From contig CACZUZ010000019.1 of assembly GCA_902784465.1 (NCBI GenBank), positions 1 to 42,124 on the forward strand: 42,124 nucleotides of DNA, in the 5' to 3' direction. A program made the position numbers and the translations under genes. Below are positions 1 to 42,124 of this stretch, piece by piece. The notes below the pieces were generated by a model, which saw only the letters and a list, made by a program, of their open reading frames with translations, made no database searches and had not been told where the DNA came from. How positions within the stretch are numbered: position 1 is the stretch's first letter; each line of letters begins with the position of its first letter. This DNA comes from an uncultured Bacteroidota bacterium (lineage in GTDB: Bacteria; Bacteroidota; Bacteroidia; Bacteroidales; P3).

Positions 1-126
1 GGGACGCATGTTGATTTCCACTATCGTACGCTTGATGAGGGCACTGAGCAGAGTCTTGGCTATCCTCTCGTCCTCCATCAGGTACTTGAATGCAGAGTCA
101 TATATAGGGTTGGCAATGTGTAGCAT
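1..126 (-). CDS. Rpn/PD-(D/E)XK nuclease family protein (N-terminal fragment, cut by window edge)
   Basis: Read on the minus strand from the ATG at 126, the visible 42 residues begin MLHIANPIYDSAFKYLMED and continue with a basic, leucine-rich stretch ending in EINMRP. This N-terminus is characteristic of the Bacteroidales 'PD-(D/E)XK nuclease family transposase' / Rpn recombination-promoting nuclease group, in which an ANPIYD..FK..M.D segment opens the nuclease domain. The catalytic residues lie beyond the window, so activity cannot be judged. The frame stays open upstream of this Met to about 190, so the start is not certain; 126 is chosen because it matches the usual family start. These proteins are often multicopy and associated with mobile DNA. 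Here an inverted-repeat element lies just upstream. Confidence 0.7.
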   Translation of the reverse strand, partial: MLHIANPIYDSAFKYLMEDERIAKTLLSALIKRTIVEINMRP

Positions 127-190
127 ATCCGTCAGCGTTTTCAGTTGTAACGAACCCACTCGGCATTTATTACATACAGGCGAAAAAAAA

Positions 191-422
191 TCGACTTGTA
201 AAGTTGCTTTGTGTTCTGTTACCGCGGAGTGCTCGAGCTCAGTAATCGGGTGGCGCTATGCACACAGACTCATGGCGGTATCAGGCAACGACTCTGAAAG
301 AGCTGCCCATCATGTCATTGATTGTCTGATTGACGAAATAATGGCCAAGCGATGGTGTCAGGTGTCAGATTGCAACAGACTGTCTTTAAAGTTAAAAATA
401 TATTCTCAACTTTACAGGTGGA
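191..422. mobile_element. MITE-like element bounded by 16-bp inverted repeats
   Basis: The left end at 191-206 reads TCGACTTGTAAAGTTG and the right end at 407-422, on the opposite strand, reads TCCACCTGTAAAGTTG, so 14 of 16 bases match. The 200 bp between carry no convincing gene; the frames that stay open there look non-coding. The same end sequence, TCGACCTGTAAAGTTG, occurs at 29703-29718 beside a possible mobile-element remnant, which suggests that both belong to one element family. No clear target-site duplication is visible. This could be a miniature element or a decayed insertion sequence. Confidence 0.45.
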
Positions 423-432
423 AATTTTGATG

Positions 433-440
433 TATATTTG
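433..440 (+). promoter_or_regulatory. Bacteroides-type -7 box (TATATTTG) upstream of the recombinase gene
   Basis: TATATTTG matches the Bacteroidales TAnnTTTG consensus. The only -33-like sequence at suitable spacing is TTTAC at 411-415, which lies inside the right inverted repeat of the element at 191-422. The predicted transcript would begin near 447 and read a short ORF at 548-634 before the recombinase. Confidence 0.4.
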
Positions 441-547
441 CAATCGAAAGAAATCATTGTGAATCGGTATAACTATCTGATTATCTTTTATAATCGTTTT
501 TTTTACCATTAACGGGAAGGTTTTCCTGTTGTTTTATACACGGCGAC

Positions 548-634
548 ATGGCTGTTAACAATAACAATAGTACATTCATCTGGGTCAAAGATGTGTCGGC
601 GGAGGATACTTTCACCGCTAATATCGCAGAATGA
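548..634 (+). CDS. 28-residue ORF overlapping the recombinase start (possible leader peptide)
   Basis: The ORF runs from ATG at 548 to TGA at 632-634 and encodes 28 residues, MAVNNNNSTFIWVKDVSAED followed by eight more. Its stop overlaps the recombinase start in an ATGA arrangement (631-634), the same junction used by several real gene pairs in this window, which suggests translational coupling. No family is recognised. It could be a leader peptide, the tail of a decayed gene, or chance. It lies in otherwise non-coding DNA downstream of a candidate promoter. Confidence 0.35.
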   Translation: MAVNNNNSTFIWVKDVSAEDTFTANIAE

Positions 635-1560
635 ATATTGTCGAATCCATACAAAACCCTGAATGGACGCGTGCATTACGCGATTTCCGCAGCTATCTGA
701 AACTCGAGCGGCAGCTTTCGGACAATTCCATCGATGCCTATCTGCGTGATGTGTCGCATCTGGCTCAGTACGCCATCCCTCTCTCCGTTGCTCCAGCCGA
801 AGTCACCCTCGACCATTTGAGGGGACTTGTCGCTGAGTTTCACGATGCCGGTGTGGCCCTTGCCACCCAGTGCCGCATAGTCAGCGGCTTGCGTACCTTC
901 TACCGTATGATGCTCATAAATGACGCCGTCGACGCCAACCCCGCCGAGCTGCTGGAGATGCCTCGCTCGTCGCGTCATCTGCCCGACGTGCTTACCAACG
1001 AGGAGGTCGACGCCATCATCGCCACTTTCGACCTCAGCTTTCCCGACCAGGCCCGCAACCGCGTTATCGTCGAGGTGCTTTACGGCTGCGGTCTCCGCGT
1101 CTCCGAACTCTGCAACCTGCATCTTTCTAATATCTATGCCGACGACGAGTTCCTGCTTGTCACCGGCAAGGGCGACAAGCAACGCTGGGTGCCCATCAAC
1201 AGCTATGCTCTCAAACTGATGATGCAGTACATTGACACTATCCGCAGCCATCAAAGGATTCGCCACGGCGAAGAGAACTACGTCTTCATCAACCGTTTGG
1301 GTACACACCTGTCGCGCAACTACGTCTTCATGTTCCTCAAGGAAGCCGTCAAGGCTGCCGGCATCCAGAAGACAATCTCTCCCCACAGCCTCCGCCACAG
1401 TTTCGCCACCGAGCTTGTCACCGGCGGTGCCGACCTGCGTGCCGTGCAGGAGATGCTCGGCCACGAGAAGATAAGCACCACCGAAATCTACACCCACCTC
1501 TCGCACGAATACCTACGCGACACCATCAGCACCTACCATCCCCACTACAGGAAGAACTGA
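631..1560 (+). CDS. xerD: Tyrosine recombinase XerC/XerD family
   Basis: This 309-residue protein has the length and layout of Xer recombinases, which resolve chromosome dimers at dif sites with FtsK. Residues about 10-100 form the SAM-like core-binding domain, and about 110-300 form the catalytic domain. The full catalytic set is visible: Arg156 (GCGLRVSEL), Lys180 (TGKGDKQR), His252 and Arg255 (HSLRH), His278 (LGHE) and the nucleophile Tyr287 (EIYTH). The chosen ATG at 631 gives the usual N-terminus and overlaps the stop of a small upstream ORF. The length and absence of mobile cargo favour the housekeeping Xer group over a phage integrase. XerC and XerD cannot be told apart with certainty here; the symbol follows the common annotation in Bacteroidales. 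Confidence 0.88.
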   Translation: MNIVESIQNPEWTRALRDFRSYLKLERQLSDNSIDAYLRDVSHLAQYAIPLSVAPAEVTLDHLRGLVAEFHDAGVALATQCRIVSGLRTFYRMMLINDAVDANPAELLEMPRSSRHLPDVLTNEEVDAIIATFDLSFPDQARNRVIVEVLYGCGLRVSELCNLHLSNIYADDEFLLVTGKGDKQRWVPINSYALKLMMQYIDTIRSHQRIRHGEENYVFINRLGTHLSRNYVFMFLKEAVKAAGIQKTISPHSLRHSFATELVTGGADLRAVQEMLGHEKISTTEIYTHLSHEYLRDTISTYHPHYRKN

Positions 1561-2119
1561 TCCGCAAATACAATTACAATACCTCGGTATTTATTAATTT
1601 ATATATTTGATTTATTAATCACTAATTTACCGTTAATTATCAAAGGTGAAACTAATGAATAATCAGCGAACCATTAACGGCAATTAACGTTTTTTTCAGA
1701 GGAAAGATACGATTTTTTGCGGTTATTGACGCAATGTTTTTATGGCCCAAAACAAAAATCCGTACAACCTATTGTGTTTCTGGAGGTAATACATACAGAC
1801 CGTGTCTTCCTAAATGATGTGTTCCTATCCCGCTGGCTGGAGGAGAAATACTAATGGCAATGTGAGGCACCGCTGCTTGTGGCGCTCACGTGCTATCGCA
1901 ATCTTGTCCGTCTCGTCGAAAACATACTTTTCTGTCTCGACTTCCTTTCATTCGTAGTCTGACTTTTCTGGGTTATATACCCATTCTGTCCTTCTTTTCT
2001 TCTTCATCATCATTTCATCTTATGGCATTGCTCCCAAAAAGTGTCAACTTTTTCAGGTTAAGACAACTCTTGGAACTCAAGTTATTGATAGTTGGCGGTG
2101 GAAATTCAATTTTTTTTCT
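1561..2119. other. Long intergenic region with no convincing gene
   Basis: About 560 bp between the recombinase and the sufB promoter. It is AT-rich, with an 8-bp inverted repeat CCGTTAAT/ATTAACGG at 1630-1637 and 1673-1680. A short open stretch ending in TAA at 1852-1854 translates to a plausible-looking tail (VFLNDVFLSRWLEEKY), but it has no start or recognisable family. The ORF covering 1890-2279 has biased, low-complexity composition and overlaps sufB out of frame. No tRNA or other RNA was recognised. Confidence 0.5.
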
Positions 2120-2127
2120 TATTTTTG
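2120..2127 (+). promoter_or_regulatory. -7 box (TATTTTTG) of the sufB promoter
   Basis: TATTTTTG matches TAnnTTTG and lies 28 bp before the chosen sufB ATG at 2156. It rules out the longer reading frame that begins at 2132, because that start would fall at about the transcription start. No good -33 TTTG box is visible. Confidence 0.6.
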
Positions 2128-2155
2128 CAGTTTGTGTTATAGAAATATTTATTCA

Positions 2156-3601
2156 ATGGAAGATAACGAAAAAGATATATTACAGGAAGTTACAAACAAA
2201 GAATATGAGTTTGGCTTCACTACCGATATTGCAACGGAGACTATTCGCAAGGGCCTTGACGAGGATATTGTTCGCCTGATATCGCAAAAGAAAGGTGAGC
2301 CGGAGTGGCTGCTCGACTTCCGCCTGAAGGCCTTCCGCCGTTGGCAGACCATGGAAGAGCCCAACTGGGCACATCTTACCTATGAGAAGCCGAAGTATCA
2401 GGAGATTATCTACTATGCCGCACCGAAGCAGCAACCCAAGAAGTCGATGGACGAGGTAGACCCCGAACTGCTGGCGACCTTCGACAAGCTGGGCATCCCG
2501 CTGCGTGAACGCGAGGCTTTGGCCGGTGTGGCGTATGACGCCATCATGGACTCTGTCAGCGTGAAGACTACCTCGCAGAAAATGCTTGAGGAAAAGGGCA
2601 TTATCTTCTGTCCCATCAGCGAGGCGGTGCAGCGTTACCCCGAATTGGTGAAGCAATACCTGGGCAGTGTGGTGCCAAGCAGCGACAATTTCTTCGCGGC
2701 CCTCAACTCCGCCGTTTTCAGCGACGGCTCGTTCTGCTACATCCCCAAGGGTGTTCGCTGCCCCATAGAGCTCAGCAGCTATTTCCGCATCAACGCCAAG
2801 GGTACCGGCCAGTTCGAGCGTACCCTTATCGTAGCCGACGAAGGGGCATACGTGAGCTATATGGAAGGTTGTACCGCTCCGCAACGTGATGAGAACCAGC
2901 TCCATGCTGCCATCGTAGAGATAATAGCCCTGAAGGATGCCGAGGTCAAATACAGCACCGTTCAGAACTGGTATCCAGGCGACAAGGACGGCAAGGGAGG
3001 CATATACAATTTCGTCACCAAGCGTGGCATCTGCAAGGGTTCCCACTCCAAGATTAGCTGGACGCAGGTGGAGACAGGCAGTGCCGTCACATGGAAATAT
3101 CCCAGCTGCATACTGCAGGGCGACGACTCCACGGCCGAGTTCTACAGCGTGGCTGTCACCAACAACTACCAGCAGGCCGACACCGGCACCAAGATGATTC
3201 ACATCGGCAAGAACACCCACAGCACCATCATGAGCAAGGGTATCAGCGCCGGCCACAGCCAGAACGGCTACCGTGGCCTGGTACAGGTGGCTAAGAATGC
3301 CGACGGCGCACGCAACTATTCGCAATGCGACTCGCTGCTGCTCGGCGACAAGTGTGGAGCCCACACCTGGCCCTACGTCAAGTGCAGCAACAGCAGTGCC
3401 ACCCTTGAACATGAGGCTACCACAAGCAAGATAAGCGAAGACCAGCTCTTCTACTGCCAGCAGCGTGGCATCTCGCCCGAGAGTGCCGTAGGACTTATCG
3501 TCAACGGCTACGCCAAGGATGTGCTGAAGAAGCTGCCTATGGAGTTCGCCGTCGAGGCCCAGAAACTGTTGTCGGTCAGCCTTGAAGGTAGCGTGGGATG
3601 A
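2156..3601 (+). CDS. sufB: Fe-S cluster assembly protein SufB
   Basis: This 481-residue cytosolic protein matches SufB over its whole length. SufB pairs with SufC (ATPase) and SufD as the scaffold on which Fe-S clusters are built from SufS/SufE sulfur. Diagnostic stretches are [16 protein letters not shown] near the N-terminus, [54 protein letters not shown], and [20 protein letters not shown] near the C-terminus. The start at 2156 (MEDNEKD) is preferred to the in-frame start at 2132 because a promoter box ends at 2127. In most Bacteroidota sufB is followed directly by sufC and sufD. Here it is followed by a tandem repeat and an RNA methyltransferase, so the rest of the pathway must be elsewhere. 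Confidence 0.95.
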
Positions 3602-3602
3602 A

Positions 3603-3710
3603 TGTGTTAATTCGTTAATGTGTTAATTCGTTAATGTGTTAATTCGTTAATGTGTTAATTCGTTAATGAGTTAATTCGTTAATGTGGGAATGTGTTAATG
3701 TGTTAATGAG
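3603..3710. repeat. 16-bp tandem repeat downstream of sufB
   Basis: Four identical copies of TGTGTTAATTCGTTAA run from 3603 to 3666. A fifth with one change (TGAG...) spans 3667-3682, and decayed half-units continue to about 3710. The array fills the gap between the sufB stop and the methyltransferase start. No long hairpin is formed, so it does not look like a normal terminator. Confidence 0.85.
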
Positions 3711-3717
3711 CTAGAAA

Positions 3718-4248
3718 ATGAAGAAGTTGACGACAGAAGAGATGCACCGCATGACGGTGGATGAGTTCCGCGAGAGCGAGAAGTTGCCCCTTGTAGTGGT
3801 GCTGGACAACGTGCGGAGTTTGAATAATATAGGTTCTGTTTTCCGCACAAGCGATGCTTTCCGCGTTGAACGCATCTGCCTTTGTGGCATCACTGCCACG
3901 CCCCCGCACCGCGAGATTCACAAGACAGCTCTGGGCGCAGAGGAGAGCGTGGCATGGACATACCATGAGGATGCCCGCGATTGTCTTCGCTCTCTGAAAG
4001 AGCAGGGCTACACGATTTACGCTGTGGAGCAGGTGGATGACAGCATCAAGCTAAATGCCCAGTTTGAAATCCACAGCCCGAGGCTGGCAATCGTTCTTGG
4101 CAATGAGATAGAAGGGGTGCAGGAAACACTATTGCCGTTGTGCGACGGAAGCTTCGAAATCCCCCAGTTTGGCACTAAGCACAGCCTCAACGTCAGCTGC
4201 GCTGCCGCCATTGTCATCTGGGAGATGTTTAAGAGGCTGAAAGTTTAA
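3718..4248 (+). CDS. TrmH/SpoU-family RNA 2'-O-methyltransferase
   Basis: This 176-residue SPOUT-class protein would transfer a methyl group from SAM to a ribose 2'-OH of tRNA or rRNA. All three SpoU motifs are visible. Motif 1 is at 30-43 (DNVRSLNNIGSVFR, with Asn and the catalytic-type Arg43). Motif 2 is at 124-134 (AIVLGNEIEGV). Motif 3 is at 148-165 (IPQFGTKHSLNVSCAAAI). There is no N-terminal substrate-binding L30e-like domain, so it is a minimal SPOUT domain like TrmL or the short Bacteroidota TrmH paralogues. The exact substrate cannot be told. The start is the ATG at 3718, just beyond the tandem repeat. Confidence 0.88.
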   Translation: MKKLTTEEMHRMTVDEFRESEKLPLVVVLDNVRSLNNIGSVFRTSDAFRVERICLCGITATPPHREIHKTALGAEESVAWTYHEDARDCLRSLKEQGYTIYAVEQVDDSIKLNAQFEIHSPRLAIVLGNEIEGVQETLLPLCDGSFEIPQFGTKHSLNVSCAAAIVIWEMFKRLKV

Positions 4249-4297
4249 GTTTTGGTTTACAATTGATTCATCAACAATCACAATTCATAATTCACCA

Positions 4298-4648
4298 ATG
4301 ACAAAGGAAGAAAGAATCGAAAAGGCTAAATCGCTTCACAAGCAGGGTTGCAACTGCTGCCAGTCGGTAGTGATGGCTTTCGCCGACAAGTTGCCCATCG
4401 ACGCCGACAGCGCGATGAATGTCGCTGCTCCCTTCGGGCGTGGCCTTGCAGGCACACGCGAGGTGTGTGGCTGTGTCAGCGGCATGGCGATGGTATGTGG
4501 CCTGACAGGACACACCGCCGACACGCGCACCCTTATCGAACAATTCCGTGCAGATAATGGCGACATCGTCTGTGCACGCCTTCTCCAGATGGGCAAGAAG
4601 CCCTGCAACGAGCTTGTAGGCTACGCCGCCGGACTTATTGAGATATGA
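4298..4648 (+). CDS. C_GCAxxG_C_C family protein
   Basis: This 116-residue cytosolic protein matches the cysteine-rich C_GCAxxG_C_C family, common in anaerobes and thought to be redox- or metal-related. Function is not established. Conserved Cys are at 18, 20 and 21 (QGCNCCQSV), 57, 59 and 67 (VCGCVSGMAMVCG), 92 and 103. The family signature GCAxxG appears here as GCVSGM, a mild variant. Its stop overlaps the next gene's start (ATGA at 4645-4648), so it is probably translationally coupled to the HD-domain gene. The segment just upstream contains the short AATCACAATTC-type sequence also seen before two other genes in the window. Confidence 0.82.
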   Translation: MTKEERIEKAKSLHKQGCNCCQSVVMAFADKLPIDADSAMNVAAPFGRGLAGTREVCGCVSGMAMVCGLTGHTADTRTLIEQFRADNGDIVCARLLQMGKKPCNELVGYAAGLIEI

Positions 4649-5796
4649 CTAAACGAAAAATCATAAACGACCCTGTCTACGACGGCTTTCTCAGCATCGA
4701 CGACCCCCTGCTGCTGGCTGTCATCGACCATCCCTTTTTCCAGCGGCAGCGTCGCATCAAGCAATTGGGACTCACCTGTCTCGTCTATCCCGGTGCCATG
4801 CACACCCGTTTCACGCACATGCTTGGAGCCTTGAACCTGATGTGCCGTGCCTTGGATGTGCTGCGCCAGAAGGGTGTCGAGATCACCGACGACGAGTGCC
4901 GTGGCGCAAAGCTCGCCATCTTGCTCCACGATGTCGGCCACGGGCCCTTCTCCCATACCTCGGAGCATGTGTTGGCTGATATCGCCCATGAGGATATTAC
5001 GCTCCGCATGATGAGGCAGATAGACAAGGAGTTGGGCGGAGCCTTGCAGACCGCCATAGCCATCTTCACCAACAGCTACCCCAAACATTTTCTCCACCAG
5101 CTGGTGTCGTCGCAGCTCGATATGGACCGTCTCGACTATTTGGGACGCGACAGTTTCTTCACAGGTGTCAGCGAAGGCATTGTAGGCACCGACCGTATCA
5201 TCTCGATGCTCAATGTTCACGACGACGAGCTGGTTGTCGACGAGAAAGGCATCTACAGCGTCGAGAAGTTCATCATCAGCCGCCGGCTTATGTACTGGCA
5301 AGTATATATGCACAAGACGGTTATCGCTGCCGACAACCTGCTTCTGGCCATCATCCACCGCGCCCGCCAAATAGACCCTTCCTTCTTTGCTTTCAACCCT
5401 TCGTCGCCCGACTTTTTGGATTGTTTCGCCGAGGTCGACGACGATGATGTGATGGTAGCAATCAAACAGTTCACCCATTCGAAAGACCCTCTACTTGCCA
5501 GACTCTCGTCTGACCTCCTCTGCCGACGGCTGCCGGCCATCCGCATCGACAACAACAATGAGGTCATCAGCCGTATGACTGACGAGCTGAAGTCGAAGTT
5601 CGAACACCAGCATACGCTCTTCCCCGTGACAACAGGTGTTCTCCGTAACCGATCATACGACTTTGATGACCTGGAAATAAAGGTTTTATATAAAGATGGG
5701 CGTTGTCTCCCCATCTCGGAGGCCAGCGACCAGCTCGACCACCATTTCCTCCAGAAGACTGTCACAAAGTATTTCATCTGCTTCCCCAAAATTTAA
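4645..5796 (+). CDS. HD-domain phosphohydrolase (dGTPase/SAMHD1-like fold)
   Basis: This 383-residue protein has an N-terminal HD metal-dependent phosphohydrolase domain (about 45-200) related to dGTP triphosphohydrolases. Visible features are HTRFTHMLG (His53, His58), the HD doublet LLHDVGHGPFSH (His95, Asp96), and QLDMDRLDYLGRD (about 158-169), which carries the last metal-binding Asp and the family's conserved DYL. The C-terminal half, including EVIS..DELKSKF, is typical of the longer family members. The substrate cannot be read from sequence; nucleotide hydrolysis is inferred from the family. It overlaps the preceding gene by 4 bp and is followed 27 bp later by the YARHG gene. Confidence 0.85.
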   Translation: MTKRKIINDPVYDGFLSIDDPLLLAVIDHPFFQRQRRIKQLGLTCLVYPGAMHTRFTHMLGALNLMCRALDVLRQKGVEITDDECRGAKLAILLHDVGHGPFSHTSEHVLADIAHEDITLRMMRQIDKELGGALQTAIAIFTNSYPKHFLHQLVSSQLDMDRLDYLGRDSFFTGVSEGIVGTDRIISMLNVHDDELVVDEKGIYSVEKFIISRRLMYWQVYMHKTVIAADNLLLAIIHRARQIDPSFFAFNPSSPDFLDCFAEVDDDDVMVAIKQFTHSKDPLLARLSSDLLCRRLPAIRIDNNNEVISRMTDELKSKFEHQHTLFPVTTGVLRNRSYDFDDLEIKVLYKDGRCLPISEASDQLDHHFLQKTVTKYFICFPKI

Positions 5797-5823
5797 TCAC
5801 AAATCACAATTCGCCAACCAAAC

Positions 5824-6549
5824 ATGTCACCTTTTTCCGACCCTGTAATCAAGACCCTTAATACCGACGAAAAGGCGGTTGCTTCAGACCCTGAGAACCA
5901 TGCTCCTCTTCTAAGCGATGAGGAAATCAACGACGAGCAGCCTCCTCGCATCAATCTTACGGCTGTCATCTGCACTGCCATCGTGGCTGTATGTGCCACC
6001 ATCATCATCTGCGTTGCACGTCCGTGGCGCAGCAGCGAAGAACAGTTCGCCAAGGCTGATATTCCTCAGACTGAAGTGATTGCTGCTGAGCAAAGTCAGC
6101 AACCTGCTGCCTCTGACACCAAGGCCAAGGAAGCCAAAGCGGAACCGGCAAAAGTCGCTGAACCGAAGCCTGCCGAACCGAAGCCCGCCGAGACAAAACA
6201 GGAGGAGCAAAAGGCCGCAAAGGCCCAGCCTGCCGGTCTGCCCATAGTTCCGGTAACGACCACAGGCACCGCCAATCCTTACAATAGTGTTCGCCTTATC
6301 GATGCCTCCAGTCGCAAGCTTACCAAGGACGAAGTGGCACAGATGAACAAAGCCGAGCTGGCCTTGGCACGCAATGCCGTGTATGCCCGTCATGGCTATG
6401 TCTACAAGAATGCCGAGCTAGGTGATTTCTTCTCCAAACAGCGGTGGTTCAAGCCTAACAAAGAACTGAAGCTGGAGGATGTCAAGCCCCTCTTCACCGA
6501 GATAGAGGTTGCCAACATTAATCTTATTTTGGCACAGGAAAGGAAGTGA
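5824..6549 (+). CDS. Membrane protein with YARHG domain
   Basis: This 241-residue protein has a cytoplasmic acidic N-terminus (1-42) and a single transmembrane helix at about 43-65 (LTAVICTAIVAVCATIIICVA). A low-complexity Ala/Glu/Lys/Pro linker (about 90-138, with repeats of the type AEPKPAE) follows, then a C-terminal YARHG domain at about 170-238 whose signature LARNAVYARHGYVY is intact. YARHG domains are extracellular or periplasmic and of unknown function. The linker suggests a spacer holding the domain away from the inner membrane. Its stop overlaps the next start (TGATG at 6547-6551). Confidence 0.82.
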   Translation: MSPFSDPVIKTLNTDEKAVASDPENHAPLLSDEEINDEQPPRINLTAVICTAIVAVCATIIICVARPWRSSEEQFAKADIPQTEVIAAEQSQQPAASDTKAKEAKAEPAKVAEPKPAEPKPAETKQEEQKAAKAQPAGLPIVPVTTTGTANPYNSVRLIDASSRKLTKDEVAQMNKAELALARNAVYARHGYVYKNAELGDFFSKQRWFKPNKELKLEDVKPLFTEIEVANINLILAQERK

Positions 6550-7256
6550 TGGCCCGCCTTATTCTTTTCCCTGTCCCCATCGGTGCCGACGATCTGGCTG
6601 TTTCGCTCCCGGCCTACAACCAGACTATGCTCTTTGGCTGCCACACTTTTATCGTCGAGGAGTTGCGAACAGCGCGCCGTTTTTTGAAGCATGCCGGCTA
6701 TCCCCATGCCATCGACGACACCACGTTCCATCTCCTCAACGAGCATACCTCGCCCGAAGAGGTGACACACTACCTTGATGCCCTGGATAACGGCGAGGAT
6801 GTGGGCCTTCTCAGCGAGGCCGGACTGCCCTGTGTTGCCGACCCGGGTGCCATGGTTACGCGCATGGCGCAGAGCAGGGGAGTGGAGGTGCTGCCTCTCG
6901 TAGGGCCCTCGTCGCTGATGCTTGCCCTGATGGCTTCGGGTCTTGGCGGACAGAATTTTGCCTTCAATGGCTATCTCCCCGTCGACCGTCATCAGCGTGC
7001 CGCCGTCATCCGCGACCTTGAGAGCCGCGCTCTCAGGCATGGCCAGACACAAATCTTCATCGAGGCTCCGTATCGCAACAACCAGATGCTCCAGACGTTG
7101 GCCGAAACCTGCCGCCCCGAAACCATGATTTGTGTGGCTAGCGACCTGACGCTGCCCACACAAGACATCACTACCCTCTCGGCCGCAGAATGGAAAAAAC
7201 GTCGCCTCGACCTCAATCTCCACAAACGCAACACTGTCTTTTTGATCGGATGTTGA
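6549..7256 (+). CDS. RsmI-like SAM-dependent methyltransferase (tetrapyrrole methylase fold)
   Basis: This 235-residue protein belongs to the tetrapyrrole-methylase superfamily and resembles RsmI, which 2'-O-methylates C1402 of 16S rRNA. Visible motifs are LILFPVPIG at the N-terminus, LLSEAGLPCVADPGAMV (about 88-104) and VLPLVGPSSLMLALMASGL (about 114-132), the SAM-binding loops of RsmI-type enzymes. It is shorter than classical RsmI (about 280) and belongs to the compact form common in Bacteroidota. A GTG at 6546 is in frame, but the ATG at 6549 is preferred because it overlaps the upstream stop. Confidence 0.82.
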   Translation: MARLILFPVPIGADDLAVSLPAYNQTMLFGCHTFIVEELRTARRFLKHAGYPHAIDDTTFHLLNEHTSPEEVTHYLDALDNGEDVGLLSEAGLPCVADPGAMVTRMAQSRGVEVLPLVGPSSLMLALMASGLGGQNFAFNGYLPVDRHQRAAVIRDLESRALRHGQTQIFIEAPYRNNQMLQTLAETCRPETMICVASDLTLPTQDITTLSAAEWKKRRLDLNLHKRNTVFLIGC

Positions 7257-7495
7257 CTTCATTGACGACTGCTACAACAGCTCGGCACTTATCCAGACCG
7301 GCCAACTGTCGGGTTTGAGTCCTCAAGTTGGTGAATGGCCTTTTGATGTCGCTTGTTTGTACTGCTAGGATTAAAAGGTTGATAATTTGAATGTTAAAGA
7401 TTGATGAATGTCGCAAATTGCCATTGTTTTTGTGAACAAATCGATTTGTACAAATTTTAGAGGATTCTTTGCGTTAATTATTCGAAAAAAAACTG
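7257..7495. other. Intergenic region upstream of the PLP enzyme, no gene recognised
   Basis: The first part (to about 7370) has coding-like base composition. In one frame it reads a short open stretch, SDVDFIDDCYNSSALIQTG and onward, between a stop at 7245 and a TAG near 7369, but it has no start codon and no recognised family. It may be a decayed gene end. The remainder is AT-rich promoter DNA. A TTTG at 7468-7471 lies 24 bp before the -7 box, slightly farther than is usual. Confidence 0.4.
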
Positions 7496-7503
7496 TATTT
7501 TTG
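7496..7503 (+). promoter_or_regulatory. -7 box (TATTTTTG) for the PLP enzyme gene
   Basis: TATTTTTG followed by CAGTTTGT is identical in its core to the sufB promoter sequence (TATTTTTGCAGTTTGTG at 2120-2136). It lies about 75 bp before the ATG at 7579, leaving a leader of about 70 nt. Confidence 0.65.
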
Positions 7504-7578
7504 CAGTTTGTAATCAAGGCGGAAATATGTTGAATATTTCCTGTTGTTTATTGTAATTCATCATAATAAAAAAAGAAT

Positions 7579-8784
7579 ATGACTAAATTTGATCCCGCAA
7601 CAGCAATTCAGCGCATCGACGGACGCGATGCCAACCGTGGTGTTAACCCCGCAATCTGCGACAGTGCCACTTTCACCTTCCCCGAGGCTCATCTGATGAC
7701 CGAGACTTTCCATGGCGAAACCGAGGGCTACTTCCTCTACAGCCGTCACTGGAACCCCTCCAACCTCGCTCTCTGCCAGCGCCTCGCCGCTATGGAAGGC
7801 ACCGAGATGGCTTGGGTTACCGGTTCCGGTCTTGCCGCCATCACCAGCGCACTGCTGCATGAAGTCAAAGCAGGCGACCATATCGTCGCCAGCATGACCA
7901 CCTACGGCGGCACTTTCGCTTTCTTGGCCAACTATATCAAGAAGTTCAATGTCAGCTGCTCTTTCGTCAACATGCAGAACCTCGACGCCGTCAAGAAGGC
8001 CCTCGCCGAGCACCCCAACACCAAGGTCGTCTATACCGAGACCATGAACAACCCTCTGCTCCGCATCGCCAATGTCCCCGAGCTGAGCAAGATGGCTCAT
8101 GCCGCCGGTGCCAAGCTTATCGTCGACAACACCTTCACTCCCATGATTTTCAGCCCCTGCCGTCTGGGTGCCGATGTCACCGTCTACTCGATGACCAAGT
8201 ACATCAACGGTACCAACGACTGTGTCGCCGGTGCCATCTGCGGCAGCGCCGAGTATATCAACAGCCTTATTGATGTCAACAACGGCACCTGCATGCTCCT
8301 CGGCCCCGTGCTCGACCCGATGCGTAGCGCCTCCATCAACAAGAACCTCCACACCCTCCATATCCGCATGAAGAAACACAGCGAGAACGCCATGTATCTT
8401 GCCAAGCGTTTCAAAGAGGTCGGCTTCAAATACAACTACCCCGGTCTGCCCGAGCACCCCGACTATGAGCTCTTCTGCAGCATGATGAACGAAGGCTACG
8501 GCTTCGGTGGCATGATCAGCATCGACATGGGTACTGCCGACCGCGCCAGCAAGATTATGGAGCTCATGCAGGAGAAGGGCGTAGGCTACCTCGCCGTGAG
8601 CCTTGGCTACTTCAAGACCCTCTTCAGCAACAGCGGCAAGAGCACCAGCTCTGAGGTCCCCGAGGAAATCCAGAAGGAGATGGGTATGAGCGAAGGCCTT
8701 ATCCGCTTCAGCATGGGTCTCGACAACGACATCGAGGCCACCTTCCAGCTCATCAAAGAGTCGGTTGACGCCTTCAACAAGTAA
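7579..8784 (+). CDS. Cys/Met-metabolism PLP-dependent enzyme (cystathionine/methionine gamma-lyase family)
   Basis: This 401-residue cytosolic fold-type I PLP enzyme belongs to the transsulfuration family, whose members make or cleave C-S bonds in cystathionine, homocysteine, methionine or O-acylhomoserine. The PLP-binding Lys is Lys207 in YSMTKYINGTND. Other family stretches are TGSGLAAITSALL, YTETMNNPLLRI, KLIVDNTFTPM and GLIRFSMGLDNDIEA. At the position where Pseudomonas methionine gamma-lyase has its special Cys116 (YGCTFAF), this protein has Gly111 (YGGTFAF), which argues against a classical methionine gamma-lyase. The exact reaction therefore remains open. It is transcribed alone between its own promoter and a strong terminator. 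Confidence 0.87.
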   Translation: MTKFDPATAIQRIDGRDANRGVNPAICDSATFTFPEAHLMTETFHGETEGYFLYSRHWNPSNLALCQRLAAMEGTEMAWVTGSGLAAITSALLHEVKAGDHIVASMTTYGGTFAFLANYIKKFNVSCSFVNMQNLDAVKKALAEHPNTKVVYTETMNNPLLRIANVPELSKMAHAAGAKLIVDNTFTPMIFSPCRLGADVTVYSMTKYINGTNDCVAGAICGSAEYINSLIDVNNGTCMLLGPVLDPMRSASINKNLHTLHIRMKKHSENAMYLAKRFKEVGFKYNYPGLPEHPDYELFCSMMNEGYGFGGMISIDMGTADRASKIMELMQEKGVGYLAVSLGYFKTLFSNSGKSTSSEVPEEIQKEMGMSEGLIRFSMGLDNDIEATFQLIKESVDAFNK

Positions 8785-8803
8785 TTTATCATCAGTCTAG
8801 ATT

Positions 8804-8855
8804 GTCTAGATTATCTAGAAGTTCTAGAAACTCTAGATAATCTAGACTTTTTTTT
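8804..8855 (+). terminator. Rho-independent terminator with a perfect 16-bp stem
   Basis: GTCTAGATTATCTAGA (8804-8819) pairs perfectly with TCTAGATAATCTAGAC (8832-8847). Eight T residues follow (8848-8855). It ends the PLP-enzyme transcript just before elbB. The stem is built from repeated CTAGA units, and related sequence occurs at about 22077-22100. Confidence 0.85.
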
Positions 8856-8867
8856 ACCTGACACAAA

Positions 8868-9554
8868 ATGAAAAAAATAGCTGTTATTCTTTCTGGCTGC
8901 GGCAACCGCGACGGTAGCGAGCTGCAAGAGTCCCTTGGTCTTCTTCTCGCCATCGACCGTCGTGGCTGGCAGTACCAGTGTTTTGCTCCCGAGGGCTTTT
9001 TCGAGGTCGTACCTCACATTGATGTTGTCGACGACGAGGAGGAGGAAGGTTCATTGGTCGACATCGAACAGCGTGACATCTTTGTGGAGAGTGCCCGTAT
9101 CGCCCGTGGCAATATCAAACCTCTCAGTGATTATCATGCTGCCGACTACGATGCCCTTGCGTTGCCTGGTGGTATGGGTGCCGCCCGCAATCTGAGCACT
9201 TTTGCTTTCGATGGTCCTAATATGACTGTCATTGACGGCGTCACCGATGCACTGCTCGAGACTTATCGTGCCAAAAAGCCTGTCGTTGCCATGTGTATAG
9301 CTCCTATGGTTCTTGCCCGGGTTTTCGGCAAGATGGGCGCGCACCTCACTCTGGGTGCTGCAGATAACAACGCTGCCTTGACGGCCAAGCAGTTCGGGTG
9401 CGTTGTTGAGGCCTGCGGCCCTACGGATGTTTGCGTCGACGCGGAACACAAAATCCTCACAACGCCTGCCTACATGGTGGCTACACACATCAGCGAGATT
9501 TTCGCCGGTGCAGAAAACATGGTTGCGAAACTGGAGGAATGGCTTAACGGCTGA
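8868..9554 (+). CDS. elbB: ElbB-type DJ-1/PfpI glyoxalase-like protein
   Basis: This 228-residue cytosolic protein matches ElbB ('isoprenoid biosynthesis glyoxalase'), a DJ-1/PfpI-superfamily member with glyoxalase activity in E. coli. Visible features are the N-terminal VILSGCGNRDGSELQE, the nucleophile-elbow region ALALPGGMGAARNLS, and Cys143 in VVAMCIAPM, the conserved DJ-1-type cysteine. The C-terminal TPAYMVATHISEIFAG is also typical. It starts 13 bp beyond a strong terminator, so its promoter must overlap the terminator region or rely on read-through. It converges on the caspase-fold gene, the two stops being 3 bp apart (9554 and 9558). Confidence 0.9.
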   Translation: MKKIAVILSGCGNRDGSELQESLGLLLAIDRRGWQYQCFAPEGFFEVVPHIDVVDDEEEEGSLVDIEQRDIFVESARIARGNIKPLSDYHAADYDALALPGGMGAARNLSTFAFDGPNMTVIDGVTDALLETYRAKKPVVAMCIAPMVLARVFGKMGAHLTLGAADNNAALTAKQFGCVVEACGPTDVCVDAEHKILTTPAYMVATHISEIFAGAENMVAKLEEWLNG

Positions 9555-9557
9555 CCG

Positions 9558-11252
9558 TTACTGCTGTTTCAGCCTTATCGAGCCCCATGTGTCTTTCAGC
9601 TTTCCGCCTACAGTGACGGTGGGCTCCTGGAGCTGGCCTTGCAGCGACGACTCGCGCTGCACTTCCAGGTCAACACTGTTATACAAGTCGTAGAGGTCTA
9701 CATCGCCTTTACGACTTTTTAGTTCTTTGAGCAGATAGTAGGTGAGGAATCCGTGGTGCTGCTCGTCGAAGACAAAGGCGGTCTTGTCGAATGCTGCGGC
9801 ACTGATGAGCACTATGTCGTTGCGTAGACGCAGACCTTTGCTTCTCTTGTCGCTCAGCTTCATGTTGACAAGAGGCTCTCCGTCACGCTGGTTGCCGTCA
9901 AACGTGGCGTCGACAATCATGGTTATCGACTTGACTGGCACCCGGTTGAACCAGGCGCAGAGTGTGTCGACCCTCAGGCATTGTTCGAGCAGGCGTTTGG
10001 TGTCGCGTCTCGACATGCGGCTCTCCACATCAATGCTATTCTTCTTGCGCATCGACTTGATGCGTGATATGTCGATGTCTTTAGGTACTAGATAAGGGTT
10101 GCGGTCGTAGTCGGTGAGTCCGTGTCCGGCATAGTAGATGATGAACTGGCAGTCACCCTTTTGCGAGGTGGCTATCTCTTTGAGCCATGTCACGCCTTCC
10201 TTCTTGATTTGATGCATGGTGGCATCCTCGATGATTTTCACCTGACGCTGCGGTATGCCGAGTGTGCGTATGCAGTATTGCTGCATCATCTCGCCGTCGT
10301 TGTATGCGTATGGTACATCGGGCAATGGACGGGGATAGCGTTCATTGGCAATAACCAGTACGTAGGTCTTGGTGTTCTTGTTCTCGTCGATTTTCGGGAT
10401 GTTATAGTCTATGTATTCGTCGTTAATCAACCTCTCGTTCATCTCGATAATCTCCTCGTCGAAGGCGGCATGTACCAGAATCTCTATGCCGACATTGCGA
10501 TACATTGAGCCAGCCTCACTGTAGCTGCGTGTGTCGTAGCTAAAAGTGTTGTCGGTGTTTTTCAGGTGGTTGACGCTGTTTTCGAGCTTGTTCTTCAATC
10601 CTTGTGCTCTCATGAACGCCAGTTGGGCGTTGGAGGTGATGCCGCTCTCTCTCGAAACCGATATACGCACCGATTCGCCGTTGTAGCGTGCTGCAATGTA
10701 GCGAAACTCACCATATTCGCCGCCGTAGTCAAGATGGGAGACCTCGGTGATGTCGGTCGAGGCTTTCAACTTGATGTCTGTTTTCTTGCCGGCCTTGAAG
10801 TAGCCTGGGGCTATCTCGTCGACCATCATGCGGGTCAGTTCACAGATGGCCATGCTGGCGTTCGACTGCTCACAGAGGTAAGCCCCTGTAGGATAGTTGT
10901 CGGTGACGCTCTCGAAATGGCGACATGTGTATTCGATTGTGAACTTGTAGTTTAGTTCGGCGTGACCGTCGCTGTTCACGCCACTCACCAGGTCGGCTTT
11001 GATTGCCAGTTTCGACTCATCGTAGAGCTTGCTCTCGTTGGGAAGGTCCAACAGGTAGCGCTCGGCACGTTCGCGGAACGATGCTTCGCGTTTCTCCACG
11101 TTTTTTTGCAATTGTTTGAGGATAATCTCTCTGTATTCGCCATTGAGTATATCCTCGGTCATCTGCGCTTTGGCTCCAAAGCAACCAAGCATCAAGATGC
11201 CGAACAAAAATAATTTTTGTATATTTTTTTGAAAATGTATTATTTGTATCAT
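9558..11252 (-). CDS. Secreted caspase-fold (peptidase C14-like) protein with a substituted catalytic Cys
   Basis: The ATG at 11252 gives 564 residues with a signal peptide (about 1-30, ending GCFGAKA). An in-frame TTG at 11279 is rejected because the promoter box at 11284-11277 overlaps it. About 1-290 is an unassigned, probably periplasmic region. The caspase-like domain runs from about 310 (YVLVIANERY) to about 530. The catalytic His is present (His377, YYAGHG). At the site of the catalytic Cys (DACxSG in active members) the sequence is VDATFDG, with Thr450 (ACG, 9903-9905), so classical cysteine protease activity is not expected. The rest of the fold, including IVLISAAAFDKTAFVFD and GFLTYYLLKEL, is conserved. 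It is transcribed separately from the upstream rseC-like gene. Confidence 0.85.
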   Translation of the reverse strand: MIQIIHFQKNIQKLFLFGILMLGCFGAKAQMTEDILNGEYREIILKQLQKNVEKREASFRERAERYLLDLPNESKLYDESKLAIKADLVSGVNSDGHAELNYKFTIEYTCRHFESVTDNYPTGAYLCEQSNASMAICELTRMMVDEIAPGYFKAGKKTDIKLKASTDITEVSHLDYGGEYGEFRYIAARYNGESVRISVSRESGITSNAQLAFMRAQGLKNKLENSVNHLKNTDNTFSYDTRSYSEAGSMYRNVGIEILVHAAFDEEIIEMNERLINDEYIDYNIPKIDENKNTKTYVLVIANERYPRPLPDVPYAYNDGEMMQQYCIRTLGIPQRQVKIIEDATMHQIKKEGVTWLKEIATSQKGDCQFIIYYAGHGLTDYDRNPYLVPKDIDISRIKSMRKKNSIDVESRMSRRDTKRLLEQCLRVDTLCAWFNRVPVKSITMIVDATFDGNQRDGEPLVNMKLSDKRSKGLRLRNDIVLISAAAFDKTAFVFDEQHHGFLTYYLLKELKSRKGDVDLYDLYNSVDLEVQRESSLQGQLQEPTVTVGGKLKDTWGSIRLKQQ

Positions 11253-11276
11253 AAGCACACCTGTTTGTATGGTGTG

Positions 11277-11284
11277 CAAATTTA
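11277..11284 (-). promoter_or_regulatory. -7 box (TAAATTTG) for the caspase-fold gene
   Basis: On the minus strand TAAATTTG matches TAnnTTTG. It lies 24 bp before the ATG at 11252 and in the 56-bp gap after the rseC-like gene. It decides the start codon of the caspase-fold gene. No clear -33 box is seen. Confidence 0.6.
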
Positions 11285-11308
11285 CAAATTATTTTTTAAA
11301 TATCAAGT

Positions 11309-11725
11309 TTATTTTTTTTCGATTCCAAAACTGAACTTGCGCTGCAAGCGGTCGTGCAGTTTGTATAACAGCAGGAAGTATATGGCAATCAGTACTATGG
11401 GAACCATTGCAGCGAGCAGCTCTGAACCTGTAAAGTGCGACAGGATCACTACAGCACCGATGATGATTACGGCAGGAAGGAAATAAGCCAGCAGTACAGC
11501 CAGCAATCCAAGTCCTTCGTTTACGCTCACCACCACAGTGTCGCCTTCGTGGTAGTCTTTCCAGTCAGGAGTCTCTACTTCGACAATCTTGTCATCTTTG
11601 TCGACAAAACTGCATTTCTCATGGGCTTTGCAGCTACTGCATGCCGAGACTACATGCATCTCGACCTTTACGACTCCGTCGCCAGTGGCTATCACTTTGC
11701 CGTCGTGTGTTGCAATCTGGTTCAT
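11309..11725 (-). CDS. RseC/MucC-family membrane protein
   Basis: This 138-residue protein matches the RseC family, which acts with Rnf/Rsx electron-transfer complexes in reduction of SoxR and in sigma-E signalling in Gammaproteobacteria. The N-terminal cytoplasmic part carries the Cys cluster ACSSCKAHEKCSF (Cys29, 32 and 38). Two transmembrane helices follow at about 73-95 and 101-120. In Bacteroidota this gene commonly sits before rnf genes. Here it follows the WG-repeat gene with a 4-bp ATGA overlap (11722-11725) and no rnf gene is present, so it appears to belong to the extended Bat operon. Confidence 0.82.
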   Translation of the reverse strand: MNQIATHDGKVIATGDGVVKVEMHVVSACSSCKAHEKCSFVDKDDKIVEVETPDWKDYHEGDTVVVSVNEGLGLLAVLLAYFLPAVIIIGAVVILSHFTGSELLAAMVPIVLIAIYFLLLYKLHDRLQRKFSFGIEKK

Positions 11726-13032
11726 TTCTTGAAGTTGAACTTTATGAAATCTGGATAGGTCTTGCAGTTCTTAACGCATTGACCTTGTGGATTTATCTTG
11801 TAGGTGACATTGTTGAATACCACCTCGGCGCGACCCCAGGTGAAGTAGGATGCGGCGGTGAACAGGAACGGGCATACAGTGTTACCCTCTTTGTCGATGA
11901 ATCCCCACATGCCATCTTTCTGCACCGGTATCAGTCCTTCGGTGCAGTGTTGAGCCGACTCATATATCAGGGGGATAACGACTTCGCCCCGCTTGTTCAC
12001 GAATCCGTAATGTCCGTTTTTCTCCACCATGGCCAGGTTCTCGCTGAAGATGTACTCCATTGCACGCCAGCCGCTGTTGTCGTATTCGATAGGCAGTATT
12101 GTTTTGCCTTTTCTGTTGATTATCCCAAATTTGCCGTCGCGTTTCACCATCGAGTAGCCATCAAAGAAGCCGCTGACCTCTTCGTACATGCCGAATTGTT
12201 CATGCCCTTTTTGGTCAAGGAAGGTGATATGATTGCCAGCGCGTACCACGTAGAGACCTTCGGAATAGTACTGTATCTCGTTGTATTTGAAATCTGTCAG
12301 CCTCTTTGCTTTCTTGTCGAACATGGCGGCGAGTTCGCTCTCGGCATCGAAGGCGAAACAGCGTCCGTCCATCATTGATGACAGGGCCATATATTTGCAG
12401 GGTATCACCTCTTTGCCTTTGCGGTCAATCATTCCGAAGCGGTCGTAGCTCTTAACGACGGCAAAGCCCTCGCTGAAGGTCATTGCATACTGAAAACGTG
12501 CCGGTATAACGAATTCGTTTTCTTTGTTTATAAAGCCATACAACACCTCGGTGCTGTCGATGTCGGAGTTCACCACAGCCAGTCCTTCGCAGAAATCCGA
12601 TGCGGCACGGTATTGGAAGTCGATAATCTGTTTGCCCGTGGTGTCGAAATAGCCCCAAAGGTCGCCTTTCCTCACTCGTATCATCCCCTCGCTAGGCAGC
12701 GTCATCTCGTCGTATTCCGATGCGACCACCTCGCGACCAGCCCTGTTGATGATTCCACAACGCATCCTGTCGTTGTAAACGATGCAGAAACCACCCTTGA
12801 ATTGCCCCACATGACGGTAGACGGGTTCGACGATGACGGTGCCGTCTTCGAGCTTGAAGCCGAAAAGGCCATCCCGTTCGATGGTCTGTATGCCATCTAT
12901 GAAGACCAGTTCGCATCCACACTCCTCGTCGTCAACAATGGAAATTTTTTCCTGCTCCTGAGCCACCGAACTCAGCGGCAGGGCAAGGGAGAACAAGAGG
13001 GTGAAATAAATGGTTCTTAATGCGTTGTTCAT
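11722..13032 (-). CDS. Secreted WG-repeat protein
   Basis: This 436-residue protein has a signal peptide (about 1-24, LALPLSSVAQ). WG beta-repeats cover nearly the whole mature chain: GLFGFKLEDGTVIVEPVY, DLWGYFDTTGKQIIDFQY, VLYGFINKENEFVIPARF, DRFGMIDRKGKEVIPCKY, GKFGIINRKGKTILPIEY, HYGFVNKRGEVVIPLIY and GMWGFIDKEGNTVCPFLF. WG repeats are thought to form short beta-hairpins for protein binding; specific function is unknown. The gene begins 19 bp after the batE stop and overlaps the rseC-like gene, so it is very probably part of the Bat transcript. Confidence 0.85.
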   Translation of the reverse strand: MNNALRTIYFTLLFSLALPLSSVAQEQEKISIVDDEECGCELVFIDGIQTIERDGLFGFKLEDGTVIVEPVYRHVGQFKGGFCIVYNDRMRCGIINRAGREVVASEYDEMTLPSEGMIRVRKGDLWGYFDTTGKQIIDFQYRAASDFCEGLAVVNSDIDSTEVLYGFINKENEFVIPARFQYAMTFSEGFAVVKSYDRFGMIDRKGKEVIPCKYMALSSMMDGRCFAFDAESELAAMFDKKAKRLTDFKYNEIQYYSEGLYVVRAGNHITFLDQKGHEQFGMYEEVSGFFDGYSMVKRDGKFGIINRKGKTILPIEYDNSGWRAMEYIFSENLAMVEKNGHYGFVNKRGEVVIPLIYESAQHCTEGLIPVQKDGMWGFIDKEGNTVCPFLFTAASYFTWGRAEVVFNNVTYKINPQGQCVKNCKTYPDFIKFNFKK

Positions 13033-13051
13033 TGGTGGATAATATTAGATG

Positions 13052-13819
13052 TTAAATGCGCTCTGCACCGCCGTCAATCCAGCCTGTCTTGCCGTCGGCT
13101 ATCTCAATCTGCCACCATTCATCCTGGGTGTCGCCAATCGTGATTTTGGTGCCCTCGTGCAGCACAAACTTGTCGACGCTTTTGGCATCTGGCGAGCCTT
13201 TCACGACAACAAGCGGTTCCATGATGATGGCTTCATTGTCCTTAGACGCGCGATGAGCCGAAATTGTTGCGCATACGGCTGAAAAAATTGTCGCCGCAAT
13301 CAGTATTATGCCGATGATGAATACCTTCTTGCGTGTGTTGTAGTCCCTGGCAACCAGGAATATGCCTACAGCGGCACAGCACAGCACAAAAAGGATTGCA
13401 ACCAGTGTGAGCCACCCTTTCAGAGATAAGACCTGCACGACAGAAAGTCCCCATTCCACCAGGAACAGCTGTGGAATTTCCTCGATGTTGTCGACTGTGT
13501 GGCTGCGTGCCAGTGTAAGGTTGTCTTTTATGATTTTCTTGGTCGGTGCCATGCGTAAAGCGCGCTCGTAGTTAAGTATGGCGAGTCCGGTGTTCTCGAG
13601 ACGATAGTGGGCATTGCCCAAGTTGTAACGCAACTCCCAGCTGTCGTAGCCGTTGTCGGCTATGGTGTTGTACAGCTCTGCAGCCATCTCGTAGTTGCCG
13701 CTGTCGTAGGCTGCATTAGCCTGTTGGAACAGTGAGGTCTGGTTGTCATTGCCGGCACTGGCATGGGATGCCAGCGTCAGCATTGCAAATAATAGCGATG
13801 TGAGTTTTATTATTCTCAT
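13052..13819 (-). CDS. batE: BatE: TPR and SH3-domain membrane protein
   Basis: This 255-residue protein has the BatE layout: signal peptide (1-22), TPR region (about 26-108, with WELRYNLGNAHYRLEN and AILNYERALRMAP), two transmembrane helices (about 136-157 and 164-187) and a C-terminal bacterial SH3 domain (about 198-253, ending in WWQIEIADGKTGWI). Bat proteins form an inner-membrane/periplasmic complex linked to aerotolerance in Bacteroides fragilis and to infectivity in other bacteria; the exact biochemistry is unknown. It follows batD by 23 bp and precedes the WG-repeat gene by 19 bp. Confidence 0.88.
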   Translation of the reverse strand: MRIIKLTSLLFAMLTLASHASAGNDNQTSLFQQANAAYDSGNYEMAAELYNTIADNGYDSWELRYNLGNAHYRLENTGLAILNYERALRMAPTKKIIKDNLTLARSHTVDNIEEIPQLFLVEWGLSVVQVLSLKGWLTLVAILFVLCCAAVGIFLVARDYNTRKKVFIIGIILIAATIFSAVCATISAHRASKDNEAIIMEPLVVVKGSPDAKSVDKFVLHEGTKITIGDTQDEWWQIEIADGKTGWIDGGAERI

Positions 13820-13842
13820 TTTTCAAATTACAATTTTCTGTT

Positions 13843-15732
13843 TCAATAGATTTTGATGGCTGCAATATTGGTGATTGTGGCCATTGCCTCGTTGAAAATC
13901 TGTTGTTTCTTTGTGCTGCTGTCGCCAGGAGCGAAGCGGGCGAAGTCGACATCTTTCAGGGTGTCCATGATTTGTTGTTTCAGGCTTTCGTCCACTTTTT
14001 TGCCATCCAGTTGTTGCTGTACGGTCTCCGAGCTCAATGTCGCCAGCGGGATGTTGAACTTGTCGGCTATGCAGCCCCACAGGGCTTTGTAAATCTCCTC
14101 GTAGAACTGTTCGTCATTGCCGCTGTTAAGGTATTTCTCGGCATTACGCAGACGCTTCTTGGCGAGTTTGTTGGCTCGTTGCAGTCGCATGCTTGCCTCG
14201 TCGCCGGCAATCTCTTGTTGGTGACGCACATATATCACCGCTCCGGTCGTCAATACCAGGGCGGCAATGATAATAATCCAGAAGGGCAGTGGCACTTTTC
14301 CTATGTTGTTGGCATCGCGCAGTTTGCTGCTTTTTACGATGTGGTGGATGTCGCTGTTCAGCTCGGTGACATCGCTCTTCGACGAGGCGTTGTGAAGGGC
14401 TTTTGACACTTTGATATGCACTTTGTTGCATTGCTTGGTGATGTAGTTTCCCGATGCGGGGTCGAAATAGACGTAGTCGAATGCTGGCATATCGTATTCA
14501 CCCTGTGTCTGCGGAGTTACAATCCACTCGAATGTCCTGCTGCCGCTCAAACCATTGTCGCCCTTGTTGATGTTGTCGATGATACGTGGTTCGTAGACCT
14601 CCATACCCTTGGGGAAATCGATTTGTGGTGGCTCGAGCAGGCTGAGGTTGCCGCGGCCGCTGATGGTCACGGTGTAGGTGAATGCCTCGTTGGCATGCAG
14701 CTCCTTGAGGTCGCTCTTGGCACTGACGTCGAAGTTGCCCACGCCTCCGGCAAAGCCTGCCGGAGCTTCGGGTAAAGGCTTTACATTGACATTGATGGAG
14801 TTGCTGGTGAGCGTCTTCACGACAGCCTGTTGCTGTGGTATGTTGAAGAATGGGTCATCGATAAAGAAATCAAGAATGGTGCCGGTGCGTTGACGTTGTG
14901 CCCTGGTTTGGATGATGGCCATCACGTCGGTCTTCAGAGGTGCGATGTTGAGCTTACCGCTCTCTTGTGGGAACAGGGCCCCACGACGGATTTCTGCAAC
15001 CTGATATTGGCGACCGTTGTAGGTCTCGGTGTACTGTTTCACCTGAGTCATGTTCTCGCTAAGGTCTTCGCTCCAGAAGCCTTTGTTGCGTGGCAGTTTG
15101 TCTATCTGGAACTGAGTGAGAGGCACCTGGGTGTAGATCTTGTACACTATGATGGCCTCTTCGCCTTGATAGAGACTGTTTTTGTTGATGGATGCGCGCG
15201 CGAAGAGGGTGTTGGCGTCGATTGTTTTTGCCGGCTCTTGTGCCTGTTGCTGCTGTTGTTGCTGTGGCTGACGGCCTCTTTGCTGTCCCCATCCGCCTTG
15301 CTGTTGACCCCATCCGCCGCGTTGGTTGTTGGCGCTCTGCGGAGCCTCTTTCTCAATGTTGACGGTGAAAGGCCGACTGCTTACCGTCTTGCCGTCGACG
15401 GTGCAGCTGGCGGCACCAACGTTGGCGGTACCCTCCTTTTCGGCAACCACCACAATGGTGAAGGTGTTGTTCACCGACTGCGACACCTTGCCGTTGATAA
15501 TCGACATCGAGCTGCTAAATCCGGTATTGGGACCGCTAAGATGGGTTAAACCCTTGAGTGAAGGCATCTTGAAGTTGCTGGCGCGGGCATTGACATTGAA
15601 TGTTATCTGGAATGGTTGGCCTGCTGGCACGGAACTGCGGCATTGTACGTTCATCACCGCATCCTGGCCGTAGGCAATGCCCAGGGCAAACAGTAAAATG
15701 GAAAAAATGAAAATGTTTTTTGGTATTCTCAT
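13843..15732 (-). CDS. batD: BatD: BatD-family oxygen-tolerance protein
   Basis: This 629-residue protein has a signal peptide (1-22, ALGIAYG). A large periplasmic part of Ig-like beta domains follows, of which the first has the family-typical SSVPAGQPFQITFNVNA at about 33-49. A Gly/Trp/Gln-rich insert (about 139-166, including a run of seven Q) separates the first Ig-like domain from the rest. One transmembrane helix lies at about 484-503 (FWIIIIAALVLTTGAVIYV). The C-terminal 120 residues are a helical cytoplasmic domain with YLNSGNDEQFYEEIYKALWG, a TPR-like motif conserved in BatD. It is 39 bp downstream of batC and 23 bp upstream of batE. Confidence 0.9.
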   Translation of the reverse strand: MRIPKNIFIFSILLFALGIAYGQDAVMNVQCRSSVPAGQPFQITFNVNARASNFKMPSLKGLTHLSGPNTGFSSSMSIINGKVSQSVNNTFTIVVVAEKEGTANVGAASCTVDGKTVSSRPFTVNIEKEAPQSANNQRGGWGQQQGGWGQQRGRQPQQQQQQQAQEPAKTIDANTLFARASINKNSLYQGEEAIIVYKIYTQVPLTQFQIDKLPRNKGFWSEDLSENMTQVKQYTETYNGRQYQVAEIRRGALFPQESGKLNIAPLKTDVMAIIQTRAQRQRTGTILDFFIDDPFFNIPQQQAVVKTLTSNSINVNVKPLPEAPAGFAGGVGNFDVSAKSDLKELHANEAFTYTVTISGRGNLSLLEPPQIDFPKGMEVYEPRIIDNINKGDNGLSGSRTFEWIVTPQTQGEYDMPAFDYVYFDPASGNYITKQCNKVHIKVSKALHNASSKSDVTELNSDIHHIVKSSKLRDANNIGKVPLPFWIIIIAALVLTTGAVIYVRHQQEIAGDEASMRLQRANKLAKKRLRNAEKYLNSGNDEQFYEEIYKALWGCIADKFNIPLATLSSETVQQQLDGKKVDESLKQQIMDTLKDVDFARFAPGDSSTKKQQIFNEAMATITNIAAIKIY

Positions 15733-15771
15733 GGCTTTCGAAGCTCTTGATTCTATTTCTTATGATGTTAC

Positions 15772-16857
15772 TTACCAATCTTTCTCTATACGTGCAGGAC
15801 TACCTTGGCGGCGTTCTTTCTCGGCCTCTTTCATGCGGATGGCTTTCATGGTTTGTTGCTCGTTGTTTTTCATGGCGTTGAGCATCTGTTCGGCCTCGCG
15901 GCGACGCTGTTCCTGCTGTTGCTTGTCCTGCTTCCCTTGCTGGCCTTGTTGTCCTTGTTGACCTTGTTGGTCTTGTTGCTGCTGTTGGTCTTGTTGGTTC
16001 TGGTTCTGCTGGTTCTGGTTCTGCTGGTTCTGGTTGTTGTTTTGGTTTTGGTTTTGGTTTTCGTTTTGGTTTTCGTTTTCGTTTTGGTTCTGGTTGTTGC
16101 CTCCGCCACCACCGCCAGTGTTGTTTTCGTCGGGGCGAAGCAGTTGTGTGGCAAGCGACAGATTGTGCTTGGCATTGTCGTTGGTGGGGTCGAGACGCAG
16201 GGTAGACCTGTATTCCGAGATGGCGGCTCTGAGCGATTGTCTGTCATAGCCACCAGTATCGCGGGTTGCCAAGGCTTTGCGCAGATGAATGTTGCCGGCA
16301 TTGTAGTGCGAGTTGGCTCTCTGCTCTCTTGTGGCACTGCCGTTCTCGCATACACGCTGGTAGTATGCCAATGCGCTGTCGTTCTGCTGCAGTCCGGCAT
16401 GTGCAATGGCAGCGTTGTATTGTGCTTTGGCATAGTTGCTGTCGGCCTTCATGGCTTGGCGAAATCCGGTTACTGCCTCGCTGTAATTGTTTTTCTTCAA
16501 CGCTTTGACAGCCTTGCGTGTGGCTTTGTGACGTTGCTTTACAACTTTTCGGGGTGCCTTGTAAGGGGTTGTCGTCGATTCGCGTTGATACTGAACCGAC
16601 GGAGAGACTGTTTCCCCTTGTTTGGAACCTTGCTGCATAGGCTGTTGCTGCTGCTGTTGCATAGGGGCTACAGGCATATTGGGAGCCTTGGAATGTTGTG
16701 AAGCCCTGGGCGAGGCTGCTTTTGGCGTTTTGGGTTGAGCCGTAGTTTGTTGTGTCTGAGGCGGCATTTGTGTGAGTGCGTCGACTTTCTGAGCATGAGC
16801 AACGTTGCCCCAAACTATGGTTAATAATACAAGAGTTAATATAAAATGTTTGTACAT
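15772..16857 (-). CDS. batC: BatC: TPR protein with a long Asn/Gln-rich tail
   Basis: This 361-residue protein has a signal peptide (1-22, GNVAHAQ), a Gln/Pro/Ala-rich stretch (about 30-105, including MQQQQQQPMQQ), and TPR units at about 108-245 (NNYSEAVTGFRQAMKADSNYAKAQYNAAIAH split across two helices; LRLDPTNDNAKHNLSLATQLL). A six-Gly run follows, then about 65 residues almost entirely N, Q, E, D and K (about 255-320). The C-terminus is basic and charged. Domain order and position between batB and batD identify it as BatC. The Asn/Gln tail is far longer than in typical BatC and is encoded by simple repeats such as AACCAGAAC, prone to length change. Confidence 0.88.
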   Translation of the reverse strand: MYKHFILTLVLLTIVWGNVAHAQKVDALTQMPPQTQQTTAQPKTPKAASPRASQHSKAPNMPVAPMQQQQQQPMQQGSKQGETVSPSVQYQRESTTTPYKAPRKVVKQRHKATRKAVKALKKNNYSEAVTGFRQAMKADSNYAKAQYNAAIAHAGLQQNDSALAYYQRVCENGSATREQRANSHYNAGNIHLRKALATRDTGGYDRQSLRAAISEYRSTLRLDPTNDNAKHNLSLATQLLRPDENNTGGGGGGNNQNQNENENQNENQNQNQNNNQNQQNQNQQNQNQQDQQQQQDQQGQQGQQGQQGKQDKQQQEQRRREAEQMLNAMKNNEQQTMKAIRMKEAEKERRQGSPARIEKDW

Positions 16858-16920
16858 ATCGTTAAGGAAATCAATAATTTCGTAAAGTGAACTGATTCGA
16901 GCTGCTGTGAAGAGCTTAGA

Positions 16921-16941
16921 GGGGCTTAGTGTTGCAGCCCC
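16921..16941. other. Small GC-rich hairpin between batB and batC
   Basis: GGGGCT (16921-16926) pairs with AGCCCC (16936-16941) around a 9-nt loop, in the 91-bp gap between the batB stop and the batC start. It has no T-run, so it may be an mRNA-stability or partial-attenuation structure, or chance. Confidence 0.3.
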
Positions 16942-16948
16942 GAAGACA

Positions 16949-18022
16949 TTACTTCTTACCCCTGTTGATCAACTTGTTGAAACTGATTTTTGCGTTTCGG
17001 CGTTCGAAAATGAAGAACTCAAGTATCAGGAACAGCAGTCCTGCGGCCAGAGGATATTGAAAATGTGACTTATACGAAGAGAACTGTGCTGACCCGAATT
17101 TCTGGCCTTCGAGGGTTGAAATCTGCTTCACGATGTCCTCGACGGCGGCGTTGCCGTTGCCGGCATTCACATAGATGCCGTTGCCGGCCTTGGCTATCTC
17201 GTTGAGCATCTCCTCGTTGAGGTGTGTGGTTACTATGTTGCCTTCGCGGTCTTTACGCCAGTCGACCACCTTCCCGTGGCGGTCGGTGATTGGTATCTGT
17301 CCGCCGGCCGGTGTCCCGATACCGATGCAACAAACCATGATGCCCTGCTTGGCAGCCTGTTCGGCAGCCTCGACGGCATCATCTTCGTGGTTCTCGCCGT
17401 CGCTGATAATCAGGATGGCACGGCTCTTGTTGGGCTCCCATTCCGGTTGGTCGGCGTTGCCGTCGACACCATAACCGAGGGTGGCCATTCCCTTCTCGAT
17501 GGCGTCGCCGATGGCGGTGCCTTGCTCGTTGATAAGGTCGGTGTTGACCTGCTCAAGGAACATCTTTGTCGCGCTATAGTCATTGGTTAGCGGCATCTGG
17601 ATGAACGAGCGCCCGGCGAAGACAACGAGCGAGACGCGGTCGCCGCCAAGACGGTTCATGAGGTTGAGAATTACCTGTTTGCTGCGTGCCATGCGGCTTG
17701 GCTTCATGTCTTGTGCCATCATGCTGTTCGACACGTCGATGCAGATGGCCATGTCGATGCCTTTCTCCTCGCCTTCGGCCAGGGTGCTGCCCCTTTGGGG
17801 GTTGGCAAGAGCCACGATGAGAAAACCAAGTCCTAGACTCAGTAGTGCCAGTTTTATTGCCGGACGCCTGTGCGAAGCCAGTGGTTGTAGCCGTGGCATG
17901 AGCGAAGCACTGGCAAACTGCTGAAGCTGTTTTTTCTTGTATTGCTGGCGTGCAATGTATACCACAATCATAAGTGGTATGATTACCAGCAACCAAAGTG
18001 TCTTTATATGTTCGAAGTGCAT
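16949..18022 (-). CDS. batB: BatB: VWA-domain inner-membrane protein
   Basis: The chosen ATG at 18022 gives 357 residues starting MHFEHIKTLWLLVIIPLMIVV, the standard BatB N-terminal helix. The longer frame to 18100 would add a non-hydrophobic tail that overlaps the batA stop. A second helix lies at about 35-55 (LALLSLGLGFLIVALANP). A VWA domain follows with an intact MIDAS: CIDVSNSMM (DxSxS), the threonine region LTNDYS, and IISDGENHEDD. A C-terminal helix (YPLAAGLLFLILEFFIF) anchors the far end. The VWA domain should sit in the periplasm and bind a divalent metal and partner proteins. It follows batA by 74 bp. Confidence 0.9.
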   Translation of the reverse strand: MHFEHIKTLWLLVIIPLMIVVYIARQQYKKKQLQQFASASLMPRLQPLASHRRPAIKLALLSLGLGFLIVALANPQRGSTLAEGEEKGIDMAICIDVSNSMMAQDMKPSRMARSKQVILNLMNRLGGDRVSLVVFAGRSFIQMPLTNDYSATKMFLEQVNTDLINEQGTAIGDAIEKGMATLGYGVDGNADQPEWEPNKSRAILIISDGENHEDDAVEAAEQAAKQGIMVCCIGIGTPAGGQIPITDRHGKVVDWRKDREGNIVTTHLNEEMLNEIAKAGNGIYVNAGNGNAAVEDIVKQISTLEGQKFGSAQFSSYKSHFQYPLAAGLLFLILEFFIFERRNAKISFNKLINRGKK

Positions 18023-18096
18023 TATTGTAAGTGGAAAATTGAGAATTTTGAATAGGAAAAGGATTTGTCGTTCAGACATTAACCTGTCCGGACGGG

Positions 18097-19062
18097 TCAA
18101 TCAACAAGTTTCAATAGTAGTTCGGCGCCGAGTGCGATGAGGGCCAAAAGCAGGAATATCTTGAATTCCTCTTTTGTGTGGTGGTATTGGGTTACGTCGA
18201 TTTTAGTCTTCTCTATTTCATCTATTTGCGAGAAGATTTTGTCGAGCGATTTTTTGTCGGTGGCACGATAGTAATGGCCTCCTTCGGTGGCTTCGGCCAT
18301 GCGGGTCAGCAGTGTCTCGTCGAGGTCGGCGTGGGCATGGAATGGACGTCCATACTCGTCGTGATAAAGCACGTCGCCACGGCTGCCGACACCGATGGTG
18401 TAGAGCCTTATTCCATATTCTGCTGCCAGCTCTGCTGCTGTCTCTGGGTCGATGGAACCGCGGTTGTTCACGCCGTCGGTGAGCAGGATGATGACCTTGC
18501 TGACGGCCTCGCTCTCTTTGATGCGGTTGATGGCTGTCGCAAGTCCGTCGCCTATGGCGGTGCCGTCTTCGAGCAGTCCTGTGCGCATGGCCGACAGTTG
18601 GCTGGTGAGTACGTTATGGTCGATGGTCAGCGGCGTTTGTGTGAAGGCTTCTCCGGCGAATTCCACTAGTGCGATGCGGTCGTTGTGGCGGCCTTCTATG
18701 AATTTGAGAGCCACATCTTTAGCCGCCTCGAGTCGGTTTGGCCGGAAGTCTTCGCCCTTCATACTGCCCGAAACGTCCATGGTCAGCACAATGTCGATGC
18801 CCTCAATCTCCATCTCTTCGCGACTCAGTTTGCTTTGGGGGCGTGCCAGTGCGATGACGAGGAGTGTGATGGCAGCGCACCGCAGCACAAAACGGGCATG
18901 GAAAAGCAGGTGACGATAGGTGCGGCCGCTCGAGCCAAACATTTCAGTTGTGGGTATATGCACGGGTGCTTTTATCTGCTTGTGCCTCATGATATACCAT
19001 ATCACCATGAGAGGCACAATGAGTAGCAGCAGCAATAACCAAGGGTGTGCGAAAGTTATCAT
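18097..19062 (-). CDS. batA: BatA: VWA-domain inner-membrane protein
   Basis: This 321-residue protein has two N-terminal helices (about 7-25, WLLLLLLIVPLMVIWYI; about 55-75, VLRCAAITLLVIALARP), a VWA domain at about 88-290 and a C-terminal helix (about 300-318, IFLLLALIALGAELLL). The MIDAS is intact: TMDVSGSMKG (DxSxS), DGTAIGDGL and LLTDGVNNRG. BatA is the partner of BatB in the Bat complex. The start overlaps the stop of the preceding gene (ATGA, 19059-19062), indicating translational coupling. Confidence 0.92.
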   Translation of the reverse strand: MITFAHPWLLLLLLIVPLMVIWYIMRHKQIKAPVHIPTTEMFGSSGRTYRHLLFHARFVLRCAAITLLVIALARPQSKLSREEMEIEGIDIVLTMDVSGSMKGEDFRPNRLEAAKDVALKFIEGRHNDRIALVEFAGEAFTQTPLTIDHNVLTSQLSAMRTGLLEDGTAIGDGLATAINRIKESEAVSKVIILLTDGVNNRGSIDPETAAELAAEYGIRLYTIGVGSRGDVLYHDEYGRPFHAHADLDETLLTRMAEATEGGHYYRATDKKSLDKIFSQIDEIEKTKIDVTQYHHTKEEFKIFLLLALIALGAELLLKLVD

Positions 19063-20093
19063 TTCTTTTCTTCGTTCTCAGGATTGTTTATTCTATGTGT
19101 CTCAGCTACTTTGCGTACGAAGTTGATGGCATTTTGCATTGCCATGTCGTGTTCGTGTGTCTCGGGCTGCGACTTGGCGAATTTTACCATGTCGGCCTGG
19201 TGGAGTAACTGCCGCAACAGGCTTTCGCTCTCTTCGCTCCAGTCGCTGACGTTGTGGAAAGCTCGCAATGTCTGTCGGGAGGTCATCTCGGCAGCCGATA
19301 TGCCATACATGTTGTGCAGGAAACGGCGAACGATGTCGGTCATGTCGGTGTAATACTTCTTGATGCGTCCCTTTTGCCACAACTCTTTGCGTCTCAGGCT
19401 TTCGAGTTCGTTGAGGGCTTTCTTGTCGGCAGGTACAGGCTTGGGCTTGGGAAGGAACGGGATGGGCTTGTTGCGTTTACGGCTCCGGATGATAATGATG
19501 ACTGCCATCACCACTGCTGCAATGCCCAATACAAGCAATATCCATTTGGCTATATCCCAAAATGTCAGTTTCTCTTTCTGGTATGGGGCATCCTCGCGGA
19601 CTTCGCATTTTGTTGTGTCGGCGGTAGTGGCGTAGATGGCATCCAGGAAGAGGCTGTCCTCTGGTGCTAGCATCACGGCGGCTCCGCGTTCCTCAGTCAT
19701 CACGACAACACCTGTTACGGCGTTGTGTCCCATCGTGAAAGATGTCAATGTCACCGTCTGCTCGATGCTTTCTATGGCGCCATCCTTGCGTTTCGTGGTG
19801 TCGTTCCTGCTGACAAGGGCTTCGACGGCGCCGTTGGTAAGCATGTCAGGCGTGGGCAGTACCACGGGAGGCATCTGCTTGTCGCTCTGTAGGTTGGTGA
19901 CCTTGATGTGCAGTTGGCGTTGCTCGCCCACCACGATGGTGCCGGTGTCGATTGTCGCTGTCACGGCAATCTTGGAGTTCTGCGAGGGCAGCTTGACGGC
20001 AGCGGTGCTGTCGGGTGCTGTCTGGCAATATCCTATGGCGTATGCCAAAAGGCAGAAACTTAGTGCTATAATGTCTTTAATCTTATTCATCAT
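19059..20093 (-). CDS. Bat-operon membrane protein of unknown function
   Basis: This 344-residue protein has a signal peptide (1-23, YAIGYC), a periplasmic Ig-like beta domain (about 38-170, IAVTATIDTGTIVVGEQRQLHI) recalling the start of BatD, and one transmembrane helix at about 183-205. A basic, proline-rich linker (PIPFLPKPKPVPADKK) leads to a helical cytoplasmic domain. A protein of this layout is commonly found between the DUF58 gene and batA in Bacteroidota but has no settled name. The gene ends in a 4-bp overlap with batA. Either of the two adjacent Met codons (20093 or 20090) could be the start. Confidence 0.78.
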   Translation of the reverse strand: MMNKIKDIIALSFCLLAYAIGYCQTAPDSTAAVKLPSQNSKIAVTATIDTGTIVVGEQRQLHIKVTNLQSDKQMPPVVLPTPDMLTNGAVEALVSRNDTTKRKDGAIESIEQTVTLTSFTMGHNAVTGVVVMTEERGAAVMLAPEDSLFLDAIYATTADTTKCEVREDAPYQKEKLTFWDIAKWILLVLGIAAVVMAVIIIIRSRKRNKPIPFLPKPKPVPADKKALNELESLRRKELWQKGRIKKYYTDMTDIVRRFLHNMYGISAAEMTSRQTLRAFHNVSDWSEESESLLRQLLHQADMVKFAKSQPETHEHDMAMQNAINFVRKVAETHRINNPENEEKK

Positions 20094-20112
20094 ACATCAT
20101 GCTTCATACATC

Positions 20113-20976
20113 CTAACCTCTCATCTTGAACAGGCCAATCAGAGGTTTCACAAAGTCTTCGCCAGTGGTCATGGTGACGTTGTCGATGCCATATTTCTGT
20201 AGCAGTTCGCTGGCGCGGTTTTTGTATTTCAGGTAGTGGTCGTTGTAGGCCTTGCGAACGGCAGCCGACGAGGTGTCGATCCACCTCACCTCGCCTGTCT
20301 CCATGTCCTCGAAAGGCATCAGGCCAAGACGTGGCAGTTCGCGTTCTCTGGGGTCCTCGATGCGTAGTACGGCAAGGTCGTGCTTGCTGGCGGCAATTTT
20401 CAGCGCGTTCTCATAGTCGTCATCGTACAGGTCGCTGAGCAGGAAGGCAGTCGAACGTTTCTTGGTGACGTTGGTGAAGTAGCGCAGAGCCTCGGCGATG
20501 TCGGTGCCATGTCCCGTGGGGCGGAAGTCTATCAGTTCGCGGATTATTCTCAGTATGTGGCTGCTGCCCTTCTTGGGCGGGATGAATTTTTCGATGCGGT
20601 CGCTGAACATGACGACACCGACCTTGTCGTTGTTGTGGATGGCAGAGAATGCCAAGGTGGCTGCGATTTCGGCAACGAGCTCAGACTTGTACTGTGTCGT
20701 TGTGCCGAAGAGGTTCGAGCCGCTGACGTCGATGAGCAGCATCACCGTCAGTTCGCGTTCCTCCTCAAACACCTTGATATAAGGGTGGTTGAGACGAGCA
20801 GTGACGTTCCAGTCGATGTTGCGCACGTCGTCGCCATACTGGTATTCGCGCACCTCGCTGAACGCCATGCCGCGACCTTTGAATGCGCTGTGGTACTCGC
20901 CCGAGAAGAGCTGTTGCGACAACCCTCGTGCCTTGATTTCAATTCGGCGGACTTTTTTTATAATATCTTCATTCAT
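20113..20976 (-). CDS. DUF58 domain protein of the Bat operon
   Basis: This 287-residue cytosolic protein matches the DUF58/VWA-like family found with MoxR ATPases. Diagnostic stretches are the N-terminal IKARGLSQQLFSGEYHSAFKG split by the family's G-rich turn, FSEVREYQYGDDVRNIDWN, the DxSxS-like MLLIDVSGSNLFG, and VGVVMFSDRIEKFIPPKKG. These proteins are thought to work with MoxR in maturation of metal- or cofactor-dependent complexes; direct biochemistry is scarce. It lies 41 bp downstream of moxR and 19 bp upstream of the Bat-operon hypothetical gene. Confidence 0.9.
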   Translation of the reverse strand: MNEDIIKKVRRIEIKARGLSQQLFSGEYHSAFKGRGMAFSEVREYQYGDDVRNIDWNVTARLNHPYIKVFEEERELTVMLLIDVSGSNLFGTTTQYKSELVAEIAATLAFSAIHNNDKVGVVMFSDRIEKFIPPKKGSSHILRIIRELIDFRPTGHGTDIAEALRYFTNVTKKRSTAFLLSDLYDDDYENALKIAASKHDLAVLRIEDPRERELPRLGLMPFEDMETGEVRWIDTSSAAVRKAYNDHYLKYKNRASELLQKYGIDNVTMTTGEDFVKPLIGLFKMRG

Positions 20977-21017
20977 AGTTTTCTAGTATTACTAGTTCGG
21001 CTAGCTACTAGTCACAA

Positions 21018-22013
21018 TCAGGGTACATCCACACGGTTAAGGATTTCGTTGACAATCTCTTCGCTCTTGACGTTCTCGGCTTCGGCTTCGTAGGTGAGGC
21101 CGATACGGTGGCGTAGCACATCCATTGCGATGGCGCGTACATCTTCGGGGATTACATATCCTCTCCGCTTCATGAAAGCATAGCTCTTCGAAGCCTGTGC
21201 GAGGCTGATGGAACCACGTGGCGATGCACCGTAGCTGATCATGTCTTTCAGTTTCTCGAGGCCGTATTGCTCGGGGTAGCGTGTGGCGAAGACGATGTCG
21301 GTAATGTAGTTCTCAATCTTCTCGTCCATATAGACCTCTTTCACAAGTTCGCGGGCCTTCAGTATTGTCGACGGCTCCATCATGGCCGTCTGGCGGTTGA
21401 AGCCCTCTCCAAGACTCTGGTGGAGAATCTGGCGTTCCTCCTCCTTCTCGGGATAGCTGATAACCACCTTGAGCATGAAACGGTCGACCTGTGCCTCTGG
21501 GAGGGGATAGGTGCCCTCTTGCTCGATGGGGTTTTGGGTGGCCATGACCAGGAAAGGTTCCTCAAGCTTGAAAGTGTTCTCTCCGATGGTCACTTGCCGC
21601 TCCTGCATGGCTTCGAGAAGGGCGCTCTGCACCTTGGCGGGTGCACGGTTGATTTCATCGGCAAGGATGAAGTTCGAAAAGATAGGTCCTTTCTTGACTT
21701 GGAAAGTCTCGTTTTTCTGGCTGTAGATCATGGTGCCGATAAGGTCGGCAGGCAGCAGGTCGGGAGTGAACTGTATGCGGCTGAATTTGGCGTTGATGGC
21801 TTTTGCCAGTGTGGTGATGGTCAATGTCTTGGCAAGTCCAGGGACACCTTCCAGCAGTACGTGTCCGTTCGACAGCAGGCCAATCATTAGGCTTTCAACC
21901 ATGTGTTTTTGTCCGATGATGTTTTTGCGCATTTCCATTACCAACGCATCCACGAAGGCACTCTCTCTTTCAATGCGTGCGTTGAGCTCTTGGATGTTTA
22001 CTGTTTCGTTCAT
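21018..22013 (-). CDS. moxR: MoxR-family AAA+ ATPase
   Basis: This 331-residue MoxR-type AAA+ ATPase is a chaperone-like enzyme thought to remodel or metallate VWA proteins. Walker A is EGVPGLAKT (55-63) and Walker B is ILADEINRA (about 116-124). Sensor and arginine-finger regions are MATQNPIEQEGTYPLPEAQVDRF split across about 165-187, and ASPRGSISLAQASK (the MoxR lid). As first gene of the operon it probably supplies the energy step for the BatA/BatB VWA complex. No clean TAnnTTTG promoter is visible upstream; a near match, TAATTTG, occurs on the minus strand around 22145. Confidence 0.93.
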   Translation of the reverse strand: MNETVNIQELNARIERESAFVDALVMEMRKNIIGQKHMVESLMIGLLSNGHVLLEGVPGLAKTLTITTLAKAINAKFSRIQFTPDLLPADLIGTMIYSQKNETFQVKKGPIFSNFILADEINRAPAKVQSALLEAMQERQVTIGENTFKLEEPFLVMATQNPIEQEGTYPLPEAQVDRFMLKVVISYPEKEEERQILHQSLGEGFNRQTAMMEPSTILKARELVKEVYMDEKIENYITDIVFATRYPEQYGLEKLKDMISYGASPRGSISLAQASKSYAFMKRRGYVIPEDVRAIAMDVLRHRIGLTYEAEAENVKSEEIVNEILNRVDVP

Positions 22014-22076
22014 GGTATTGTTGTTTAGATTTTTTTTGTTTCGTTTTTTGTTTTTTTTCCCGACAGTCCAGAACTT

Positions 22077-22100
22077 CCAGATTGTCTAGATTGTCTAGAG
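22077..22100. repeat. CTAGA-rich repeat related to the terminator at 8797-8855
   Basis: AGATTGTCTAGATTGTCTAGA here resembles GTCTAGATTGTCTAGATT at about 8796-8812. It lies in the leader of moxR on the minus strand without a T-run, so its role is not clear. The similarity suggests a short dispersed repeat. Confidence 0.45.
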
Positions 22101-22188
22101 CTTTTAGTTAAAAAAAGCACTCTAACAAACGGCTTGTCGTTGCAAATTATTGTAGCGTTTAACTTTTTTTTCATTTTTTATTACATTA

Positions 22189-22222
22189 TTTGCTCATGAT
22201 TCAAAAAAAAAGCATACCTTTG
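22189..22222 (+). promoter_or_regulatory. Promoter (TTTG-N22-TACCTTTG) of the T9SS propeller gene
   Basis: TTTG at 22189-22192 and TACCTTTG at 22215-22222 match the Bacteroides -33 and -7 boxes with 22 bp between them. The ATG follows at 22275, leaving an AT-rich leader of about 45 nt. Confidence 0.7.
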
Positions 22223-22274
22223 CATGTTATTATTTATTGCTGAAATCAAAAATCTAATTAATTATTAATATCTT

Positions 22275-25200
22275 ATGAAACGAAAAACGTTACTATTCGG
22301 CTTAATTGTCGCTGCTTTTCTTGGCGGAGCTCATTTTGCATCGGCTCAGCAAGCAAAGGCGAACTTTAAGAACAACCTTATCGAAATTGGACCTGACAAC
22401 ATCGCTGGCCGTGTCCGCGCTATTGTTGTCGACGAGGCCGATCCCCTGCACCAGACCCTTTATGCGGGTGGCGTTGCCGGTGGTCTTTTCAAAAAGACGG
22501 GTAGCGATCCTTGGGAGTATGTGCCTTTCACCAATTCGAACAACCAGCAGATTACTCTTCCGATTTCCTGCATGGCCCAGCTGCCCAACAATAACATCCT
22601 CATCGGTACTGGCGAAGGTTTTGTGAACATCCACGGCTACAATTATGACCGTATGGCCCCCAAGGGTCGTGGACTCTATGTCTATAACCCCGAAAACGGT
22701 GTCTTCACACTCGTTCCGGCCACCAACCCGGCCACTAACCCCGAATGGTCGTACATCAACCGCATCGCCATCTACCAGCGCGAGGCTACCTACATCTACG
22801 TAGCCACGACCGAGGGCCTCTATCGTTGGAAATTCAATGGCACCCCCGACTGGAACGCTGCTCCCACGCTGATTCAGGCCGGCAATTTCCAGGACATCGT
22901 TGTCGTCACTTCCGACAATATCGTCTATGCCACCGCCCCCGGCAAGGTTATCCGTATCGGCAACGCCACCGCCGACAACCCCACAACTGTCGACGTGACC
23001 ACCAGCAACAGCTCCTTTGCCTCTGCCAGCCGCATCGAGATGGCCTATCGCACCAACCACAAGGCAGGCATCACCTACCTCTACTCTGTCGTTGTCGACT
23101 CCAACGGTCTTTGCGATGGTATCTACGTGACCACCGACCAGCAGAACTGGAACCGCCTCGCTACCGAGAGCGTCACCCCCTTCACAAGGGCTAACCCCGG
23201 CACCCACAACGTCTCTATCGTTGTTGACCCCCTCAACTGCAAGAACATCTACGTTGGCGGTGCCTCTGTATGGAACGGCGAAGGCTTTGTCGATAATTCC
23301 TACTATCAGTGGACCAAACAGTCCTACAGCGAGAAAGAGCTGAACCAGGGCAACTACATGGCCTCTGTCCTCCCCAACTCCTCATACGTCCACTCTGGCA
23401 TCCATCAGATTGTCCCCACATGGACTGTCGATGTCGAAAATGGCGACACCGTTTGGGTTTACTACTTTGCCACCGACGCCGGTGTCTTCAAGGGCAACTC
23501 TGTAAAGGTTGGTCCCTCTGTCTATTGGAGCTACTTCTCAATCAACAAGGGCCTCAACACCGCCCAGTACAACCAGATTGCAGTGTCTCCTGACGGCTCC
23601 GTCATCGGAGGTGCTGTCGACAACAGCTGCACATTCATCCAGTCGCGCAATGACCACGGCGGATCTATTTACTCAAACACTTGGTACGATGAAGATGAGT
23701 ACTCGACAATCAACCATATTGGCAACACCATCTGGACAGGTTCTGGCGCTGATGTTGCAACATCCATGTTCCAGCAGCTGACCCCCCTCTCTCGCCGCGC
23801 TATCTTCGTTTCCTCCGATCCTGGCAAGTTCTCCATCCAGAGCAACTTCGGTGTCGACGGCATCGCCAGCTTCGCACGTGCCTGCGCCGACTATGCCGAC
23901 TATACCAACACCCAGACCTGGACCTTCGCCGACGGTTTCGTCTCCAACAGCATCCCCAACACCAACCCCATCCCCAAGATGGACCTTTGGGAAACCACAT
24001 CTAACACCATCTGGAACGACAGCGTCTCCTATGTCATCGACACCACCCTCACCTATATTCACAACGGTCAGGAGACCCAGCTGCATGGCAACACCAAATT
24101 CGTTGCTGGCGACAGCCTCCTTATCCCCTCCAAGCCCAATTTCAACTATCCTTTCTACCACAAGTTCACCAAGGCCTACAAAATCGACACCACTATATAT
24201 TATTATGATTCCATATTTAAAAGAGATACCCATCGTGTCGAATATCGTCTTGACCTGAATGTTAAAAGCTCTGTTGCCAGCCGTATGGTTGTCAACGGCA
24301 GGGATGGTAATGGAAAAGGTTGTGTCTTCTTCACCCTTACCCCCAACTATTTCCGTAACGTGTGGAGCGCCCTCGAGAGCAACAGCCCCAACGCAATGCA
24401 TTGGGCAACCATCTACCAGTCCGAGGCCGGCAACGTCGTCGATGATGTCAAGTTCAGCCAAGATGGCAAGAGCATCTATGTTGCCGTTAATGAAGAGACC
24501 TCTGGCAACAGCTACATTATCCGTCTCTACAACTTCAACACCATCAATGCTAACGACCCCATCGAGATGAAGAGCCGCCTCAAATGGACCAAGAATATCG
24601 ACACCACTGGCTACCGTGTCATCCGTCACGACACCATCCTCGCTGCCAACGGTGACTTCTTCCACCGCCGCATTTCCTCCATTGCCATCGATCCTCGCAA
24701 AGGTCAGGATAACATCCTCGTCACTTTCGACGGTTACGGTTCGAGTGAGCCCAACATGGTGATGGTTAATAATGCTTCGAGCCCATCGCGCAACGTCGTC
24801 AACCTCAATGTCACCAACAGTGTCAACGGCATGACTACTGCCGACCCCGTCCACTCCGGCATCATTGCTATCGACAAGAGCAACAAGCCTGTCCTCTATG
24901 CCGGTACAGAGAATGGTGTCTTCACCAGCGCATCGCTCACCAACCCCCAATGGGAAAACTTTGGCGACTTCATCGGTGTTCCCGTTACCTCCATCGTGCA
25001 GCAGACCCGCGAGCTGCCTCGCGAGTGCTACTACGCTCGTGAAGGTGTCAACAGTGTGAAATATCTCTTCGCCAAGACCAAATATCCTCGTGCCATCTAT
25101 TTCGGCACCTACGGCCGCGGTATCTTCATGGACACCACCTATGTCACCGACCATGTTAACGAGGTCTCCAACCCTGAGGACTACGCTGGCATCACCACCG

Positions 25201-25466
25201 TCGACAATGGCGACAACTTCATGAACATCTATCCCAACCCCGCCATCGACCGTGCCACTATCGACCTTGGTGTTGTCAACTCCGGCAATGCTGTCATCAA
25301 GATTTACGACATCAGCGGCAAGCTGGTCTTCACCGAGAGCCTTGGCTATCTCAACGAGGGTATCCACCAGTACAGCGTCAACTGCAGCAAGTTCAACCGC
25401 GGTATGTATCTTGTGAACATCGTTATTGGCAAAGAGTCAGCCACCTCAAAACTTATCGTTCGATAA
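22275..25466 (+). CDS. T9SS-exported beta-propeller (BNR/sortilin-like) protein
   Basis: This 1063-residue protein has a signal peptide (1-24, GAHFASA|Q) and a C-terminal type A sorting domain (about 985-1063: NIYPNPAIDRATIDLG, KIYDISGKLVF, GMYLVNIVIGKES). It would cross the outer membrane through the type IX secretion system and be anchored or released. The mature part begins IGPDNIAGRVRAIVVDEADP and repeatedly shows TLYAGG..GGLFKK-type turns, as in BNR/sortilin-like beta-propellers; VLYAGTENGVFTSA near 875 is a late example. No catalytic residues are recognised, so a binding or structural surface role is inferred. It has its own promoter and terminator and is monocistronic. Confidence 0.85.
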   Translation: MKRKTLLFGLIVAAFLGGAHFASAQQAKANFKNNLIEIGPDNIAGRVRAIVVDEADPLHQTLYAGGVAGGLFKKTGSDPWEYVPFTNSNNQQITLPISCMAQLPNNNILIGTGEGFVNIHGYNYDRMAPKGRGLYVYNPENGVFTLVPATNPATNPEWSYINRIAIYQREATYIYVATTEGLYRWKFNGTPDWNAAPTLIQAGNFQDIVVVTSDNIVYATAPGKVIRIGNATADNPTTVDVTTSNSSFASASRIEMAYRTNHKAGITYLYSVVVDSNGLCDGIYVTTDQQNWNRLATESVTPFTRANPGTHNVSIVVDPLNCKNIYVGGASVWNGEGFVDNSYYQWTKQSYSEKELNQGNYMASVLPNSSYVHSGIHQIVPTWTVDVENGDTVWVYYFATDAGVFKGNSVKVGPSVYWSYFSINKGLNTAQYNQIAVSPDGSVIGGAVDNSCTFIQSRNDHGGSIYSNTWYDEDEYSTINHIGNTIWTGSGADVATSMFQQLTPLSRRAIFVSSDPGKFSIQSNFGVDGIASFARACADYADYTNTQTWTFADGFVSNSIPNTNPIPKMDLWETTSNTIWNDSVSYVIDTTLTYIHNGQETQLHGNTKFVAGDSLLIPSKPNFNYPFYHKFTKAYKIDTTIYYYDSIFKRDTHRVEYRLDLNVKSSVASRMVVNGRDGNGKGCVFFTLTPNYFRNVWSALESNSPNAMHWATIYQSEAGNVVDDVKFSQDGKSIYVAVNEETSGNSYIIRLYNFNTINANDPIEMKSRLKWTKNIDTTGYRVIRHDTILAANGDFFHRRISSIAIDPRKGQDNILVTFDGYGSSEPNMVMVNNASSPSRNVVNLNVTNSVNGMTTADPVHSGIIAIDKSNKPVLYAGTENGVFTSASLTNPQWENFGDFIGVPVTSIVQQTRELPRECYYAREGVNSVKYLFAKTKYPRAIYFGTYGRGIFMDTTYVTDHVNEVSNPEDYAGITTVDNGDNFMNIYPNPAIDRATIDLGVVNSGNAVIKIYDISGKLVFTESLGYLNEGIHQYSVNCSKFNRGMYLVNIVIGKESATSKLIVR

Positions 25467-25483
25467 TAATAATTAATTGAAAG

Positions 25484-25518
25484 AAGAGGTACTGACTCCA
25501 AATCGGTACCTCTTTTTT
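25484..25518 (+). terminator. Rho-independent terminator of the propeller gene
   Basis: AAGAGGTAC (25484-25492) pairs with GTACCTCTT (25506-25514). The stem runs into a T-run at 25513-25518. It lies 18 bp after the stop codon. Confidence 0.88.
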
Positions 25519-25550
25519 GTATAGTTTCAGATTGATTTTCAGAGAGCAGG

Positions 25551-25607
25551 TATTCACAATTCACAATTCACCAATCACAATTCACCCTTCACAATTCACC
25601 AATCACC
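25551..25607. repeat. Short A/C/T-rich repeats before tyrS
   Basis: Several copies of CACAATTCACC and AATCACAATTCAC run up to the tyrS start. Related sequence precedes the C_GCAxxG_C_C gene (4277-4297) and the YARHG gene (5797-5815). No strong secondary structure is formed. It lacks G and could be an unstructured ribosome-loading leader or a dispersed repeat. Confidence 0.55.
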
Positions 25608-26888
25608 ATGAATCATAATCTTGTAGAAGAACTCAAGTGGCGCGGCATGATACACGACATGATGCCTGGCACAGAAGAACAACTCAATAAAGAAGTCACA
25701 ACAGCATACGTGGGTATCGACCCCACCGCCGATAGTCTTCATATCGGACACCTTGTTAGCATCATGCTGCTCAAACATCTCCAGATGGCGGGCCATAAGC
25801 CATTGGCCGTTGTCGGCGGAGCCACTGGCATGATAGGAGACCCCTCTTTCAAGGCTGCCGAGCGTAAGCTGCTCACCCCCGATGAAATCCAGCATAACGT
25901 TAGTTGCATCAAGAAGCAGCTGGAACGTTTCCTTGATTTCGAGAACCCTGTCAATGGCGCTGAAATCCTCAACAACTACGACTGGATGAAGGATTACCTC
26001 TTCCTCGACTTCATCCGCGATGTCGGTAAGCATATCACCGTCAACTACATGATGACGAAAGACTCTGTCAAGAAACGTATGGAGACTGGCATCTCGTTCA
26101 CCGAGTTCAGCTATCAGCTGTTGCAAGGCTACGACTTCCTCACGCTCTACCGTACCAAAGGCTGTAAGCTGCAGATGGGCGGCAGCGACCAGTGGGGCAA
26201 CATCACTACAGGCACAGAGCTTATCCGCCGCATGGAAGGCGGTGAGGCTTTCGCCCTCACCTGCCCGCTTATCACCAAGGCCGACGGCACCAAGTTTGGC
26301 AAGACCGAAGGCGGCAACGTGTGGCTCGACCCCGAGAAGACCTCGCCCTACAAGTTCTACCAGTTCTGGCTCAACTGCTCTGATGTCGACACGGCACGCT
26401 ACATCCGTATCTTCACCCTCTTCTCTCGCGATGAGGTTGCTGAATTGGAGCGTCAGCACAACGAGGCTCCCGAACGTCGCATCCTGCAGAAAGCACTGGC
26501 AAAAGACATCACCATCCGTGTACATGGCCAGGCAGCCTACGACACTGCCATCGCTGCCAGCGAGCTGCTTTTTGGCAAAGCCACAACCGAACAGCTCAAC
26601 AGCCTCGACCGCGACACTATACTTAGCGTCTTCGAGGGTGTCCCGCAGTTCAGCGTCAGCCGCTCCGCCATCGAGGCGCAACCCACACTTATCGACCTGG
26701 CTGCCGAGGTTGGCATGTTCTCCAGTAAAGGCGAAATACGTCGCGAGCTGAAACAGAACTCCATAATGGTCAACAAGCAGAAGGTAGGGGAGGACTGCCG
26801 TCTTTCGGCCTCCGACATTCTCAGTTGCGGCAGCATACTTGTACAGAAAGGCAAGAAAAACTACTTCCTCTTGAATGTTCAGGGATAA
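25608..26888 (+). CDS. tyrS: Tyrosyl-tRNA synthetase
   Basis: This 426-residue class I aminoacyl-tRNA synthetase charges tRNA-Tyr. The HIGH motif is exact at 45-48 (DSLHIGHLV). The KMSKS loop is KFGKT at 229-233, as in bacterial TyrRS. Tyrosine-binding stretches such as [10 protein letters not shown] and [12 protein letters not shown]...GGSDQWGN are intact. The C-terminal S4 RNA-binding domain occupies about 355-426. Length and motifs fit the TyrS form of most bacteria. No T-box or other leader regulator is seen; the upstream sequence is a run of short A/C/T repeats. Confidence 0.96.
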
Positions 26889-26942
26889 AACAAACAACTG
26901 ATTAATTGCATTTTCATTCTTTCTCACCACTCTCTTTAAGCC

Positions 26943-29702
26943 ATGAAAAAACGTTTCCTTCTGCTCCTTTCCATCTTGTCAATCTCATTTGCCGCCGTTG
27001 CTAAGCCAGTTGACAAAAATGACGCCATCCAGGTGGCTCTACACTATCTACAGGCAGCAACAGGCAGGAACTATACCAACCTTGTCGACCTAACCGACCA
27101 GACCCCTTTCCAGGGGTTCTACACCTTTGCGCTAAGCGATGAGGGAGGGTTTGTCCTTGTCTCCGCTGACGATTGTGTGTTGCCAATTCTCGGCTATTCG
27201 GAGCAATCCCAGTTCGACCTTCGGGATATACCACCCCATGTGATGGAGTGGATGCACGGGTACGACGAGCAGATTGCCTTCTATCGTGAGCATTATGGAG
27301 AGTTGGATTATGGCGGCTCGACAGAGATCCGCAGCCAGTGGGAGTCGCTCTTGCAGGGCAGGATTGTCGGTCCCCAGTACACAGCTGTAAGCCCTATGCT
27401 TTCCACCACATGGGGGCAGAATCCCTATTACAACGACCTCTGCCCTATGGACTACGCCTCCAATGTGCGAACGGTTACAGGCTGTGTCGCCACCGCCGCC
27501 GCCCAGATTATGAAATTCTGGGAATATCCGGCCACGGGGGTGGGCTCCCACAGCTACACGCATCCCTTATACGGCACATTCGACGCCGACTTTGGCAATG
27601 CCACCTACAACTGGGCAGGTATGCCCGCGGCGCTCTCTTCAAGCAGCTCCCCGACGCAGGTGAATGCCATCGCCACGCTGATGTACCATATAGGTGTCGC
27701 TGTGGAGATGAATTACGGCACCTCTGCCAATGGCGGCAGCGGAGCCCAGACTTTCTCGGCCGGCAACTACTACCGTCCCAGTGTCGAGGTTGCACTGGCC
27801 TGCTATTTCAAGTACAGCCCCACGCTTCATGCCATCCACTATGGAGACTTCACGCACGACGAGTGGTGTGGCGCGTTGCGCGACGAACTCGATGCCGGCC
27901 GTCCTATTCTCTACACTGGTTTCGATGCTTCCGGAGGACATGCTTTCGTGCTTGACGGCTACAGCGAGCAGGGGCAATTCCACGTCAATTGGGGTTGGAA
28001 TGGGTCCTACGACGGCTATTTCAGTATCGGCGACCTGCATCCCGGCGCCGGCGGCACAGGTGGCAATGTCACCTATACGTTCAACCTCCACAACTCCGCC
28101 CTCGTCGGCATCGAGCCCCTCACCTCGTGGAACCCCTCATCGTCCACTACTGTCAACCTGTCCACATCAAACACGCAGTACGGGAATGCCTTCCAGATTA
28201 ACGAAACAGGCAACTACAGTTTCGGCGACACCATATACTTTTGGGTGTATGCCAATGAGGGATGCCGTTTCTCAGGTTGGGATGATGGCTGCACCGACAA
28301 TCCACGGCAGATGATAGCACGTGGCGGCACCATCAACCTCACGGCCAATGTCGTGCCCCTGGAAGGCGATACCCTTGGCTACTGCACCGGTAACGGCCAC
28401 TTCAGCTATGGCTCGGCATACGACGACGAAGACTGGTATTGGGGCATCCGCCTGCCAGCCTCTGTGCTGCCCGACGACGAGGAACTGAGAGCTGTCGAAA
28501 TGTATGTCTCATACTCAGGTCTATACACTGTGTCAATCTACAGTGGCACGACCCATTCTGGCTATCCCGACACACTCATGCCCGGCACACACCTCTATAG
28601 CCAGACCTACTATGCCAGCAACGTCATGCGATGGAACACCATCCCTCTGAGCTCGCCGGTAGCCGTCGACAACACACAGGATGTGTGGATTATCATCCAC
28701 AACTATGGCATACCCTATCCTACCAGCCTCTCCACCGGATGGGGTGGCAACGACGACGGCAGCTATGTGGGCTACTCCCTCACCGAGCTTGAATCTATTG
28801 GATCCTATAGCGTGGCGGTGCGTGGCATTTTCGGCACAGAACCTGAACCACCGCAGATGGTCGGTATCACATTGGCTGTCAACGATGCCTCTATGGGCAG
28901 TATCAACCCCACCCCTGGCATTTACGAATATCCTGTAGGCAGCAGCTTCAGCGTCACGGCAACCCCACATTATGGCTATGTCATGACCGGATGGAGAGCC
29001 ACCGTCTCTTACTATGGTGATACCACCGCTTACGACATGGTGTTGGCAAGCGATGACCCTGAATTTGCCAATCCAATTGTCTTCGATGTCAGTGAAGACT
29101 TCCTGGAATATAGCAGTATTACAATTACAGCCCTCTTCGAGGTAGACCCAGAGCTTCCGGCAACGCTTAATATCCGCATCAACAACTCGGCGATGGGCTA
29201 TGTCCTCATCAATGGCAGGGCAGAGAACAGCTACACAGGTGTTATAGGGGAGCAGGTGAACGTAGAGGCAATAGCTTATTCGGGCTACTCGTTCCAGCGA
29301 TGGAGCGATGGAGTCACCGATGCTGTGCGTACCATCGAACTCGAGGAGCCCGTCACAAACCTCAGGGCCATCTTCGAGCAGAGCACAGCTATCGCCAATC
29401 CTCAACTCTCAGCCGATGACTACCGTTTGTCGGTTTTCCCCAACCCCACCAGTGACATCGTCACCATCAGTGTCAATACCGACGGGTTTGATGCCAGCGG
29501 CAACGTCGAGACCCTACTAAGCGAGACCGCCGTTGATGTCTTCGACCTCAACGGTCGAAAGGTGGCCACTCTCGGCAGTTCTCAGCCTCCGGCTACCAAT
29601 TCCATAATTACTATCGACCTCGGCGGCCTAAGTTCCGGCACCTACATACTCCATGTCCAAACCGGCAATGGCACAATCCTCAAGAAAGTGGTGAAAAAAT
29701 AA
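26943..29702 (+). CDS. C10-family (streptopain-like) cysteine peptidase with repeats and T9SS tail
   Basis: This 919-residue protein has a signal peptide (1-20), a Spi-type inhibitory propeptide (about 22-115) and a C10 peptidase domain (about 145-390). The nucleophile is Cys181 (TVTGCVATAAAQIMKFW) and the catalytic His is His333 (SGGHAFVLDGY). FHVNWGWNGSYDGYF (346-360) carries the conserved Asn/Trp segment. Beta-rich domains follow, including two Gly/Trp-type bacterial repeats (from about 638, LAVNDASMGSINPTPG, and about 740, AMGYVLINGRAENSY). A T9SS type A tail (about 825-919: SVFPNPTSDIVTISV, GTYILHV, KKVVKK) completes it. It should be a secreted, self-activating protease, related in plan to interpain, PrtT and periodontain. 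It begins 54 bp after tyrS with no clear promoter. Confidence 0.92.
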   Translation: MKKRFLLLLSILSISFAAVAKPVDKNDAIQVALHYLQAATGRNYTNLVDLTDQTPFQGFYTFALSDEGGFVLVSADDCVLPILGYSEQSQFDLRDIPPHVMEWMHGYDEQIAFYREHYGELDYGGSTEIRSQWESLLQGRIVGPQYTAVSPMLSTTWGQNPYYNDLCPMDYASNVRTVTGCVATAAAQIMKFWEYPATGVGSHSYTHPLYGTFDADFGNATYNWAGMPAALSSSSSPTQVNAIATLMYHIGVAVEMNYGTSANGGSGAQTFSAGNYYRPSVEVALACYFKYSPTLHAIHYGDFTHDEWCGALRDELDAGRPILYTGFDASGGHAFVLDGYSEQGQFHVNWGWNGSYDGYFSIGDLHPGAGGTGGNVTYTFNLHNSALVGIEPLTSWNPSSSTTVNLSTSNTQYGNAFQINETGNYSFGDTIYFWVYANEGCRFSGWDDGCTDNPRQMIARGGTINLTANVVPLEGDTLGYCTGNGHFSYGSAYDDEDWYWGIRLPASVLPDDEELRAVEMYVSYSGLYTVSIYSGTTHSGYPDTLMPGTHLYSQTYYASNVMRWNTIPLSSPVAVDNTQDVWIIIHNYGIPYPTSLSTGWGGNDDGSYVGYSLTELESIGSYSVAVRGIFGTEPEPPQMVGITLAVNDASMGSINPTPGIYEYPVGSSFSVTATPHYGYVMTGWRATVSYYGDTTAYDMVLASDDPEFANPIVFDVSEDFLEYSSITITALFEVDPELPATLNIRINNSAMGYVLINGRAENSYTGVIGEQVNVEAIAYSGYSFQRWSDGVTDAVRTIELEEPVTNLRAIFEQSTAIANPQLSADDYRLSVFPNPTSDIVTISVNTDGFDASGNVETLLSETAVDVFDLNGRKVATLGSSQPPATNSIITIDLGGLSSGTYILHVQTGNGTILKKVVKK

Positions 29703-29718
29703 TCGACCTGTAAAGTTG
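29703..29718. repeat. End-like repeat shared with the element at 191-422
   Basis: TCGACCTGTAAAGTTG starts immediately after the C10 peptidase stop codon. It matches the left end (191-206) at 15 of 16 bases and the right end (407-422, reverse strand) at 15 of 16. It sits directly beside the stop of a 56-codon ORF reading toward it (29719-29889), as expected of an insertion-sequence terminus. No second end was found nearby. Confidence 0.45.
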
Positions 29719-29889
29719 CTAAGCCCGCATTTTGAATGTCAGAGTTTGTTCATTTAGCCATTGGGATAGTTCTCTGTTGCTATAGACGGCAGAGATGACA
29801 GCGAGGGCGGCGGCTCTATTCATGGGACATGATGCGTTCTGCCCGATGAAGAAATATCCTTGCTTCAATGCTGCCATGGAGTATGACAT
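29719..29889 (-). pseudogene. Possible transposase-tail remnant (56 residues)
   Basis: An intact frame of 56 residues, MSYSMAALKQGYFFIGQNAS followed by 36 more and ending NEQTLTFKMRA, stops one base from a 16-bp end-like repeat (29703-29718). The composition looks protein-like, and the C-terminus-to-repeat geometry is that of an IS transposase. The family is not recognised. The N-terminal part is absent, since the ATPase gene ends at 29895 just upstream. It is best read as a fragment left by deletion, but it could be an independent small gene. Confidence 0.35.
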
Positions 29890-29894
29890 TTGAC

Positions 29895-31214
29895 TTACAT
29901 ATCCTCCATGCTCAGACCTTTATATGTTAACCCATGGCCTTTGAAGCGATGAGTGGCCTGCAAAAACGCCTCAGCCTTCTGCTTCAGAATTCCGATGCTA
30001 ATATCATCCTTTTGCCGTTTAATCTCAAAAAATATGACCTCGTTTCTCAACTCATCCTCGGCAATCATATCTATCTCGTTCACACCTTTGCGGTCCCACC
30101 AGCGGCTCAAACGAGTATACTTTCCCGACTCAATCGCCGCACTGTGGAAATATTGCTCCAGCATCAAACCACTGAACGTATTGTAGTCGCGCTCAACAAT
30201 CTCCTGAAGTTTACGGTAATTCTCAATCTCAATGATGTAGCTATACTTGAAAATGAACCGGAACCAGAAAGAATAGAACACATCCTCAAGCTCGTAACGA
30301 ACATTCTTCGTAGCACTCTTCTCAAACAGTGGCTGACGCTTACCTATCAGCTCATACTCCTTCTCCAGATTGGTCATATATCCGCCTAATTCTCTTCCAA
30401 TTACATCCTCAATCTCACCACGGGTATTCTTACCACGAGCTATGCACGACAAAATAGAGAAATACGTCCCGTAATCCTTTCCAAACTCATCAATCAAGTT
30501 GTTCTTGCCCTCTGACAAAAAAGTGGAATTGGCACTTATGATATGCCTTATCATTGCATCCTTGTCCAGAGCATTCGCATCTACAAGCAAAGCCACATAC
30601 TTGGCCACTCCTCCCGTAAAGGTGAACAGCGCCAGCAAGTCCTCCTTACTATACTCTGGCTTTACATCTTCCAGAATCTGCTTAAGCACCTTTGGACGGA
30701 AAGGCTTCACCTTTAATTCACCAGTATTTCGACCATACAGAGGTTCTTTCCTGTCTTTGAAAATCTTCTGCATCATGGAGTATATGCTGCCGCAGACAAT
30801 CAGGTTGATATGCGACGTTTTCTCATACTCATCCCATATATCTTGCATTTCGCTGAAAACGCTCTTGTTCACACGGTAAAAATCCTGAAACTCGTCTATC
30901 ACAAGTGTGAAGCTTTGTGTCTGCGACAATTGCATAAGATATCGGAAAATGTCGCGAAAATTCCTGCTGTTGCCTAGAGTGGGAATACCCAGTTTTTCAT
31001 TTATCTCCTCCAAAAACACCTCGCAGAGATCTGCTTCTGCTTTCCTCGAAACAAAAAAATACACAAATGGGTGATCCTTGTACGCCTCTCGTATCAAAGT
31101 GGTCTTACCGATACGGCGACGGCCTGTCACCACTGTAAATCGAGCCACTCGTTCAGCTGTTGCTCGAGTTTCTTTCAGAAACGCAATTTCTTCTTCTCTA
31201 TCGTAAAATTTCAT
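29895..31214 (-). CDS. AAA ATPase with C-terminal DUF234 (PD-(D/E)XK-like) domain
   Basis: The ATG at 31214 (MKFYDREEE) gives 439 residues; the two upstream codon options lack family support. The ATPase domain has Walker A TGRRRIGKTT (about 31-40) and Walker B LVIDEFQDF (Asp107, Glu108). The C-terminal part carries NEIDMIAED and VIFFEIKRQ, an ID...ExK pattern typical of the PD-(D/E)XK-like DUF234 domain. These 'archaeal-type' ATPases are widespread in Bacteroidales accessory DNA; function is unknown. AT content is higher than in neighbouring core genes. A promoter box and an operator-like repeat lie directly upstream. Confidence 0.85.
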   Translation of the reverse strand: MKFYDREEEIAFLKETRATAERVARFTVVTGRRRIGKTTLIREAYKDHPFVYFFVSRKAEADLCEVFLEEINEKLGIPTLGNSRNFRDIFRYLMQLSQTQSFTLVIDEFQDFYRVNKSVFSEMQDIWDEYEKTSHINLIVCGSIYSMMQKIFKDRKEPLYGRNTGELKVKPFRPKVLKQILEDVKPEYSKEDLLALFTFTGGVAKYVALLVDANALDKDAMIRHIISANSTFLSEGKNNLIDEFGKDYGTYFSILSCIARGKNTRGEIEDVIGRELGGYMTNLEKEYELIGKRQPLFEKSATKNVRYELEDVFYSFWFRFIFKYSYIIEIENYRKLQEIVERDYNTFSGLMLEQYFHSAAIESGKYTRLSRWWDRKGVNEIDMIAEDELRNEVIFFEIKRQKDDISIGILKQKAEAFLQATHRFKGHGLTYKGLSMEDM

Positions 31215-31230
31215 ATCATACCTTTTTATC

Positions 31231-31267
31231 ATCCGAAACGGTCATTTCCGAAACGGTCATTTCGGAT
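31231..31267 (-). promoter_or_regulatory. Operator-like repeat array before the DUF234 ATPase
   Basis: On the plus strand CCGAAACGGTCATTT occurs twice in direct tandem (from 31233 and from 31248), the second copy running into TTTCGGAT. The whole block is bounded by the inverted pair ATCCGAAA (31231-31238) and TTTCGGAT (31260-31267). It lies immediately downstream of the -7 box at 31276-31269, at the expected transcription start. It could be a repressor site or a hairpin in the 5' leader. Confidence 0.55.
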
Positions 31268-31268
31268 G

Positions 31269-31276
31269 CAAAAGTA
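31269..31276 (-). promoter_or_regulatory. -7 box (TACTTTTG) for the DUF234 ATPase
   Basis: On the minus strand TACTTTTG matches TAnnTTTG and lies 54 bp before the chosen ATG at 31214. The operator-like array follows directly. No clear -33 TTTG is present. Confidence 0.6.
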
Positions 31277-31449
31277 CATTTTTATTTCTATTCTAGAGAA
31301 ATCTTACGCTTTTTTAACATTAGTCTCTCAGGTGGTCAGCGGCGGGCGGGCAAGCGTGGTGGCACACAGGTTATGTTTTCTCACACAGATTTCACGGTTT
31401 TTTTGCTTGCACTGCGGCAAACTATTTTGGCCACTGTCGTGCGGCAGGT

Positions 31450-31467
31450 GCTCACCTATAGGTGAGC
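31450..31467. promoter_or_regulatory. Perfect 18-bp palindrome
   Basis: GCTCACCTATAGGTGAGC is a perfect inverted repeat with no spacer, in non-coding DNA between the two ATPase genes and about 80 bp before the truncated amidase. It could be a dimeric-regulator binding site or a small hairpin. Confidence 0.45.
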
Positions 31468-31549
31468 AAATCTGTGCTTTCTGTGTTATCTGTGTGACAT
31501 TATTATCTGTATGACATTATTAATCACAAATTATCAAATCGTAATTATT

Positions 31550-31759
31550 ATGAGAGTAGTCACGCTTATTATTATCCATTGCTCGGCTGTTAGGCCTTGG
31601 CAACTAAGCCTGGTCGAGGATATTGAACGGTGGCATCGTGTTCGCGGATGGAAGAATGGTTGCGGCTACCACTATGTGGAGTACCGAGACGGGACTGTAG
31701 TGTCTGGTCGCCCTATCGAAATGATTGTTTTTGCCTTATTTTTATCCATGGAAAGATAA
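31550..31759 (+). pseudogene. Truncated N-acetylmuramoyl-L-alanine amidase
   Basis: The frame begins MRVVTLIIIHCSAVRPWQLS and continues with ERWHRVRGWKNGCGYHYVEY and RDGTVVSGRP, the exact opening of the small T7-lysozyme-like (amidase_2) amidases found in Bacteroidales phage and conjugative DNA. The first zinc-ligand His (IIHCSA) is present. After GRPIE the sequence departs from the family and ends at residue 69, so the second His and the rest of the domain (normally about 130-150 residues) are missing. It is a remnant of mobile DNA and should not be active. Confidence 0.72.
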
Positions 31760-31761
31760 AA

Positions 31762-31782
31762 AAATGATAAATTTTATCATTT
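31762..31782 (+). promoter_or_regulatory. Operator-like palindrome before the DUF4143 ATPase
   Basis: AAATGATAAA (31762-31771) and TTTATCATTT (31773-31782) are perfect complements with one central base. The site lies 16 bp before the -7 box at 31798, over the -33 region, a good place for a repressor. Confidence 0.5.
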
Positions 31783-31797
31783 AATAAATAATTATTG

Positions 31798-31805
31798 TAT
31801 TTTTG
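31798..31805 (+). promoter_or_regulatory. -7 box (TATTTTTG) for the DUF4143 ATPase
   Basis: TATTTTTG matches TAnnTTTG and lies 27 bp before the ATG at 31832. The palindrome at 31762-31782 is just upstream. Confidence 0.65.
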
Positions 31806-31831
31806 CAAACAACACAAAAAATCTAACCTCA

Positions 31832-33037
31832 ATGGAAAAAACTGAAATTCAACCATTAATCAACAATTATCATAATAGGCTTGCAACTGTTTCTAACAAA
31901 TATCACCGTTATTTGTATTCACAAATCAACTGGGACGCAAGAATGATAGGGATAAAAGGTGCTCGTGGCGTGGGCAAGACAACACTTATTCTTCAGCATA
32001 TAATTGAAAACCACTCAAATGTTGATGAAGTTCTATATGCTTCTCTTGACGATCTGTGGTTCGCAAATCACTCTGTAATGGATTTGGTTGACTGGGTCTG
32101 GATTCAAGGCATAAAAAGACTTTATTTGGACGAAGTTCACCGCTGCCCTAACTGGTCGTTGATATTGAAAAACATCTACGACACTTATTCAGAAATCAGC
32201 ATCGTGTACACAAGCAGTTCTTTGCTTTCCATCGACAACGCTTCCGTGGATCTTTCTAGGCGTCAAACACTTTATACAATGAGAGGTTTGTCGTTTCGAG
32301 AATTCCTCGAGTTTGAAGGTGTTACCTCTCTTGGACCGATTGGTCTTGGAGAATTGCTTAGAAATCATGTCGGCATCGCTCTTGGGATAGCAAGAGAGAC
32401 AAGAATAATCCCTTTGTTCAACGACTATCTGATACATGGCTTCTACCCATTCTATCGTACCGACGGCAAGGACTACTTGATAAAGCTTGGCGAGATAATA
32501 AACGTGACCATCGAAAGCGACCTTCCGGCTGTTGAGGATGTGTCTTACGAAACCATCAGCAAAGTACGCAGGCTGCTCATGATTATAAGCGGACAAGTAC
32601 CATTTGTTCCAAACCTTTCCATCCTTTGGAGAGAATTGTCTATTAACAATACTCAGGGACTAAAAATGCTTTACGCTTTGGACCGTGCAATGATTTTAGG
32701 TTTGGCAACTGGAAACATCAAAAATTACAAACACTTGTCAAAACCCGACAAGGTCTATTTGAACAACACCAATCTTATGCACGCTTTATGCGGCTCCGTA
32801 AACAAGGGCGGCGAAAGGGAGACTTTCTTTTTCAACCAAATAACCGCAGTGGCTGATGTCAACATTCCGCAACATGGAGACTTCCTCGTCAACGGACAAT
32901 ATCTTTTCGAAATTGGAGGCAAAACGAAGTCTTTTGATCAAATAAAAGATGTTCCCGATAGTTTTCTTGCTGTCGACGACACTGAGATTGGCAGCTCAAA
33001 CCGCATCCCTTTATGGATGTTCGGACTATTGTACTGA
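31832..33037 (+). CDS. AAA ATPase of the DUF4143 type
   Basis: This 401-residue protein has an N-terminal AAA domain with Walker A GARGVGKTT (43-51) and Walker B LYLDEVH (97-103). Next comes the helicase-like loop YTSSSLLSI and the family's RGLSFREFLEFEG. The C-terminal part (about 215-401) matches DUF4143, with the late FEIGGKTKSFDQIK element resembling a PD-(D/E)XK-like ExGxK strand. Such ATPases are common in gut Bacteroidales, usually in accessory islands; no function is proven. AT content is higher than in neighbouring genes. It has its own promoter with an operator-like palindrome and is divergent from the other ATPase. Confidence 0.85.
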   Translation: MEKTEIQPLINNYHNRLATVSNKYHRYLYSQINWDARMIGIKGARGVGKTTLILQHIIENHSNVDEVLYASLDDLWFANHSVMDLVDWVWIQGIKRLYLDEVHRCPNWSLILKNIYDTYSEISIVYTSSSLLSIDNASVDLSRRQTLYTMRGLSFREFLEFEGVTSLGPIGLGELLRNHVGIALGIARETRIIPLFNDYLIHGFYPFYRTDGKDYLIKLGEIINVTIESDLPAVEDVSYETISKVRRLLMIISGQVPFVPNLSILWRELSINNTQGLKMLYALDRAMILGLATGNIKNYKHLSKPDKVYLNNTNLMHALCGSVNKGGERETFFFNQITAVADVNIPQHGDFLVNGQYLFEIGGKTKSFDQIKDVPDSFLAVDDTEIGSSNRIPLWMFGLLY

Positions 33038-33199
33038 TGTTGTAATATCCATTTTACAGCGTTGGGAAGGGCGGATGGGGTTAATAGAACAGTTTTCGGG
33101 TTTGGGGATTCGGGTTATGCTTGAAACCCAAAACCTGCTTGTTTTCTGTGAGAGATATTATTTCCGTGATTTCTTTTATTTCTGCGGGACAAAAAAAAC

Positions 33200-33796
33200 T
33201 CAATCCTTCTTTTGGTTTTCGGAAGAGCTTGTGATTTTCACTTTCTTGGTGAACGGGGCGTCAAGCCAGGCAGGGCGCCATGCGGCAAGATTCCTCTTGT
33301 CCGAAAAATAGTCGGCACCCCTGCTGTTGCCGCAGGAGGAACTTGCAGGACCTATGCCGTAGAGGATGGGGTTGTTGTTGAAGTTCCAAAGGCGCATGTC
33401 GTCGGGACTTGTAATCAGCCTGTCACCGAGTTTGTGTTTTGTCTCGCTCACGGTGACAGTCCTAAGCGCACGGAACGTCACGGTGTCGCTGTTCATCAAG
33501 GCAATGTTGACCATCGCATTCTCTTCAAGCTTCAATTCGGCGTAATGTAGCGTCTTGCCCTCTGAGAGAACCGACAGAGTATAAACGCCCACAGGAACCC
33601 AGCCAATGGAGAAGTAACCTTGCTCGTCGCAGAAAGCTATGGCGGCGAAAGAACCTTGTAATTGTACCTCACATAATGATTGTGGCTCGCCAGTAATTGC
33701 GTTAGTCACACGCCCTTCTACCCAGACGCTGTCCGTTTGTGCGTAAGAAAGGAAACAGTATAATGCGAAAATGCATATAGACACTACCTTTTTCAT
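33200..33796 (-). CDS. Secreted protein with carboxypeptidase-regulatory-like domain
   Basis: This 198-residue protein has a signal peptide (1-19, CFLSYAQ) and one CarboxypepD_reg-like Ig-fold domain (about 23-95: VWVEGRVTNAITGEPQSLCE and GVYTLSVLSEGK). An unassigned C-terminal region of about 100 residues follows, containing PDDMRLWNFNNNP, and ends in a Lys/Ser-rich tail. It has no TonB plug or barrel and no T9SS tail. Its start overlaps the stop of the upstream gene (ATGA, 33793-33796), so the two are co-translated and probably work together in the periplasm or at the outer membrane. Confidence 0.75.
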   Translation of the reverse strand: MKKVVSICIFALYCFLSYAQTDSVWVEGRVTNAITGEPQSLCEVQLQGSFAAIAFCDEQGYFSIGWVPVGVYTLSVLSEGKTLHYAELKLEENAMVNIALMNSDTVTFRALRTVTVSETKHKLGDRLITSPDDMRLWNFNNNPILYGIGPASSSCGNSRGADYFSDKRNLAAWRPAWLDAPFTKKVKITSSSENQKKD

Positions 33797-35088
33797 AACT
33801 TATGGAATTTGTTTTTAAGAAGTTGCAAAGGATAAACATCAATTGGCACCCAGTTGTAATGTCCCCAGAAGTCGGAGTTGAAGTCGCTGCTGCCGAAAGT
33901 TCCCGCCAACGTTTGCGGTGTAACCGATAGTGGCTTTTCCTCCACCTCCACGGGACTTGTCGAGAAGTCGGTAAGCACCCAATCGTGGCACTGCTGCCAG
34001 CGTTGTGCTTTGTCCTTGTATTCTCGGCTGCGCGACTCAAGGTGAAAACTCTTTGAATTGTAATACCTTGTCAGCGTGTAGCGTCCTTCGCGCACCTCGT
34101 ATGTCCAGACTGACGAGTCAGCATCGATAACCAGCGAATTGTAGTACCAGTTGACCCAAGCGTCGGTGGGTGCCCGTAGGCGGTTGGGCTGCTGAGAGGT
34201 GACGAGACGCACAAGAGCAAGGTCGCTCTTGCGGATTGTGTATTCGTAACATACTTTCACCCCCGAGCGGCGATTGGGTCCCATTGAGCGTACAAAATAA
34301 TAATCTTCGCCGTCAAACGAGAACTCTTTCAGCGACTCGAACTCATGCTCTTTCAGCATGCGTGAGGCGAGGGCATAGCTTGCTTGCGGAGTGGCAACGG
34401 GGTCGAAGAAATCCTCGTCGTCGACGTATGAGAGCATCTGGTCGCATCCTGCTGACCTGATAATCTTGGTTTCAAGCAGCTTACGGTCGTAAACCACAAG
34501 GCGGTGGCGGAGGAGCGTCTTGATATTGCTCTCCATCTCCCGCTGCGTGGGGTCGAGACGGTAGCTTCGCTTGTCGGCATACTGGGAATAAGCGCTGCGA
34601 CGCACGCTCATCACAGCCTCGTCGAAGAGATATAGTTCGTCATCTACTGCTCGCCAGTCACGATAGAAAAACCTCGACCATGTGATTTGCTGTTGGTAAT
34701 TCTGCCCGATATGTTTTACAACGTCGTTCAGCAGATGACGACCGCTGCGGTAGCTGGTCACGTTGACGGCTTTCAGTTCAATGGCTTGACTTTCCAAACG
34801 CACATCTCCGTTCCTCTGCAAACGTGCGACTGTTATCTTGCGGCCGACATAACCCATCGAACGGATTATCAAGGTGTCATGTTCAAGCCCGATTGGAAGC
34901 CTTAGTTCGTATTCGCCCGCGTCGTTGCAGGAAGTGCCGATGGAGGTTCCCTTAAGCTGCAATGTCGCGTAAGGCACACCCTTGCCTTTCGATGTTACAC
35001 GGCCTTTGAGCAGTAGCGCCTCCTGTGTTTTGGAAACGAGCGGCAACAATAGCAGTGCAGCTAACAGAAGTGTTTTTTTTGGTCTCAT
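33793..35088 (-). CDS. Secreted CarboxypepD_reg-like protein with unassigned C-terminal domain
   Basis: This 431-residue protein has a signal peptide (about 1-21, LPLVSKTQ) and a CarboxypepD_reg-like domain (about 26-105: LLKGRVTSKGKGVPYATLQL and YELRLPIGLEHDTLIIRSMGYV split across two strands). A beta-rich region of about 310 residues then resembles, in strand pattern only, a LolA-like half-barrel (FDGEDYYFVRSMGPN, KVCYEYTIRKSDLALVRLVTS). There is no TonB-dependent receptor barrel. It is the first gene of a two-gene operon divergent from the membrane-tethered sigma factor, with a promoter-like two-box element 50-80 bp upstream. A role as signal receptor or effector of that sigma factor is inferred. 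Confidence 0.75.
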   Translation of the reverse strand: MRPKKTLLLAALLLLPLVSKTQEALLLKGRVTSKGKGVPYATLQLKGTSIGTSCNDAGEYELRLPIGLEHDTLIIRSMGYVGRKITVARLQRNGDVRLESQAIELKAVNVTSYRSGRHLLNDVVKHIGQNYQQQITWSRFFYRDWRAVDDELYLFDEAVMSVRRSAYSQYADKRSYRLDPTQREMESNIKTLLRHRLVVYDRKLLETKIIRSAGCDQMLSYVDDEDFFDPVATPQASYALASRMLKEHEFESLKEFSFDGEDYYFVRSMGPNRRSGVKVCYEYTIRKSDLALVRLVTSQQPNRLRAPTDAWVNWYYNSLVIDADSSVWTYEVREGRYTLTRYYNSKSFHLESRSREYKDKAQRWQQCHDWVLTDFSTSPVEVEEKPLSVTPQTLAGTFGSSDFNSDFWGHYNWVPIDVYPLQLLKNKFHKL

Positions 35089-35140
35089 AGTTATTTCGTC
35101 GTATTAATCGAATTACACCATTACACCCTACACCTAAATA

Positions 35141-35167
35141 TACACATTATAGGGGCGGAATCTTACA
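35141..35167 (-). promoter_or_regulatory. Two-box promoter-like element facing the envelope-protein operon
   Basis: On the minus strand the sequence is TGTAAGATT (35167-35159), a 10-bp spacer (CCGCCCCTAT), then AATGTGTA (35148-35141). The same two boxes with the same spacing occur on the plus strand at 35192-35218. The ATG of the 431-residue protein is at 35088, so a transcript from about 35134 would have a leader of about 46 nt. Box spacing is compatible with an ECF sigma factor promoter. Confidence 0.6.
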
Positions 35168-35191
35168 GCCAACGAAAAAATATTTTCCTTT

Positions 35192-35218
35192 TGTAAGATT
35201 TCAATCAAAAAATGTGTA
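35192..35218 (+). promoter_or_regulatory. Two-box promoter-like element facing the sigma factor gene
   Basis: TGTAAGATT (35192-35200), a 10-bp spacer (TCAATCAAAA), then AATGTGTA (35211-35218). All 17 box positions match the copy on the opposite strand, while the spacers agree at only 3 of 10 positions. The sigma gene ATG is at 35250, giving a leader of about 25 nt. This suggests autoregulation. Neither box matches the housekeeping TAnnTTTG. Confidence 0.6.
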
Positions 35219-35249
35219 CTTATATATGTAAATAAACGTTATTCCGACA

Positions 35250-36248
35250 ATGACCGACAGACACAGTGCATATACAGCCTTGTTGATGCGCCACCGCGAT
35301 ATGCTGTGGCGACTTTGTCTGAATCGCGCCGATGGCGACGGCGACCGCAGCCAGGATTTGCTACAGGAAATTACTATCGCACTGTGGCAGAACTTTGGGA
35401 AACTGCGCCGGGATGCCTCTACGGGGCAGGAACGTGCATGGGTGCGCTGGCAGGCACGTTCTGTTTTCTACCAAATAGAGAGGCGGCGAAGGATTTCAAC
35501 AGTTCCAATCGATGACAACCTTCAATCAGATAATATCGCAGACGAAGAGGCACAACAGAGAAAAGAAACACTAGACAATCTCCTCGCAGCCCTAAGTCCT
35601 GAAGAGCAACGCATGATGAGGCTTTATCTCGATGGTTATCAAGGCGACGAGATAGGAGAAAGGATGGGTATCAGCCGCAATACCGTCTATCAGAAGATAC
35701 GCCGTGCATTGCAGAAGATGCGCAACGTGGCAATAGTGCTTCTCGCAATGTTGCTCACTACAGCAATAGCGGTTGCTGTGGTTCCAGAATGGCGTCAATA
35801 CATCTTCGGTGGATGGGGAATAGAGGAAACACCCACCGACACCATTTCGGAGCCAAAAGAACCGGAACCCTCAGTATCACAACCTGAACCCCTTCCGCTG
35901 CCCTCCGCCAAGAAGGCTACCTTCCGCCAACCTCAGCTATTGGAACCGCTCCCTTCGTTGTCTACTATTCAAGCCTCACAGGGTTTTGTCTCGCCCGACA
36001 CGCTTTCTCCAATAGAAATGGATGATATGCCGACGGTATCGGTCGACGGTATGACTCTGACCATCACCGGTGCAAGTGGCGAAAAAATAAAAGTGTATGA
36101 CAATAGCGGCAAGCTGGTGGCTTGCCAGGTTGCCGGCAGCATCTGCATCATCGACCTTTTCCCTTGCACCGACGCATTTTCAAGCAGCCGCCGAAACACA
36201 TTCATCCTCCAAATCGGCAACCGCCCAACCCTGAGACTGGAACTGTGA
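35250..36248 (+). CDS. ECF sigma factor fused to a transmembrane helix and a T9SS-tail-like domain
   Basis: This 332-residue protein begins with a complete ECF sigma core. Region 2 covers about 5-80 (DRSQDLLQEITIALWQNF, then the -10-recognition part ending in FYQIERRRR). Region 4 covers about 105-158 (LSPEEQRMMRLYLDGYQGDE, RMGISRNTVYQKIRRAL helix-turn-helix). A single transmembrane helix follows directly at 160-178 (VAIVLLAMLLTTAIAVAVV), then a proline/glutamate-rich linker (about 192-235). A C-terminal beta domain (about 262-332: VSVDGMTLTITGASGEKIKV, YDNSGKLVACQ, FILQIGN) resembles a shortened T9SS sorting tail. The DNA-binding part would be cytoplasmic and the tail periplasmic. No separate anti-sigma gene is adjacent. 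It is divergent from two envelope-protein genes and faces a matching promoter-like element. Confidence 0.85.
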   Translation: MTDRHSAYTALLMRHRDMLWRLCLNRADGDGDRSQDLLQEITIALWQNFGKLRRDASTGQERAWVRWQARSVFYQIERRRRISTVPIDDNLQSDNIADEEAQQRKETLDNLLAALSPEEQRMMRLYLDGYQGDEIGERMGISRNTVYQKIRRALQKMRNVAIVLLAMLLTTAIAVAVVPEWRQYIFGGWGIEETPTDTISEPKEPEPSVSQPEPLPLPSAKKATFRQPQLLEPLPSLSTIQASQGFVSPDTLSPIEMDDMPTVSVDGMTLTITGASGEKIKVYDNSGKLVACQVAGSICIIDLFPCTDAFSSSRRNTFILQIGNRPTLRLEL

Positions 36249-36353
36249 TTATGCATGAGGCCCCCGATGCCAAAACCGCGATATAATCCTGCCACATCCG
36301 TCTCCAGTTGAAGCGCAAGGGGGAAAACTGCCCATGGAATCTGTCGCCGAAAT

Positions 36354-36388
36354 AAAAAAAAGCATCCCGAATGTGGGATGCTTTTTTT
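36354..36388. terminator. Bidirectional terminator between the sigma factor and MFS genes
   Basis: GCATCCC (36362-36368) and GGGATGC (36375-36381) pair around a 6-nt loop, with eight A residues before and seven T residues after, so it can end transcripts from both strands. The flanking genes converge here. Confidence 0.9.
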
Positions 36389-36415
36389 GGTTATGGATGG
36401 CAGTCAGAGGATGCC

Positions 36416-38044
36416 TTAGTTTTCCTTGATATTGGGTTGTTCGAGGCCATAGCCCTTCTTCTTGTCGACTACGCGGAGGTAGACGGAGATGAGCAGGGCG
36501 GCGATGCCAAGAGCGGCGAGCATGACCAGGGCCCAGGTGTAGTTGAGCTCGTGGGCAGCAGTGCCTTCAACGTTGGTCTTGTTGAGGACGATGCCGATAA
36601 GAGCGGGGAAGAGACCAAGTCCGATGTTCTGGATCCAGAAGATGGCTGCGTAGGCAGAACCGATAATCTTCTCGTCGACCAGCTTGGGCACAGAGGGCCA
36701 GAGGGCTGCGGGGACAAGCGAGAAGGAGGCTCCGAGGACAAGGATGGTGACGTAGGCCACGACGGTGCCGCCAACGGCATTGCCCTTGAAGGCGGGCAGG
36801 ATGAAGGCGAAAGTGAGGTGGCAGATGACCAGCAGGATGGAGCCGAGCATGAGCATGGTGGCAGCCTTACCCTTGTGGTCGACATAGTTGCCAAGGATGG
36901 GGGTGATGGCGACGGCAAGAAGCGGGAAGACGGCGAAGATGGTCTCGGCGGTGCCGCGCATGTAGCCCATGTAGCAGTAGACCACGAGGGCGACGACAGC
37001 AAGACCCATAAGGCCATACTTCATGCCTTTGTTCTTGGAGAAGTTGCTTGCAAAGGAGCAGATGGCGACAACAAGCATGATGATGTACTGCACGATGGTC
37101 ACCGACTGGCTGGCCCAGAAAGTGCCTTCGGCGGCGGGGTTGAGGGTGAGGTTGCACTGGAGCATGTTGACGGCATACTTCTGGAAGGGGAAGATGGCGC
37201 TGTAGTAGAGCACGCAGAGGAGGGCAACGAGCCAGAAACCGAGGGAGGTGAAAATCTTGCCAAGGTCGGAGAGCTTGAAGGGGTCGTCCTTCTCCTCGGC
37301 CTCGCCGGTCTGGGCGTCGAGTTTCTTGTCCATGAAGAAGTAGGTGATGAACATGATGAGGGCGATGCAGAGGAGCACGACACCGAATTTGACGGCATTG
37401 TCGACATGGACCTCGCCGCCGAGTTTGGCGAAATAGGGGCTGAAGATCATGCAGGTGGCGACGCCGAGGCGGGCGAGGGCCATCTCGGAACCCATGGCGA
37501 GGGCTGTCTCACGGCCTTTGAACCACTTGACGATACCGCGGCTCACGGTGATGCCAGCCATCTCGCAGCCGCATCCGAAAAGCATAAAGCCGCAAGCGGC
37601 GAGCTTGGCAGAAGCCGGCATGCCGTCGCAGAAGGGCAGGATGGCTCCGATGACGGGAAGGTCGCCGTTCCAGTTGAGGTGGCTGTTGAACCAAGCCTCA
37701 AGGCTGGTGCCGATGAAGGATTCGCTGCAGGCATAGAACTTGATGATGCCACCGATAAGCATCACAGCGCCCGAAAGCACGGCGGTGAAACGGACGCCCA
37801 TCTTGTCGAGGATGATGCCGGCAAAGATGAGGAAGAAGACATAGACGTTGAGGAACACCTCAGCGCCCTGCATGCGGCCGAAGGAGGCGGAGTCCCAGCC
37901 GCGAGTTTCCTGCATCAAATCCTTGATAGGAGAGAGGATGTCCATAAATACGTAGCTGCAGAACATGGCAAGAGCCAAAAGCAGCAGAGCTGTCCAGCGC
38001 ATTCCAGCACTGTCTCTCAATGTTTTAATACCAGTTTGTGTCAT
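36416..38044 (-). CDS. MFS transporter (MFSD1-like)
   Basis: This 542-residue polytopic inner-membrane protein of the major facilitator superfamily has about 12 hydrophobic helices. The first is at about 17-37 (ALLLLALAMFCSYVFMDIL) and the last near 505-525 (WALVMLAALGIAALLISVYL). The loop after helix 2 carries the MFS pattern ILDKMGVRFTAVLSGAV. A long charged cytoplasmic loop (about 247-265, KKLDAQTGEAEEKDDPFK) separates the two halves. The start FSYVFMDILSPIKD-like region recalls the MFSD1 group, which includes dipeptide transporters in animals; substrate here is an inference only. It has its own promoter box and converges on the sigma factor gene at a shared terminator. Confidence 0.85.
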   Translation of the reverse strand: MTQTGIKTLRDSAGMRWTALLLLALAMFCSYVFMDILSPIKDLMQETRGWDSASFGRMQGAEVFLNVYVFFLIFAGIILDKMGVRFTAVLSGAVMLIGGIIKFYACSESFIGTSLEAWFNSHLNWNGDLPVIGAILPFCDGMPASAKLAACGFMLFGCGCEMAGITVSRGIVKWFKGRETALAMGSEMALARLGVATCMIFSPYFAKLGGEVHVDNAVKFGVVLLCIALIMFITYFFMDKKLDAQTGEAEEKDDPFKLSDLGKIFTSLGFWLVALLCVLYYSAIFPFQKYAVNMLQCNLTLNPAAEGTFWASQSVTIVQYIIMLVVAICSFASNFSKNKGMKYGLMGLAVVALVVYCYMGYMRGTAETIFAVFPLLAVAITPILGNYVDHKGKAATMLMLGSILLVICHLTFAFILPAFKGNAVGGTVVAYVTILVLGASFSLVPAALWPSVPKLVDEKIIGSAYAAIFWIQNIGLGLFPALIGIVLNKTNVEGTAAHELNYTWALVMLAALGIAALLISVYLRVVDKKKGYGLEQPNIKEN

Positions 38045-38067
38045 ATTGTTGTTTTAAAAATTTTTTG

Positions 38068-38075
38068 CAAAGATA
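38068..38075 (-). promoter_or_regulatory. -7 box (TATCTTTG) for the MFS gene
   Basis: On the minus strand TATCTTTG matches TAnnTTTG, 23 bp before the ATG at 38044. Upstream is the minisatellite region. No clear -33 TTTG is present. Confidence 0.65.
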
Positions 38076-38124
38076 GTAAAAAATTGTGAAATGTGAATGA
38101 GGAAAATGGATTTTCGGAGTTTTG

Positions 38125-38196
38125 GATTTTCAGATTTTCAGATTTTCAGATTTTCAGATTTTCAGATTTTCGGATTTTCGGATTTTCAGATTTTCG
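38125..38196. repeat. 8-bp tandem repeat (GATTTTCR, nine copies)
   Basis: Nine contiguous copies of GATTTTCA or GATTTTCG fill 38125-38196: copies 1-5 and 8 end in A, copies 6, 7 and 9 in G. The array lies about 50 bp upstream of the MFS promoter box. Confidence 0.9.
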
Positions 38197-38220
38197 GACT
38201 ATCTGATATCCGCCAGTCCG

Positions 38221-38436
38221 AATATCCAATCATCCGTCAATCCGAATATCCAATCATCCGAGTGTCCGAATATCCAATCATCCGAGTGTCCGAATATCCA
38301 ATCATCCGAGTGTCCGAAAATCCAATCATCCGCCAGTCCGAATATCCAATCATCCGAGTGTCCGAATATCCAATCATCCGTCAGTCCGAATATCCAATCA
38401 TCCGTCAATCCGAACATCCAATCATCCGAAAGTCTC
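38221..38436. repeat. 24-bp minisatellite, eight full copies plus one degenerate
   Basis: Each unit is AATATCCAATCATCCG, then a five-base variable part, then CCG. The variable part is TCAAT, AGTGT (three times), CCAGT, AGTGT, TCAGT, TCAAT, and AAAGT in the last, decayed unit. The constant part has only single-base changes. Because 24 is a multiple of three, frames remain open on both strands, but the translations are simple repeats and not real genes. There are no spacers, so it is not CRISPR. Confidence 0.92.
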
Positions 38437-38446
38437 TAATTAAACA

Positions 38447-38484
38447 AGCCGGGGCTTGCCACATTGCTGCTGCAAGCCCCGGCT
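38447..38484 (-). terminator. GC-rich hairpin ending the adhesin gene
   Basis: AGCCGGGGCTTGC (38447-38459) pairs perfectly over 13 bp with GCAAGCCCCGGCT (38472-38484). Read on the minus strand it is followed by TTGTTTAATTAG, a weak T-rich tract. It lies 55 bp after the adhesin stop codon. Confidence 0.75.
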
Positions 38485-38538
38485 CGGGATAGAAGCATTA
38501 GGGAGTAGACGTTGCTAATCGCCTAATGCTGGGAGTTG

Positions 38539-41500
38539 TTACTTCTTTACGACCTTCTTGACAGAGGTGCCGTTGGCAGTCTGGATGCGCAGCATGTAGG
38601 TGCCGGCAGTCAGGTTGCTGAGGTCGACCTTGTTGGTGCTCTCGAAGGTTGCGGCAACGCGTCCATTGATGTCCATAACCTCGACGCTAACGACATTGTC
38701 GGCATCAATGTTGACGATGCCATAGGTCGGGTTGGGGAAGACCTTCACATTGTCGAGATTGCCGGCCACATTGATGGCTTCATGTTCCTGGAAGATGGCC
38801 TCGAGAGTGGTGACATTGTCTTCGAGTGTGATGGTGCGTGGAGAATTGGTGTAGCCGTCGCTCCATTCCACGAAGTCGTAGCCTGGGTTGGCAACGGCCT
38901 CGACAGTGACTGTCTCGCCCATAGTACCGTGGTAGGTGGTCGATTGACTGCCATTGATGAGGACGTAACCCATAGCGTCGTCGTTGACGGTGACAGTGAG
39001 AGTGGCCTCCTGAGAACCGTTGGCGGCAAAGTTGGCGGTGATAGAGATAATCACACCAATCATAGATTCGTCAACTTCCAAATCGATTACCGACAGGTCG
39101 GTATCATAGATGGTGGTGTCGATGAAAGGTATGCCCATGAGCGAGATGGAGACGTCGGCAGAGGATAAGTGGTAACCCTCGTTAGGATAGACCGAGAAGT
39201 GGACGGTGTCGCCAATGGAGTACTGGTGTACGCCAGGGGCGGGATTGATGGTACCCATAGAGGCATTGTTGACGGCGGTGATGAGGGTCAGATAGCCTTC
39301 GGTGGTGGAATTGGTGTCTTCGGCGAAGTATGCAGTTACAAAGAACTTATACGCGTTGTAGCCAGCCCCGACGACGATGGGCTGATCGAAGAGGTTGAAC
39401 ACATCGGGTTCAGAAGAGCTGATGTATTGGTTGATGATGGTGTCGCTGTTCTCAAGGACGACGACATCCCAGCCTTCGAGCATGTGACCCGGGTAAGGTA
39501 TAGCGATGACACTACAGGTATCACCCTCGTAGAGATAGTGTGTGCCGGGAGCAGGGCTGGTAGTACCCATGGCGGCATTGTTGACAGCGATATTCACCAG
39601 CATGCTGTCGCTCTCGTAAGGATAGTTGAAGAAGAGAGCGGTGAATGAGATGGGGCTGGCATCGTACCAGTAGTCGCCATCGATACTGATAACGTTGTTG
39701 GTGGCTCCCATGGCGGTGTCGTAATAGACAGTGCCATTAACGTTGTAGGAATATGCCCAGCCGTGGAAGTAGTAGCCGGCGTTGGGGGTGGCTGTCACCG
39801 ACATGATGTCGAAACGGCCAATCTGATAGGTGCCGGGGGCGGGGTTGGTCGTACCCATGGTGGCGTCGTTGACTGCTATGTTGACAGTGAGCGAGTCGAC
39901 ATCGACAAAGAGGTCGACGGTGGCGTTGGAGCTGCAGACGTTGGAAACGACGGCGAAGAGGGTGTCGGGCAACATTTCACCGCTGACGATGTTAAAGAGC
40001 TCGCCGTTGCTGTTACTCACGATGAAGGAGACTTCGTCGTCATAAGAGCCGGGCAGCCAATAGAATTGGACGGGATAATCGCTGCACACCTCGATGGTGT
40101 CGCTATCGTATCCCATGTCAACAGTGAACGTGTGGATTGTAGTATTATTCTGTTTGACTTGGATGCTGCCGCCATTCCAGCCATCACCATAGGCGTCGGA
40201 GCCGCTGATGACGAGGTCGCAAGTAGTGCCGTTGCAGGCCAGATCCTCTTCAAAGATTGCGGTGAAGGTGAGGGGAGTGAGGTTGGAGAGGTTAGCCGAG
40301 AGAGTAGCCGGATTGTCGACAATAGTGGTTGTGGTGAGAGCGCCGGTATAGTAGTAAGAGACATCCCAATGCGAGAAATGGTAGCCAGGGAAAGCGGTGG
40401 CGCTAATGGTGAGGTTTGTGCCGTCGGCAATCTGATAGATGCCCGGTGCGGGAGTGACGGTACCCATGGTGGCGTCATTCACAGCCATGATGTAGGTCGC
40501 AGTGTCGGGATTTTGAGGAACAGTGCCTGATGTGAAGACTGCCTTGAGGTTCACGTTGTTGGCAGCCATGAAGGTGTAGGGGTTGTCGGTGCTGACAACG
40601 CTGTCGTTGTCATCGGTCCAGTTGTCAAAGGCGTAGCCGGTGTTAGGAGTGGCAGTGACAGTGACATTGTCGCCGGTGGTGTAGACACCATTGCCAGAGA
40701 CCGTGCCGTAGAAAGCATCGTTGGCGCTGACGTTGACCACGACTTGGTTGGCGTTGGGCTGTTCGCGGATGGTGAAGTTGTCGAGAGTAAGCCAGTACTC
40801 GTCGGAGCAATCCCAATGGCGGAGTGCAAGGTAAATTGACTGGCCAGCGTAAGCGCTGAGGTTGACGACAGGGTAGGTCGGGTCGTCGTTTGAGGTCAGC
40901 GTCCACTGCTGAAGGAGAGTGAAAGCTGTGGTGTCGTTAGTGGTGGTCGAGACATAGAGTCCGTAGTGTTCGGCAGGATAATTGACATCCTGAGGACGTG
41001 CGCTCCACGACACTTCATAGTTGGAGTTGGAAGGCAGTGTGATTTGAGGGCTGATGAGCCAGTTGTCGGGAGTCAAGACTCCCACGTTGTTCATATACGA
41101 TTTCGAGTTGAAAACATTAACACCCTGGTAAGAATCAATTTCCCATGAGAGGCCGTCGCCGTCGCCGTCGATGATTGTCCAGCAGGTAGGCATGGTCTCG
41201 AAAGTCTCGGTGTAGGGCAGGGTCACAGTGCAGTCGTCAGTGGAGTCGGTACCGGTTTCGCTGACAGTAACGCTGTCGATCCAAGCATAGTAGCTGAAGG
41301 TGCCATAGTAATTGACGGCTAATTTCACAGCATTGGCGGGGATGATGGTCTCATAGGTCTGGAAGTCGGTCTGGCCTGTGGTGCTGTGGCTGGTGGCATC
41401 CCATACTGTGTCGGTAGCGGTGATGTAGCCGAAGGTGAGCTGGTCGTTGTTGCCGTGTGTTGCGTAGTGTACCTTGACGTTCAGTGCAGTGGCATCGTTG

Positions 41501-42124
41501 CTGACGACAAAGTCAGGTGAATAGCCATACTGGTTGTAGTCGCTGGCGGAGGTATAGGAGCTGAAACGCCAGCAGCTGGCGTTGTTGATGGTGACAAAAC
41601 CCATACCATTGGATGTACCTACATCGTTGGCGCTGTTGTTGGAGACGAATGTCCAGCAGTTGCGAGTGGCGCTGGTCTCGGCGAAGTCTTCAACGTAAGG
41701 CAGGGTCGAGGCTACGCAAGCAGTGTTGACGACGGTGCTGACGACGGTGCTTTCCTCGCTGCCACAGACAGATGCAACACCAAAGGTGTATTGAGTCATG
41801 GGTGACAGGCCGGTGACAGTGTAGCTGTTGTTTGAGGTGTTGCCAAGCAATGTCACAGTACCGACAGTGCTCAGGTCGTAGACGTTGTAGCTGTCGGCGG
41901 TGCCGTTCCAAGACAGTGTGACGTTGTTGGCGGTGACATTGTCGGCAACGACGCCGGTGGGAGCCATGCAAGAGGGCACCTCAGTCACGGTGAGGGTGTA
42001 GTCCTCTGCTATGGAGTAGGAGCCGGAGAAGCATGGGTTGGCACTGGCAGCATCTTCGATAGAGCCTGTAAAGCTGTCAAGAAGGTTGTCGGCGGCAGCG
42101 ATACGCATACGGTAGTTGCCGACA
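38539..42124 (-). CDS. Large T9SS-exported adhesin-like protein (C-terminal part, start outside window)
   Basis: The frame is open to the window's right edge, where GNYRMRIAAAD looks like the end of a GEVED-type domain, so the N-terminus is missing. Counting from the first Met inside the window (42108), a fibronectin type III domain spans about 48-128. Two cleaved-adhesin/MAM-like domains span about 136-285 (LPYVEDFAETS, NCWTF) and about 293-450 (LPYTETFETMPTCWTI, NWLISPQITLP). About seven bacterial repeats follow (about 460-1110), several sharing VNDATMGTxxPAPGTY. A T9SS type A tail ends the protein (about 1122-1189: KVFPNPTYGIVNID, EVMDINGRVAATF, KKVVKK). It is probably a surface or secreted adhesin. 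The last repeat and tail closely resemble those of the C10 peptidase. Confidence 0.88.
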   Translation of the reverse strand, partial: VGNYRMRIAAADNLLDSFTGSIEDAASANPCFSGSYSIAEDYTLTVTEVPSCMAPTGVVADNVTANNVTLSWNGTADSYNVYDLSTVGTVTLLGNTSNNSYTVTGLSPMTQYTFGVASVCGSEESTVVSTVVNTACVASTLPYVEDFAETSATRNCWTFVSNNSANDVGTSNGMGFVTINNASCWRFSSYTSASDYNQYGYSPDFVVSNDATALNVKVHYATHGNNDQLTFGYITATDTVWDATSHSTTGQTDFQTYETIIPANAVKLAVNYYGTFSYYAWIDSVTVSETGTDSTDDCTVTLPYTETFETMPTCWTIIDGDGDGLSWEIDSYQGVNVFNSKSYMNNVGVLTPDNWLISPQITLPSNSNYEVSWSARPQDVNYPAEHYGLYVSTTTNDTTAFTLLQQWTLTSNDDPTYPVVNLSAYAGQSIYLALRHWDCSDEYWLTLDNFTIREQPNANQVVVNVSANDAFYGTVSGNGVYTTGDNVTVTATPNTGYAFDNWTDDNDSVVSTDNPYTFMAANNVNLKAVFTSGTVPQNPDTATYIMAVNDATMGTVTPAPGIYQIADGTNLTISATAFPGYHFSHWDVSYYYTGALTTTTIVDNPATLSANLSNLTPLTFTAIFEEDLACNGTTCDLVISGSDAYGDGWNGGSIQVKQNNTTIHTFTVDMGYDSDTIEVCSDYPVQFYWLPGSYDDEVSFIVSNSNGELFNIVSGEMLPDTLFAVVSNVCSSNATVDLFVDVDSLTVNIAVNDATMGTTNPAPGTYQIGRFDIMSVTATPNAGYYFHGWAYSYNVNGTVYYDTAMGATNNVISIDGDYWYDASPISFTALFFNYPYESDSMLVNIAVNNAAMGTTSPAPGTHYLYEGDTCSVIAIPYPGHMLEGWDVVVLENSDTIINQYISSSEPDVFNLFDQPIVVGAGYNAYKFFVTAYFAEDTNSTTEGYLTLITAVNNASMGTINPAPGVHQYSIGDTVHFSVYPNEGYHLSSADVSISLMGIPFIDTTIYDTDLSVIDLEVDESMIGVIISITANFAANGSQEATLTVTVNDDAMGYVLINGSQSTTYHGTMGETVTVEAVANPGYDFVEWSDGYTNSPRTITLEDNVTTLEAIFQEHEAINVAGNLDNVKVFPNPTYGIVNIDADNVVSVEVMDINGRVAATFESTNKVDLSNLTAGTYMLRIQTANGTSVKKVVKK

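Follow-up and report, generated by a model that had tools for sequence, protein, structure and literature searches.

A mirrored pair of putative ECF-type promoters beside a predicted membrane-tethered sigma factor with a sorting-domain-like tail

Between an ECF sigma factor gene and a divergent two-gene operon of an uncultured gut bacterium lie two identical sets of DNA boxes, arranged as mirror images, and the locus raises the question of what these boxes do and which protein reads them. The window (the whole stretch of DNA analysed, 42 124 nucleotides) was compared with the rest of the source genome and with relatives. Autoregulation and divergent promoters are familiar in general ECF biology. 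The explanation that we consider likely is that the boxes are back-to-back ECF-type promoters, and that the adjacent sigma factor, membrane-tethered, autoregulated and probably freed by proteolysis, is the reader that drives envelope genes from them. Features are listed in table 1.

Table 1. Features of the sigma factor locus, in window coordinates.
Feature	Position	Strand	Remarks
P3, divergent gene 2, 198 aa	33200..33796	-	CarboxypepD_reg-like domain just under the Pfam cut-off
P2, divergent gene 1, 431 aa	33793..35088	-	signal-peptide-like start, CarboxypepD_reg-like domain
Extension of target-facing promoter	35140-35134	-	TTATATT expected, here TATTTAG
Putative target-facing promoter	35141..35167	-	mirror copy, identical boxes
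Stretch between the two -35-like boxes	35168..35191		A/T-rich, 24 bp
Putative sigma-facing promoter	35192..35218	+	-35-like TGTAAGATT at 35192-35200, spacer, -10-like GTGTA at 35214-35218
Extension of sigma-facing promoter	35219-35225	+	TTATATT expected, here CTTATAT
ECF sigma factor gene, 332 aa	35250..36248	+	region 2, residues 11-80; region 4, 106-157; hydrophobic, 160-178; disordered, 189-257; β-sandwich, 262-331
Predicted transmembrane helix	35727..35783	+	residues 160-178, starting where sigma region 4 ends
C-terminal β-sandwich	36033..36242	+	residues 262-331, periplasmic by presumption; kin of the sorting domains of type IX secretion (T9SS) cargo

The box pair and its surroundings

The element TGTAAGATT-N10-AATGTGTA occurred in one exact copy per strand, as the preliminary description had reported and as pattern searches of the window and the genome confirmed; its count of 17 identical box positions out of 17, with agreement at 3 positions of the 10-bp spacers, was reproduced from the sequence. 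From the last box base it is 31 nt to the sigma ATG and 52 nt to the divergent ATG. The window held no third match to the 27-base element at up to 3 mismatches (0.14 expected from shuffles), and two matches arose in 1 of 100 shuffles of the window. The genome-wide search proposed earlier was run on the source genome (2.53 Mb in 88 contigs, 84% complete) and returned 9 matches at up to 3 mismatches, the window pair being the only perfect copies.

The start of P3 overlaps the end of P2 by 4 bp. Two further observations were made in the window. A short ORF of repeated FSDFQIF and IIRQSEYP units lies beside a transporter gene (38097-38492), and a gene near the sigma locus (38539-42108, minus strand) encodes a protein of 1189 aa whose tail (KVFPNP...KKVVKK) is of the ordinary T9SS type.

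The element in relatives

Loci were fetched by similarity to the sigma protein. The 39 with a long match were kept out of 59; one broken by a contig end and 19 matching region 2-4 only were left out. A core pattern taken from relatives, TGTMAGATT-N13-GNGTA, was searched with the reversed pattern as control. At up to 1 mismatch it lay within 330 nt upstream of the sigma gene in 35 of the 39 loci (exact in 29), against 0.03 loci in Markov-resampled sequences, and in the remaining 4 (L112, L114, L122, L140) an exact site stood before the preceding same-strand gene or gene pair.

By comparison with relatives the element was refined to TGTMAGATTT-N12-GNGTATTATATT, with a -35-like TGTMAGATT, a -10-like GNGTATTATATT and 17 bp from TGTMA to GNGTA. 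Over 111 distinct sites in relatives the 'AAT' columns carried 0.27-0.59 bits, compared with 0.94-1.55 bits for TTATATT, the seven bases past GTGTA; since TTATATT lay outside the search pattern, its conservation is evidence independent of that pattern. The two-box outline drawn in the preliminary description stood, but the borders of its second box did not, as 'AAT' is variable and not part of the element, and conservation runs on past GTGTA. Both window copies match the TTATATT extension only in part, which was counted against our explanation.

An alignment in relatives had also been proposed. Six divergent intergenic regions, from loci fetched by protein similarity but selected for having a divergent neighbour and the pair, were put into a plain MAFFT alignment; pairwise identity was 0.93-1.00 in the boxes, 0.45 and 0.55 in the spacers, 0.33 in the gap and 0.41 in the rest. 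This is the fairer measure of box conservation, compared with the 0.96-0.97 obtained for a set of ten back-to-back pairs, which is high partly by construction because these pairs are exact pattern matches. The middle stretch measured 23-25 bp in the ten pairs and its sequence was unconserved (0.33).

An inverted layout with so nearly constant a gap might also belong to an operator, with two half-sites or an interrupted palindrome for a repressor, or to a DNA or RNA hairpin, and an RNA hairpin running through the mirrored boxes was predicted with a z of -2.6 (3 of 200 shuffles as good). We regard this as very improbable. Within a pair, the left spacer agreed with the right one at 0.22, no better than chance, which speaks against one long palindrome, as the preliminary description had argued. 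Unpaired copies, in fixed orientation near start codons, were commoner than pairs (25 of the 39 sigma loci lacked a mirror copy in the stretch examined), and a repressor palindrome would not explain an element that stands alone before many single genes. Where a mirror copy was present (14 of 39 loci), the gap was 23-24 bp in 7, 44-45 bp in 4 and 89-94 bp in 3. A long palindrome or repressor site was rejected on the spacers, the unpaired copies and this variable distance, and the predicted RNA stem could form only in a transcript that spans both promoters. An inverted-repeat search of the region returned none, even though the 9-base arms can be read directly from the sequence, and was not leaned on. 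The reading of the box pair as two promoters is supported by these sequence comparisons.

The core was then counted in 148 genomes, 89 of the same genus and 59 of other genera. Same-genus genomes gave 142 matches versus 7 for the reversed pattern, and other genera 11 versus 3; among the 8 listed of these 11, none lay within 60 nt of the start of a regulon-class gene. Across the genus, sites went with the sigma gene: 34 of the 35 genomes whose sigma match was strong had one, as did 13 of 25 whose match was middling and 3 of 29 with a weak match or none. The test value of these counts is descriptive only, as the genomes are kin and not independent. The source genome held 5 exact core matches and 8 with one mismatch, and two matches in all to the reversed pattern. 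Of the exact matches other than the window pair, C67:5196 precedes a lipoprotein-like ORF, C26:14022 a short BspA-like one (79 aa) and C67:6246 an ORF that is cut off by its contig end.

When the 142 sites were classified (identical 27-mers sharing one class, and 13 of the 142 being assigned from coordinates), the genes behind them were 58 ECF sigma genes, 32 of BspA-type LRR proteins, 16 relatives of P2, 7 of P3/CarboxypepD type, 7 lipoprotein-like and 6 other signal-peptide-like genes. The remaining 16 had no regulon-type gene behind them (8 another ORF, 8 none) and were counted against our explanation. Among 141 distinct in-genus sites, 57 preceded sigma genes, with the start codon at most 14 nt past the core in 42, so that the messages may have very short leaders; leaders below 10 nt make up only about 3.7% in Bacteroides thetaiotaomicron (PMC7366714). 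Two conserved boxes at fixed spacing were found upstream of sigma genes and of targets alike, as in ECF-type promoters, which suggests that the window boxes belong to a genus-wide promoter family. An ECF sigma factor driving itself and one dedicated operon had been proposed; the set of putative targets is wider than one 'dedicated' operon, as BspA-type proteins, lipoproteins and other sigma genes stand behind the same element.

The divergent target varied. In the nearest relatives with a pair it was mostly a BspA-type protein, compared with P2-P3 in the window, behind the same promoter pair, and elsewhere P2 and P3 adjoined the sigma gene in different arrangements (sigma-P2-P3 in L107; P2-P3-sigma in L114 and L122). 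Downstream (3') of the sigma gene, recurring neighbours were seen in several loci: L132, L136 and L145 carried a P3-like gene, an opposite-strand gene for a protein of 267-271 aa (ITGASSGFGKA) and one for a protein of about 1140 aa; the 267-aa neighbour was shared by L130. Two possible remnants were seen in the source genome. The 79-aa ORF behind the perfect site in L166 (G000:C26, 14022-14327) consists of a BspA-type start only and may be a broken target gene, and an 84-aa ORF that looks like the N-terminal portion of such a sigma factor (ECF type; L165, G000:C67, 878-1132), with a promoter-like site on one side and a BspA-type gene on the other, may be a remnant.

The sigma protein and its tail

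The sigma protein has regions 2 and 4 without region 3, as is typical of ECF factors. TIGR02937 (2.2e-20) and PF08281 matched above their cut-offs and PF04542 one bit below, and the predicted fold of the sigma part matched SigH, AlgU, SigK and others. A transmembrane helix is predicted within the same polypeptide, as in IutY-type proteins: the hydropathy peak was 2.64-3.22 in 26 of 26 homologues versus 0.43-0.99 in five plain ECF proteins of the source genome, and the structure model has a continuous helix over residues 143-177. The sigma factor appears to be membrane-tethered, a feature absent from the preliminary description. No anti-sigma family was among the Pfam matches of the protein, and the end of the Pfam-matched region 4 (residue 157) and the start of the hydrophobic segment (residue 160) leave no room between them. 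Neither an anti-sigma-like domain nor a protease was identified, and this was counted against our explanation.

The C-terminal domain was modelled as a 75-aa, seven-strand sandwich, from an alignment of 22 rows that included two sigma-cargo fusions and one cargo protein; a full-length model built from sigma rows only gave the same seven strands. The best fold matches were sorting-type and Ig-like sandwiches, the five best Foldseek matches in the PDB being T9SS sorting domains with weak E-values. By sequence, TIGR04183 scored 13.1 bits on the domain against a cut-off of 23, below the curated level for T9SS type A, and PF18962 was absent among its matches. A sorting-domain alignment compared with PDB sequences gave, among the 60 matches listed of 126, WD-repeat and ribosomal L6 types only, with no T9SS domain.

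A profile of 26 sigma tails was searched against all 1113 ORFs of at least 120 aa in the window and loci L106-L169, without preselection. It matched cargo-type tails that have no sigma domain, including that of a BspA-type protein of the source genome at 3.4e-9. In the closest relatives (e.g. L108, L111, L115), the BspA-type protein encoded divergently from the sigma gene ends in an ordinary T9SS tail; the profile missed such tails or, in L116, matched one only above E 1. Profile-profile comparison of sigma tails with cargo tails gave E 3.9e-13, the 14 cargo tails having been chosen by a regular expression resembling the sigma tail. The domain may share its fold with T9SS type A sorting domains (TIGR04183/PF18962; RgpB, RemA and RemZ structures) and is related to them by profile via the cargo tails of the genus; unlike them, it falls below the curated cut-offs and belongs to a polypeptide with a sigma factor and a membrane helix. 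A membrane-tethered sigma factor whose sandwich is a generic Ig-like sensor, with no relation to T9SS, is a reading that we hold possible but would not favour: the reach of the sigma-tail profile into cargo tails, the profile-profile score, the sorting domains that head the Foldseek matches and the fusions described below stand against it.

Five sigma-LRR-tail fusion proteins were found. As the LRR profile includes the cargo tail, LRR-stub labels are unreliable at 320-340 aa, and the proteins were regrouped by length. Intermediates of 492 aa led us to consider descent from a sigma-cargo fusion with loss of the repeats. In a tree, however, the long fusions were scattered among the short forms, at three or more separate positions, and we claim no direction of evolution. 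Fusions of sigma, transmembrane helix, BspA-type LRR and tail, about 800 aa long, were seen in L143 (5998-8385), L138 (4878-7217) and L130 (815 aa), and at least those of L143 and L138 have a second signal-peptide-like stretch mid-protein.

Reader, signal and known systems

Our favoured explanation has both promoters firing outward, one into the sigma gene and the other into the P2-P3 operon, with the adjacent sigma factor as their putative reader. Basal sigma protein would sit inactive in the inner membrane until a signal reaching its periplasmic domain led to cleavage by regulated proteolysis; the freed sigma domain would start transcription at both window promoters and a few other sites, and autoregulation would amplify the response. 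The targets would be the sigma factor itself and a small set of envelope and T9SS-cargo genes. Proteolytic release is considered probable. Computation gives the box pair and its conservation, the family of sites with their adjacent genes, the sigma domains, the hydrophobic helix and the kinship between the tail and T9SS cargo tails; we infer the transcription starts, reader, topology, proteolysis and signal.

The promoters might instead be read by a paralogous plain ECF sigma factor, with the membrane sigma factor being only a target. Three plain ECF proteins of the source genome are close paralogues, matching the sigma profile at E 1e-46 to 3e-33, many sites precede plain sigma genes, and sister motifs occur with plain ECF paralogues (TACGTA/TACGTC in the source genome, TGCGTA in relatives), so that cross-recognition is possible. 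We nevertheless judge this unlikely, as a site upstream of tailed sigma genes is nearly universal, and as TGTAAG combined with GCGTA was found at 8 of 17 sites before untailed sigma genes (no tail detected) and at 0 of 40 before tailed ones. The sister motifs (TGTMAGATTTG...TACGTM; L167, G000:C65, at 5236 and 8152; L166, C26, at 389; L165, C67, at 756), some of which precede plain ECF sigma genes in the source genome, suggest that there are paralogous sigma factors whose -10 boxes differ slightly.

For the adjacent sigma factor as reader, T9SS state is the boldest candidate signal. We tentatively raise, at some distance from a firm proposal, that the sigma factor is a built-in T9SS sensor carrying a decoy export tag at the periplasmic face of the inner membrane. 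Whether the export machinery is free, jammed or pulling would decide if the tag is bound or cleaved; released sigma would drive more cargo, envelope partners and itself, and the sigma-BspA cargo fusions of relatives would be variants of the same device.

General ECF systems likewise combine regions 2 and 4, two-part promoters and self-activation; in contrast to them, no separate anti-sigma gene was seen next to the window sigma gene, and the paired promoters share a 24-bp middle.

Precedents for the parts of this arrangement are IutY for proteolytic release, Dma3 for envelope fusion and PorA-SigP for a link between sorting domain and sigma factor. IutY of Pseudomonas putida (ECF243) has sigma and membrane parts in one polypeptide and is freed by proteolysis, and actinobacterial ECF48/52/53 proteins are similarly fused, with a zinc-finger-type anti-sigma domain (PMC8999054). 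As described there, both carry a fused anti-sigma part; in the window protein the helix follows region 4 directly and the outer part is, unlike theirs, a sorting-domain-like β-sandwich. Dma3 of B. thetaiotaomicron has an N-terminal sigma domain, in a family with a transmembrane helix and a disordered tether (PMC13088901); compared by description, Dma proteins end in an outer-membrane β-barrel, whereas the window protein has no such barrel and ends in a 75-aa β-sandwich. In the PorA-PorXY-SigP system of Porphyromonas gingivalis, by the accounts drawn on here, an ECF sigma factor receives input from a protein with a T9SS sorting domain (PMC7712824; PMC4800418), the two being separate proteins connected via a two-component system, whereas the window has them in one protein; the SigP motif given in these accounts is unlike the window boxes.

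Self-regulation of ECF factors is familiar; for a promoter family that spans the genus, and for a membrane sigma factor with a sorting-domain-like tail, no report was found in the open PMC subset. For many ECF sigma factors of Bacteroidota, no promoter or signal is known. In the genus studied here, one promoter family, its probable sigma factors and the classes of its targets can be followed side by side, and the match of sigma factor to promoter is thereby open to direct test. A sigma factor with a T9SS-tag-like end would suggest a way in which one protein could read secretion load by itself, with no two-component system involved.
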